Source of the DNA: Phlegmacium glaucopus
Taxonomy: Eukaryota > Basidiomycota > Agaricomycetes > Agaricales > Cortinariaceae
Length of the DNA stretch: 64,000 nt
Direction: 5' to 3'
Assembly (NCBI GenBank): GCA_015039465.1
Contig: MU130378.1
Span: 128,570-192,569, forward strand
Shown here one piece after another: positions 1 to 64,000 of this stretch; the first letter of the stretch is position 1, and every line of letters begins with the position of its first letter. Made by a program: the position numbers and the translations under genes. A model generated the notes under the pieces. It did no database searches. It was not told the origin of the DNA and was given only the letters and a program-made list of their open reading frames with translations.

Positions 1-1
1 G

Positions 2-2329
2 GAATTATCCAAGAATTTCCAAAACAAATCTCGAATGGTCTCAGTTGATCTGCGAAGACGCATGCAAGAACAGAGGTGCCCGGAAAAGGGCGACGTAGCC
101 ACCCATTTCTCCACACTCCGAACTATGCGTGAAGACCTAGCATTGATAGGTCAGTCTTTAACAGAAAACGACTTCTACGCCATAATACTGGGTTCCCTAC
201 CTTCATCATACGACCCATATATTTCTGCTGTAAATGCCACCTTGAGCGTCCTAGGAAAAACTCTGTCAGCTGACGATCTCATGCTTACTATAACTGAAGA
301 ATATGAACGCCGAAATTTGAAGTCCAAAATCGGCAAGAAGGACAAAAATGTCGCCTTCTACTCCAGCGATTCCGGGAAGGGTCATAGGGGAGGTTCTAAC
401 TCGGGATTGAGCTCCAGAAAAAGCAGTGTCGAATGTTTTAATTGCCATAAGAAGGGGCACTACGCAGCTGATTGTTGGGCACTGGGAGGTGGAAAGGAAG
501 GACAGGGTCTGAAGCAAAAGGGGAAGTTGAAAGCAAAGGCAAAGAGTGGAGAGACCTCAGCCACAGCGAAAGAGACAGTAGACAAAATTGAGGAAGCCTG
601 GATGGTGACCCTAGACAACTTCTTTGACCCCGAAACCGAAGATGATACAGACATAGTGCTCGATACCGACCCAGCTGATATTGATATAGACGATATCTAT
701 TTATCTGAGCCAGATCAACACTCGGATTTCGATGAAATGAGCGACATACCCGATCTTCTTGAAGATTATATCGATCCGAAAGACGATATTTTCAACGGCA
801 ATCTGGAAGCGCTCGATAATATCTCCCCAGACACTGCATACACGAGTCTAAACTCCACTCAACTTACTAGAACAACTGGAGTTGAAATTGATCTGTATGA
901 TTTGGGCGCTACTTGTCATATGTCCGGATTTCACCATAAGTTCATAAACTTCATCAGAACCAAACCAGTACCTATTACCGTGGCTGATACACGAACCTTT
1001 CAGGCCACAGGGAGAGGAGATATGTATATTTACATACCTAAAGGGGAACATTCGTCTCGTGTCCTCTTGAAGGATGTATTGTACTCGGCATCTATGAAAG
1101 TCACCTTGGTATCAATAAGTCGGATCACCAACGCCGGATCAACAGTACTATTCACCAGAGATGTTTGCCGAATCTATAACAAAGAAAGGGAGATAGTGGG
1201 GGAAATCAAAGTAAAGGGGGGACTTTACTGGATATTTACTCCAAATTCAGAAGTGAACGCATATACTTCAAATGCAAAGGAAAGCCTGTCTATCGACGAA
1301 CTACACCGCCGACTCGGTCATGTATCGCACGAAAGAGCCAAACTGCTAGTCGGGAAAGGTCTTGTCGAAGGTGTTGATTTAGACGCCGGTAGTGAACCTG
1401 GAGTTTGCGAGTCTTGTGAGTGGGCAAAAGGAGAAAGAAGAGCAGTGACAAAGTTTCGAGAGGAAGAAAAAAGTGTTGCTGTAGGCGACAAAATCCACTC
1501 CGATTTATGGGGACCAGTTCCAGTCGAATCTATCAACTGGAAGAGATATTTTATCAGTTTCACGGATGACTACAGCAAATACACGAACGTACACTTCCTA
1601 CAAACCAAAGACGAAGCTCTGAATTTCTACCAAGTTTACGAGGCCTGGTTATCAACTCAGTATAACACTCACATAAAATGCCTGCGCTCGGATCGAGGGG
1701 GAGAATATCTAAGTGAAGAGTTTTCCGATCACCTCAAGAAAGCTGGAACAATTAGACGACTTACGGTTCATGATACTCCCGAACATAACGGTGTTGCCGA
1801 GCGCCTCAATCGAACTATACTCAAAAAGGTTCGAGCAATGCTTCACAAATCTGATCTTCCTAAATTCCTATGGGCTGAGGCTACAATGCATGCAGTTTAT
1901 TTGAAAAATTGTACCTGGACTCGAAGTCTCAAAGAAACAACTCCTTACAAAGTCCTGAATGGCCAAAAGCCCAACCTTTCCAACCTACAAACCTGGGGAT
2001 GTAAAGTCCGAGTACACGATCCGAGCGGCTCAAAACTAGACGGACGCTCAAAAATTGGCAGATGGATGGGGTTCAATCCTGATACCAAGGAGGGACACTG
2101 TATCTACTGGCCAGAGAAGAGATCCGTAACTGTTGAGAGAAGCATCAAATTCAATTTTGAAGAAGAGATAAGGATCAGGATTGTACCTTTAGAGGAAGAA
2201 GTTGGAGAAGTTGAGGATGTTGAATCAATGAAAGAGAAAGCCAAATTGATCCCCGAAATACCAGAAATTCCAGAAGTCGAGGACATCACCGAACAGCCTA
2301 ATGATGGACCAATCGAAGTAGCTGAATGA
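2..2329 (+). pseudogene. copia A Gag-protease-integrase segment
   Basis: The frame is open from the first bases of the window; the first visible ATG is at 35, but coding starts further left. In order: a UBN2-type Gag region (about residues 1-95 from that ATG), a CCHC zinc knuckle (CFNCHKKGHYAADC, about 133-146), a protease motif DLGATCHMSG (about 288, Leu where Ser or Thr is usual), the GAG-pre-integrase motif LHRRLGHVS, and an integrase core with HSDLWGP, LRSDRGGEY and PEHNGVAERLN supplying the D-D-E triad. The frame stops at TGA 2327-2329, but copia sequence continues in the same frame beyond it, so this TGA is probably a mutated CGA. The odd protease residue adds to the evidence of decay. 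Confidence 0.9.
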
Positions 2330-4033
2330 AGAGGGAAGCGTGTTCGCAAGGAATCTGGGTATATCAAGAGGTTGAGAGGAGGTGACGGTATAACAGGGGA
2401 GAGAGGAGTACTTCCCAAGGGTTTGCAGGGAGGATCAATACTTGAAGTAAATCTTGCGGAAGGAAGGGTTGGTGATGTGGCGATTGAAGAGTATGCGATG
2501 GCGAGTGCGCTTGGAGGTGCTGAGGGGATTGAACCCACGTATGACAAAGCTAGAAGACGTCCAGATTGGCCTAAGTGGAAGGAAGCCATCGAGATTGAGC
2601 TCAACAATCTACAAAAATCCGGCACTTACGAGCTAGTCAAGAGGCCTCCAGACGCGAATGTGGTCGACAACCGATGGGTACTTCAAATCAAAAAGAATGC
2701 CGCTGGCGAAATCGAAAAATATATAAAGCTCGATTAGTTGCAAAAGGATTCACCCAAATATACAGCATCAATTACTACAAAACCTATGCACCAGTAGCAA
2801 AACTTGCGTCCTTTTGACTACTCCTTGCACTTGCTGCTTGTAATGGTTGGCCTGTTGACACCTTCGACTTCAATTCAGCTTATTTAAATAGCCCACTGGG
2901 AGAAGGCAAAATGATATACCTTGAGCAACCACCAGGTTATGAGACGAAAGGACGAGAGTGGGTTTGGAAATTGTTGAAGACGCTGTACGAATTAAAGCAA
3001 GGTGCAAAGAACTGGTACGAGGCACTTAATCGGGCACTAAACAAATTGGGGTTTACCAGAACGGAGGCAGACCATGGGGTGTTCTTTAAGTGAGTTGGAG
3101 AGGCGGTGATAATACTGGCAATACACGTTGATGACTGTATGGTAACTGGGAGTTCGCAAAAACTCATTAACGGCTTCAAAATCGAGATGAACAAGAAATA
3201 CAAACTCACCGATCTTGGAGCAGCTCACTGGCTCCTCGGTATCAAGATCAATCGCGATCTCGTCAACAAGACCATTTCCCTATCCCAACATGCCTATATC
3301 GACTCAATAATCACCAGGTTCAACTTCAATGATTTGAAGCCCTCATTGATCCCGATAGATCCATCAGTTCCACTACTAAAATCCCAATCACCTGCCAAAA
3401 TCAAAGATATAACCAAGATGAAGAACGTACCGTATAGAGAAGTGGTTGGCTTGTTGATGTATGCAGCCATGGGTACCAGACCGGACATAGCGTTCGCAAC
3501 ATTGATGGTGGCACAATTCTCAGACAATCCTGGATGGGAGTACTGGGAAGCCGTGAAGCAGATTTTTCGCTATCTGTTGGGAACAAAGAAATTAGAGTTA
3601 ATTTACGGAGGAGAGAAAAGAGGGCTTGTGGGGTATGTGGACGCGGATGGGGCATCACAGGAACATAGACGAGTGATAACAGGGTACATTTTTATGGTGG
3701 ATGGAGGGGCTATTTTGTGGTCTTCAAAGAAGCAAGAACTGGTCACCTTATCGACGACGGAAGCCGAATACGTCGCAGCAACCCACGCCACAAAAGAAGC
3801 AGTCTGGCTCCACTGCCTTATTGGCAAACTATTCGGCTCAGTTGATACACCAACTACTTTGTTCAGCGATAGCAAGTCTGCCATCGCCTTGGCTCACGAC
3901 GGACACTACCACGCACGTACAAAACATATCGACATACGCTATCATTTTATTCGGTACATTATCGAAGCTGGAACCATCAAGCTCATTTATTGTCCTACCA
4001 ACGACATGACAGCCGACACATTAACTAAGGCGT
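2330..4033 (+). pseudogene. copia A reverse transcriptase-RNase H remnant
   Basis: Reverse transcriptase begins around 2560 (WPKWKEAIEIELNNLQ). It passes a frameshift near 2720 and TGA codons at 2815-2817 and 3091-3093, then resumes with the catalytic motif HVDDCMVTGS (about 3124-3153). RNase H follows, with VDADGASQEHRR, an SSKKQELVTLSTTEAEYVA block and KHIDIRYHFIRYI. The reading frame breaks at LTKAL (4033), where foreign sequence enters. The lost C-terminal piece (PSIKAKHFASALGL) reappears at 4934-4989 just before the purine tract. Confidence 0.9.
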
Positions 4034-4929
4034 TGATGTACCTGCGGTGGGATCAGACCGCAAGTAGTAATGTAGTTCAGAGGGGTTAATGTAGTTTTCC
4101 TCGATAGAATTTAAAGAGAAGTTCACAGTATTTAAATACGCAAGAAGAATAGGTTGCGAAGATAGTGAAGTTTGTGAATGAGAACGCAGTGCGCGAAGTA
4201 GCTTAAAGAATGAGACTATTGACTTAGAACGTTGCTGCAAAGTTTATGGGATCAAAACTCTGGCCGTCTCTTGTTCACCTTGCCTCCTACTTGCTACGGA
4301 TACTTAATACAAGAGTTGCAAACTAACCAGGTGTGGATATGCGAAACAGTAATGTAAAAATTGAGCTAATGCGAAATCACATTGACCCAATAGTTTGGTA
4401 ACGAAGGAATAGGAGACGAAATAAAAATAAAGATGATGAGTAAGGAGGTCAGTTGAATGACCTCCTGTTTCGAAAGAATGATAAAAATATATATATGGAA
4501 AGATGAAAGAAAGTAAATGCAAAACAACATGGACCATGATAAAACCAATGCACAGGATGCACGGAGAGGTAAGAAATGCGTATGCGAACCATGAAAGACC
4601 ATGAGATTAGATAGTGGCTGTGCGGAGATGCAGCTGCGAAGTGATGAAACATTTAAGTCCAATGTTGACTGAGATGCACTGAAGATATGTTGGAGTATGA
4701 AATGTGAGGAGGAATGAGGGTGCTTTGGATAGTTATGAAGGTCGTAGAAGCAATGTGCAGGGGCCATATGAGGACTATATCATGTTGTGTGAGGTGCAAA
4801 GGATGTGCAAGAACCGTGAATGCGAGTGCAAATGAAGTTGGTACCCACGAGGCATCCGCGTATACTGCGAAGTTGTTAAATCACAAAAATAACCAGTTTA
4901 CAAACCTAAAGGCTAGATGGATCCTATCA
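4034..4929. mobile_element. 896 bp insertion, LTR-like, inside copia A RNase H
   Basis: The insert starts TGATGTACC and ends GGATCCTATCA, so it has TG...CA ends with TGAT as a short terminal inverted repeat. It is flanked by GCGT on the left (4030-4033) and GTGT on the right (4930-4933), a 4-bp duplication differing by one C-to-T change. Joining the flanks puts LTKAL next to PSIKAKHF, as expected for copia RNase H. No coding sequence of its own was recognised. A solo LTR is the likeliest reading, but no second copy lies in the window. Confidence 0.6.
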
Positions 4930-4996
4930 GTGTTACCTTCTATTAAGGCCAAGCATTTCGCCTCGGCGCTTGGACTTGGCACGGTTTGAGGGGGAG

Positions 4997-5228
4997 TGTT
5001 GGATTACAAACCATTCATTGTCAGGAACAGTGAAGGTATTTTTAACTAGTATTTTTCTTACTCATATGAATCTCCATTCCATTCTTGCTCTGTAACCACA
5101 TTCACTTGCATACCGTAGTAACCCGAGAATGGGGAGGATTTTCTTCATATACGATACATTATTTGTTTGTCATAACCTCAGTTCTTTTATTCAGAGACTG
5201 AGGTTCGTACTATTACTTTACTATTACA
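4997..5228 (+). repeat. copia A 3' LTR (232 bp)
   Basis: It begins TGTTGGATTACAAACC directly after the purine tract and plausibly ends CTATTACA at 5228. The next bases (5229 on, GCTTGGTTCTGATATAG) resemble an initiator-tRNA primer-binding site, which normally follows a 5' LTR. This LTR may therefore also have served as the 5' LTR of a second, mostly deleted copy. The right end is inferred from that PBS-like string and is less sure than the left end. Confidence 0.65.
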
Positions 5229-5781
5229 GCTTGGTTCTGATATAGTTACAGTTACATTTGTTCAATAGGTATAGAGTACCGAAATACAGTCCTTTTATTT
5301 GGAGACTGAGTTACATTTGTTCAATAGCATTTACTTTATAACTTCAGGTTTTATTAATGTTAATATACTCCCATCGCAAGAATCCAATTCAAAGTTGTCA
5401 CTGGTTGGCAAAATGAGTTGGTAGTATTTCTTTCTTTTCATGTTTACTTTTAGTGATGTCATGGTTAGAACACCAGTACTACAAAATTCTGGTGGGACCA
5501 TAAGATATACTTATTTCTAATGAATAAGGGTGTAATTACCTTGCTGTAAAGCAAGGTTTCTCCAGGGTCTAAACAAAACAATCCCTTGCTTTTGGCAAAT
5601 ACAAATAAATAAGATATGGTGTCATTCATGTCTAAATCCTTTAAAAGCACCAAAATGATGTAGATGATTGTTGTACTTGTTTGTGCCTGGAAGACGCTGG
5701 TGCACATGTGTTGTTGAAGGTGGATGGAAAAAAGAGGGCAGTGGATGAAGATGATGATGCTACAGCAACCAAGGGAGAATC
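5229..5781. other. PBS-like string, short direct repeat, coding-like remnant
   Basis: After the LTR a string GTTACATTTGTTCAATAG occurs twice, 64 bp apart (about 5246 and 5310), beside related stretches containing TTTTATT(C/T)(A/G)GAGACTGAG. From about 5652 a short plus-strand frame is rich in Asp and Lys (KKRAVDEDDDATATKGE). It is cut at GAATC by the element starting at 5782 and resumes after the duplicated GAATC at 6644, ending TGG-TAA near 6703. This looks like a scrap of an unrecognised gene into which the element jumped. Confidence 0.4.
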
Positions 5782-6643
5782 TGTTAGGGCAACTGTGGTA
5801 CTGACTTAGTGTTATGATTTCATACATGCTGTGTACACACTTTTTCATTTTCTTTTACTTTATCACACATGCCTACAACATGCTACTTTCATTGTTTCAC
5901 CTACATGGAGTTACTGTTCACTCTTCATACATGTGTCAAACACATGTTCACTTACCTTTTACCTCACGCACTTCATTTACCATTTTAGTATATAAACCTC
6001 TGTATCTTGTACTATACTCTTTACCTAGTCTTTAATAGATGAACCTCTACATCTCATTCTCTCTCAAAGACGACCGCTTCCTCAGACCTTTACAAGTCTG
6101 CAAAGCGCAAGTCCTCAGATTGAACCTGAACTCTGACATAGTAACAACTGATAAGAATTGTGTACCTGAATCATTTGAAGTCGTAACACTTAGTCAACTG
6201 TCAGACTAGCAGGGGATCCAAAGTTAATAATATTATAAGTAAACTGTTACAATTGACTCACCTAGCAGGGGATCCAAAGAGGAAAGGATAAGGATCCCTG
6301 CTAGGATGGTGGGGTATTTAAGTACTAATATGGACATAATGGAGATATGTAAATAAATAAATAAATGGTACAATAATAAAGATAATAAAAATGGTGTCAT
6401 GTAAAGATAAAATAAAATAATAAAATAAGAAGTTGAATTGGGAGTTGGGCCAATTGAGATTTGGGAGTTGGTTTGGTCGGTTATGTGGCTGGTCAGTTTT
6501 ATTGGTGAGGTGGAATGTACCGAGCCACAGTCGGGTGTAGATTTGGGAATGGAATTGGGAGTTGGTTCAGGATCGGGTTTGAGGCAGGGTTTGGGCCCGA
6601 TCGGGAGTCAGTAGTTTGGTTGAAAATTGGGTGTCCCCTAACA
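5782..6643. mobile_element. TGTTAGGG...CCCTAACA LTR-like element, copy 1, itself interrupted
   Basis: The ends are TGTTAGGGCAACTG and GGGTGTCCCCTAACA. A perfect 5-bp target duplication GAATC flanks it (5777-5781 and 6644-6648). Without the nested insert at 5810-6188 and its duplication it is 478 bp. Inside are two direct copies of CTAGCAGGGGATCC and one inverted copy (GGATCCCTGCTAG) near the left third, then an AT-rich part. TG...CA ends with a 5-bp duplication fit a solo LTR or terminal-repeat retrotransposon in miniature. No coding capacity is seen. Copy 2 is at 8342-8753. Confidence 0.85.
5810..6188. repeat. Solo LTR (379 bp) nested in the LTR-like element
   Basis: It begins TGTTATGATTTCA and ends TTGAAGTCGTAACA. 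A perfect 5-bp duplication CTTAG lies at 5805-5809 and 6189-6193. Removing the insert with one CTTAG restores the sequence seen in copy 2 (GCTGACTTAGTCAA), which proves the order of insertion. Bases around 5980-6000 (TATATAAACC) could be the LTR's TATA element. Confidence 0.88.
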
Positions 6644-6648
6644 GAATC

Positions 6649-6983
6649 CCCACTTGTTGAAGGTTTGGCAAAAAATAAGAAAAAGCAAAACAAATGGTAA
6701 ATACCTTTGATCCTACCCCCTGCATTGAATGGCTACTGATTCAGAATAAATTCTTTCAATGGAATTAGATTATCATGCTGCTTTACAATGAGTCAAAGTC
6801 AACTCTTATATACATTTTACTCTGTCTTCAATAGCTAAATGTGCTGGTATCATAACATTCCAAGATGCTTACAACGTCAGCAAGGTGTCATGTTGATGCA
6901 GTCGACCCTTAGTTTTATAAAATAAAACTTAAAATGAAAAATTTCTTGTCTAATTAGTGATATCCTCTATTTTTGAATGGTTC
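6649..6983. other. Intergenic, AT-rich
   Basis: Apart from the tail of the coding-like scrap (to about 6703), nothing recognisable is seen before the copia B LTR starts at 6984. Confidence 0.5.
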
Positions 6984-7247
6984 TGTTGGAAGGAACATAT
7001 GTGATATGTATGTAATATGATATGTGTGCACTAGTGTGTGTGAGTGCGAACCAATAGTTTTATCAGTTATATGGTTTTTGTGTTATGCGCAGAGACGAGG
7101 GTATGAGATATACACTATTGTTTACACGATTAGCAATAATATTGTGTTTACCCGTTAGATAACTCCGCCATCCATAAATATATGTGTGATTGTAACTTGT
7201 TATGTTGGTCACACTTGTTGCATATCATTGTCTCATTATTCCTAACA
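6984..7247 (-). repeat. copia B 3' LTR (264 bp)
   Basis: On the plus strand it runs TGTTGGAAGG...TTATTCCTAACA, giving imperfect inverted ends, and it is followed directly by the complement of the purine tract. The stretch from about 7053 to 7222 (TTTTATCAGTTATATGG ... GGTCACACTTGT) recurs at about 13867-14014, which is the truncated 5' LTR of the same element. Confidence 0.85.
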
Positions 7248-7512
7248 CTCCCCCTCAAACTGCGGATAGGCCGAGCTCGTTTGTATGCCATGTGTGTTTT
7301 TGTCTGAGCAGGGCTTTTGTGAGGATATCAGCAGTTTGTTCGGGATTGCAACAATCTTTGATCTCAATCATCTTATCTTGGACCAAAACTCTTATCCAAT
7401 GCCATCTAATGGCGACATGTTTGCTGCATTTGTGAAACTGAGGATTTTTTGCCATGGCTATTGAGCCATCATTGTCTCCAAAATTAAGGTAGGTTTTTCA
7501 TGTTCATTTTCA

Positions 7513-7774
7513 AATCCAAGTTCCTCATACAAATGCCTTAGCCACATAGCTTCTCGAGAGGCTTCGGATAAAGCTATGTATTCAGCTTCTGTTGATGATA
7601 AGGCAATCATTGTTTGTTTTCTAGATCCCCATGTTGCAGCTTGAATCCAAGTTCCTCATACAAATGCCTTAGCCACATAGCTTCTCAAGAGGCTTTGGAT
7701 AAAGCTACATATTCAGCTTCTGTTGATGATAAGGCAATCATTGTTTGTTTTCTAGATCCCCATTTGCAGCAGCT
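7513..7774. repeat. Tandem duplication of 131 bp inside copia B RNase H
   Basis: The stretch starting AATCCAAGTTCCTCATAC occurs at 7513 and again at 7644, head to tail, each copy ending near CTAGATCCCCAT. The copies differ at a few sites (for example CTCGAGAGGCTTCGG versus CTCAAGAGGCTTTGG), both C-to-T type changes. The duplication disrupts the RNase H frame and is old enough to have diverged. Confidence 0.9.
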
Positions 7775-8341
7775 CCTCTGGCTATAAAAATATAGCCAGA
7801 AGTGGATTTGTAATTGTCATTGTTGGCATAAGCAGCATCAGAAAATCCAAATAGTTTCCGAAGTTTTCTTATAAGTGAGTCCAAGATTTATTGTACCTTT
7901 TAGATACCTAAGAATTCTTTTAGCAGCAGTGTAGTGCGCTAGACTTGGATTGGCGGTATAAGCTGCTAATTGATTCACTGTGAAAGCTATATCTGGCCAC
8001 ATTGCAGTAGCAAGATACTGCAGTTTCCCTATTAGGACGGCAAATGAATTGCTACGGCTGCCATTTGTTTCTTCTGGGTTAGGTGTTAGTTTGATGCTTG
8101 GATTGAGTGGCATAGAAACGGGATTAGCATCTTGGATCCCTTCTATTTTCAGGATGGACAAGATATATTGTTTCTGAGCAATTTTTATAGAGTCTGGGTT
8201 TATGGTAAGTTCAATTCCAACAATTTTAGCTGATTCTCCTAAATCTGTTATAGGAAACATCGTTTCGAGTTCCGCTTTGAGGTTTGTCATTAATTCATCA
8301 GATGAAGTAATTAGGAGTAAATCATCGACCCAGGCTGTGAT

Positions 8342-8753
8342 TGTTAGGGCAACTGCGACGCTGACTTAGTCAAGCTAGCAGGGGATCCAAAGTTAATAAT
8401 ATTTCAAAGGGATATCTACAAGTGACTCACCTAGCAGGGGATCCAAAGATGAAAGGATGGGGATCCCTGCTAGGCTGTGGGGTGTTTAAGTACTAATATG
8501 GACATAACGGAGATATAAAATAAATAAAGGAATGGTATGATAATAATTAATTAATTAATTAAGAAGTGGTGTGATGTGAAAAATAAAATAAAAGACAGAG
8601 TGAACCGGAGGATCGGAGTCAGATTGGAGTTATGGAGTCTCGGAGTAAACTGGTGATGGAAATGGAGTTGGACGGAAGGTCGGAGGTCGTCAGAAAGGCG
8701 GGGTGTATGATTCTAAGGTTGAGGTTTGGGTTGAAGTCGGGTGTCCCCTAACA
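8342..8753. mobile_element. TGTTAGGG...CCCTAACA LTR-like element, copy 2 (412 bp)
   Basis: It has the same ends as the copy at 5782 and a perfect 5-bp duplication GTGAT (8337-8341 and 8754-8758). It carries the same internal blocks: two direct and one inverted copy of CTAGCAGGGGATCC, then the shared TTTAAGTACTAATATGGACATAA. It is inserted in the reverse transcriptase of copia B. Two complete copies with different target duplications show that the family has moved as a unit. No coding capacity. Confidence 0.9.
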
Positions 8754-9144
8754 GTGATAATTTCAAGATTATTCCCATTTCGCTGAATGTATATGCAAGG
8801 GTCTGATTTTAAGTTCATAAACCCTTTCTTTTTTAATTCTCAATCTAGCTTTTTATTCCATTCTTGGCCAGATTGCTTCAAACCATATAACATTTTCAAT
8901 AATCAACATATCTTCCCTGATTTATCATCATATCCTTCCGGTTGGCGCATATAAACCGTTTCTTGGAGCTCACCATTTAGGTATGCTCCTTTTACATCCA
9001 TTTGTTGGATTTTTAAATCGTACTTCACAACTAAGGCCAGTATTACTTGAATTGTTTTGAGTCTTACTACTGGAGAAAAAGTATCTGTGAAGTTGAATCC
9101 AGGTCTCTGCGCACAACCTTTAGCCACTAATTGGGCTTTGTATT

Positions 9145-10434
9145 TTACAAGCTCTCCAAGTTTATTGTATTTTGAAAGGAATACCCATTTGTTTGCAATT
9201 GGAACTGCCTCCTTAGGACAATCGACCAATATCCAGGTACCCAGTTTAACAAGTTGTTCCAACTCGTCATTAATACTAATTTAATAGCCTTTTCCCATTC
9301 AGGCCATTCTATGGTTTTACAAGCTTCATCAATAGTTTTAGGATCTTCGCTACCTATATGACTTTCAGCCATTATATTATAGACAATTTTGGATATGTTC
9401 GTTATTTTGTCATCACTTTCTTCTTCATCAAGGAAAGGATTGTCAAGATATTTATAATCAACTGGAGCTTTTGCTCTTAACTTTTGAGGAGTTGAAGGTA
9501 TGTTATTTTCTTCTTCTCTCTTCTGTTTTTGTGTGCTACTTCCCATTTCCCCCTCACACAATACATCGGGTGAAGATTCCAGTTCAAGTATAAGTTCTTC
9601 TGGAGGAGTTTCTTTACTGGGAAGATTGAGGAAGCGAAAATTTCGAGAGACAAGTACTTTTCTTGATTCTGGGCTATAATATAACACTGACTTTGAACCT
9701 TCTTCACAGCCTACATAGAAAAATTGTTTTGCACATGGCTGTAGTTTCGGGGGTTTTTGTTGTCCTTGAGAAAGGATCCACACTGGAGAACCAAATTCTC
9801 GAAGGTGAGAAATATTTGGTTTTCTTCTCTCCTATAATTCATATGGAGTTGTAGTTGATAGGGATTTGTGGTATGCTCAATTATGCAAATACACTGCATG
9901 TGCGAAAGCATATTCCCATAAGAAGATTGGTAAATTTTGAGCATTAAGCATAGCTCTTGTGAGTTCAGCTAGAGTGCAATTAAAATGTTCCGCAACTCCA
10001 TTTTGAGATAGGGAATAAGGTGCGGTGAACTGTATTTCTATACCTCATTCTTTACACCAGGTTATAAGATTGTGATTGTTAAATTCCTTTCCACGGTCAA
10101 CTCGTAGAGCTTTTGGTTTTGATCCTCAAGCTATTAGGTGGGTTAAATAATTTTTGACCTCTTGATTAGCTTGATCCTTATTTTTAAGGAACTCAACTCT
10201 TCCTCGTTTTGTTGAATCATCAACAAAACTACAATAGTAAGAGTTTCCATTGATAGATGTAATAGAATAAGGTCCCCACAAATCGGTATGTGTTAATTCT
10301 CCAGGCTCCGTTTTATGCTCTAAATTCTTGGCGAAAGGTTCTTGATTTTGTTTAGACTCTACACATGTGTGACAATCAGGTTTAGGAGTTCGTTCATCAA
10401 TGTGGAAACCTTCAACTAAATTTTTATCCAACAT
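9145..10434 (-). pseudogene. copia B integrase and integrase-RT linker remnant
   Basis: 10126-10434 shows the GAG-pre-integrase/integrase entry (CHTCVESKQNQEPF, then HTDLWGPYSITSINGNSYY with FVDDSTKRGRVEFL). After broken frames around 9800-10120, 9145-9783 carries the C-terminal integrase tail (FFYVGCEEGSKSVLYY, SRKVLVSRNFRF), an acidic linker and the RT entry (WPEWEKAIKL). Stops and frame changes make it non-functional. Confidence 0.85.
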
Positions 10435-12102
10435 CTGTTGTAATGTTGAATATCCAATAGTTCTCTGGCTAGATAAGTTTCTGGGGTTGAGAGAACCTTT
10501 TTTGCAGTAACTTCATTCGGTTTTTGTGTATGCATGTTCATTTTATAAAGATTATTTGCAATCTTTTCACCTTTGGCAACATGTCTGCCATCTTTTGTGA
10601 CAAGTGTTATATTGCCCCCTCCTCCCATATAAGATCCACCAGCATTGTCCCAACGGCCTAGGGAGATCAAATTATGTTTATTGTTCAGAATGTATAAAAC
10701 ATCCTCAAGTTTTAAAATAAAGTGATATCCATTGACGTCAGATTCCACTTCTACAATGCCATGTCCTTCGGCACATGTTTTTACAATACCAACACCACTT
10801 ATAGATGTTTTATCTAGGGGTTGGAAATTAGTAAAATATTCTTTTGAATTCACAATATGTGAAGTTGTTGCAGTATCAGCAACCCAGTCATAATAAGAAA
10901 GATGTTCATCAATTGCATTTGTTGAGTTATATGTATCGTAATTATAATCTTTGGTGTCATTATTATCAACTTCACCAAAAATATTTTCACTAGTAACAGA
11001 AGTTATTTCTTTGTTACTATAAGTTATATCCCCACTCAAATGCCCCACGTTGGAAGAATTATTATTATGGGCTAGCTGAGTATGCTCTGTCTTCTTTTTC
11101 TTTCCCTTTTCTTCTTGAGAATTGTTATAAGCTGGTCTTTTACCTTTCTCTTTTCACCTACAGTCTTTGGCAATATGCCCAAATCAGCCACATGCTCGGC
11201 ATTTAATTTGGCCAAGCCATTTACAGTCCTCAGTTCAATGACCAATCAGGTTGCAATTACAACAACAAGGAGGATTCTCGGGGATATTGTGTGAAGAATA
11301 TTTGAGTTGGTCAACAAGGGTTTGAGATTTTGGGTTCAAAGTTGAAACTGAATTTGACTGATAAGTATGTTGTATGATGCCAGGATTGTGATGAGATTTT
11401 TGTCATATGTATTCTTCTTTGAGAATTCCAATAAATTCTTGAGTTAGAATAGCCTCCTTTGAGTTTTATTGGTGGCTGTTTTTTGGCCTCCTATATAGGG
11501 ATCCATAAATGTATCCCACAATTCCGGGAGTGAAGAAGCTATAATTGTTTTAAATTGTGCATCCAGAACATGAAAATTCTCATTGTTGAGAATATTCAGC
11601 TTCTCCCACATCTCCTGTAATTTATTGAGATGTTCAATTATGTTATCGCCTTCTTCGGCGCATGTGCCAAAAAGGGCATGCATAAGGGCAATAGTGTATT
11701 GATGCCCTTGTGCTTCATGCACAGCTTCTGAACTGGTCCACATTTTGTGAGCAGTGGGAAGACCTGTGACATTCAACATTTGATTGGCTGCGATATTATT
11801 GGTAATGAGGCATTGTGCATAGCTATCATTGAATTCCCAATGTTCATAGTCGTGACTTCTGGGTACATGTCCTTATTAGGACAAGTAATGGTGCCTTCAA
11901 TATACAGGAGAACACCACAGACTTTGAAAACATGATAGATATGTTCTTGCCAAATAGTCCAATTGTTTTCATCCAGAGACTCTGATAGCCATGTTATAGA
12001 TGCTGCTTCACAAGCTTCAACTCTTTTTAGAGTGCAGTGACCTATTTCGGTATCCACCATAGAAGCTTGTGTTTTGGTGTTGCTGCTCATATTGATGGAC
12101 AA
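10416..12102 (-). pseudogene. copia B Gag-zinc knuckle-protease remnant
   Basis: Gag starts near 12102 (UBN2-type; SITWLSESLDENNWTIWQEH) and shifts frame around 11775 (MLNVTGLPTAHKMWTSSEAV to 11444). Around 11130-11270 two CCHC knuckles can be read (CNLIGH, CRACG.FGHIAKDC), interrupted by three TGA codons at positions that normally hold Arg or Trp. The protease region (10416-11048) has DWVADTATTSH and then the KHNLISLGRW block. Confidence 0.85.
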
Positions 12103-12546
12103 AATGTCTCACACAAGTTCGATGTGCAGTTTCATGAGATAAGCTGAGAAATGACCCAAATTGCGAGGTCTTTACAGTGCCCCACGGTTTCCGCTCGGAA
12201 TCCGAATGGAATCTGAGTGGATTCCAAGCATTCTGAGGAGCAAACTCGGACTCCGAGCGGAATATTTTCTGGCAGGTAACCCCCTCAATTTTGTGAGTTT
12301 GGTCGGAATGTATTCCACTCGGAATCCACTCGGAGTCCAAGTGGATTCCAAGTAAATTACTCGGAATCTGCTCAGACTCCGAGTCCGAATTGAGAATTCC
12401 AACTTGGATTCCATTAGGAATCCACTTGGAATCCACTCAGAATCCAAATGGATTCCAAGTGGATTCTGAGTGGAGTCCAAGTGCCAACTTCCTAATCAAG
12501 TAATTAATCACCTGACTTGTAGCATATGACAAATAAAAGAATACCA

Positions 12547-12636
12547 GTAAGGAGGATTGAACCAAAGACCTTGAGAAAGGTCATGTGACATAATTCCCAC
12601 ACTGCATCAGTGATCTACCAACTGCACCATCATTGC
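12547..12636 (-). repeat. tRNA-like body, left arm of foldback element
   Basis: On the minus strand a Pol III A-box-like string (TGGTGCAGTTGGTAGA, complement of 12614-12629) is followed about 55 bp later by a B-box-like string (GGTTCAATCCT, complement of 12553-12563). The intervening sequence can form a short stem GACC...GGTC. It is the inverted partner of the copy at 13311-13400. It is not a functional tRNA that I recognise. Confidence 0.55.
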
Positions 12637-13310
12637 TTGTATATATATAAAAACTAATGGTTATATATACCCTTCCCACCTGACTAAATAATATATTCTG
12701 GCACTTGCTGAGGGGCTACTACCATGTATTATATACCAAAATGTTCATAAAAATGAGGGGAATCCATTGGTAATAAAATCGTGATGTGATACGCACTTTG
12801 ATATGCAGTTATATGCGAAATACTGCAGAATATACTGTAAAATAATGCGCTCTATGCTTATAAATGAGCCGAACATGACGCACCATATACCGATAGAATC
12901 GTGCTAATAACAGCTTTCAGAATATATATAAATCACGTGCATGCGCCATGTCTGGTGCGTGTTTTTACACATTTTACATGTTTTAATATTGAAAAAGGGC
13001 TTATATTCCCACACTAATAGTATGGTTATATTCCCTAGCAGTGTAGTGTTCTATCGGTATAAGGTGCGTCATGTTCGGCTCACTTATAAGCATAGAGCGC
13101 ATTATTTTACTGTATATTCTGCAGTATTTCGCGTATAACTGCATATCAAAGTGCGTATAACATCGCGATTTTATTATCAATGGATTCCCCTCATTTTTAT
13201 GAACATTTTGGTATATAATACATGGTAGTAGCCCTTCAACAAGTGCCAGAATATATTATTTAGTCAGGTGGGAGGGGTATATATAACCATTAGTTTTTAT
13301 ATATATACAA

Positions 13311-13400
13311 GCAATGATGGTGCAGTTGGTAGATCACTGATGCAGTGTGGGAATTATGTCACATGACCTTTCTCAAGGTCTTTGGTTCAATCCTCCTTAC
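13311..13400 (+). repeat. tRNA-like body, right arm of foldback element
   Basis: The A-box-like TGGTGCAGTTGGTAGA lies at 13318-13333 and the B-box-like GGTTCAATCCT at 13384-13394, nearly identical to the left-arm copy. Spacing between the boxes is as in tRNA genes and tRNA-derived SINEs, but no proper acceptor stem or anticodon arm is evident, so this is read as a tRNA-derived promoter module. Confidence 0.55.
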
Positions 13401-13819
13401 TGGTATTCTTTTATTTGTCATATGCTACAAGTCAGGTGATTAATTACTTGATTAGGAAGTTGGCACTTGGACTCCACTCAGAATCCACTTGGAATCCACT
13501 CAGAGTCCACTCGGAATCCACTCGGAATCCACTTGGAATCCACTCAGAGTCCACTCGGAATCCACTCGGAATCCACTAAGAGTCCACTCAGACTCTATTT
13601 GGAATCCACTCAGACTCTACTTGGACTCCACTCAGACTCTGTTCGGAATCTACGTAGTGACTTGGACTCCAAGCAGAGTCCGAGTGGAGTCCGAGTGGAC
13701 TCCATTCGGAATCCATGATTCCACTCGGACTCCACTGGGAATCCAGTCGGAATGCTCGGACTCCACTCGGATTCCGTTCGGAAGCGTGGGGCACTGTAAA
13801 GTACTGCAAATTGCAAATA

Positions 13820-14014
13820 TATGTTATGTGTGTCCAATAATTGATTATAGGGCGGGGCCCATAACCTTTTATCAGTTATATGGTTTTCATGTTATGCAAG
13901 GACACAAGGGTATGAGATATACACTATTGTTTACACGATTAGCAATAATATTGTGTTCACCTGTTAGATAACTAGATATGTGTGATTGTAACTTGTTATG
14001 TCGGTCACACTTGT
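13820..14014 (-). repeat. copia B 5' LTR remnant
   Basis: Similarity to the 3' LTR is clear from about 13867 to 14014 (TTATCAGTTATATGG ... GGTCACACTTGT) and weak further left. The last ~30 bp of the LTR are absent on the right, where Helitron sequence begins, so the outer end is truncated and no target duplication can be scored. Confidence 0.75.
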
Positions 14015-14830
14015 GATGGCGGTACATGAAGTAAAGGTAGCTGAACTTTTCCATGTGCACAACATGCCTCAAATTCAGGGTGATTCCTCCTTGAAGACGA
14101 TACATGTTCATCATCCCAATGAAGAGCATCACAGAACAGACAGTGTACATTCATGATTCCTAAATCATTCATGGGTAATGTGTCAAGAACAGGTTGTTGT
14201 GCAATACAAAAAAGAGATGTGGGCACTACTCCCAAAATAAGTTGTCATCCAAAGAAAAGATGAATCAAAGGAAAACATACTTCTGACATCCTGGACATGT
14301 TCATTTTCATCGACATGAGCATTGACACTCCCATCATGGAAAGGAAGAGTTGACAATGATGACGATCCAACAGTCTTCATGCATATCACAATTTCATTTT
14401 AATTTTCTTTTTCCAATCACAAACACACATACCATCTCAACATTTCCATTCTCTGTATCAATAGGAGGGGCCATAGCACCATCTGACATATTGCAAGGTC
14501 CAGACCCATCATCAACACTCCTCTCTTCACCACTCCTAGAATTTTCCATCATTTCATTGGCATAATGTTCTCCTGTCTCATGTATTTCAGGGCGTGATGA
14601 CGTTGAAGGCACAGCCTAAAAGGAGTGACCAACATAGGTTTTTTGGGGTCCTCGACACATACAAACAAAGAAAACCCACCGACACAATTTCGGGCAATGC
14701 TCAAGTCATTCTTGGACGATACGAAGGGCTGCGGATATGCGCCGACCTTCTCACAGGGTCTTGAGACATTGTGGATGGTCACAATGGAGGGTCTCGTCAC
14801 ATCATGAACCGCGACCGTGACCGATGAAAT
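14015..14830 (-). pseudogene. Helitron replication-helicase N-terminal remnant
   Basis: On the minus strand, 14020-14235 reads LPMNDLGIMNVHCLFCDALHW, then DEHVSS, then FEACCAHGKVQLP. This is the C-x2-C-x-ALHW ... CC-x2-GKV-x-LP signature that precedes the Rep domain in Helitron proteins. Upstream blocks (14290-14390, 14400-14612, 14549-14830) are short open stretches separated by likely introns. The gene is cut at 14014 by the copia B edge, so no Rep or helicase domain remains. The Helitron assignment rests on one motif block. Confidence 0.6.
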
Positions 14831-15089
14831 CCGTTGTCATGCCGAGACATACAAATAAGTGGGGCCCCCCCCAACAGAAGCTGATGGGCGACTGGCTGGA
14901 AAAACTCACATCGAAAGAAGGGAGGCACGGAAGGAAAGCAAATTAAATTCCTGCAATCTACTGTACATGAAGAAAAAAACCCAATCGGCAAAACGAAAGC
15001 GACCGCAAAACCCCCCAAAAAACATGGGAAAACGCGTGCCGTCTAGTGTCTTTAGTAGTAGTGATACTTTACTAGTGTATATGTCTCAG

Positions 15090-15360
15090 TCTCTTTGAGG
15101 TCAGAAACTCCACTTGCCAAGGTATGGCACACAGTGTCTGTCAACTCTGTCAACAGGTTCTTATGGTTCTGAACTGTTCTGGTTCTGGTTCTGACAAGAT
15201 GGGTGTTGAACTGAACTGAACTGAACTGAACTCTGGCATTGCTAGGAAACATATATCAATATAAGAGAATTTCCCAACTTTCCAGGACCTAGCAGTTCAG
15301 CAGTTCAGTTCAGTTCAAACTGGATGAACTGAACTGAACTGAACTGAATTTTGGCAACAT
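15090..15360. repeat. (GAACT)n arrays, hAT-terminus-like
   Basis: Runs of GAACT lie at about 15208-15232 and 15328-15347, with the complementary AGTTC run at 15297-15316. The edges (CTCTGGCATTGCTAGG near 15231-15246 and TTTTGGCAACA near 15348-15357) resemble the inner edge of the TIR of the hAT-like element at 44734-47111 (TAGTG..(G/A)CCAAAGTTCGGTTC). The likeliest reading is decayed ends of one or two small hAT-like elements. Confidence 0.5.
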
Positions 15361-15971
15361 ATTATTAATCTATAATTACTTCATCTTTTTCATTATCTCA
15401 TATCACCTCATCTCCCTCCCTTTTTTTCTTTCTCTTTACATTATAATTTCTTTAAAAAACTCTCCATTTCTCTCTCTCTCCTCTTATCCCTTTCACTCAT
15501 TAAAATAAAATAAAAATCTTATTATAGCTGTACCTAGTTCAAGAAAATTGCTACATTAGAACCAGTTTGGCAGCTCTTAGGCCAGCCAAATAGCCTGACA
15601 TGCTACCTTTGTTTGCTACCTCTCATGCTCAGTCATCATTGGCTTCTTTCCAGTCAACTTGAACATCTTTTTTCATGACCCTCCTACTCCTTGTTAGTTA
15701 TTACATACTTTCTGTCTTTTTATTATTATCATACACATCATTTCCATCATCTACTCCTTCACAAAATTTAGTCCAATTTTTTTGGTGGACTACAGTTTTA
15801 AGCTGTCACACTTAGGTGGTTGTGTGTTTTGACACTCCGCTGGGCATCACCGACACCACAACAACAGCCTTTATATTGTGTGAGCGTATTACATAATGTC
15901 ACAACGTGAATTTGCGTGAGGACTCGCTGTTACTCAACCAAGCTTAGCTATAAATTGACTTGTGGACCGTT
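15361..15971. other. Upstream region of dot1
   Basis: Pyrimidine-rich and AT-rich sequence (TCTCTCTCTCC around 15470, long T runs) without coding features. CT-rich tracts are common upstream of fungal transcription starts. No TATA box is obvious close to the start codon. Confidence 0.4.
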
Positions 15972-18164
15972 ATGTTGTCGTCCCCGAGTACGAGGTCGTC
16001 TTCTGACCTTGGTTTCTTTTCTCCATCCAAGGTTTCCAAGTCGGGCACGTCGACCACGTCTCCAGTGGTTGTAACTACGCGTCTTGCTAAACGACCAGCG
16101 CCACAGTGCGGTAGCAGCACAACTTGCCCATCTCGTCTCTCGTCTCCTTCCTCTTCAATTATCTCTTCACCTCTTTCTACCCCACCGAGTCCACCAAGGA
16201 AACGCAAGTCGTTCTCGACAGTCCTGACTACTGGTCCCTCTGATATTCCTCGCGAAGTCAAGAGGCTTCGCACTGCTTCAGCCAAGGAGGCACTCGTGAA
16301 ACGCAAGAGTAATACCTCATCAAAGAACTCCTCACGCGCTGGCAGCCGCCAACGTACATTACCTCCTTCGCCAGAGCCACTATATCGCAGCAGTCGGTCA
16401 CGTTCAACATCGCTCTTCCCAGCTTCGGAGCTCGAAACTAATGCCCACAAGCGACGATGGTGCAACAACGAGAATGGGATTCCAGGGGAAATACATTTGA
16501 GCTCTGAAACGGTGGTTAAACGACTCATGAAATCATATAAATCATGTGAGGCGCAATCAGATGTGACATACACGACGCTGCTGACTGGTTCCTCTGTTTT
16601 TTAAAGATTTTAAGAACGTTGATGACCCAAACGACAAGACTTTTGATCCTCATCCAACCGAATATCCTGTAGTTGAACTCGAATATCCCAACACAGGCGC
16701 ATCAGAGCGGTGCGTTTACTTTTTTTGTGAAGTGGCCACATTGGCTCGCGGATTGTCTACAACTCTTCTTATATTCTTCTACAGATTTATTCTGTTGGCT
16801 CCAAAGGATAAGGACCATTATAATCCAATCATGGACCTCGAGAGAACCTTATATACCATAGTGGAGTGTCTGTGGCAGAACTTGTTCACTCTAAATCGTT
16901 TCCTGATATTCTTTTCAGTCTATCTTACTCCACAACAACAAGCTCTGTTTGGTCCTATACCCAACGAAACTTTGTCAGAGGCAGCTTCACCACCCCCTTC
17001 ACCTTCACCCTCGCCGCCGTGTTCTCATGCAAGCAGTACTTCCACTTCTAGCCTCAGCTCTCTTTCGTCTTCCGATTCATCTTTGACATCTCTCTCTTCC
17101 GCTTCCTCATCATCTGCAGTGGATCGACTTCCCCTCCTCCGTGCTGTCCAGCGTGCTATTCATCTGCAAAACGGTCCCCTCTTTCTCCTTGCTATGAATC
17201 GTATCAATGCACTCTTACACGCCCTCAAATACCCGGAGGTTCCTCCAGACCCTTTTTTCCTAACACCAATGAATCCGAACCCGTTGATGCAAATGGTGGA
17301 GACTTGGACAGAAAAGGGTATGCCAAAAAAGGTCCTTATGCGAATCATCGACGAAAACTACCAGCGGACTGTCGGTCCGAATGTCCCCAGTCTAAAGCAA
17401 TACGAAGCCTTCTCGAGCACGGTATACGGGGAATTAATGCCCGCCCTTTCCCATGAAATGATTCGTCTAACAAAGCTACATGAAGATAGTTTGTTCCTTG
17501 ATCTCGGTAGTGGGGTCGGCAACGTAGTCGTCCAAGCCAGCCTGCAAACTGGGTGCAAAAGTTACGGAATCGAATTGATGCCACATCCTGCACGGGTGGC
17601 GAGGGACATGTCGGAACAGATCCGGATACGATGCCGAATGTGGGGAGTGAGAGTGGGCGAGGTAGAGCTAGAAGAAGGCAACATGTTAACAAGTAGGCGT
17701 ACGGACGAGCTCATTTCAAAAGCAGATGTGGTCTTAGTCGATAATAAAGTATTTGAAGAAAGCTGTAAGTTTCTCTATATGATCGTAGTCAATTATGAAT
17801 CTAACTTACACATCTGACAGTGAATGAAGCCTTGCGACCCAAATTTTTGGATCTCAAGGAAGGTGCTATCGTGATATCACTGAAGCCTTTTGTCAGCTCT
17901 ATTAATGCTAGGTTGACGAAACGCAATGTTCGTTTCATCTTCATTTTCAGCATTGTGATATTCAAGTCATCTTTGTTCTAGGTTGATGACATTAGTGCCA
18001 TCTTTGATGTCACAGAGAGGCCTTACCACTCGGGAAGTGTGTCTTGGGGCAACAGCGGGGGGACCTACTATCTTCACAGAGTAGACCGAGAAGGTTATGC
18101 GAAGATCAAGGAAAAATTTGAGACTTCACATAGTGGACATAGAAATACGCGTTCCAAACGCTGA
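15972..18164 (+). CDS. dot1: Histone H3-lysine-79 methyltransferase (Dot1)
   Basis: The exon model 15972-16545, 16607-16709, 16785-16867, 16919-17764, 17821-17927, 17982-18164 keeps frame and gives 631 residues. The N-terminal third is low-complexity and Ser/Arg/Lys-rich, likely disordered and nucleosome-binding. Then come FKNVDDPNDKTFDPHPTEYP and LLAPKDKDHYNPI, typical of fungal Dot1, a Ser-rich insert, and the SAM-binding fold with DLGSGVGNVVVQAS (about residue 448), YGIE and VLVDNKVFEE (about 526). It ends with the SVSWGNSGGTYYLHRVDR block. The family methylates H3K79 in the nucleosome core and acts in silencing and DNA repair. The ATG at 15972 is the first in frame. The third intron (51 bp) is a multiple of three, so retention would also stay open. 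It converges with yju2, with 255 bp between stops. Confidence 0.93.
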
Positions 18165-18419
18165 TACCTTTCTCTCCTATTCTATTATTATTCATTCACT
18201 TGCTCACCCCATACTTAGATCCAAGGAATGTACATTCTGGCGACAATTCTTTATTCTCCGTTTGTATTCACTGATTGTACATTGTAAGATAACCAGCCCC
18301 ACGGTACTTAATAAAAATATTCTTATACGTCTCCTTAGGAAAGCGGGTTTGAACATGCCAGCCATGCGTTAAGCGGTATGGTACATATCCAGAAGTGAGC
18401 TTGAATGAGGTCAAGTGGA

Positions 18420-19413
18420 TTATGATTTATTTGCATTGACGCTTTTCTTGACCATCTTAATACCCAGCGAATTCTTCCCCGCAGGCTTCCGTTTCTTAGT
18501 AGCTGGAGCCAATGAGGAATGAGAAGCTATGAGGAAGCGTGCCGACTCTGACAAGAGGCTGCGTATGGGTGGATCATGGTCATCATCAGCTTTTCGTTTG
18601 ACGGTCATAATAGAGTTCCCAGAGGTTGGGACCTTGGAGAAGACCTCTTGGACTAATTTCTCGTCCTCTTCTTCCAAACGCCTTCTCTCGGCATCATCTT
18701 CGGTCTCCTCTTCCTCCAATCCAATCTTCGCGAGAAGATCGTCAGATAGGCCTACACGTTCATTTCTTGCATTCCTGGCTCGGATATCCTGCAAGGCATC
18801 CAAAATATCCATCTCACGTTTAGAGTCAACAGTTTTGTTTTCAAGAACTTTCATGGGGTTATTCTCTTCTTCTTCAAGCTTTGCCAAGCGATCCACCTCT
18901 TCTTCCGCACTCTCGTCCCGCCAGGGCTCGAAGTTACGAGAAGCACCGTGTTCCGCAGTGTAGTCGGTATTTTTGGGGTCCGTTTTGAAGGTTATCTCGG
19001 CTGAGCATAGCGTACTGGAGATACCATACGGTAAACGTATGAAAGATGAACATATAAGGACATTTACTTACCATTTAATGTAGAAACGAAATATTTTGAT
19101 CCCCAGATAGTCTTCTCCCTCAACGGTTTCTTTTCGGGCATTGAATTTCTTTCCCTTGTAGATGTATTCACCGCATGTATTACATCGCCTGAGCAAATAA
19201 TCAGAGAAATTCGTTAACAAATAACAATTCCTTGACTTACATTGAGAAAGGTGCCATGAGCCGGACAACTTGCTGTGAGTTCTTAGGATGCTTTCTGCGG
19301 GAGATGAGCTCAGGATCAAAATCCGGGGGAAAGTACTTGTTGAGGACTACGTATTATGGCGTTTAAATCAATTCCAGAAAGTAAGCAAGCAGAATACCTT
19401 TTCTTTCAGACAT
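18420..19413 (-). CDS. yju2: Splicing factor Yju2 (CCDC94/Cwc16 family)
   Basis: The exon model on the minus strand, 19413-19398, 19346-19241, 19188-19072, 19014-18420, keeps frame and gives 277 residues. The protein begins [17 protein letters not shown], the conserved N-terminus of the family. It carries a zinc-binding core with CNTC (about 43) and CTLC (about 80) flanking [15 protein letters not shown]. The conserved block ends in RNFEPWRDE, followed by an acidic coiled-coil and a basic tail. Yju2 joins the spliceosome with the Prp19 complex and promotes branching, the first catalytic step. The short first exon (16 nt) is supported by perfect conservation across its junction. It is divergent from the PHD gene (189 bp between start codons). 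Confidence 0.95.
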
Positions 19414-19602
19414 GTTTCTTTGAGTCCCACAAGAGTCAGAGGAGGAAGCAAGTTCAGTGGCGATTACATAATTTACATAATCATTAATCAGTTCTCACCC
19501 ATTCATTTTGTTTTCAACTTCTCTTCATAGTAATTATTGGCTTTACTGTTAAAGGCGAAACCCAAACCCATGACACCTTCTTTGACCTCCAATAACTAGG
19601 AA
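19414..19602. promoter_or_regulatory. Shared divergent promoter of yju2 and the PHD-finger gene
   Basis: Only 189 bp separate the two start codons, so the control sequences must be shared or overlap. The interval contains AT-rich blocks (CATAATTTACATAATCATTAA around 19467-19487) but no motif I can name with confidence. Confidence 0.5.
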
Positions 19603-22600
19603 ATGAACCAGTCTAATGCAGAACCACTTCCTCTGTATGTGCGACCATGCTTTGTCCTATTTTCAAGTTCAGGTTTAGATTGAAGCCAACATTTAACGTA
19701 GCTCAGAACCTTCCGAGGGTTTACTTCCGGCATTCAATACAAGGCAGTATACTCATTTGCCAACTCCTCAGAGGTATGTAATTCTCAAAAGTAATTGCGT
19801 GTCCTTAACTAACGGAGCATTGAATCTAGTCCGAATAACGTTGGTCGATATTTTTCCGACCTCCCTCACTCCCCAGACTCCCCAGTTCGAAACGGGTGTG
19901 TATAGGATTTGTATTAAGCGATGACATGGTTTCCTCATTCACTCATAGAGCGTTTCCTCCTCACCTACCATCCTACTCAGCCTCCCAAAGCCAACGGCTC
20001 AACCAAAGACTGTGAGAATAGCATGAATGATGTTTTAAACGACGATTCACGGTTCCATAGCACCCATCAAAACAATGCAAACCGTATCCAATTTCCCCAA
20101 TGTATCACACCAGAGTCCAGGTAAGAGGCGAGCCGACTGCAAACCGTTAAACTAGAACTAAATATTGGTCCCAGTCCACATTTCTCGCGCACTTCTCCAC
20201 TTCCCCAGGACAATTATGGGACGCCTCGATATCTGTAAGTGACTACATTCCGTATGAGTTATGAAGTCGGTTCGTTGATAAATCTGGCCACAGAACTCCG
20301 CTACATTCCCAAGAATATCCGACACCGAGAGTGACTTCCTGGTATGTACAGCTTCAAGTTTCTCTTCCTCCACAGAAAAGCTAAAGTCGAGTCAATCAGC
20401 ATTAAGCTAGAATCCCCAACACCCATCTCGGCTTCTGTTACGCCTATTCCTCGAATTTCATCCCCAATTCCAAATCAATCTGGTCACTCCCCAACCCTCT
20501 CCTCTCCTTTTATGGCAAATCTTGCAATTGGCGATCGGACCGCCAAGAAAAGCCCCTCCCTTGAATTTCCACCCATTCAAATAACTGATGTATTTTCCTC
20601 CCTTCCGGACAGCGACACCAGAGCAACTGTTCTAACGGTATCCTCGATCTCTACCCCGCCCTCCTCGCCTCCTCAAAAGTCTTCAAGTACGGTTGTAAAT
20701 GTGGGAGGGGAGATGGAGCGTATTCGTCGTGCCTTGAAGGAAGACAGACTAATGCGAATCCATGATACAGAGAAACGCAGACCTGAGTATCTTAAACGCA
20801 TGAAACGCACGTTATCTGAAGCAGACCCCAGTACTCTTGACTATGAGGGTAAAATCCACGACCGTGGGCTGACTGTTGGAATCATGGAAAGTCCAAATAA
20901 AGGCAGACGCCTGAAGTTGTTCCAAGAAACATCAGAAGAAAGCTTCGAGGAGAGCTTAATGGCTGGGGGTTATGGCCGCTACGTTTGTGACTCTCTTTCC
21001 CATCTTTCTCCATGCTAACAAGATAAGACAGAGGACGGCAGATTGGGTCCGTCAACCCCAGCCACTCTCCCTTCAGGCCACAGATGTCCTTGGATCGTCA
21101 TCAAATGCTGTCGCACTTTTGGAGGATGTTGGAAGCGAAAGCCTCAACGAGAAGGAGCTGAAGAAACGGAAACGTCTGGCTGCTTTTCATTCCGAGCCGG
21201 GGCGAAGCAATTCCAAGCTTTGTGCTGTGGAGTTGGAGGGAAAGGGGCGTGTCTTAATTGATATCCCTGCCGAAGATCATGCTATCCCAGGGACCCCGGA
21301 GCCTTTACCGAGTAAGAAACGAGCAGGTAACCGACGCAAAAAGAAGGGAGCTGAAACAGCCTCTGTTGGAAAGAAAATTCTTGGCAATGTTGAGGACACC
21401 TTGGTGAAACCTAACTGGCCGGACAGTGAATTTCCTTGGAGACTGAGGACAGAAGAGCGAGTCGAAATTGCCAAAGCTGAACAGGAGGAGAGGTTGCGTT
21501 GGATTGAAAGATTTTTAGATCGAGATTCGGACGACGAGGATGATGCCAAATCTGTCCATAAGCTCGACAACCAGGAAGCTGATGAGGGCGAAGCATTATT
21601 AAAATGGGGCACGGTCTACGAACATGAGTCTGGAAGACTAGTGCCTGTGAAGATGGGAAGAGGGAAGATGGTACCGTTACTCGCATATCCGGATGACGAC
21701 ACAGGGAAGCATTCAGTGCTCAGACGCACTGTTTTCCCTAGTGATCCAGCCGACGCTCGAGTTGCCCTATTATCCAAGAAAACTGTTCGTGCCCTTTCTT
21801 ATCGCCAACAGAGGAGATCTAGAGATGGAGAAGATGACGATGATGAAGTGGTCTGCATTTGTAATGGTAAAGACGATGGACGGGAACTTGTGCAATGTGA
21901 TACCTGTCAGACGTGGTACCATCTCCACTGCATTGGCATCAAAAACATCGCAGAGCTAGGCAGGGAGGAGGATCCATGGTTCTGTAGCGATTGTGTTCCT
22001 AGGTGTCGTTCACCATCCACCGAACCAGAAAATTCCATCATAAGGGAACCCACTCTGGTGCCTACGGACAGTGAAACACAGCGACATCGATCTGAGGACA
22101 CGCCTTTCTTTCAACCTCTGCTTCAAGAGTCTCCCAACTGGCATTCATCTAAAATGCCCAAGACACCTACTCGAGTAGCCTACAACAGTCATCCCGAATC
22201 AAATCATTCCCTGTCATCTTGGATTGACTCTGACTCGTCCAGACCTGGCCCCTCGACACCGCGGCATTATAGTCAAACAACGGGCATCTTCACTACCCCC
22301 GGCCCTTTCGATGTTTACAATCTCGAGGAGTCGCCCTTTGATCCTACGTCTACCCCTTCTCGCGGAATAAAGTTCAATGCGTCGTTTGCTACACCGAAGA
22401 GTAATGTCTGGCCCGCACGCGTTAATGGGCTGTTTCAGACGCCTTCTAGAGGTGGTGGACGCGGATTACCGAACAAGACCTTTGGGGGGGCTGGATCTCT
22501 TTCAGCGGTCCTAGATGATAGCGATCATACAAGTGGGAACTTGAGCTACGATCATTTTGGCAGGATGGTATACGACGAATCGCCAATTCGGCGTAACAAA

Positions 22601-22830
22601 ACTAATAGCACCCTGGCCACACGTCGCACGCTCCACTCTCCTTCCAGACCCCCGACATCAGGTGCAACTTTATCATTTCTCCAAGAGTCCCCCATTATGC
22701 GGTCGTCACTGCCACCAGTATCACACAATCAGAAATTGCAAATCTTTGAAAGGACTTTATCGGAGGAAGGTACGTCAACAGTTCTTATCGCTATTTCATT
22801 GATTCACAAGGCAGCACAGAATCACGATAA
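19603..22830 (+). CDS. PHD-finger protein (putative chromatin reader)
   Basis: The model 19603-19634, 19673-19773, 19830-19895, 19949-20120, 20175-20234, 20294-20341, 20400-20982, 21023-22769, 22811-22830 keeps frame and gives 942 residues. The only recognised domain is a C4HC3 PHD finger at about 630-680 (VVCICNGKDDGRELVQCDTC, WYHLHC, PWFCSDC); such fingers read H3K4 methylation or unmodified H3 tails. The rest is Ser/Pro-rich with basic patches (KKRAGNRRKKKG, about 450), typical of nuclear proteins. Intron 6 needs the acceptor at 20399; the nearer CAG at 20375 would create a TGA. The last intron is optional: reading through gives a stop at 22856-22858. It may be a subunit of a histone deacetylase or methylase complex, but I cannot say which. 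Confidence 0.85.
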
Positions 22831-23908
22831 TCATATCATTATGACAAACAATCCCTGATATGTTGTTCGGAAATCTCGTACTGTTCATACATATAGCTTT
22901 GTTCGAAGTGTCAAAGCAAATGCGATGCGATATCTTTCTACTTATATTCTATTTTTTGGTATTTTGGATACATAACCTTTTCAAAGCGTTTGAGTTCCCA
23001 AACGTTTTAATTGATCAAGAATTCCACAAGTGATAATTTTGGCTAAATGAGGTCAAAACAAATGATCTCTCACAGTCATCATGTAAATCCAGAAATAATA
23101 ATAGGTTGCTTAACATATGTATTCCAGACCAAAATTTTGCTTGTTAGAATACAAAAATGCCCCACCATCACTCAGATTTTTTCCAAGTGCACTTGAAATG
23201 CGGTTTCCACGCCTGTCATATCTGCTGAATTTGAATTTTGGAGTGAATAATTTATTTCAGTCTAATGTTGAATGTTGCAACCTTTGAAAATTGAGAGCTC
23301 CATGAGAGCTCGATGGAAAAATACCTTTTTGGGGGGTAAATACACTGATATATGCAAATATTTTTGCCTACCCTTGACCCTTGCCAAGAGTAAAGTTTTG
23401 CAAGTATGAAAACCCCATTACCCTTACCCTTACCCCCCCTGACCTTAATACCCAAGACCCCTGGGGGTTTTGAACCCCTTGATAATCCCTAATCTACTTG
23501 TCGTCTTCATATCTTGCTACTAAATAGTGGCCCCCAGATGCTTAGAAAAGTCCTTATTCTATATCTTAACTTGATCTTAACGAAATTCTAAACCATGTTT
23601 TTCACAGGTTTCTTTGAAACCTACCTGGCTTTTGAACTTTTGAGCTTTTCAGGTCTGTAGGTGGTTTTCATTGGTTTTCAAGGCTTTTTGGGGTTTTAAA
23701 ACCAAAAAAACTGAATTATATTACATAATAATTTCCCTCACTTCAAGCTTTAAATTTAAGCGCTTGCCCGTCGACTCAATTGGCATGATATCAAATATAG
23801 ATTGCTTGCGCATTGCTATCGCCAGTCTCTTTCCTTAATTCCATTCTATATTTTTCTCACTGTCTTACTTATCTTAGGCATTAACCGTTCTCAAGCACAA
23901 GGAGCCTC
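22831..23908. other. Intergenic, with a repeat at about 23310-23490
   Basis: AT-rich. About 23310-23490 carries TTACCCTTACCCTTACC and then GACCCCTGGGGGTTTTGAACCCCTTGATAATC. The same family occurs in mirror image inside the reversed block (53490-54026): read backwards, that copy gives CCAGGGGTTTTGAAACCCTTGACAATC. Copies at two sites identify it as a small dispersed repeat, probably non-autonomous. Nothing else is recognised. Confidence 0.5.
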
Positions 23909-25713
23909 ATGAATCATTTGCTTGTATGACTTCTCCTTGCTTCAAATCGGGCGTATTAATATTGACAGAAAAATTGAGCACATATCCTCGATTTGCAGTC
24001 CAAGTTTACATTTTCAACTGAACCATCGGCATTCCACACTTCGTGGAGAGATTATGCTCTTAAACTTGAAAGAGAATGTGCCGACCTGAAATCAAAACTG
24101 CAGTTGTCCCAAACCAGTATGCCTTCTCATTCGTAGTTATTTATCATGGACCTAAGCTTTCTTCTCTTGCTTTTTTTAGAATTGCTTGTTTTGTCCAATA
24201 CCACTGCTCTAGGAGACCTCTCTGGAACGACAGATGCGCAGTGTACTACCTCCGATCCGACGAGTAAGAAAAAGAGGATCACTCCAAGCACAGGGAAACG
24301 AGATGGTCGTCATGTCGTCTCCAATTTGAATTCCATGCTTACAGGGCTAGCTCACGGTGTGTGCCATCGCAAAATTACCACTGATTGCGCAATAAGATCA
24401 ACTTTTGAACAGAGAATCACCCAACAGGGAGGGAGCCTGCTACGTTGTTTGTGGCCTTGGATCACTTCGCAGAGCTAGCATCCCTTCATGAACTCCCCGA
24501 TTTTCCTATCGATCTTTTCCTTTCAGCTACGCGACGCGTAATCCACGCCGCATCTGATGCCCTTCATTCCATCTTGGGTACGAATCCGAACCTCAATAGA
24601 CTTGAAATCTTGCATGATCTCATGCGATTCGTAATCGACACTTCGTTTATACTCCTGCCATTGTCTTCTGTGTCTTTTGGCTATCTCTTGTTTAATCAAC
24701 TGTCAAGACTGCTCTTGTCTCCAGTGATTTGCTCCTTCTTCCCTCTGTCAATAAAATCATTAGGATATCTTCTAGAATCGGCCAATCCTAATCCCAGCGA
24801 ACGTCAAGATTTACATATCGACCATCGTCCAAAGCTTCTCGAGTTTTTTCAAGGCATAATCTCTGGTCTTTTCTCTGCTTCGTATTCTCTCGCCCAAACT
24901 ACGACTGGAGATAGTGTCTGCCAGGACGCATCTTCGATGCGTGATACGTTGATCTTAGAAACAATCCGTCATCTGAAAGGGATCCTTTCTCCGATTCTTG
25001 TCGATAACCACAACCCTGACATTACTAGTGATGAAAGAAAAGTATCTGCAAATCCGCAGGTGGAGAACAAGATCGATTCGTGCAACGCTACGCTTGAGAA
25101 ATATATTCGAGTAAGACGTCTGGCGGTAAAGGATGCTATGTGGTATCTTTGCAACATCTTCCATATCCTCATCGGATCAAGGACACCCGATATCTTGTGC
25201 TCGGCGGCGAATTCAGACAACAAGTCAATTGAAGATCTAGATCAAATGCAGCAGGCAGGCTCTAAGATCTTGGAAAAAGCTATCTCGCGAGAATTATTTG
25301 AACTTCTCATCGACACGCGTCTACGCCAAAATGAAAACTCTCGGCTGCCTTTTGGTGCATCTCAAACACCCTTTGATTCCCTTGCCGGCGCTGATACCAC
25401 GAGAGCAGCGGTGAAGCTTGTCTCTTTGGAGGAGGCTAGATCACGTCGAAAGGCCATCCAGCGCGAAAAGCCCATGCAACGGAATATCAGTAGCAACAAG
25501 CAAGCCTGCTGCTCTGAATCTAAATACGAAATAGATGCAACACTCTTCGACCGTGACTATACAGGTTGCCATGGTTCAGAGAAATTTGAAAATCATGGGA
25601 CGGAGCTGTTTAACGGGATGATAACCGAAGAAAATACTATGCACCACGTCCTCGATGACGCAGAGCGTGGAATGCTACTTTGTGTGGTAGAACGCTACGT
25701 GAATAAATCATAA
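23909..25713 (+). CDS. Unrecognised protein, mostly helical
   Basis: The model 23909-23923, 23999-24116, 24180-24356, 24413-25713 keeps frame and gives 536 residues. Splicing 24357-24412 joins SMLTGLAHENHPTGREP to ATLFVALDHFAEL and removes a frameshift, which supports the model. I recognise no domain. Visible features are an N-terminal acidic/basic coiled-coil-like stretch (LKLERECADLKSKLQLSQ, about 28-45), a lysine patch (SKKKR), long leucine-rich helical segments (for example LLPLSSVSFGYLLFNQLSRL) without a clear transmembrane pattern, and a charged C-terminus. The first exon (15 nt) is the least certain part. It lies head to tail with the PHD gene, about 1.1 kb downstream. It may be a fungal-specific nuclear or scaffold protein, but that is a guess. 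Confidence 0.75.
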
Positions 25714-27801
25714 AAAATTTACCGGTTGATTTATAACGATAGCTGTGTGATAATGTTAAGATCCTTTGCCACCCAAACTGCTGGGTATCAATGAAGAAAG
25801 AGACTACGGCAAGGAGAACTTCCCTGGTCTGGACGATGACCTTGCAAGTGACTTCCAGAAAGTTGTAAATCTCAAGTGTTTTTTGTTTAATGTTGGGTGT
25901 TTGGTGATTGTATGTACGGTACTCGGTATGGGCAAAAAATAGCGCCGGTGACCGGCTCCCTTCGCTGTCTACTTTATACCCTCCTTTGGTGGGACTTTTT
26001 TCTAACACTTGAAAATTATATTTGTTGTTCAAATTTTGTTCGGGGATAGGTTTAGGTATAGTGTAGGAATAACAAACGCCTACGAGCCTATATTTGGTAA
26101 AGTAATGCCCGCTACAGAACTTGTCAACTATTCCCAATCCTACCTTGTCTCATTTCTCTGTACTTGAAATATTCCGTTTATCGGCGGGCACTGCCACTTT
26201 CTCCCAAGTTACCATTCTTACCATTTGCTCAATATCATGTCATGTTTAATGGTTTTGACCTCTCTAAATACCTCTAAATATATTAATTTACTTGATGGGC
26301 TTAGCAGTTCTCAGATTTTAATTGGTCATGAAAACACTAAACGAACCTGAGTTAGTACAAGGGAACTTGCGGCTGGTTCTCAAAAATTTATTGTAATAAA
26401 TGCAACCTAAATGACACCTGATGAAATGAATGAGATCTTCATAGCTACTCCTTCAAATTGTGATATTAAAAGGATATGGTCAAATTTTAACTGCCTAAGT
26501 TTGTATTTTTAGTGTTTTAATTTAAACAGCTGTGAGGATAGTAAACATTGGTGAGCGTTGAAATGTGCCAAGATGCCGACACAGCCAGTGTTAAGTTGCG
26601 GTCTTTGAAAATGTGGGAAAAAAAACTTTTACCGCACCTCACGAATGGTTTGGAGTGTGCCGTTTTTAAAGGACATTCTTCAACACTGACCATAACCCAA
26701 CCAAGTTAGGTCAGGAAAAGATCAATGGACTAGTGCTAATTAGGGCATGACAACGGTCAAAATCTATATTACATAAGCCTTTTAGGTGGAGCTTAAATAA
26801 ATAGATCGTCGGAGTTTCTAAAGGAGGCATCTAAGGCCGCACAGGGTTGCCTCGGGAGTCGGCACGGGACTAAATTGCATGCCAACCAAAAGTCAAAGTC
26901 AAAGTTAGGCCAAATTGGATAATCAATATCTTTTCCAGGGTCGTATGAGACTTTACTACAAAGGGAAATGGATGTGACATGATGTAACCATCTAATCTGA
27001 TGCTATCTAAGTAATCCGTTTCGCGCAAAACCCTAAACCTTGAGCAGTGGCGTATTCACACTGGAAGGGAGGGGGGTCGTGTAGTAGCATGTAGTTGACT
27101 CCCAAGCTCATGGTTCAGTTGAACATCGATGGACCTGGCGAACACACAGGTTCCTAAAGTATTTGAAACTGCATATAAGGCTAGTGTTGAACAGAATGAA
27201 GTTCTACAAGGGTTAAAACATTAACTACGGTACCTGACCGTGCTGTTGAATTCAGAATGGGAATTCGGGAACAATACATGATCGCATCAGAGTTTCACTG
27301 ATTGTGGATGATGGATTTAGAAATGTAGAGTGCCATATGTACACTTGCCATACTTGTGCTATATACTCTCCGAAAGTTCTCTGTGGCCATAAACAATCGT
27401 TTCTTTGTCTGGATTGTAACGAACCAAATTTGATCGGAACATTTTGGGGGGTCCACGTGCTTAAACGTACAAAACAAGTACCGAGATGCCTCCGGAGCAT
27501 CTAAAGTGCTTTTGTCTGGATTTTCAACCGACATTTAACCCTCGTTAGCTGCCTGCGGCCAAATTTTTGCACCCAGCTAACCTCTTTTCAAGGGACGAGG
27601 ATGGGGATATGAAGATGGCTATAGAAAGGCTAGATTATATATATATATAGATTTACGGGATTTGTTAGTAACGTCAGTACGTACAAAATAAGATTCAAGG
27701 TTTTTTTTTACCACGTGTGGGAGATATTATAATTTATACTCCGCGATCTCAGATCTATGCGCTGAATAAATAGCGTTTCCCCTGTTCCCCAATCGCAACC
27801 C
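25714..27801. other. Intergenic, 2.1 kb
   Basis: No coding frame with a credible product. CAGTGGCGTATTCACACTGG near 27046 resembles a transposon end (a similar CAGTGGCGTCGC occurs near 31916), and a TATATATATATATA run lies near 27640. Immediately before the FYVE gene there is CCGCGATCTC and a C-rich stretch. Confidence 0.4.
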
Positions 27802-28959
27802 ATGGCCATGGTCTCTCGTCCCAGTACGTCCTCCAAATATTTTACCCTTACAATTATAATCTAATACATTTATAGCTTCCTCATCCTCTTTACCTTCTCT
27901 TTCTCATAGCTCTCCCTCATCCTCTTCTTCCAGTCTCCTTGATGTACCCTTAGCACTCGACCGTCCAAATCAACATCTGGCTGTTCTTCTCCCTAAACAT
28001 CTCTGGAAGGTTTGTCCTTTTTTTCCCCTCTCAATATGTTTATTTACTTATCAATAACAGCCCGATTCCTCTTCCTCTACATGCGATAATTTTTATTGTC
28101 GTGTGCAGTTCTCACTCTTTGAACGCAAACATGTACGTACTCTACAACACCGTCCCCCCCTCCCAGTATTTTCTCACCTCAAAGTATCCTTTCTTAGCAT
28201 TGTCGCAAGTGTGGAGGGGTTTTTTGTGGCGCGTGCTCTTCGTGCTCCACGCCTTTACTTGACACGTCCAACCTCCCTTTTCTCCACCCACCCCGCAATG
28301 TTCCTTTGACCGAATTTGAATCTCCCATTTCGCCCATAATTAATTCACGCGTTTGTGATGACTGCTGGGACCAACTTCGTGGTTGCCCTTCCACCCCGCA
28401 CACACCAGACATCCGTTCCACCTTTAAGCGCGTCCTCTCTCATCCTATTTCCATTTTTCAGCTGTCCCCATCCCCTCTTTCCAACAGCCCTTTATCTGTC
28501 TCACCGGCCGTCGATACAACAATTCTTCCCCCATCACTTAAACGCAGATCACAACCCCTACATGATGTCTCCAATTCATCCAGCCTCAACACCCAATCAC
28601 CTGGAATCGATAATTCTACAGGTCGCATTAACCTGCGCGTTTCTCGTACTCTTCCCCCAGATCTCGAGCGCTCATATGGCGAACTTGATACATATCCCCT
28701 CAGACACTGCAGTCTTCTATGCAAGGCCACAGGTGGCGGTCGTTGGGAACCCAAGCAAATTCCCGTTCTCGACGGCTACAGACAGCCCATACCAGGTGGC
28801 AAGGCCCCTTACGAGATCCAAATGGAACGCGAGGAAATGCTTGACCGCCAACGAAGAGAAAATCCTGTCATCAAAGATGGCGAATTTCAGTATCGTTTTG
28901 CCAAAGACCCCGAGCCAATAACCATCACCAGGAGCCCACACTACATCTCCACATTCTAA
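27802..28959 (+). CDS. FYVE zinc-finger protein
   Basis: The model 27802-27823, 27876-28009, 28061-28132, 28198-28959 keeps frame and gives 329 residues. The FYVE signature spans the junction at 28132/28198: FERKH joins HCRKCGGVFCGACSS, the R/K-HHC-x-x-CG core that binds phosphatidylinositol 3-phosphate, and later CDDCWDQL supplies the last zinc ligands. The stretch between the Cys pairs is longer than usual (Pro- and Asn-rich). The C-terminus is Ser/Pro-rich and ends with a charged region (EIQMEREEMLDRQRRE). By family it should act on endosomal or vacuolar membranes. It is one of several same-strand genes, not an operon. A tandem ATG (M-A-M) leaves the exact start open by two codons. Confidence 0.88.
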
Positions 28960-29560
28960 TCTCCAAAAGTACTACCCTCTATGCTTCAGTCATCTTGATC
29001 CGCGGTTGCCGCTCTACCGTCTAGTGCGCCGTCTCTATGGCTTGTCATTTTTTTGCTGTCCTTGCATATCCTTATTAGCTGTATATTTTCTGTCTGTTGC
29101 GACAGCATGCCCACTGTAATGGTATCCATGCATATCCTTTGTCTACTTCTACCTTGTTTGCGCCATACTTATACCCTCCAAGCGTCACCTTTGCCCTTTC
29201 GCCGCGCCTTAGCGGTAGTTCCCTTTATACCTTCAAGGCGTGCTGTCTTGCTTGATCCTAACAATTGTTTTAAAATCCTTGGGTGTTATGCCAAGAACCA
29301 TTGATGTACTTGTTGCGTACATATTATATTGCTCAAGTCTACTCTGCTGTCTTAACTTGTTTCCTTACCATAGTTCCGTGTTGTAGAGCAGTAGAACTGT
29401 TGTTAATACTTATACATAGATGACTTTTCCATGTTAACTTGAGGGTTGGGAAGATGTTGCCAATCGCGACCAAACAAGTGTGAACTTCAAAAAAAAAAAG
29501 AGTGAACTCGACTGAACGTTTGAACGGCGACATTCAAAGCTTTGGATATTACAACAAGGG
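28960..29560. other. Intergenic between FYVE and mL38 genes
   Basis: Pyrimidine-rich 3' flank, then AT-rich sequence with a poly(A) run near 29488. No gene or repeat recognised. Confidence 0.4.
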
Positions 29561-31304
29561 ATGCTAGCTTTTCGCCAACTGCCCTCCCTATCCAGATCGT
29601 TCACCGTATCACTCAGAGCCTTCACGGTTTCTTCTACGTCTACTCCCGAAGCTTCTGTGCTCCCCCCTCCAAAACCAACGACCAAGTCGTCCACACCCAA
29701 GAAGTCCCTACATGCCAATGCGGCCTCCACAGTGACCTCCACAACTGCTGAAGGACGATTAAGGCGAAAACGTATTCCACCCAAGCGACCTTCTATTTCC
29801 CTCGAATCTCCTCGCGCATGGAATCGTCCCCTTAAAAAGGGTGTTGTTCCGGCATACGACTTGGCACTCGCAACATTGACTAAGGATAGCCTGGTACTAA
29901 AGGCAGAATCCAAGCAATTACGCCGTGACATCTTAAAGAAAGAAGCAAACTACCAAAAGTTGAAAGCCAAGTTGGAAAGTTTGCCGAATGAGGAGAGGGC
30001 GTCCGAAGAAAGGAAGGCTTTGAACGAAGAAATGCAGACGCTAGATGAAAGTTTGGAGAAGATGTTAGAAAAACTTAACACCATCGAAGTTCAAAGCGAA
30101 GTCAACTTGCCTGATGTTCGATGGAAAGTCAATAATGCTATGGGTACGTTGTTTCTCTAACCGTCTTTCATTGGATATTCAATCTGACTTGAACGTGTAG
30201 CCGACATGTCTAATCTTTCACATAGGCATCTCGTTGAACAGAAATGGCGGAAGGATGGCTCATTGGATCTGCTTGTGCGTTTTTCGTTCGATCATTTATG
30301 CTTATTTCTTTGTTCATTCCTTTTAAATCAATAGATGGAACGTATCTATCAAATGAAAGTTGTGCCCGATGCACTGCCTGAATTGAACCCTTCCATCGAT
30401 CTTCAAGTTATTGCTCGTACATTACCTGCTGATTTTCTTAAAACGAAGAAAGTTTTCAAGGCCGTTGAAGCTGGCGTATACTTGAGACCGAAGCAGGTAT
30501 CTTTATCCTTCATTTTTGTTGCTAATGCGGTTATTAATTTTCCCTTTGAATTCTAGACCTTGCAGCATCCCAAACTGCACACGAGAGTTTTTCATACTGA
30601 CGAGAGATTGTACACGATGCTTCTGGTTGATCTAGGTATATTTATTTTTGCTTTGCGATTAAATCTGTCTCGATTTGACTGGGCTGCTTGCAGACGTCCC
30701 CAACCCAGAAACAGGGAGTTTTACAACATTTCTGCACTGGCTAAAGTACGCCCCTTTTAATAACTAACGACGCCACATAATTCAATTCCAATAATGGTAG
30801 ACCAAATATCTCTCTTTCGGCTCTATCGCCATTGCGTATCCCCGATCCGAACACACATACACGGTATATTCCGCCCCATCCTCAGCGTGGTTCCCCGTAC
30901 CACCGATATGTTTGCCTTTTACTCCCCCAACCTCCCCTGGTGGGTTCGGAATATAGCCTCACTGGGGCTTTCCGAGCCACTGGTCCCACCTCTGTTCGGC
31001 TAGAAATTCCTATTATCCCCGATAAAGAGCGTCTTGGCTTTAATATCAGGAAGTTTGCAAGTGAGTGGAATTTGAATGGCGCTAAGGGAGGAGGAGCGCA
31101 TATGTGGCGAGAGGTTTGGGACGATGACGTGTCAATTATCTATAGGGATGTTCTGGGTCAGTTTTTCCACTGTTCAGGGCTGCCTGTCTCTATGGCATTC
31201 ATCCTCATGCTTTTTTTTCAGAGATGGAGGAACCTATATTTGGCCGCCCGCCCAAGGTGGATGCATACGCGCAGGTCAGGCAACAAAAGAAATATATCTC
31301 CTAG
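29561..31304 (+). CDS. mrpl35: Mitochondrial large-subunit ribosomal protein mL38 (MRPL35, PEBP fold)
   Basis: The model 29561-30143, 30201-30274, 30335-30496, 30557-30635, 30694-30745, 30801-31156, 31222-31304 keeps frame and gives 462 residues. The N-terminus (MLAFRQLPSLSRSFTVSLRA) is basic and lacks acidic residues, as in a mitochondrial presequence. A long charged coiled coil follows (about 95-190). The C-terminal half is a phosphatidylethanolamine-binding-protein fold (DVPNPETGSFTTFLHWLK, YIPPHPQRGSPYHRYVCLL). In the family this part is structural on the mitochondrial large subunit and not an enzyme. All six intron phases fit. Confidence 0.9.
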
Positions 31305-32392
31305 GCCGGGAATTACGACTGTGACGAAAGAAGATCCTCTACAACTAAGATAATTTTAACTCGGTGTGCGAGCATTATGTTAAGTGTCGAGTACTTTGTT
31401 TCCGTCGTCTGTTTCTGTATGATTCTTCCTTATTTGGGTTTCTCTGCCAAGACCGCCACCATCAGGGGCCTATACATAGCGACTTATCTACACCCCAGAC
31501 GTGCAATCTCCTTATGTCGGCCTCAATATTTCTTCTCATAGATTCGTTGAGCAATTTTCCACGCTGTTACTTGAGCACTTAGGCTTTTTGAGCTATATTT
31601 CTATCTCCATTTGTCAATAGACTTATGTAAGTGCCTCATGCCTGGTTACCTGAATTTCGGGAACATCGTCGTCACCACTTACACACGCTTACTAGTTAAG
31701 TTACTTTATAATCATGTTTGTTCGTTCCTTTGAGCTTGAGAAGGCTTGAGATCTTGAGACCTCACTCACCTGCATCCAACTTTATCCTGTATATGTCAAG
31801 GCCGATAGGCAAAGGCTGGTCTCAATCAGGTGAGTATGAAGCGAGGTGAGGATGGAATTTTAGGGTTGGGCAACCACATTCTATTTTAATGCTAAGTAAC
31901 TCCTTCGCTGCCGTCAGTGGCGTCGCACAAGGAGATATAAAACTCCTGGACATCCCGAGCATTACGGTCGTACCACCATTACCGCTCCTTTCGGTCAGTC
32001 ACACGATTATGGCAGGAATTCCACTCCACAGTCCATAGGGAGCCATAGACCTAGTAATTCCCAGCGGGGAGTCAAGGTGACTGTGCTCGGAACTGGACGG
32101 AGAATTGCTGTCAGATGCTTCAGTCCATCCATGCATGTAGGTTGATTCGGCGTGTTTTTAGCCATAACGACTTCCCCGGCCAAGATTGGCAGAATTGGAT
32201 AAAGTGATCCAGAAAGAAGAAACCCGACTCGTTATGATAGGAAATACAAGACTATAGCGTAGCACAAAAGCACCCATTCGAAAACAGAATGATTAAATAA
32301 TATCAAGCACCTTAGGGTAACAACCAGATGTCACACAGTCACAATTATAACTCCGAACATTGCCCATAACCAACTTGAACGGAGCCCAACGA
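31305..32392. other. Intergenic between mL38 and prp16
   Basis: No coding frame. TCAGTGGCGTCGCACAAGG at about 31914 resembles the transposon-end-like string near 27046. Otherwise nothing recognised. Confidence 0.4.
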
Positions 32393-37306
<4,914 letters not shown>

Positions 37307-37806
37307 AGTTGATGTATGTTACAATAATCATGAAAATATTTGTAGTGTCCCTCTAGACTCTTTAACGCATTGTAGATTTATATAACGATTTTAACGTTTA
37401 ATTCTCAATGTTCAACGTTCAACACTTGAGCTGAAGATCGTAGTTAGAAGGTTCCTTGCGCGTCGCCCTGGTCGGTAGTGTCCCCGATGCCAGGTAGTTT
37501 GTTTGTTTGCCAATATGCTTATGAAGATTAAATGTCTACTAGACGACAGAATGTCACAGTATATATCAAAAGATTTGACAATCGTTATAAATAGTCCCAT
37601 GCCAGCAATAAGGTTTCCAAGGGTTATCCTGCCACAGCTCACTCGGCAATCATGTAAACTAAAAAAACTTACAGATGATATGAGTATTTCTTTCAAATAA
37701 ATTCTGTGGTTTAACGTGACAAGACGTTGCTTGGCAATATTGTTGATGAGATCAAGGATTTGATCATGGTACCAGGTGGTGCTTTCTTTGACCTCCATAA
37801 GCCAAC
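37307..37806. other. Intergenic between prp16 and the Sel1-repeat gene
   Basis: AT-rich, 500 bp, with no coding sequence recognised. It must hold the prp16 terminator and the next promoter. Confidence 0.4.
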
Positions 37807-39903
37807 ATGATGGGAGTCCCTGTTGCCTACAACGATGGTACTAGTCATCTCGATCTGAAGCAGTCTGAATCTCCTCTCGCTAATCTTGTTCGACGGACTT
37901 CCTCAAGAAGGAGAAAGGGGCCGGAGCAGTCCCAGCAGCTACAGCAAACAGCAGAGTCTCCCGACCAATATGCTTATTACCCCTCCCAGCAATCCTATGA
38001 TTCTTATTATAATGATGATTCAATCCCTCCTACGAAATCCAACGATGGTACTCAACCCCTAAATCAACAAATGAAACTCTATCTTGACATTGAACGCACT
38101 CATAGTACTGCGACCACCCCTCATTCACCCCTGCTCCATAGTCATTTTGCGCGCGACTCTATTGCCACTGCCTCTTCCTACGACGATAATTCCTACCTCT
38201 ATACTGATACACCGGGTGTCCGTTCCTCCATGATCTCACGCGATATTTATGAGGACCGTCTTGGCTCCTCCCCAGACAACCATAGTGACTATGACTATTT
38301 TGAAGATGATAGGAACGTGCACTTGGGGGCTACATCTGGAGGGCCTTCGTTGCGCGATTCCTGGCGCTCGACCGATACTGATGCGACCTTTCCTAAGCCG
38401 GAGAACTTTGCAACCAGCCGGCATTTATCCAATGACCTGCACCCTCCTTCATCACAGCAGGAGCAACACCTGCAAGTAGAAGGCCATCTGTCTCCCGTGT
38501 CCCTGCCCTCTGTCCTTGTTTCTTTGCATGATCCCCCAATCAATAATATTGTTGACGCAGCAGCCATCCGCGATGGACATATCCCTGTCGTTAAACCTGT
38601 GGCAAACTTATCACGGCCTATCCACGAGGCTGGCCAGCCCGAGCATGCAGGCGCCATGGGTGAGCGGGTGACGCCACAGTTGCCACCCGATATGAGAGAG
38701 CAAAAACTCAAGGTACTCGAGAGAAATGCAAGGAGGGGCATGGCAAGATCGTCATCTCCTGGTGGGAGCATGAAGTCCCGATCGCCCCTTTCTCAAACAA
38801 GCATGTATATAGATGGATCAGTGTCCGTTCAGAATGGGAGCAACTCTGGTACGCCATCATTGAAGCCAATTAAATGTTTCTTTGATTTCGAAAATAACAG
38901 GATGGAGCCAGAGCCATGAAAATGTACAATTACAGGCGGAGGCGCAGCAACGGCGTTCGTCGTCACCTTTGACTACGAATTCGTACCCGCAACCACCTCC
39001 TATGGTTTCTCCCAACGCTAATCTGCACCCACAATCAAGGAGTAGCGATACAGGAACCCGATCCCTTAGTCTGTATTCAGCATATTCATATTATGAGTAC
39101 GAGAATGCAGCGCCTTCCCCCACTGGAAGTCAACCATCAAGTCGTCCTGCTGAGGTTGGCTCTATGTCTAGATCTGAGCAACTCCAACGACCGCTGTCCA
39201 GTACCCGTTCGTCTCCGAATGCACCTTCCCAACGACTACCAGAAGGGCTTCGGACGCCACAGGAGTTTTTGCAACTCGGAATTCAACACCACGAAGCAAA
39301 CCGATTACAGGAGTCGGCACGATGTTTCGAACGATCTGCTATTGAGGGTGGTGGATGTGGAGTTGGGATGCTGATGTATGGTTTAACGCTGAGGCATGGC
39401 TGGGGATGTGCCAAGAACGAGAAGGCAGGATTCAAGTGGCTGCGGAAGGCAGCAGAATATGCTGTGGAGGATCTGGAGAGAGTGAGGATGAATGGTGATA
39501 TGGATGTGAAAGTGATCGAGGCAAGTTAAATATTTTCGTTCATCTCATGGAGAGAGATATTGATTAGGTACAGACTGAACTTGTACTAGCGATCTACGAA
39601 GTTGGACAATGCTTCTTTCATGGTTGGGGAGTGGCGAAGGATCAGAAGATGGCAGTGGTGAGTATAGGTTCATAATATTACATGTAAGACACTGATCGAG
39701 TCGAACAGAGCTACTATACTGTTGCTGCACGACTTGGAGATGGGGATGCACAAGTAGATCTAGGCTTCTGTTTAGCAAACGGAAAAGGGTGTAAGAAAGA
39801 CAAGAAATCTGCGGCGAGGTGGTATCGAGCTGCTGTGAGTCAGGGTCAGAGTGATGTTGGGCTGGCGTGGATATATAAACAAAAGTATTTAGATCAAGTA
39901 TAG
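37807..39903 (+). CDS. Sel1-repeat protein (Skt5/Dsf2-like)
   Basis: The model 37807-38848, 38901-39520, 39568-39657, 39709-39903 keeps frame and gives 648 residues. The long N-terminal half is Ser/Gln/Tyr-rich and likely disordered. The C-terminal part carries Sel1-type helical repeats: PQEFLQLGIQHHEANRLQES, CGVGMLMYGLTLRHGWGCAK, AIYEVGQCFFHGWGVAKDQ and AQVDLGFCLANGKGCKKDK. Such proteins are scaffolds, in fungi often for chitin synthase or cell-cycle control. Intron 2 (39521-39567) begins GCAAGT, a GC-AG intron; without it the frame stops at once. The stop codon is only 10 bp from the ATG of the ABC transporter gene. Confidence 0.88.
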
Positions 39904-39913
39904 TAATTGAAAA

Positions 39914-42518
39914 ATGTTAAAGGACTCTACCCGCGTAAAACATACAAAACTTGGTCTCTGGGACTTGTACGTCGAGGTCGACCACGATCATATCCCCTAC
40001 ATCGCACGCGTATGGCCAGCTATATCTCTTCAGCCCTACATCCAGTCTGCGCCATATGTATTGCGCATGATAAAAGATATAGCCTCAATTCCCAAATGCT
40101 GGCCTCTATTACTAGCTTATATCCTCACAGAACTCGCGGCTGCTCTCATACCTGCCCTCGCGCTCTCCTACTCGGGTCAGATGCTCTCAATTGTAAACCA
40201 ATCCTTCTTCTCTGACATTGCTTTCCGCTGACTCCATTTAGGTTCAAGTAGCCCTTGATCACAGAACAGTAGACACGCGTCTTCTCGTATCTGTGGCCGT
40301 TGGTGCCTTTGCTTCATCTTTGGCAGGTCGCATTCTCCAGCATGCAAAGAATCGTATTACTTCTCCGCTTCGTCTGCGTATAAAGCAACATTATTCTGTT
40401 CACATATTCTACGCAATGTCGCGTCTAGATGTCCCCACATTTGACGACCCAGCTGTTCAACGCCAGCTGCAGCAGGCCATTCCCAATCATGCACATGGTG
40501 GTATAGCTTTTCGAGCTGTAACCACCACCCTACGCGTCTTTGCCACCGCTATCCAACTCTTATCTCAGCTTTCGGTGCTCATCAATCTCCTCAAAGGTCA
40601 ACCAGACGGCTTTCTCCTCGCCATTCTCAGTTTCGCACATGGCTTTGCCCAGTGGACAAAGGCGAAAAAACCTTTCATCAGTGATTTAGGTTCGCGTTCA
40701 TCATTGGCGTCGTCAATCATCCTTACATCCCTCACTCATTTCATCTCCGCAGTGTGGGCCGCAACAACTAATGATCCAGACTTTTTACGTTCAGAGGGAT
40801 TGAAGCAAACTATCAGTGACCCAATTCACCGGCAAGAAATAGTCGCAGCAGGAATCGCCCCCTTTCTTTTCACTCGTAAGACTCGTTTCCTTTCTTTCCT
40901 CGTATCCTCTGATACCCTGTGCAGAATATCGTGAATCTATAGGCCGGATATCTGGCTATGCAAGCGATTTTTTTGAAGCATTATCAAGACATCAACAACG
41001 TGGAATTCCTGTGGCCCTTTTCTTCGAAGAAATTCTCCGTGCATCACCTGAGGCATGTTTTCTTCTGTGTTCTGCGACGCCAGCCCTCATGACGTGAACA
41101 TAAGATTGTGTCTACTTTGCGTGCGGTTCGGCAACCTTTATCAATCCCTCTCTCGCTTGCTTCTCTCAACCTCGTCACCAGAACCACCACGTCATTCACC
41201 CACACCTTGTTCGCTCTTAAGAATGATACAGACTCTATCTCTGACATGCTCACTGCAGTCCGACAACTCTACGAAGTTGCTAAAATTCCCAACCGGGTCA
41301 AAGTAGCCCACCATGTACCCAAAGAAAAATTTGCAACGGATTCATCTGAAACGCCCCTAGAACGAGACCCAGACGATGCATTGCTTGGCATACCCTTTCC
41401 TGAAGACCAACAAAGCTTGGAACTAGGTATCAGCATCGAATTTTTTCAAGTTAGTTTCAAGTACCCTGGAAGCACTGCTTATGCCCTACAGAATACTAGT
41501 TTCAAAATTGAGAGAGGACAGCTTTGCGTCATCGTAGGCGCCAATGGTTCCGGGAAAAGCACTATTCTCAAACTGATTGCTAGGCTGTATGACCCAATGG
41601 AAGGCGAGATACGAATCAACGGCCAAGATATCAGAACGTTGAGACTTGTAGATTTGAGAAAGGCAATAACTGTGTTGTTCCAGGATTACACCCTTTTCCC
41701 TTTGAACGTGTGTTTTTTTCTCTGCAGAATGCTTACTCTTTTTTCCTTCTAAATTCTGCCTGCAGATTCGAGATAACATCTCACTCGGTGATCCACCTCA
41801 CTCTTCTGACTTCTCTAGAATCCAAAAGGCTGCTGAGTTAGGAGGCGCTGACGCCTTCATCGAGCGACTGCCCGACAAATACGAGACATACCTCGAAAGG
41901 CCTGTGATGGATCAATATTCTTCCTTACCAGAAGGAACTACGGCTATGTTTGGGCGTACAGTCGACTACCAGGGCGTCAGAGATGCGGGTGGTATCAGTA
42001 ATTCGACCATGGGATTAAGTGGAGGACAGATGCAGCGGATTGCTTTGTATGTATGTCTTTTATTATTGAGCCAACGGGTTGACTTACTTCAATTAGATCA
42101 CGGACATTCATGCGTTCGGTAGTATCTCATGGAGGCCCTGGCTTGCTGCTATTTGACGAGCCTTCAGCTAGCTTGGATCCGACAGCTGAGCATGGTTTGT
42201 CTCCTGTGTCTCCATGTCCTTTCTATTATCTCCTGATCAATCCTCGATTCTTCACTCTGTAGATCTATTTGAACGACTACGTCAACTACGTGGGAATAAA
42301 ACAATGATATTTTCTTCACATCGATTCGGAAATCTAACTCGCCACGCAGATCTCATCCTGTAAGCTTTCTTGTATATTTCAAGTAATCGGTCTGATTTTT
42401 ATCCCCTAGGTATATGAATGATTCTGTTGTGGTAGAGAAAGGCACTCATGACCAACTTCTGCGTCAGCAAGGCGAGTACGCGCGTATCTGGATGTTGCAA
42501 GCCCGTGCTTTCATCTAG
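39914..42518 (+). CDS. ABC transporter, half-size (TMD-NBD)
   Basis: The model 39914-40192, 40242-40875, 40925-41052, 41105-41707, 41766-42046, 42097-42194, 42263-42359, 42410-42518 keeps frame and gives 742 residues. The N-terminal part has hydrophobic segments (for example ILTELAAALIPALALSYSG). The nucleotide-binding domain has Walker A GANGSGKST (about 492), a Q-loop (LFQDYTLFP), signature LSGGQMQR (about 632), Walker B LLLFDEPSASLDP (about 659) and the H-loop SSHRFG. It lacks the second half of a full P-glycoprotein. The insert between Q-loop and signature (about 575-630) is long. The 63 bp stretch 40689-40751 could be spliced or kept in frame. Intron 3 (41053-41104) begins GCATGT, a second GC-AG intron. 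Substrate unknown. Confidence 0.88.
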
Positions 42519-43542
42519 CGAGGACTGTGGACCTACGATTTTATGCTTTTGTTATGTGACTAGCAATATTTGCTTCCTTCCTTCGTTTTCGTTCATGATG
42601 AATACAACAAAGGGACGGGTATTTTTTAAGCAGAATGGGACAACTTTTCATACATCGGTTACAGATGGCGAGGATGTGGATCTTGATGATGTCCTTTCCG
42701 CCAGTCAACTAGTTCTCAGTATTTTGTATGTGTATACATTCATAGGAGATTTGTAGGAGATACTTACACCTTGCATTATATATCGGACTAAAATGCCTAA
42801 ATCGCAGGATTAAAAATCTTTGAGCTTCCCCACATCGGCACTTTTGGATACTGAGAGTTGTCCAGCGAAATCATCTAAAAGACACAACCGCGACTACATT
42901 TATTCGCCACTGTTCATTTCTCAATGCTTCAAATCGACCTTCCGCTTTGGAGGGCTGGATGATGAACGATATCACAGCGTCTATGAGGATTACACTACCT
43001 AACGCTATTCCATTCACGTTGACTTCTTGAGAAACTGAGGTGTGGTCAAGATGACTGATTATTAATGTATGATATAGACTGCTGGGACGCCATCTTCTCG
43101 ACGGACACCTTGCAAATTCGTCCAACAGCTTGAGCTAAAGAAATGAATCTGGTCAAAATCTTGATCAGCATGCGGTTGTTCAAGGGGAAAAAATCATACC
43201 TGATTATTTAAATGCAAGTGGGCCCTGGGGGTGTGTAGATATTGCTTATGTCACATATGGTACATCTGTAAGGGAAGAATTATGGTACGGGCGGGATTGG
43301 GTACTAGATCGGTTGGCTAGATTGGTATCGGTAACTATTAACATATAGAAATCTTGCTTCTCTCGCGGCCGCCGTCGACAAAATATTGTGGAAGATATGC
43401 GTTGACCGCAGAAATTAAGGGGGAACCTTCGGTCCGCTCTTGCGAGTAACGAACTTCCGTTTATAACTTACAAGTTTGCGAATGAGGAACAAAAGATTCT
43501 GCCGATAGAAATTTCAATACAGCATCATGATAAAGTTCCCTT
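42519..43542. other. Intergenic, 1.0 kb
   Basis: No convincing gene. A GCGGCCGCCGTCGAC string (NotI and SalI sites abutting) occurs near 43365, and AT-rich sequence surrounds it. Several short frames look like noise. Confidence 0.4.
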
Positions 43543-44268
43543 GCTCTCCCCCACACTGACATTTCGGACATCACCGAAACCCTTTTAAAGGAATTAACAT
43601 AGCCACACTGATGTTCTGTTCATCGAGAAGGTTCCTCGCAGCACCAAGGGTAATAGTTAAATATAAAAGTTTTTAGGGCTAGAAAAATTTAAATTAGTTT
43701 AAATTGCCTTAAACTGAATATATACCGGTTTTTAAAGGTGAATAAACAAATTTAACACTGATTTTTGCAGTTCTTTGGCCCAATTTTTCACTTAAATGCA
43801 GTAAAAGTAACCCCAACCTCTGTTTAAAAAAATTGGAGTGAATTAACCACTTTCAATTCAATGATAAAACTAAAATACTGGATTTTTATCGAATTTTATT
43901 GAATTTAATGACCATTTGATACTATTCTTACTTATAGAGGAGGTTTGGTGTCAAAATAAAAATAAAAATGACTTAAAATTAAGTTAAATAGAATGTAAAC
44001 AAAATTAAATACCAATGAGAAGCAAAATTAGCCAAAAATGTATGGAGGAGCAAAGATTGGAGGCACAGAAAAGATTCAAAAGAATGAAGAAGTGGGGAAT
44101 CGAACATTCGACCTACAGAAGGACATGGAAATAGCTTACACAATGTATGAGCACTAACCATTAGGCAATATGGCCGATGTAAAATTAAATGTTTAATAAA
44201 ATAAAAGGCTCTGGAAGGGTGCACATGCATTTTATTTCTTTTTTGGGAAAGTCAGTGTGGGGGAGAGC
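43543..44268. mobile_element. Non-autonomous TIR element with a tRNA-like body
   Basis: The ends are GCTCTCCCCCACACTGAC (43543-43560) and its exact complement (44251-44268), an 18-bp terminal inverted repeat. The flanks show no clean target duplication, and related sequence in the mirrored block continues past the left end (complement of AAAGTTCCCTTGCTC), so the true limits are uncertain. The inside is AT-rich, with a tRNA-like module at 44092-44176 and no coding capacity. Confidence 0.65.
44092..44176 (-). repeat. tRNA-like body in the TIR element
   Basis: On the minus strand, GGCCATATTGCCTAATGGTTA (complement of 44155-44175) is A-box-like and GTTCGATTCCCC (complement of 44094-44105) is a good B box, about 50 bp apart. 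The layout resembles the module in the foldback element. It may be a degenerate tRNA-derived SINE; a genuine tRNA is unlikely because the acceptor stem does not close. Confidence 0.55.
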
Positions 44269-45435
44269 TGGGTCAGCTTACAGCATACGGGGTGTTGATG
44301 ATTATAATATACATACTCTCTGACGGAGCCCGTACTAGTTTGCTCTGCTACGTGATCAAAGGTCCCAGGTAGTGATTGTCAGGGGTAATGTTACAACTTT
44401 GAACGGCTCAGAGGATTCTGGCCGTAAACAGTCGTATAGAATATCGTTCAGTCGTTCGGTGAGCTCAGAAGAATACCAAGAGATGGTTCTCGAGGCAGCG
44501 TCTTAAGAGTTTGAGAAAGTCAAGAGTAAGGTAACCGTGTTTAAGGTCTCAAGAATTAGCTAAGGTAATACAGGAGAGTAAATACGGTATTTATACTAAT
44601 AGAGAGGGTCGTGCATATAGTGAGGCGTCTGCATGTGAAACATGTTGTGTAAGTATAAATAGGTGAAACAATGAAAAGGAAAAGGTAAACATGTGTAAAA
44701 CGGATATGAATAGTAGAAGTAGGAAGGCATGGATAGTGATGCCAAAGTTCGGTTCCGAACTGGCGCAAGAACCGAGAACCGAAAGAACCGAACCGTCGGT
44801 TCAGGTTCAGTTCAGTTCGGTCCAAGAATCTTGGACCATCGGTCCGGTTCTCGGTTCGCATATTCTAAGATTTTGAGAACCGGGTTCGAACCGGTTCGAA
44901 CCGAACTTTATGTAGATTTTTTTTCTTAATTTTTCCGCATAAAATTGAATTTATAATCTATAAAATATTGTTAGGCGCCCAACCCAATGTTTTGGATTTC
45001 GGAGTTTGAAAAATCAGTGACTCCCATTATCAACAACGCTGACAACACCAACAATACCACAACCACACCAACAACGCCAACAACTCCCCACCGGGGGAGT
45101 TATTTTTGGTAAATTTCTCGATTTAATTAATGTATATGACAGTACACAGGGATGACTACCACAAGCACGGACAACAATGTCGAGCACAACGATGACAAGC
45201 ACCAGGGGCAGGTATTTTTTTTAAAATTTAATTTAAATCTAATATAAACTACTACAGACAAACGACGATTCAACAAACGACAATGAACAAACGACAACAA
45301 CGAACGCCGACAATGAATGAACGAACATGAACAAACGACGACAAATGAGAACCAGCAAACGACGACAAACGAGAACCAGCAACTTCGACATCGATCACAA
45401 AAAAAAAAAAAAAAAAAAGTTCCTGCTGCGGCCGC

Positions 45436-45600
45436 ATGCCTCTGACCATCAACGATGCTTTGGATTCAAGCTCTGAACCACCCACTTCAACATCGACCAT
45501 CAAAACAAGCACCGCCGATCCCATGCTATCCGTTCCCGCGAATGCTGTGGCTGCAAGCGCACAAATTATTCAAGTCGCTGGCAGAGCGTTCAAGATGTAG
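45436..45600 (+). pseudogene. Captured coding scrap (54 codons) in the hAT-like element
   Basis: An open frame from ATG 45436 to TAG 45598-45600 is Ser/Thr-rich, then reads DPMLSVPANAVAASAQIIQV and AGRAFKM. Balanced composition and the absence of the surrounding GAACGA repeats suggest a captured exon. I do not recognise the source; it could be another part of the same GTPase-type gene. Confidence 0.4.
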
Positions 45601-45835
45601 GCATTACTGTGAGTGTTCAGCTTCACCCATCGCATCCTTAAGCATTTAACCATCCTCATCAATCAGGCCTCCCATAAGAGCCACACCATCTCACCACGTC
45701 ACGATGACGAGCACTACCCCCTGGAGGTATGTTTTCTAAGGTATGTTTTCTAATTCTAGCTTAATTCTAATGTAAACTACAACAGACAAATGAACAAACG
45801 ATGCCAAACGACAATGACGAACGAACGCCAGGTTA

Positions 45836-46196
45836 ACTACCAAGGCTATCGATCGTTATCCCGATCCTCACCAGAAAATTCCATACAATCGTCTTGTCTG
45901 GTTTGATTATTCAGGTGCTGGCACTCCTAAAATGCCCGGGTCGCAATACTTCAACGAACAAGCCCTTTTTATTTTCGATATCGTCATCTTGGTATATGAT
46001 ACAGTAATTATTTCTATCAATTTTATCTAATGCTGGCTGACCATATCATTTGTTGTAGTGCTTCACCGAAATCGATATCTCCATCATTCGGAACTGCAAA
46101 CAATTCAAATTCCCGTTGTTCATCGTTTATTCCAAATCTGACACTCATATCCAAAACATTTTGCAAGATTTAGGCTACGACGACAATGACAAATAA
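45836..46196 (+). pseudogene. Captured IRG-type GTPase gene fragment with an intron
   Basis: Two blocks, 45836-46003 and 46059-46196, flank a 55 bp GT-AG intron that is still present. Read across it: PYNRLVWFDYSGAGTPKMPG, QYFNEQALFIFDIVILVYDT, CFTEIDISIIRNCKQF, FIVYSKSDTHIQNILQD. The WFD-x-x-GAG, FD-x-VI, DT-x-FTE and SKSD motifs match the G domain of immunity-related-GTPase-like proteins that are abundant in agaricomycetes. The P-loop exon is missing, so the fragment is not functional. The retained intron means capture was from DNA, not from a processed RNA. Confidence 0.75.
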
Positions 46197-47186
46197 GTGA
46201 CAACAACGAATAAACAAATGACGATGAACGAATGAACGACAAACAGATGGACGACGAACAAACGGACGACTGACGGATGGTGAATGATGATGAACGAATG
46301 AACGAACGACGAGCGAATGACGACGAACGAATGGACGACGAACGAACGGATGACTGACGGATGATGAATGGATGACGAACGAACGGATGACGACTTAGGG
46401 GTGTCATAAGCGACATCATGGGCCAAGGTACGCCAGCTGTGGTTCATAAAATACCTTATCATTCATTATCTTCAAGTTGACAGCTTGACCCGCGTTTTTG
46501 GAACCATCAGAGTAATCCCTGACCTATGTAGCTTGCCCACCGGCCCCACCCTCTTGGAAGGTATTTTTTTCAAATTAAAATTAATTCTAATGTACTTAAA
46601 CTACAACAGACACATGATAATGAGCAAATGGTGTTGAATGAGCATCGAGTACAACAGATGAACGACAACAGCAAACGCACGACACAACGACGGCCTACTT
46701 GTTCAACAAACGGACGACAAACAAATGGACTCGCGATGGCTGAATGAACGGCGGCGACGAATGAGTGGCAGCAAAGGCAGCAACCTGGCAGTCATTTTAT
46801 TTCTAATACCAAGCTACAATGGATGAACAACTCACTCATTTAGACACTAACCACTAGTTTGGACCCACTTAGTTTAGTTTATCAGGCTACTAGTAATAAT
46901 GTAATAATGAATAAATTACCATTGGCAATGGGGTTTTTTTTCATTGGTTCAACGGTTCAAACCGGTTCTAGAACCAAACAGAACCGACAGAACCGGTTCT
47001 TTCAGTTCCAGTTCCGGTTCTGGTTCAGTTCAGCCAGGAACCTTTCAGTTCGGTTCTCGGTTCTCCAAAAATAGTTGAAGAACCGAACTGAACCGAACTT
47101 TGGTAACACTAGGCATGGATGTGAAACAGACATGTGTTCGGTGGTGATAAGAAAAAGAAAAAGAAGTTCGTAACATTACCCCCTTT

Positions 47187-47858
47187 TTACGTCGAAGACT
47201 CCAAATTCGACTCCGATTCTAAAAACAATCCTTCTCGCTGTTCGAGTGGGCAGTGTTGCCAGCCGTGACCGTCTTCGAAACAGTTGTTACATTGCTGGTA
47301 TACGTTCGGTGGAGGAAAGTCATGGGATAAAACAATTCGTGATCCATCGCCTAAAGTGTAGCACCGCCGAGATGTGTGTCCGTCGGTGTCGCAAAGAGAG
47401 CAGTGACGTTGAACAAGAATTTCATCGTCGTCGTTGACGACAATGGGGTTAGAGCGTGATCCGGATTTGGTCGAGTCAGGAAGAGGAAGGGGAGAAAAAG
47501 ATTGTCGTCCTGGGTAAGGAGAATGTCGTCGTGTGCCAATGGGGTCGTTTCTCTTGAGTCTGATAAACGGTTCGATGTGGCAGACCAGTCTGCAACCAGC
47601 CATGTTGTCGTACAAGGTATCAGCTATTGTCTCTAGATGTTCGAGTTCCCGTTTCGCTCGTATGATAGATTGGTCAACGTGGTGAAAGTAGAGGAATTTG
47701 GTATATAAAACGGCGTCAGGTCGAAGGAAGGGCACGAGATTGTTGATGTCGTGTCTGGTCTGTACATAAGAGGAAAACTCTTTGTGGGTGAAGTCGTAAA
47801 TCGGGGTTCGGATTCAAGCAGAACGGGACGAGGAAGATGAGGATGGGGTTCGGGGCAT
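47187..47858 (-). pseudogene. Gypsy ORF3: double zinc-knuckle protein between pol and the 3' LTR
   Basis: ATG at 47858 begins a Ser-rich N-terminus, followed by TGA at 47814-47816 and then an open frame to 47187 (about 223 codons in all). It contains IYDFTHKEFSSYVQTRHDI, a helical region (QSIIRAKRELEHLETIADTL) and two CCHC-like knuckles, CSLCDTDGHTSRRC and CNNCFEDGHGWQHC. No membrane or signal segment is seen, so it is not an envelope. A nucleic-acid-binding accessory role is likely. The TGA sits where CGA would continue the frame. Confidence 0.7.
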
Positions 47859-47862
47859 GATT

Positions 47863-48054
47863 TCAGAAAGAAGGGCAGTAAATTTGAGAGTAGTTGATTT
47901 TGAAGTCAAATTTAGGGAGAGTAAAGTTGTCGTCTTTTTGCTTTTCGAGAGCGAGTCTTATATCTTCGAAATCGTCAACGATTTTGGCGATGACGTTGAT
48001 GAACTTTAAGAAGTCCTCATCGACGCATTCGTGTTGATAAGAAGTGTAGCGCAT
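47863..48054 (-). CDS. Small frame between pol and ORF3
   Basis: 63 codons in another frame, starting 15 bases after the pol stop codon and ending just before the ORF3 start. It is acidic and helical (DEDFLKFINVIAKIVDDFED). No domain recognised; it may be chance or a short accessory exon of ORF3. Confidence 0.25.
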   Translation of the reverse strand: MRYTSYQHECVDEDFLKFINVIAKIVDDFEDIRLALEKQKDDNFTLPKFDFKINYSQIYCPSF

Positions 48055-48069
48055 GTTTTCGAAGCTGTT

Positions 48070-51000
48070 CTAATTGAGGTGATGGGTTTGTTTATAAAGC
48101 GACAGCGTGTCATCTGCATTTTTGATGTGTGACTCGGGTTCCCACGTTGCTTCGGAGATTGGGTAATCTTTCCATCGGATCTTGAATTGGTATCCTCGTC
48201 CTCGTTTTCTGTGTCCAATGATCGCTTCGACTTCGTATTCTTCATTTCCGTCGACAATTTCTGCGGGTGGTTTGAGGAAATTCGGTCCGTGTACTTCGTT
48301 TTCGACGTAAGGCATGAGGAGGTATGCGTGGAAAACATTGTGAATCTTCCATGTTTCAGGGAGTTTCAATTGGTATGTGAGGGGTCCAAGGACTTTTTCG
48401 ATGGGAAATGGTCCTTCTCGTCTTGGTGCGATTTTCTTGTTGTAGTTTGTTTTTAAATTTCTGGAGTCTAACCAGACTAGTTGTCCTTCCCGGAATGGTT
48501 TAAAGTTCGATTTGATTCTGTTTTCCATTCGGTGTCTTGCTAGTTCATGTGCTGCCAGAGCTTCTTCTCGGTCTTTGATTAATTTCCATGTTCGTTCTTC
48601 AACGGCAGGGAATTGCGTGTTTTCAAATGAAAGAGGGATGGAGATTGGGGATGATCCCATGATCAATTTGAAAGGGGTTCGTGTTCTTCCGGAGTGTCTT
48701 CGGTTGTTGTGAGTGAATTCGAGTGTAGGTAAAGCGGATAACCAGTTCATTGGGTTGTCGAAGCAGTAGATTGAAAGATAAGCTTCAATTTCTTGGTTGA
48801 AACGTTCAGTTGTTCCGTCAGACTGAGGGTGAAAAGCCGTTGTCTTTGCATGTTCGATTCCAAGTAGTTTGAAAAGGTTTTCGAAAGCTTTGGCGGTGAA
48901 TCGGGGGTCTCTGTCGGAGATCATCTTGTCAGGGAGTCCAAACTGTTTGTAAAGGTTGTTGAGCAAAAATTGGGCGATGTTTTCGGAGGTACAAGTTTTT
49001 GCACAAGGGATAAGAATCACCCCCTTTGTAAGCCCGTGGTCGACCACAACCAGTACAGCATCTTTGCCGTCAATAAGCGGTAGGTCTGTAATCAGGTCCA
49101 TTGAGCAGTTCGCAAAAGGTCTAGAATCCTTTGGTCCTTCGATCGGTAAGAAACTCGGTTTTGATGGGTTTCTATTTATCTTGAACTGTTGACAATCGGA
49201 ACATCCTTTCACGTAGTTCTTCACAAAAGTACGAAGTCCAGGCCACCAGTAGTGTTGAGAGATTGAGTTATATGTCTCCAATTCTCCTGGATGTCCTGCG
49301 GTTGGTGCATCGTGGAATTGCTTCACTAATTTCTGATGAAGTTCTCGGTTCTGTGGGATGTAGTTCTTTCCTTTGTAAAACAGAATAGGTTTTCCCATGA
49401 ATTCTTCAGTCGACCAGTCTTCAAGATCGCTCCTTAAATTAGAGGGTCCTTTCTCGAGTAAAGAGCGTAATGCATCGGCGGCGTCGGTGTCTATATCAGT
49501 GGAGCCGGCAATCTGTTCCTGTAGGTCAAGGTCGACCAGATTGACAAATAAGGAGTCAGGGAGCATCATGATGTCCTCGTTGTCATTGTCATCTTTGGGA
49601 CAAAGATCAGCTCGACGGGATAGAGCGTCAGATTGGATCATTTTGTTTCCCGGTAAATGAATGAGATTAACATTGAACTCCGAGAGGAATAGCGACCATC
49701 GAGCTTGTCGTCTGTTCAATTTCTGTGCACTTCGGTAATAAGTCAAATTCTTGTGATCAGAGTAGACAGTTGTCGTATGTTCAGATCCAAGGATGTAGTG
49801 TCTCCAGTCGGTCAAGGCTCGTATGATTGCTAGGAGTTCACGATCATAGATTTCATAGTTTCGTTCGGTAGGGGAAAAGCTTTTTGACAAATAAGCCACA
49901 GGGTGTCGATCTCCGTTCATATCTGTCTGAGTAAGGACTGCGCCTGATGCGTATTTCGAAGCATCGGATTCGATTTGGAAAGGTCGAGTTGGGTCAGGCA
50001 TTCGTAAAACCGGTTCTTCAGTAAAGCATTGTTTCAGTAATTCAAAGGTTTCTTGACATTTATCGGTCCATTCGAAGGGTGTGTCTTTCTTCAAAAGATT
50101 GTTCAATGGTTGACATAAGTCAGAGAAGTGTCGGATGAATCGTCGGTAAAAGTTTCCGAATCCTAAAAAGGATCGTACTTCTTTAACAGAGGTGGGAGTT
50201 GGCCAGTCTTGGATACCCTTGAGTTTGGTTGGGTCCATAGAGATCTTGCCTTCTTCGATGATCATTCCAAGATATTCCACTTTCTTCTTATTGAATTCGC
50301 ATTTCTTTGGTTTTAAATAGAGATCGTTTTCCCGTAGATGTTGTAAGACCTTTTTCGTAATTTCTTCAAGATCCTTTTCACTCTTTGCAAAGATTAGGAT
50401 GTCGTCCATGTAGACAATGATATAGTCGCCTTCGATAAGATCTTCAAAGATAGAGTCCATCATTGCTTGGAACGTTGCCGGTGAATTGCACATTCCAAAG
50501 AACATTACTGTCGGTTCGAATAATCCTCGATTTGTTTTGAACGCAGCTTTCCATTCATCTCCTTTAGCAATCCGAACATTGTTATATCCTCTTAGGACGT
50601 CAAACTTTGTGAAACAAGTTGCGCCTTTGAGTTTGTCCATGATTTCAGTGATGAGTGGGAGTGGATAAGCATTCTTGACTGTGTGTTCGTTCAGGTATCA
50701 ATAATCTTGACAGGGTTGAAGTTTTCCGTCTTTCTTTGATACAAAAAAGAAAGGTGAAGCCATCGGGGATTTCGATTTTCGAATGTATTTTCGGTCGAGA
50801 TTCTTTCTGAGGAATTTGTCCAATTCGATTTGTTCTGCCGGTGTGAGGTTATACGTTTTGAAAGATTTCGGTTGAAAGGTCGGTTTCATTTCGATCTTGT
50901 GGTCCCAGGGTTGTTCTTCAGGAAATCTGTCCGCCTTTTTCTCATCAAATACGTCTAAATATTCATGATACTCCGGTGGTACTATTTCTTCGACAGGGAT

Positions 51001-51666
51001 GTCAGGCTTGATGTTGTATTTCATAGCCAGATCTTGTGAAGCAGAGGTTTTCGCATTGATCCAATATTTGTTGTCCATTTCGCCATTGATAAAAGCGACA
51101 AGTACTGATATTTCATCATCGTCGGTGGGGTTCTGTGTTCAATTGAGATATTCTTCAATATCGTCTTCATCTTCGACAGTAGTGGGTTTAGAGGGTGTCC
51201 TAAAAATTGGTTTCCGTGGTTGTTCTTCTTTCGTTTGTTCGGGTTTGCGCCATGTAAGGGTTTCCTTCTTCCAGTTTATTTCGGGATTGTTTTCTTTGAG
51301 CCAAGTGGCTCCAAGAATAATTTTGTGTTTCCCTAATCCAGTGACTAAAAGTCGGTTCATCTTCTTTCGTCCAAGAACACTGATCTCAAGGTTTACGTAA
51401 TGTTTGATCGTTCCTCGTTTGTTCAGGGTACTGTCGACGTTAAAAACTTTGATGGGAACTTTTAAGGTTTTGATCATAAATTTTTGTGTTCTCACGAAGT
51501 TTTGGTTGATGAATTTTCCGTCTGCGCCAGAGTCGATAAAGGCTTGTTCGATGATTTCCGAATCTTCTTGCATTTCACTCATTATAGAAATAGGTATTTT
51601 CATTCGTTGGATATTTAAACAAGGTACTAAGCAATTAGATATGGATAGCGTGGGAGAAACTGACAT
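48070..51666 (-). pseudogene. Gypsy Pol: protease-RT-RNase H-integrase-chromodomain
   Basis: One frame of 1199 codons interrupted only by TGA at 51139-51141 and 50698-50700. Protease AFIDSGADGKFIN (about 51545), retropepsin-like ILGATWLKENNP, RT entry YKRSKSP-type block (50770 region, RKSKSPMASPFFFVSKKDGK), RT core FDVLRGYNNVRI, FGMCNSPATFQ, YMDDILIF (about 50410), RNase H (SDASKYASGAVL, YEIYDRELLAI), integrase HH-CC finger (HDAPTAGHPGE, CSDCQQFK), core D-D-E (SMDLITDLP, SDRDPRF, HPQSDGTTERFN) and a C-terminal chromodomain (YEVEAIIGHRKRGRG, KWKDYP-type WKDYPISEATWEPE). The chromodomain marks it as a chromovirus that targets marked chromatin. Confidence 0.93.
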
Positions 51667-51683
51667 CGATTCAGTTCTCCGCT

Positions 51684-52286
51684 TTAAAAATCCTCATCTC
51701 CTACTTGGACAATCTGTTTGTTTTCTTCGATTCCAAGTTGAAGGTTGGTGAGCTTCTCGTGTTCGTCTTTGCTCAGTCCTTTGATCAAGGCATGGATGTC
51801 TTTGACCGTTGGTTTCTTTTGATTGTTTCTGTTGTTGTTGTTCGAGGATCCTTGGTTTTTATTTCCTTGATATCCTCCTTGTTTCTCTTTGCAGTCTCTG
51901 GAGATATGGCCGGGCTTGTCGCACTTGAAACAGAGGCCTTTGCGCATGTACTCTCCTCGCTTCTCATAACTCATTGCATCGACGTCCATGGCGTCGGGGT
52001 CGTTTCGTCGGTTTGAGGACCAGTTTCGTCCTTCATACTTTGGTTTTTCTTCTCGGTATGTTGGGTCGTAGGGTTTCTTATTCGGTTGTTCTGACTGTAA
52101 GAGCACCATGGCAAATCGGTATTGCGAATCATATTGAATCGCTCTGTTCTTCCAGCCTTTGATGGTCATGGGGACGTCGAGGGACAGTAAGATCTTTCGT
52201 GTTAAAGATGGGTTGAGGATCTTTCGAAACATCGAGACTAGATGAATGTTGTCCGATGCGGTGGTTTCTTCTAATCCGGCTTGTCT
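51684..52286 (-). pseudogene. Gypsy Gag, C-terminal part only
   Basis: The open frame runs straight out of the LTR edge (52286) and ends at 51684. It shows KRQAGLEETTASDNIH, LTRKILLSLDVPMTIKGW, a CCHC knuckle CFKCDKPGHISRDC and an Asn/Gln-rich tail. There is no leader, primer site or N-terminal capsid between the LTR and this frame, so about half of gag and the leader were lost. Gag and Pol are in different frames. Confidence 0.85.
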
Positions 52287-52637
52287 TTTGTTACAACTTT
52301 GAACGGCTCAGAGGATTCTGGCTGTAAACAGTTGTATAGAATATCGTTCAGTCGTTCGGTGAGCTCAGAAGAATACCAAGAGATGGTTCTCGAGGCAGCG
52401 TCTTAAGAGTTTGAGAAAGTCAAGAGTAAGGTAACCGCGTTTAAGGTCTCAAGAATTAGCTAAGGTAATAATACAGGAGAGTAAATACGGTATTTATACT
52501 AATAGAGAGGGTCGTGCATATAGTGAGGCGTCTGCATGTGAAACATGTTGTGTAAGTATAAATAGGTGAAACAATGAAAAGGAAAAGGTAAACATGTGTA
52601 AAACGGATATGAATAGTAGAAGTAGGAAGGCATGGAT
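52287..52637 (-). repeat. Right (5') LTR of the gypsy element, first 351 bp
   Basis: Nearly identical to 44389-44733 from TGTTACAACTTTG to GGAAGGCATGGAT, with one extra AAT near 52470. It stops abruptly at 52637. The missing last 55 bp (GTGAAACAGACATGTG ... GTTCGTAACA) exist only in mirror image at 54032-54086. Confidence 0.92.
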
Positions 52638-53489
52638 AACAAGACGTTGTGTCAAAACGACCCAACAACAGGTGAATAACAAAGGAAACGTTCATCGTTA
52701 ATAGTAGTTCGATTGGAAAGTAGTATGTCCTTCCGCTCCAAGGTTATCTTTTGATGTCACTCTCGTCTCCAATCGTAATTATAAACGCCTCCTCACGACG
52801 GTCTACCAATTCTACTCAGGAAAACCCGGTCTCTCGATCGAGATCGATCGGTGGGGAGTCTTCAACCTTACAGCCAAGGGGGTTCCATGAACCAACCCTG
52901 AAAAGTGTATAGGTCTGGAGTCTCTGAAGTCTCAACTCCTCAGTTCCTATCCACGTAACCCTCCATGAGGCCAAGTCTTACTTCAGCGTTGGTCAGCGCG
53001 GTTCCGTAATGGGTTTAGTTCTGTCGAACTCGGGACGTGTCTTTGTTTCAGATTGAGATCCCCCTGGGAAAAAAGATATGGAGTCCTGGGAAAAGGGTGA
53101 AGAGAAGGTCAAAGAGCGAGGTCTTTAGAGTGAAAGTTGAAGGTTGACAGAAAAAGTAAAAAGTGGGAGGGAAGTAGGGCTGTGAATAAAACAGGTCTAG
53201 GGTACAGCGGGATAGTGTTTGGAGACGGTAGTAAGTGCGAACAAGAATGTAGGTCAGTGGTAAGGGAAGTAGGTCGATGGTAGGTTGACAGAAACCGTTA
53301 CGAAGGTTGGCGAGGTCTAAAAAACTACCATGTGTAAACTGATTCGGACAGTGAAAACAACTAAAATTGGGTAGATAGTGGTCTGTTGGTAACTAAATAC
53401 GGTGCTAAGATGCCTACTACTTAAGCAACTCCTGGCGCTGCTCTTACAGGTAAGCGTCTGACAGAAGTTTCCTCTTGTTGGACCCTGAT

Positions 53490-54026
53490 CACTAACAGTT
53501 CCCAAAGTTTTGGGGACCTCCCAGACCCCATTCCCATACCTCCCATCCCCATTCCCAACCGTAAAACATGGGAACCTTTTGGGAATGCAAGTTCCCAAAA
53601 GTTCCCAAAAAGTTCCCAAAGTTAAAGATAAAAATTGTATTCTAAAACAGTTTTAGAATCGAAAAAGACGAAGGTTCAATATATTTAAGATGTAATAACC
53701 TAAATTATTCATATTTTAACATGTTATTTTATCTATAACGTTATAAAGGAACAAATTTTCCGTTTTTATACACTTAAACTGTATAACTCCGTCAATAGAT
53801 AAGATTTAATGTACATTATCTCGATAATTACGAACTATTCAATTTATTTTGTACCATCCATTAGTCTAGAAATATATATATTTCGGAATCTCATTATGGG
53901 AACTGGTATGGGGACATGGAAAGTATGGGGAGTTTTGGGAATGGGAATGGGAGGTTTTGGGGATGGGAACCTGTCCCCATCCCCAAACCTCCCATTCCCA
54001 TTCCCATGTCTTCAAAATGGGGTCCC
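53490..54026. repeat. Mirrored small repeat (TACCCTTACCC family)
   Basis: Written here as GGGAATGGGAATGGG-type strings and CAGTTCCCAAAGTTTTGGGG. Read backwards it contains TACCCTTACCCTTACCC and CCAGGGGTTTTGAAACCC, matching the forward repeat at about 23310-23490. It lies just outside the gypsy element's duplicated GGTAA when the block is read backwards. Confidence 0.7.
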
Positions 54027-54086
54027 AATGGACAATGCTTGAAGAAAAAGAAAAAGAATAGTGGTGGCTTGTGTACAGACAAAGTG
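54027..54086. repeat. Mirrored tail of the gypsy LTR plus target duplication
   Basis: Read backwards from 54086: GTGAAACAGACATGTGTTCG, then GTGGTGATAAGAAAAAGAAA, ending AAGTTCGTAACA (54032), then GGTAA (54031-54027). This equals 47121-47175 base for base, and GGTAA equals the left flank at 44384-44388. It is the strongest single proof that the block is reversed. Confidence 0.96.
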
Positions 54087-54111
54087 AAAAAAAAAAAAAA
54101 AAAAAAAAAAA
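54087..54111. other. Poly(A) run of 25 (3' tail of the mirrored LINE)
   Basis: Twenty-five consecutive A. Read backwards it follows the LINE 3' untranslated region (…TGTCATGTCACATTA) and precedes the interrupted LTR, as expected for target-primed insertion. If the LINE were on the minus strand in the normal way, this would read as T. Confidence 0.85.
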
Positions 54112-55084
54112 TTACACTGTACTGTATTGTGACGGTTTAGGTATTGTCCGTAACGGGTGGTGGTTCAGATCATTTCAGTGTTTGATACTGAAATGGACTG
54201 AAATGACACTGAGATGGACTGAGATGGCACTGAAATGGACTGAAGAGTAAAAATGACTCACAGTGTCCACTGTTATCGTTGCTGTTGTCTAAATCTTTCG
54301 GTTTCAACGCTTCTAGAAGATCTTCAAGACCCCAGCCTATACTTTCGTGTTGGTATTCTTTCGGAGCCCTCAAGTAGGCATGGATACGTATCCCATTTAT
54401 TCGTCTTATGTTCTGTTCTTGTACTATTGTGAGTGATACTGTAAAGAGGGCGCGTTAGCCTTTTTTCCAACCCAGTTAAACTGTGCCCGTGTATATCGTG
54501 ACGGATCTAGACCAAAGAAGTAGAATTTCTTTTAGAGATTCACTTCGTACATCTTAGACATAAAGTCAGAATAGCAACGGACATCGACCTTACAGATCTT
54601 ATCCTACATTTACTTAATTAAACGACACAATTCACGGCAGAATTTCTAGTTTTTCCGGAAGCTAGTTAATGTTCAGGTGTCTTGGTCTTGTTGGTTATGA
54701 CTTGAGTTTATGAGTTGTACAGTTTGGTGAGACTTGGTGATAGTAGGTGATTCCTTTTGTCGCCAATATGTCTTGTAGATCGAACCGTTTGCCCCACAGT
54801 GAAGGTGTTGATCATTATAGTTTATTTCATATTTCCACAAGACACCGGGTTACACCCTGAAGTCTGTAAATTGTTTGACACCTCTGCATCTACTTGACTG
54901 GTCCCTGGTATCGACTTGTTGAGGGAACTATTGGCGGAGAGTAGACCGGTCCTGTGTCTTTACATTACAAGAACCCATTACGGGATGCGTTAGGCTAGGG
55001 TCTTTATCGAAGTTACGTTCCTTTGTCGGTAAGTGCTTATCTTCCTTATGGGAGTAGCTTACGTTACCAAGGCATACTTTTTTT

Positions 55085-55170
55085 GTTAACGGATGACAGT
55101 AGTCCGGAACTCTTCAAGGGCATGATAGGGGGTGTGACTGTAAAGTCTGTAGTGGCTTTGGGAAAATTTT
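55085..55170. repeat. Mirrored end of the 43.5 kb TIR-element family
   Basis: Read backwards: TTTTAAAAGGGTTTCGGTGA, TGTCTGAAATGTCAGTGTGG, GGGATAGTACGGGAAC. The complement of 43532-43612 reads the same with few changes. It interrupts the LINE RNase H after LVDALNISLARC. Confidence 0.8.
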
Positions 55171-56768
55171 CTTAATTGTGGATCGGTTTGACTACAAGTC
55201 CCGTAGCTGTTCCGACCGGTCCGGTTCCAAAAAAAAAAGACTACACTCGACGATGACGGAACTATTTTAGGACCGATAGTCTCTTATGACTCTAGTCTTC
55301 TGCTGGATAGGACAATCTAGGGGTGTCGTCGGTGTCTAGGTAGTCGGGAGGATGGCGAAGGTACAGGGTATGACTCGTGAGAAGCAGACATGGATCGGAT
55401 ATGACCTCCTAGGATCGACCAAGTAATTACTACGGTAAGTAACCCATCATGTACTGACGGCGACGGGGCTACTTCGGCAAGACTGGTCTAGGTAACCACA
55501 TCTAAGACTATCACCGGGACAGCCGATCAAGCAGATGATTACTGAGAAGAAATGATAACCGTTACTGGCACAGTTAACCTTCAAACATCGAACCCCCGAA
55601 GCGACGGCTTCCCTATAGAAGATAGCAACAACCTAGGTTAGATTTGTCGAACTCGTCTACAACCTACAAGTAATCCACGAAAGAACGGTCAGCTGTCATC
55701 ATCAAATATCGGGCATAGTGATGACCCAATCATCCACTTTCTCTTGTCTACGTACAGTCACGGACTACTGTCTAGAAGAACTCATCTTCCAGGTACCCTT
55801 CATCTGGACGTACTCGTAGATTCTACAGTCACCCACACCACACTTTCCGGGGTTACTACCGATTCCAGCGGTAGGAGACCTCAAATGGTTTGAGGACTTC
55901 TCGGAAATGGTTGGGACACAAGGTAGAGAATGGGACGAGAACCATACCACCGTATATGGTCCGTAGGTCTGGTATCCAGTAGAATCCCTGACGTTGACAC
56001 TATATATCTGCAGAGTACTTGAAACGGCTATCTGGACTTTAACTGAAACAATCAGCGGACATTTCATCTCAGGTGAACCATCGGAACCTCTAGCGAAGTA
56101 CTCAGACGTAAAAGGTCAACTCGACTGATAGGTGCATCTAAGACTCTATGAACATCCGGTAGAGATGGGCATGGTGGAGAGGAAACTCAAATTCATGACC
56201 GCGGAGGTTTGACTGACACACTGGACCAGCACAACCTAGACCCTGAGAGAAGATCCACTTCACCCAATGACGGTTGAACAGATCTCACTTTGTCCTCAAC
56301 ACCCACAGGCTGGTTCGTTTCGGGGGAAACAGGTGAGAGGAGATCTGATAGCGGGAGACGGTAGCGTTCTCGTAGTAGATACTTAGGGTCCCTGAGAAGG
56401 AGACCCGAAAACCGTTAAAGTTAGTCCAGTCGCAACATCTACTACATATTGTCGTAACTCTCCCCCAGAGGAACCGGATAGGGTAAGCTCTACACCTATT
56501 CGAGATTTTCTTTCAGTAGTTTCGAGTACACACACGTAGACGGACAATTGTCAACGAATTATTTCGTTTGTATCTGAAAACCTTAGGAGGAGGAAACCTC
56601 CAATACTTACTCAGACAGTCAGTGACGTAAACCTTTACGGAGGAGGTACAGTTCTTTTTCTTGACTCTGATGAAATGGGACGGAGGTACGACAGAACTAG
56701 AATAACTGGTCGCACACCTGGCGTAGACAGTAATAGGTGGGACCGGATGGAGGTTTCACCGACAGACC

Positions 56769-57189
56769 CTCCTGACATGTGAGGGGGTGTATGAGGCCGT
56801 TTTAGGTGACCTGAGACCGTGATTTAAGGCCACCTGAGGTCGTCTGAAACCGTCTGAGTTCAGGATTTGACACACTTACAATGTACCCTGTTTAAAGTTA
56901 AAACTCAGGTGGTCTCAGGTACCTGAGACCACCTGAGAATGGTCTGATTCAGGTCGTCTGAGGTAACCTGATCAGACCGCCTGAGACCACCTTAGATTAT
57001 TTTAACCTGTGTACTATGGAAGGATTGGAATTGTTGGGATTGTCTTGGGATTGTCTTGGGATTGTCTTGGGATTGTCTTGGAATTCTCTCACCTCAGGTC
57101 ATACACTGTCCCTCAGTGTTTACTCAGTGTTTACTCAGACCACCTCAGGTCACCTCAAGTCGCCTCATACACCCCCTGACATTTCATGT
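56769..57189. mobile_element. Mirrored small TIR transposon (421 bp) in the LINE
   Basis: Read backwards, its inverted ends include ACAGTCCCCCACATACTCCG and CGGAGTATGTGGGGGAGTGT. The target CCAGACAGC is duplicated (9 bp; 57198-57190 and 56768-56760). Removing it with one duplicate restores LLPDSHFGGRPG in the LINE. It also contains ACTCCACT-type repeats and a TTAGGGTTCTG run. A normal-orientation terminus of the same family is at 62800-62827. Confidence 0.85.
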
Positions 57190-58289
57190 CGACAGACCGT
57201 CGTCTGAAAGGCAAAGGTGGTATAAGTTCTATAGAAGACGTTAATACCGTCACTCATGAAAACGGTCCCATGTGTCCTCCCGCTATCCAGTCACCCGGAA
57301 CCCCTAGAGTATCAGTCCAAAGGGACCGAACGTGTCCTGATGGCACCACATAAAGAAGGTCCATAGTTACATCTCCGGATCAGACTACTATCGGGCCATC
57401 TACATCAGGTTCATCAGGAGCTATTACAACTACCAGAAGACTTCATGATACAAGGCATAAGGCAGACCAGGTGAACGAAATATTCCACTTTCTCTGAACT
57501 AGACTGCGACTTAAACTAGAAACCTCTAACGGTCACCCCACCCTTCACCGAGACCCATAACCTTCAACTGACCCTGACAACTGAGACGACCGAACCCTCC
57601 TTTCTTTTAAAATACTTTTTGAAGACGAAAGAGGAGTAAGCACCGTTGGAGAACATGACATGGTAGAAGAACGCGGTGGAACTCGTACCCCTACACTCTG
57701 GACGGGGGTAGAGGATGGCCGAGAGATTCCATAGTTAAATGGTAAGTCTCCAGAAACCGGCTCCGGAGAAGTTACTTCAGGTAGGTCACAAAGACGAAAC
57801 GAAGGTACTACCGGAGCGGCATCCGGACTCGTCTCTCGGATGTAAAAAGTACTGTCTCCACCACTCCCTGACGAGATACAAAGTAACAAAACACTGAATC
57901 GAACAAGTTGAAGAAAAAGTCAGGGACGTCTAGTGATAAGGTGGTTACGAAACTTACCCCTGTTCCGAACGACTAGGCTTGGACGAGGGACTAGCAGAAG
58001 ACTTAGTGAAGTTAATCCAAATAACGGCGGACGACTTCAAGGAGTAGACAAAACTCACCTCGACCCTCGCGATAAAGAAACTCCAAATAGTCGTCGACGA
58101 GGACCGCCAAATGCGTGACAAAGTGTGAAACACTTGAAACATAGCTTGCTCACTCAGTTCTGCATCATTTTGGATGATTTCTTTTGTATCATAAATGTAT
58201 TATAGCATCATGTGAACATATATTGAATGAATTTTTATGATATAAATAGTGGTTGTGTGGTTTTTTGAGGTGGCTATGCTTTCTTTGTC

Positions 58290-59470
58290 TGGTGGGCTGA
58301 AACTTCTAAGCAATATAACACTTCAATTATTTATTTCTGCAACATGTTTTGGTGATGTGAAATTCTCTACCATGTATTTTAAATATTTCTCAGCAGTTAT
58401 TTTATTTTATTACACACACAGGACCCTACAAATGAGCAATTTCTACCCAAGTCCCTGCTAAAATGCCATTTTTTCAGCTTCCAGCCAATAGAACACTTCA
58501 GAAATGGGTTTATGTAACTTGTCTTGGTGATGTGAAATGATCTAATATATATTTTAAATATTTATCAGCAGTTATATTGTTTTATTTCACACCCAGGCCC
58601 TTATAAATGAACAGTTTCCACACAAATTCCTGCTAAAATGCAGTGTTGGCAACTTCTATCCTATAGAACACTTCTAAAACTGGTTTATGTAACTCATATT
58701 ACTGACATAAAATACTATACTATGTATTATGAACATCTCTCAGGAGTTAGAATTTTTTATTTCACACTCAAGCCCTTAAAAATGAGTGAGCTGGTGGCAG
58801 TTCCAATCCAAATTTGAAACTTCCAACCTATAGAACTGTTCATAAACTGCACTTTGTAGCTATTCCTGTACCAAAAATTGTCTATGGTGTGTCAAAAATA
58901 TTCCTCAGGAGTTTCTTTATTTTATTTCACACTTAGAACCCTACAATTAAGCAAACCCCACCCAAATCCCTGCTAAATTGCAATTTTTAAGACTTCCAGC
59001 CTATAGAACTCTTCAGAAACTGGGTTCTGCAGCCTATCATAGTGACAAAATATACTCTACCATATATTCTCAACATTTCTTAGGAGTTAGATTTTTTTAT
59101 TCTGCTTTTAACCCCTCACAACTGAGTGATCTTCAGCCAATTTCATCCACAGTGTGATGTTTGAGACTTCCAACCTATAGAACACTTAATAAACTAGTTT
59201 CTGTAACTCATCTTGGTGATAATAAATGCTCTACAATGTATCCTAAACATTCCTCAGGAGTCTGATCATCTGATTTTACATGTTGAGCTTAATAAAACAA
59301 GGGATATCAAGCCAATGCTAGCCAAATTGATGGCTGAAGTTTCTAAGGAATAGAACTCTTCAACAACTCATTTCCGGGATGTGCTTTGGTGGGAGAATAT
59401 GTTATAATTTAGATTATGAACATTTTGTTGAGAGTGGAATTTTTAATTTCATGCTCTAAGTATGAGATAC
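58290..59470. repeat. Satellite-like array, about 173 bp period
   Basis: Unit boundaries, placed at the TAACT(T/C)-like start, fall at 58515, 58690, 58857, 59030, 59203 and 59379, giving spacings of 175, 167, 173, 173 and 176 bp. Each unit contains a TTTAT(T)TTCACAC block, AACTTCCA(A/G)CC(T/A)ATAGAAC and CTCAGGAGTT in order. Units are diverged. There is no coding capacity. Confidence 0.8.
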
Positions 59471-59637
59471 TGGGTGGTAAGAGCCCATATCTCATACTTG
59501 GGGCATGAAATTAAAAATTCTACTCCCAACAAAATGTTAAGAATATAAAATACAACATATTCTCCCACCAAAACAAATCCCAGAAATGAGTGTTTGAAGA
59601 GTTCTATACCTTAGAAGTTTCAGCCATCAATTTGGCT
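59321..59637. repeat. Inverted repeat of about 149 bp arms closing the satellite
   Basis: Arm 59321-59469 and its complement 59488-59637 are separated by 18 bp. The pair includes GCCAAATTGATGGCTGAAG and CTTCAGCCATCAATTTGGC-like ends, and TAAGTATGAGATA/TATCTCATACTT at the centre. The arms differ at scattered sites. The last satellite unit has therefore been copied in inverted orientation, giving a possible hairpin. Confidence 0.85.
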
Positions 59638-59689
59638 GGGGAAACATGTGTCCAGACACAACAGCACAAATTCACAAATTTTTATTTAT

Positions 59690-60270
59690 TGTAGCTGATT
59701 CACATCCTATTTATATGGATATACATCACTGAAAGTCCCCTCTGGGAGTGTTGTACAGAGAGGGAGCTCAGTGTCTCAGTTTCTGAGATGTGACATATGT
59801 GTGACACATGCCAAGCCAGATGTCACAGGTGACAGGCATTGCCCACCACCACTAGACTAAATTACAAAAATTTTGACTACCACATGACTATGAAATTGAT
59901 GAACACAAGGTCGACTAGTCATATGTTTTTAAAATGGCTCTAATTGGAATTTTGGGTCTCAAGACGGTCAGATTCTGGTCTCAAATTAAAAACCAGTTTA
60001 GTCAGCATTGGCACAACCTTGCCATTGAGCTAAGTTGTAGTTACTATTACTTACTATTAGTACATTAGTGACATTACATATTATAGCAATGATTGATGCA
60101 TCAAAATGATCAATGACTTTGCACCAACTTTTGATTAACAGTGAACACCAATTTTAGTAGTCATGTAAGTGTCAAAAAATTTGTCATTTAGTCAGGTACG
60201 TGACTTTTGCTTGACTTTTGCCCATCTTTCATGTGACTATTACATGACTTACATGACTTCTTGTTTTTAC
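59690..60270 (-). repeat. LINE 3'-UTR-like fragment
   Basis: On the minus strand, GTGGTGGTGGGCAATGCCTGTC (complement of 59829-59850) with neighbouring CTAGTGGTGG matches the 3' end of the mirrored LINE read backwards (CTTGGTGGTGGGCAATGCCTG, just before its poly(A)). Repeated TGACTTTTG/ACATGACT strings to 60270 resemble the GACTTTAC repeats of that tail. No protein part is seen. Confidence 0.5.
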
Positions 60271-60342
60271 TGAGTGTGTCAATTAATTGACAGATATTGG
60301 ATCTTTTTGCCTGGTTAAAACATCAAGTTTGCCATTTTCAAG

Positions 60343-60780
60343 TTGAATCCTAATCCATTTAATTTATTACGCAGTGCCGTGTTATTATTCAGAGCTATAT
60401 TCCTAGGAGCTACATACCTTGTATTTACTGGTGGACAAACACATCATAGCCTCCCTCCAAGACACTTTCCGACCAGAATCCAACGACTTGCAAGCCTCTT
60501 CATTGTGTCTGCACTTTGTCCACACTTTTGGGAGTGTTGCACCATAATAAGAGAAATTGTCAATTGGAAAGAGTCCCAGTACGAGGTGTGGCGTCTCCCC
60601 AATGATCATTTTCAATTCTTCTGTGCTGGAGAACCTGATGAAGAAGAATCCGACAGTACCAGGTACCATGGGATGTTATTCCTGTTTCTTCATGACTCCA
60701 GCCTTTGGCCACAAGAACTGTCCAGTTCATTACTGATAGCGAAGTGGAAACATCCCAGTACATCATTTATACCTAATTGA
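60343..60780 (+). CDS. Doubtful open frame, 145 codons
   Basis: ATG 60343 to TGA at 60778-60780. The product has a hydrophobic start (LLRSAVLLFRAIFLGATYLV), several Cys and Trp, and an acidic patch (GEPDEEESD). No homology is recognised. The opposite strand also has open stretches, so this may be a remnant or chance. Confidence 0.25.
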   Translation: MNPNPFNLLRSAVLLFRAIFLGATYLVFTGGQTHHSLPPRHFPTRIQRLASLFIVSALCPHFWECCTIIREIVNWKESQYEVWRLPNDHFQFFCAGEPDEEESDSTRYHGMLFLFLHDSSLWPQELSSSLLIAKWKHPSTSFIPN

Positions 60781-61480
60781 AATGCCCAAGTTCTCGACAT
60801 ATTAACACTGATAGTGTTTTGCCCTAGGATGACCTATCTGGGCTTTGCAATGCTTGCCGTTTTTCCTCTCAAAAGCATCCTGTACAGATTCCCTAGCAAC
60901 CTGTTTGGAAACCGATTCAAACATCATGGTCAGAATAAAAGTCCAAGGTGAATGTGATTGATGCAATAAACAATTACATATACGGTGTGTAATTTTTTCT
61001 CCAAGTTTCCACCATCTTTCTGACTTTTGGTTGCTTGCTTAAACCAACAAAAAATGAACACTTGGGCGTGTCAGAACTATGACAGAAGGGGCCACAATGG
61101 GAGGACTTGGCAACCATCGAGAGCACATTATAAGACTTATTCAGGAAGGCAGTAAATGTTAGTATCAAATGTAGCATAGTCTGACATTGTAAATAACAGA
61201 GGAAACAGGGCATAAACAAACATGCCGATTGAGTCTCCACCGTTTGTAAAAGAAAAAGAAAATAATGAATCTCTTACAAAAATAAGCAGACATTATTTGA
61301 AACTATTAATCGATTAATTCCATCTGCTGGGCAGAAGTGGCTTTCCAGATACTTCAAAATTCATTCCATCAGATCTTTCACTCTTTGTGGATTGTCATGG
61401 GATGAAGCACAGAGCAGCATGTGAAACTGAAAAACCACCCAGGTCCTGTCAGCGCCAGAAATTCAATCATTTTGAAGAAG
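60781..61480. other. Intergenic, nothing recognised
   Basis: AT-rich sequence with no gene or repeat structure that I can support. Confidence 0.4.
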
Positions 61481-62500
61481 ATAAACTAATTTGAGGGTCA
61501 GCTCAGGTAGAAGCTTGTTGTTGCACGAAAGATCTGCCAATTTGTTGAAAAGCTTTGTTATATGGTTTGGGTATAACAATGGGGTTTTTGATGTGTCCAG
61601 AGCATATAGCAGGCGAAGCATTGATGTAACTGCACAGAGGTTGTTGATAAAAAGTGTATTTCAAGATTATAAAATCTCTACTCAAAACAATAACTCAATC
61701 AATACTTTATACAATCTTATAATGCAAGTTGGGTTTTCTAGAAAGTATAACCTTTCCAAGACTTTGAATTTCACTTCAACTAGTACACACAATAACAACA
61801 ATAATTTGGATCAATTCAAGAATGATCAAACTTTTAAGCAGTTTTGCAATTTATGGCTTGCACCAACCAACAATCAGTCAAAGAATTCCTAAGACTTTAC
61901 TGATTGATTTAACTTGTGTACACAAAAGTCCAAGACTTTGTTACAATTTCAACAAATTTGCATACACTAGAAGACTCCTTGCTTCTGCTATGACTTTAAC
62001 ACAATCACAACTTTTACAACAATTCAACACTCTGAGAAACTGATCTGTATTCAATACCCAAATCTCAATGACGAGTGTTCTTGCTCAATGTCTAAGAGGG
62101 GGGAAAGAAAGAATCCAATTTTCTGACTATTTACAAACCCTGGGAGGTATTTTATACATTTGAGATATTTAAAAATAGATAATGTCCAAAAATAGATATA
62201 CTGGTTCCTGGTACTGGAAACATAGGGGTTGTTCTATTTTTAGCCCCATGTTGCTAATTTTAGGTAGTTTCCACCCCTCTTGATGGTAACTGTGCCTATT
62301 GTGCCTGGAAACAATCTTTATAATTGTTCAGCACTCCCCCTATCCTTAGTCATCATGATTCCCACACAATCACATGGTTCCACTATCTTGGTTATTCTGC
62401 TTCCACTGTTGCTAGGGCACCAACCTTCCCCTGAATATTTATTAATAATATTCTGTTGCTCCACAATCACACCCCATGACATTTGCTAACCCAATATTGT
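61481..62500 (-). repeat. Probable copia-type LTR and internal-end remnant
   Basis: On the minus strand a purine tract GGATAGGGGGAG (complement of 62332-62343) is followed by TGCTGAACAATTATAAAG, as at the junction of internal region and 3' LTR. The bases upstream (complement of 62344-62420) encode CDCVGIMMTKDRG. The LTR would extend left from 62331 with a TATAAAATA at about 62150. Its far end was not located, and open frames in it (for example 61491-61892) look like chance. Confidence 0.45.
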
Positions 62501-62799
62501 TTATTTAACTTTTCCTGTGCCAAGTCTATAAGGATATTCATGGATTTATTGGTTTTAATCCAGACATGCAATTTGTAGTGTAACAAATGATAGTCTATTG
62601 ACCACACTTATTAACTATATGCATTTAAGTCACACAGTAATAGGTCTAATCAGCAGTTGTAGGGTAAACAACTTTGATTCCCTTGTTTATTATCAGCTGT
62701 ATTAACAAGTTATTGATGCATTAATTAATATTTATGCCGAAATAATAGATAAAAATTGCAAAAACCATGCTTATGCAGATTTAAATCATATCACTGGCA

Positions 62800-62827
62800 G
62801 AGTATGTGGGGAGTGTACAGTCCTCCT
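62800..62827. repeat. Forward terminus of the small TIR transposon family
   Basis: AGAGTATGTGGGGAGTGTAC then AGTCCTCC matches the right end of the mirrored transposon (read backwards CGGAGTATGTGGGGGAGTGT then ACAGTCCTC). Only the end is present. It shows the true orientation of the family. Confidence 0.7.
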
Positions 62828-62849
62828 AAACACACCACCACCACCCTAA

Positions 62850-63870
62850 AAAAACCCCCCTTCACCAGGGGGGTTTTTTACTTCAACAGACGATGGCACT
62901 CCCCTATGTAGGGGGGTTTCTTTACTTCAATGGACGATGACTGCTACCCCCCTGTTTAGGGGGGTTTTCATTTTATTTCAATGTACAACAACCACTACTC
63001 CTGTTAAGTTTAGACAAAGGGAAAACATTGGAGTAACTCCGGACCAGACGGAATGGAACTGGAACAAGTAATGGAAAGGACTTTGGCCTCAGTGTATGTG
63101 CTGTGCTGCCCAGCTCCTATAATGTCCTGATTTTGGAACTGGAAGAGAGCGGAAAGATGGAAGACCTCAGTGACTTAGAGGGCGAACAAGAGGAGGAAAC
63201 TAAGATGATATTCGAACTGAGGGAAAACATACAAGTTTGAAGTACTTCAATAATAAAAGGAATTGCAACCAAAATATAGAATATAAATTTAAGTGCTGCG
63301 TTCTGCTCCCGGAAAAGGTCCTGCATTCTTATAATCCATAGCTGGTGTGCTGACTGATAGTGGGAAAGTGATGACAAAGAAATAGTTGTTATTGCGAAGA
63401 TGTGGTAATGGGTTTGGAGTATCGTCGGAAGAGTCGGAATGATACGGAGAAGTCTCGGAGTTGGATGTAGGAGGAGTAGAACCGGAAACAAGGGAGAGTA
63501 CTGGAACAGAGTATGGACTACCGGAAACAACTCCGATGGAGTCGGACTGGAGTAACGTATAACAGAATGTAACAACTCCCCTTTTTAGGGGTGTTTTCCA
63601 TTTATTTCAATGTACAATGACTGCTACCCTCCTTTTTAGGGGGGTCTTCATTTTATTTTGACATACAACAACCACTACCCCCTTTCTGAGGGGTTTTCTT
63701 TTTATTTTGACATATGATGACTGCTACCCCCCCTTCCAAGGGGTTTTTTTTTAAATTTCTATTGAACATCAGCTACCCTTCCCTTGTGGGAGGGGTTTTT
63801 TTATTTTTTATTTTACTCTTATGTATGAACAATGACAAATGTAGGTACCCCCCATTTTTTTATTTTTATT
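62850..63870. repeat. Hairpin minisatellite, 43-52 bp period, split by a solo LTR
   Basis: About eight units, each with a C-run and a matching G-run around a short loop (for example ACCCCCCTGTTTAGGGGGGTT), then T-rich sequence and CAATGTACAA(C/T)(G/A)A. Starts fall near 62857, 62900, 62947, 62992, then after the LTR 63575, 63627, 63677, 63726 and 63772. Each unit can form a GC hairpin followed by T's, resembling a row of terminator-like structures. Confidence 0.85.
63002..63574. repeat. Solo LTR, 573 bp, in the minisatellite
   Basis: It begins TGTTAAGTTTAGAC and ends AGAATGTAACA. A perfect 5-bp duplication ACTCC lies at 62997-63001 and 63575-63579, and the minisatellite continues on both sides. 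GGA/GGAGTCGGA-rich stretches inside give no coding frame of interest. Confidence 0.88.
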
Positions 63871-64000
63871 TTAGTTTATCAGATTAAATAATATATAATT
63901 GACTATGAATCATGGTACCCCTAGCTATAGGGTACAGTTGTTCAGAGACAGGCATAAAACACATTATGTGTTTTGTGGCTGTTCCCAAAAGAAAATATTC

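Follow-up and report, generated by a model that had tools for sequence, protein, structure and literature searches.

Two pieces of the window, the whole stretch of 64,000 nucleotides of Phlegmacium glaucopus DNA analysed here, are each reversed in place without being complemented, and flank an A run whose length is exactly 25. Runs of this length are abundant on one strand of the assembly and the same reversal is found at other loci. As biology, the mirrored stretch is not a real feature and it is most likely an assembly error. It would correspond to a failed gap closure, with a probability of about 0.92, in which both contig-end extensions were written reversed and non-complemented and a residual gap of 25 bases was left between them.

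Mirrored reading of the stretch

The initial annotation of this region proposed a mirror image that codes only when read right to left on the same strand, and this proposal holds. The three peptides quoted in its favor are found only in the reversed, non-complemented string when the four string readings are compared. The longest open frames of this string reach 356 and 229 codons, versus 91 and 124 codons for the two normal strands, and the longest one in the complement-only string is 191 codons. Nine of the 11 frames listed for the sequence as written were tested (four plus, five minus) and none matched a Pfam family at E<=0.01. In tiles covering positions 53001-58000, neither normal strand matches the loci fetched from the genome, except for 54 bases, whereas the mirrored tiles do match. 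The predicted swap of dinucleotides is observed as well: the CG/GC ratio as written is 2.05 in piece A and 2.25 in piece B (Table 1), versus 0.86 in the remaining window. For the LINE contained in piece B, this ratio is 0.38 in the normal copy of C209 versus 2.57 in the window copy as written.

Table 1. Features of the mirrored stretch and of its flanks (window coordinates).
Feature	Position	Length	Strand	Description
Right LTR of Gypsy element, visible part	52289-52637		.	Ends where piece A begins
Piece A	52638-54086	1,449 bp	.	In-place reversal, no complementing; proposed left contig-end extension
Last 55 bp of Gypsy right LTR, mirrored	54032-54086	55 bp	.	Read backwards, equals 47121-47175
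Gap marker	54087-54111	exactly 25 A	+	Sits between pieces A and B
Piece B	54112-58105	3,994 bp	.	In-place reversal, no complementing; proposed right contig-end extension
356-codon frame, reversed reading	55184-56251	356 codons	.	Carries the quoted RNase H-like motif
229-codon frame, reversed reading	56193-56879	229 codons	.	Reverse transcriptase domain, non-LTR retrotransposon
Head of multi-copy repeat	58106-60194		+	Normal sequence; its true upstream neighbor is at 54112, mirrored

Two pieces, each reversed in place

The stretch was originally described as one block of 5.5 kb ending at 58141. Its left edge (52637|52638) stands, but the right edge lies at 58105|58106 and the single block has to be replaced by two pieces. 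The edges were taken from alignments because k-mer segmentation blurs them by tens to hundreds of bases (the left edge was put at 52170). A mirror-symmetric 15-mer is present at 58118-58132, just beyond the right edge.

On the left side, the visible part of the Gypsy right LTR is 98.3% identical to 44389-44735 over 350 aligned positions. This LTR runs on across the 52637|54086 junction for 55 bp at 100% identity, after which GGTAA comes. These 5 bp also precede the left LTR, at 44384-44388, so that GGTAA is found on both sides of the element and the completed LTR end and target duplication, anticipated by the initial annotation, are indeed present. In-place reversal of piece A thus restores both. 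This piece, whose k-mer score is negative as written and positive backwards, matches C161 in the reversed reading with 97.8% identity over 1,438 aligned columns, and in C161 it adjoins the equivalent of the LTR ending at 52637.

On the right side, most of a LINE lies in piece B at about 55200-58105, and the remainder of the piece, from 54112 to about 55198, belongs to a second, partial repeat. Six copies of the right repeat (L003-L008) carry, immediately upstream of the counterpart of 58106, 51-53 bp matching the reversed 54112-54164 at 96-100%. In C161 (locus L002), this match extends over 1,087 bp at 93.7%. In-place reversal of piece B reproduces the 54112|58106 junction seen in all these copies. 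Reversing 52638-58141 as a single block would instead join 52637 to the block's right end and bring 52638 next to the right flank. This arrangement was rejected because it is contradicted by the continuity of the LTR and by the related copies; un-mirroring the whole stretch at once therefore yields a wrong sequence, since the two pieces were reversed separately. Complementing in place was likewise rejected, since neither piece would then join at its outer edge.

The content of the LINE becomes readable in the mirrored direction. The 229-codon frame matches the RVT_1 family of Pfam (1.9e-8), in line with the reverse transcriptase originally assigned to this reading. At E<=1e-3 it matches 336 of 432 candidate proteins (best 1.7e-63), and its PDB matches are R2-type retrotransposon proteins (best 1.6e-4). 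Mirrored piece B thus contains a reverse transcriptase domain of LINE/R2 type, as found in non-LTR retrotransposons. The peptide attributed to RNase H is also present in the reversed reading; no Pfam family was found at E<=0.01 in the 356-codon frame, so that the RNase H assigned from this motif is putative. The LINE copy of C209 differs in written order and is nearly identical once the window copy is read right to left (99.76% over 2,932 bp for reversed 55174-58105, or 99.86% over 2,902 aligned columns). The C209 sequence continues upstream, whereas the window copy is devoid of its 5' part, a loss best explained by an extension that ended at the marker.

The 25-A run as a gap marker

The run of A had been taken for a poly(A) tail. 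This view was abandoned because homology of the LINE to C209 ends near 55174-55200, more than 1 kb short of the run, which is better described as a gap marker. Genome-wide, exact runs on the forward and reverse strands number 1 and 1 for 23 A, 0 and 1 for 24 A, 157 and 1 for 25 A, and 72 and 1 for 26 A. From the exact-25 and exact-26 counts on the forward strand, whose ratio corresponds to a probability of about 0.23 for A at a neighboring base, roughly 265 markers can be estimated in this assembly. The corresponding junctions in C161 and in the other right-repeat copies have no 25-A run. This fixed-length marker would have new sequence on both sides, as in a gap-filling artefact, the sharp mirrored edges of the flanking pieces suggesting that they were inserted. 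Larger gaps in the same assembly still read N, whereas the marker reads A.

Recurrence elsewhere in the assembly

Seven other loci, drawn in because they match the right repeat's mirrored head, contain a run of 25 A (four loci), of 27 A (one) or of N (two). Mirrored stretches were called by k-mer segmentation in all seven, and a mirrored piece was found by direct alignment at >=84% in five. The mirrored block of L020 begins directly after the 25-A run and its opposite edge is exact to the base, and that of L019 starts at most 2 bp from the marker. In the window as in L019, L020 and L022, the mirrored pieces end at the marker and native sequence returns at the outer edge.

A sample selected without regard to mirroring, namely the first 30 of 158 exact 25-A matches (60 sides), was scored by k-mers. 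Windows of 500 bp scoring below -8 were found on 12 of the 60 sides, versus 5 of 290 held-out normal windows. The proportion of mirrored sides at these markers may thus be estimated at 25% (13-38%) with 500-bp windows and 20% (6-35%) with 300-bp windows, the held-out normal set leaving out the all-N windows of L059. This share of 20-25% is well under the 50% expected if strand were purely random, most marker sides being normal, which speaks against a gap filler; sides lacking an extension would reduce the share below 50%. Mirroring at other markers is frequently one-sided and, as with pieces A and B, each extension behaves independently, having an outer junction of its own. At two of the 30 sampled loci, ankyrin repeats and a Copia reverse transcriptase appear in the mirrored reading and are absent from the longest frames as written. 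Among seven N runs, clear mirroring at the edge is limited to L023, with a weak signal at L059. Mirrored pieces also occur without the marker: L063 (C138) is mirrored yet has no exact run of 25 or 26 A nearby among the matches listed, which cover C138.

Origin of the mirrored pieces

That the stretch was reversed in software, one of two origins envisaged at the outset, is strongly supported: the same defect recurs in the assembly, mostly next to 25 A or to a gap of N, which points to a systematic gap-filling error rather than to a single planted block. The original contigs would have stopped at 52637 and restarted at 58106, within transposons. Gap-filling software would then have added 1,449 bp (piece A) to the left contig and 3,994 bp (piece B) to the right one. 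As these extensions could not be joined, a residual gap of 25 bases, now reading as 25 A, would have been left, and both extensions would have been written reversed but not complemented. A strand-handling bug may be the cause, either a minus-strand extension that was complemented but then left unreversed, or a plus-strand extension that was wrongly reversed. PBJelly-type patching fits these observations without proving the program, and an additional step is required because the marker reads A while larger gaps stay N.

Alignments to C161 and C209 give 1 indel event per 2,902 columns in the LINE part (versus C209) and 3 per 1,438 in piece A (versus C161), so that long-read indel errors are not evident in either. 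The rest of piece B has 11 events per 1,048 columns and the right flank 2 per 3,895 (both versus C161). Divergence and read error are inseparable in these counts, and consensus or later polishing could erase errors. Reversed, non-complemented gap-filler insertions do not appear in the titles and abstract openings of the open-licence PMC literature, among the matches listed.

The same class of artefact might have arisen during consensus or polishing, scaffolding or format conversion. The A of the marker, where other gaps read N, does suggest an extra processing step, and PBJelly is no more than a candidate program. Extension of the flanks is nevertheless favored over steps acting on whole contigs because it directly explains why the pieces end at the marker and why native sequence returns at their outer edge in four loci, which makes these other steps improbable. 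Deliberate reversal of a single block, as a planted control or watermark, was the second origin first envisaged and is very improbable, even if mirrored DNA is deliberately employed as a sequencing control (PMC6430799). Indeed, mirroring recurs at gap markers and at other loci with diverged repeats, the window itself contains two separate reversals, and a genome stretch (L001) is identical to window positions 55500-60200.

A natural rearrangement (inversion, template switching, palindrome or mirror-repeat biology) can be practically discounted. Short natural mirror repeats do exist, such as the 15-mer mentioned above, and nothing more. To our knowledge, all DNA copying is antiparallel, with which a natural mirror image conflicts. 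A natural inversion would moreover read on the minus strand, which is not the case here, the five minus-strand frames tested having no Pfam match at E<=0.01. For a 732-million paired-end library simulated from the reversed human genome, alignment to the normal genome was obtained for 133 reads (PMC6430799), and such near-absence of alignment also argues against a natural origin.

Consequences for annotation

Annotation of the mirrored stretches as written is meaningless. To gene callers, repeat maskers and two-strand searches, the ordinary transposons and genes that they contain appear as "unique" or "orphan" DNA. A sequence without homologue in any frame should therefore be searched reversed before it is called new. 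The signature described here, a one-strand homopolymer spike at one exact length combined with a flipped k-mer asymmetry, can be used to screen other assemblies. The odds appear even that a long-read patching pipeline in wide use has an unreported bug in strand handling, and that this bug also placed reversed, non-complemented extensions in other public hybrid assemblies. If so, genes and transposons are hidden there beside a fixed-length marker, and these assemblies can be found by a one-strand spike of exact runs of 25 A (or N) together with a mirrored k-mer score.

Comparison with known systems

PBJelly, which was used to patch one large set of fungal hybrid assemblies (PMC7550596), defines a gap as >=25 N, extends both flanks, splices sequence in, and leaves N when the gap is merely reduced (PMC3504050). 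The window is similar in that two contig-end extensions without overlap are spliced into a captured gap and separated by a residual one, whose 25 bases equal the gap threshold of this program. It differs from PBJelly as described by extensions that are reversed without complement and by a marker made of A instead of N; the available portions of the description (PMC3504050) mention no such error, nor any rule by which an overfilled gap becomes 25 bases. The other relevant comparison is with chiral DNA reference standards, which result from the same string operation, the nucleotide order being reversed without complement (PMC6430799). These standards are deliberate synthetic controls, whereas the stretch in the window is most likely an unintended product of assembly.

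Structure of the mirrored stretch

The stretch that the initial annotation had described as a single block of 5.5 kb, reversed without being complemented, consists of two pieces, each reversed in place, on either side of a run of exactly 25 A.

Coordinates of the mirrored pieces and of neighboring features in the window
Feature	Position	Interpretation	Evidence or context
Piece A	52638-54086	reversed in place	LTR continuity, C161 adjacency
25 A	54087-54111	gap marker	between pieces A and B
Piece B	54112-58105	reversed in place, separately from A	right-hand repeat copies
Gypsy element	44389-52637 + mirrored 54032-54086	LTR retrotransposon with chromodomain, minus strand	left LTR broken by ~2.4 kb between roughly 44740 and 47110; right LTR end hidden in mirrored piece
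Right-hand repeat	58106-60194	multi-copy repeat on many contigs, internal units ~175 bp apart	matches at all 40 scored of 131 candidate places; mirrored copies led to seven other affected loci
Copia fragment	3094-4086	Copia-type reverse transcriptase fragment	RVT_2, 9.7e-17

Read from right to left, the first 55 bp of piece A are the same as 47121-47175 and complete the right-hand LTR of the Gypsy element up to its terminal GTAACA. The next five bases, GGTAA, also precede the left LTR at 44389; the initial annotation was right about the completed LTR end and its target duplication. On another contig of the assembly, C161, the adjacency 52637|54086 is kept without any A run. As regards piece B, six copies of the right-hand repeat (L003-L008) carry, directly before the equivalent of 58106, 51-53 bp resembling the reverse of 54112-54164 (96-100%), and on C161 this match continues for 1,087 bp at 93.7%. 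One reversal of the entire stretch was rejected, as both junctions would break. C161 itself (L026), a small contig of 19.5 kb, shares 99.3% identity with the sequence flanking the gap on the right and ends inside the same LTR; it may represent an allele or a duplicate of this locus with other sequence in place of the LINE.

The A run, which had been taken for a poly(A) tail, is a gap marker. In piece B the LINE stops near 55174-55200, over 1 kb away, and the run is therefore not the tail of this element. Un-mirroring the LINE puts its missing 5' end at the marker; upstream of that point, the C209 sequence goes on. The run is mirror-symmetric and strictly assignable to either piece; the relatives put it between A and B. 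Natural poly(A) is expected on both strands with a spread of lengths. In the whole assembly, exact A runs on the forward/reverse strands number 1/1 for 23 A, 0/1 for 24 A, 157/1 for 25 A and 72/1 for 26 A; such a distribution results from a fixed filler of 25 bases that sometimes has a further A next to it. Where the assembly has larger gaps, these remain N. Another exact run of 25 A is found at G000:C144:196453-196477, ~3.9 kb past the right end of the window.

Coding content, composition and matches

The mirror-image reading itself is borne out by the coding content. The three peptides quoted in the initial annotation are present, among four string readings, solely in the reversed, non-complemented one, which also holds the longest open frames (356 and 229 codons; the two normal strands reach 91 and 124). 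In the complement-only string, which corresponds to the opposite strand of the mirrored molecule, one open frame has 191 codons. The 229-codon mirrored frame matches RVT_1 in Pfam (1.9e-8) and R2-type retrotransposon chains in the PDB (1.6e-4); among 432 candidate proteins, 336 match it at E<=1e-3, the best of them at 1.7e-63. Pfam gave no family at E<=0.01 for the 356-codon or 147-codon mirrored frames, and none for the nine of eleven listed as-written frames put to the search (four plus, five minus). The predicted swap of dinucleotide ratios was also observed: as written, CG/GC is 2.05 in piece A and 2.25 in piece B versus 0.86 in the remaining window, and TA/AT is 1.03 and 1.20 versus 0.74. 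A high CG/GC is not diagnostic by itself, since the adjoining Gypsy element shows it too; TA/AT and a 6-mer score (negative for mirrored, positive for normal sequence) both shift across the block. Despite their position in it, windows 53501-54500 as written score around zero or positive.

The mirrored string belongs to the assembly itself (60.5 Mb, 259 contigs, the window being G000:C144:128570-192569), because the window's own locus (L001) and positions 55500-60200 are identical letter for letter and the 25 A are found at the corresponding place of C144. As written, 57000-58100 matches only its own place among the 40 scored of 131 candidates. The complement-only string of 57194-58105 is 100% identical to C209 over 912 bp, and the C209 match to mirrored piece B extends to 2,932 bp at 99.76%. 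As a control for chance, the window was cut into 64 tiles of 1 kb and compared with the loci collected to that point, L001 left out. The five tiles wholly within the block (53001-58000) gave mirrored matches only, except for 54 bases in one tile. Outside 52001-59000, 21 further tiles had more than 60 matched bases, 13 as written only and 8 both ways, as expected from the same defect in the other loci compared, which are enriched for it. In one reported simulation, a 732-million paired-end library of the reversed human genome gave 133 reads aligned to the normal genome (PMC6430799).

Recurrence in the assembly

The mirrored pieces of the window are one case among many in this assembly. Seven other loci (L019-L025) were chosen by their match to the start of the right-hand repeat in mirrored form (83-99% over 58-68 bp). 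By 6-mer segmentation, all seven have mirrored stretches; when aligned directly (>=84% identity), five show a mirrored piece (L019-L023) and two do not (L024 and L025). A marker is present in every one: 25 A in four, 27 A in one and an N run in two. In L020, the base after the 25 A is the first of the block, and reversing the block in place brings repeat positions 58519|58520 together exactly; the block of L019 starts no more than 2 bp from the marker, and the positions brought together there are 58686|58688. The mirrored piece of L023 adjoins an N run, and L024 gives a weak signal near its own. Among seven N runs examined, clear mirroring at the edge was seen in L023 only, L059 being weakly mirrored.

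An unselected sample comprised both sides of the first 30 of 158 exact 25-A matches (60 sides), with held-out normal windows for comparison. In 500-bp windows, 17 sides scored below 0 and 12 below -8 (held-out normal, 20/290 and 5/290); in 300-bp windows, 13 and 11 (49/481 and 12/481). The mean shift corresponds to a mirrored share of 25% (13-38%) and 20% (6-35%) of the sides, respectively. Scores were negative on both sides at one locus and on one side at 15 (500 bp) or 11 (300 bp), from which it follows that most sides are normal and that mirroring acts per side.

The mirrored reading of L028 gives a protein with ankyrin repeats (PF00023, 6.8e-48), and that of L056 gives the reverse transcriptase of a Copia element (PF07727, 6.5e-46). 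The longest as-written frame per strand of these stretches had no match above the Pfam cut-off; three sub-cut-off matches were seen in as-written frames of L028 (best 4.6e-4). A 1-kb repeat piece from L037 had 1,687 first-look candidates un-mirrored versus 94 as written, 40 of each being scored. Four of the matched places were examined: the two matching it as written score as mirrored, L062 clearly and L063 weakly; the two matching it un-mirrored (L061, L064) have positive ends and a middle around zero or slightly negative. Near L063 (C138:164500-165400, mirrored repeat), no exact run of 25 or 26 A occurs among the runs listed, and some mirrored pieces therefore lie away from such a marker. 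This locus is perhaps a fully closed gap, or has a longer A run nearby.

Origin of the mirrored pieces

As biology, the mirrored stretch is not a real feature; it is useful as a data-quality finding. The initial annotation had attributed it to a reversal "in software or on purpose": the former is right in kind, and there is no sign of intent. Reversing a string in place yields what one obtains by complementing the correct minus-strand sequence but not reversing it. If a gap filler extends each contig end using reads from either strand and leaves out half of the reverse-complementing, it would produce mirrored extensions beside correct ones and leave a residual-gap marker between the two. Such a failed gap closure is, with a probability of roughly nine in ten, the source of the mirrored pieces and of the 25 A. 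A crude filler would be expected to leave raw-read indel errors. Such errors are not evident in the LINE part (1 indel event in 2,902 columns); events number 11 in 1,048 for the rest of B and 3 in 1,438 for A, versus 2 in 3,895 along the right flank.

According to its description, PBJelly extends the flanks, splices in the consensus and leaves N where a gap is only reduced; it counts 25 or more N as a gap, and its products include "overfilled" gaps, whose extensions fail to overlap (PMC3504050). In one large study, hybrid fungal assemblies are reported to have been made with ALLPATHS-LG and then patched with PBJelly (PMC7550596). We infer that the present assembly may have been produced by this route, some further step presumably having made the marker read A.
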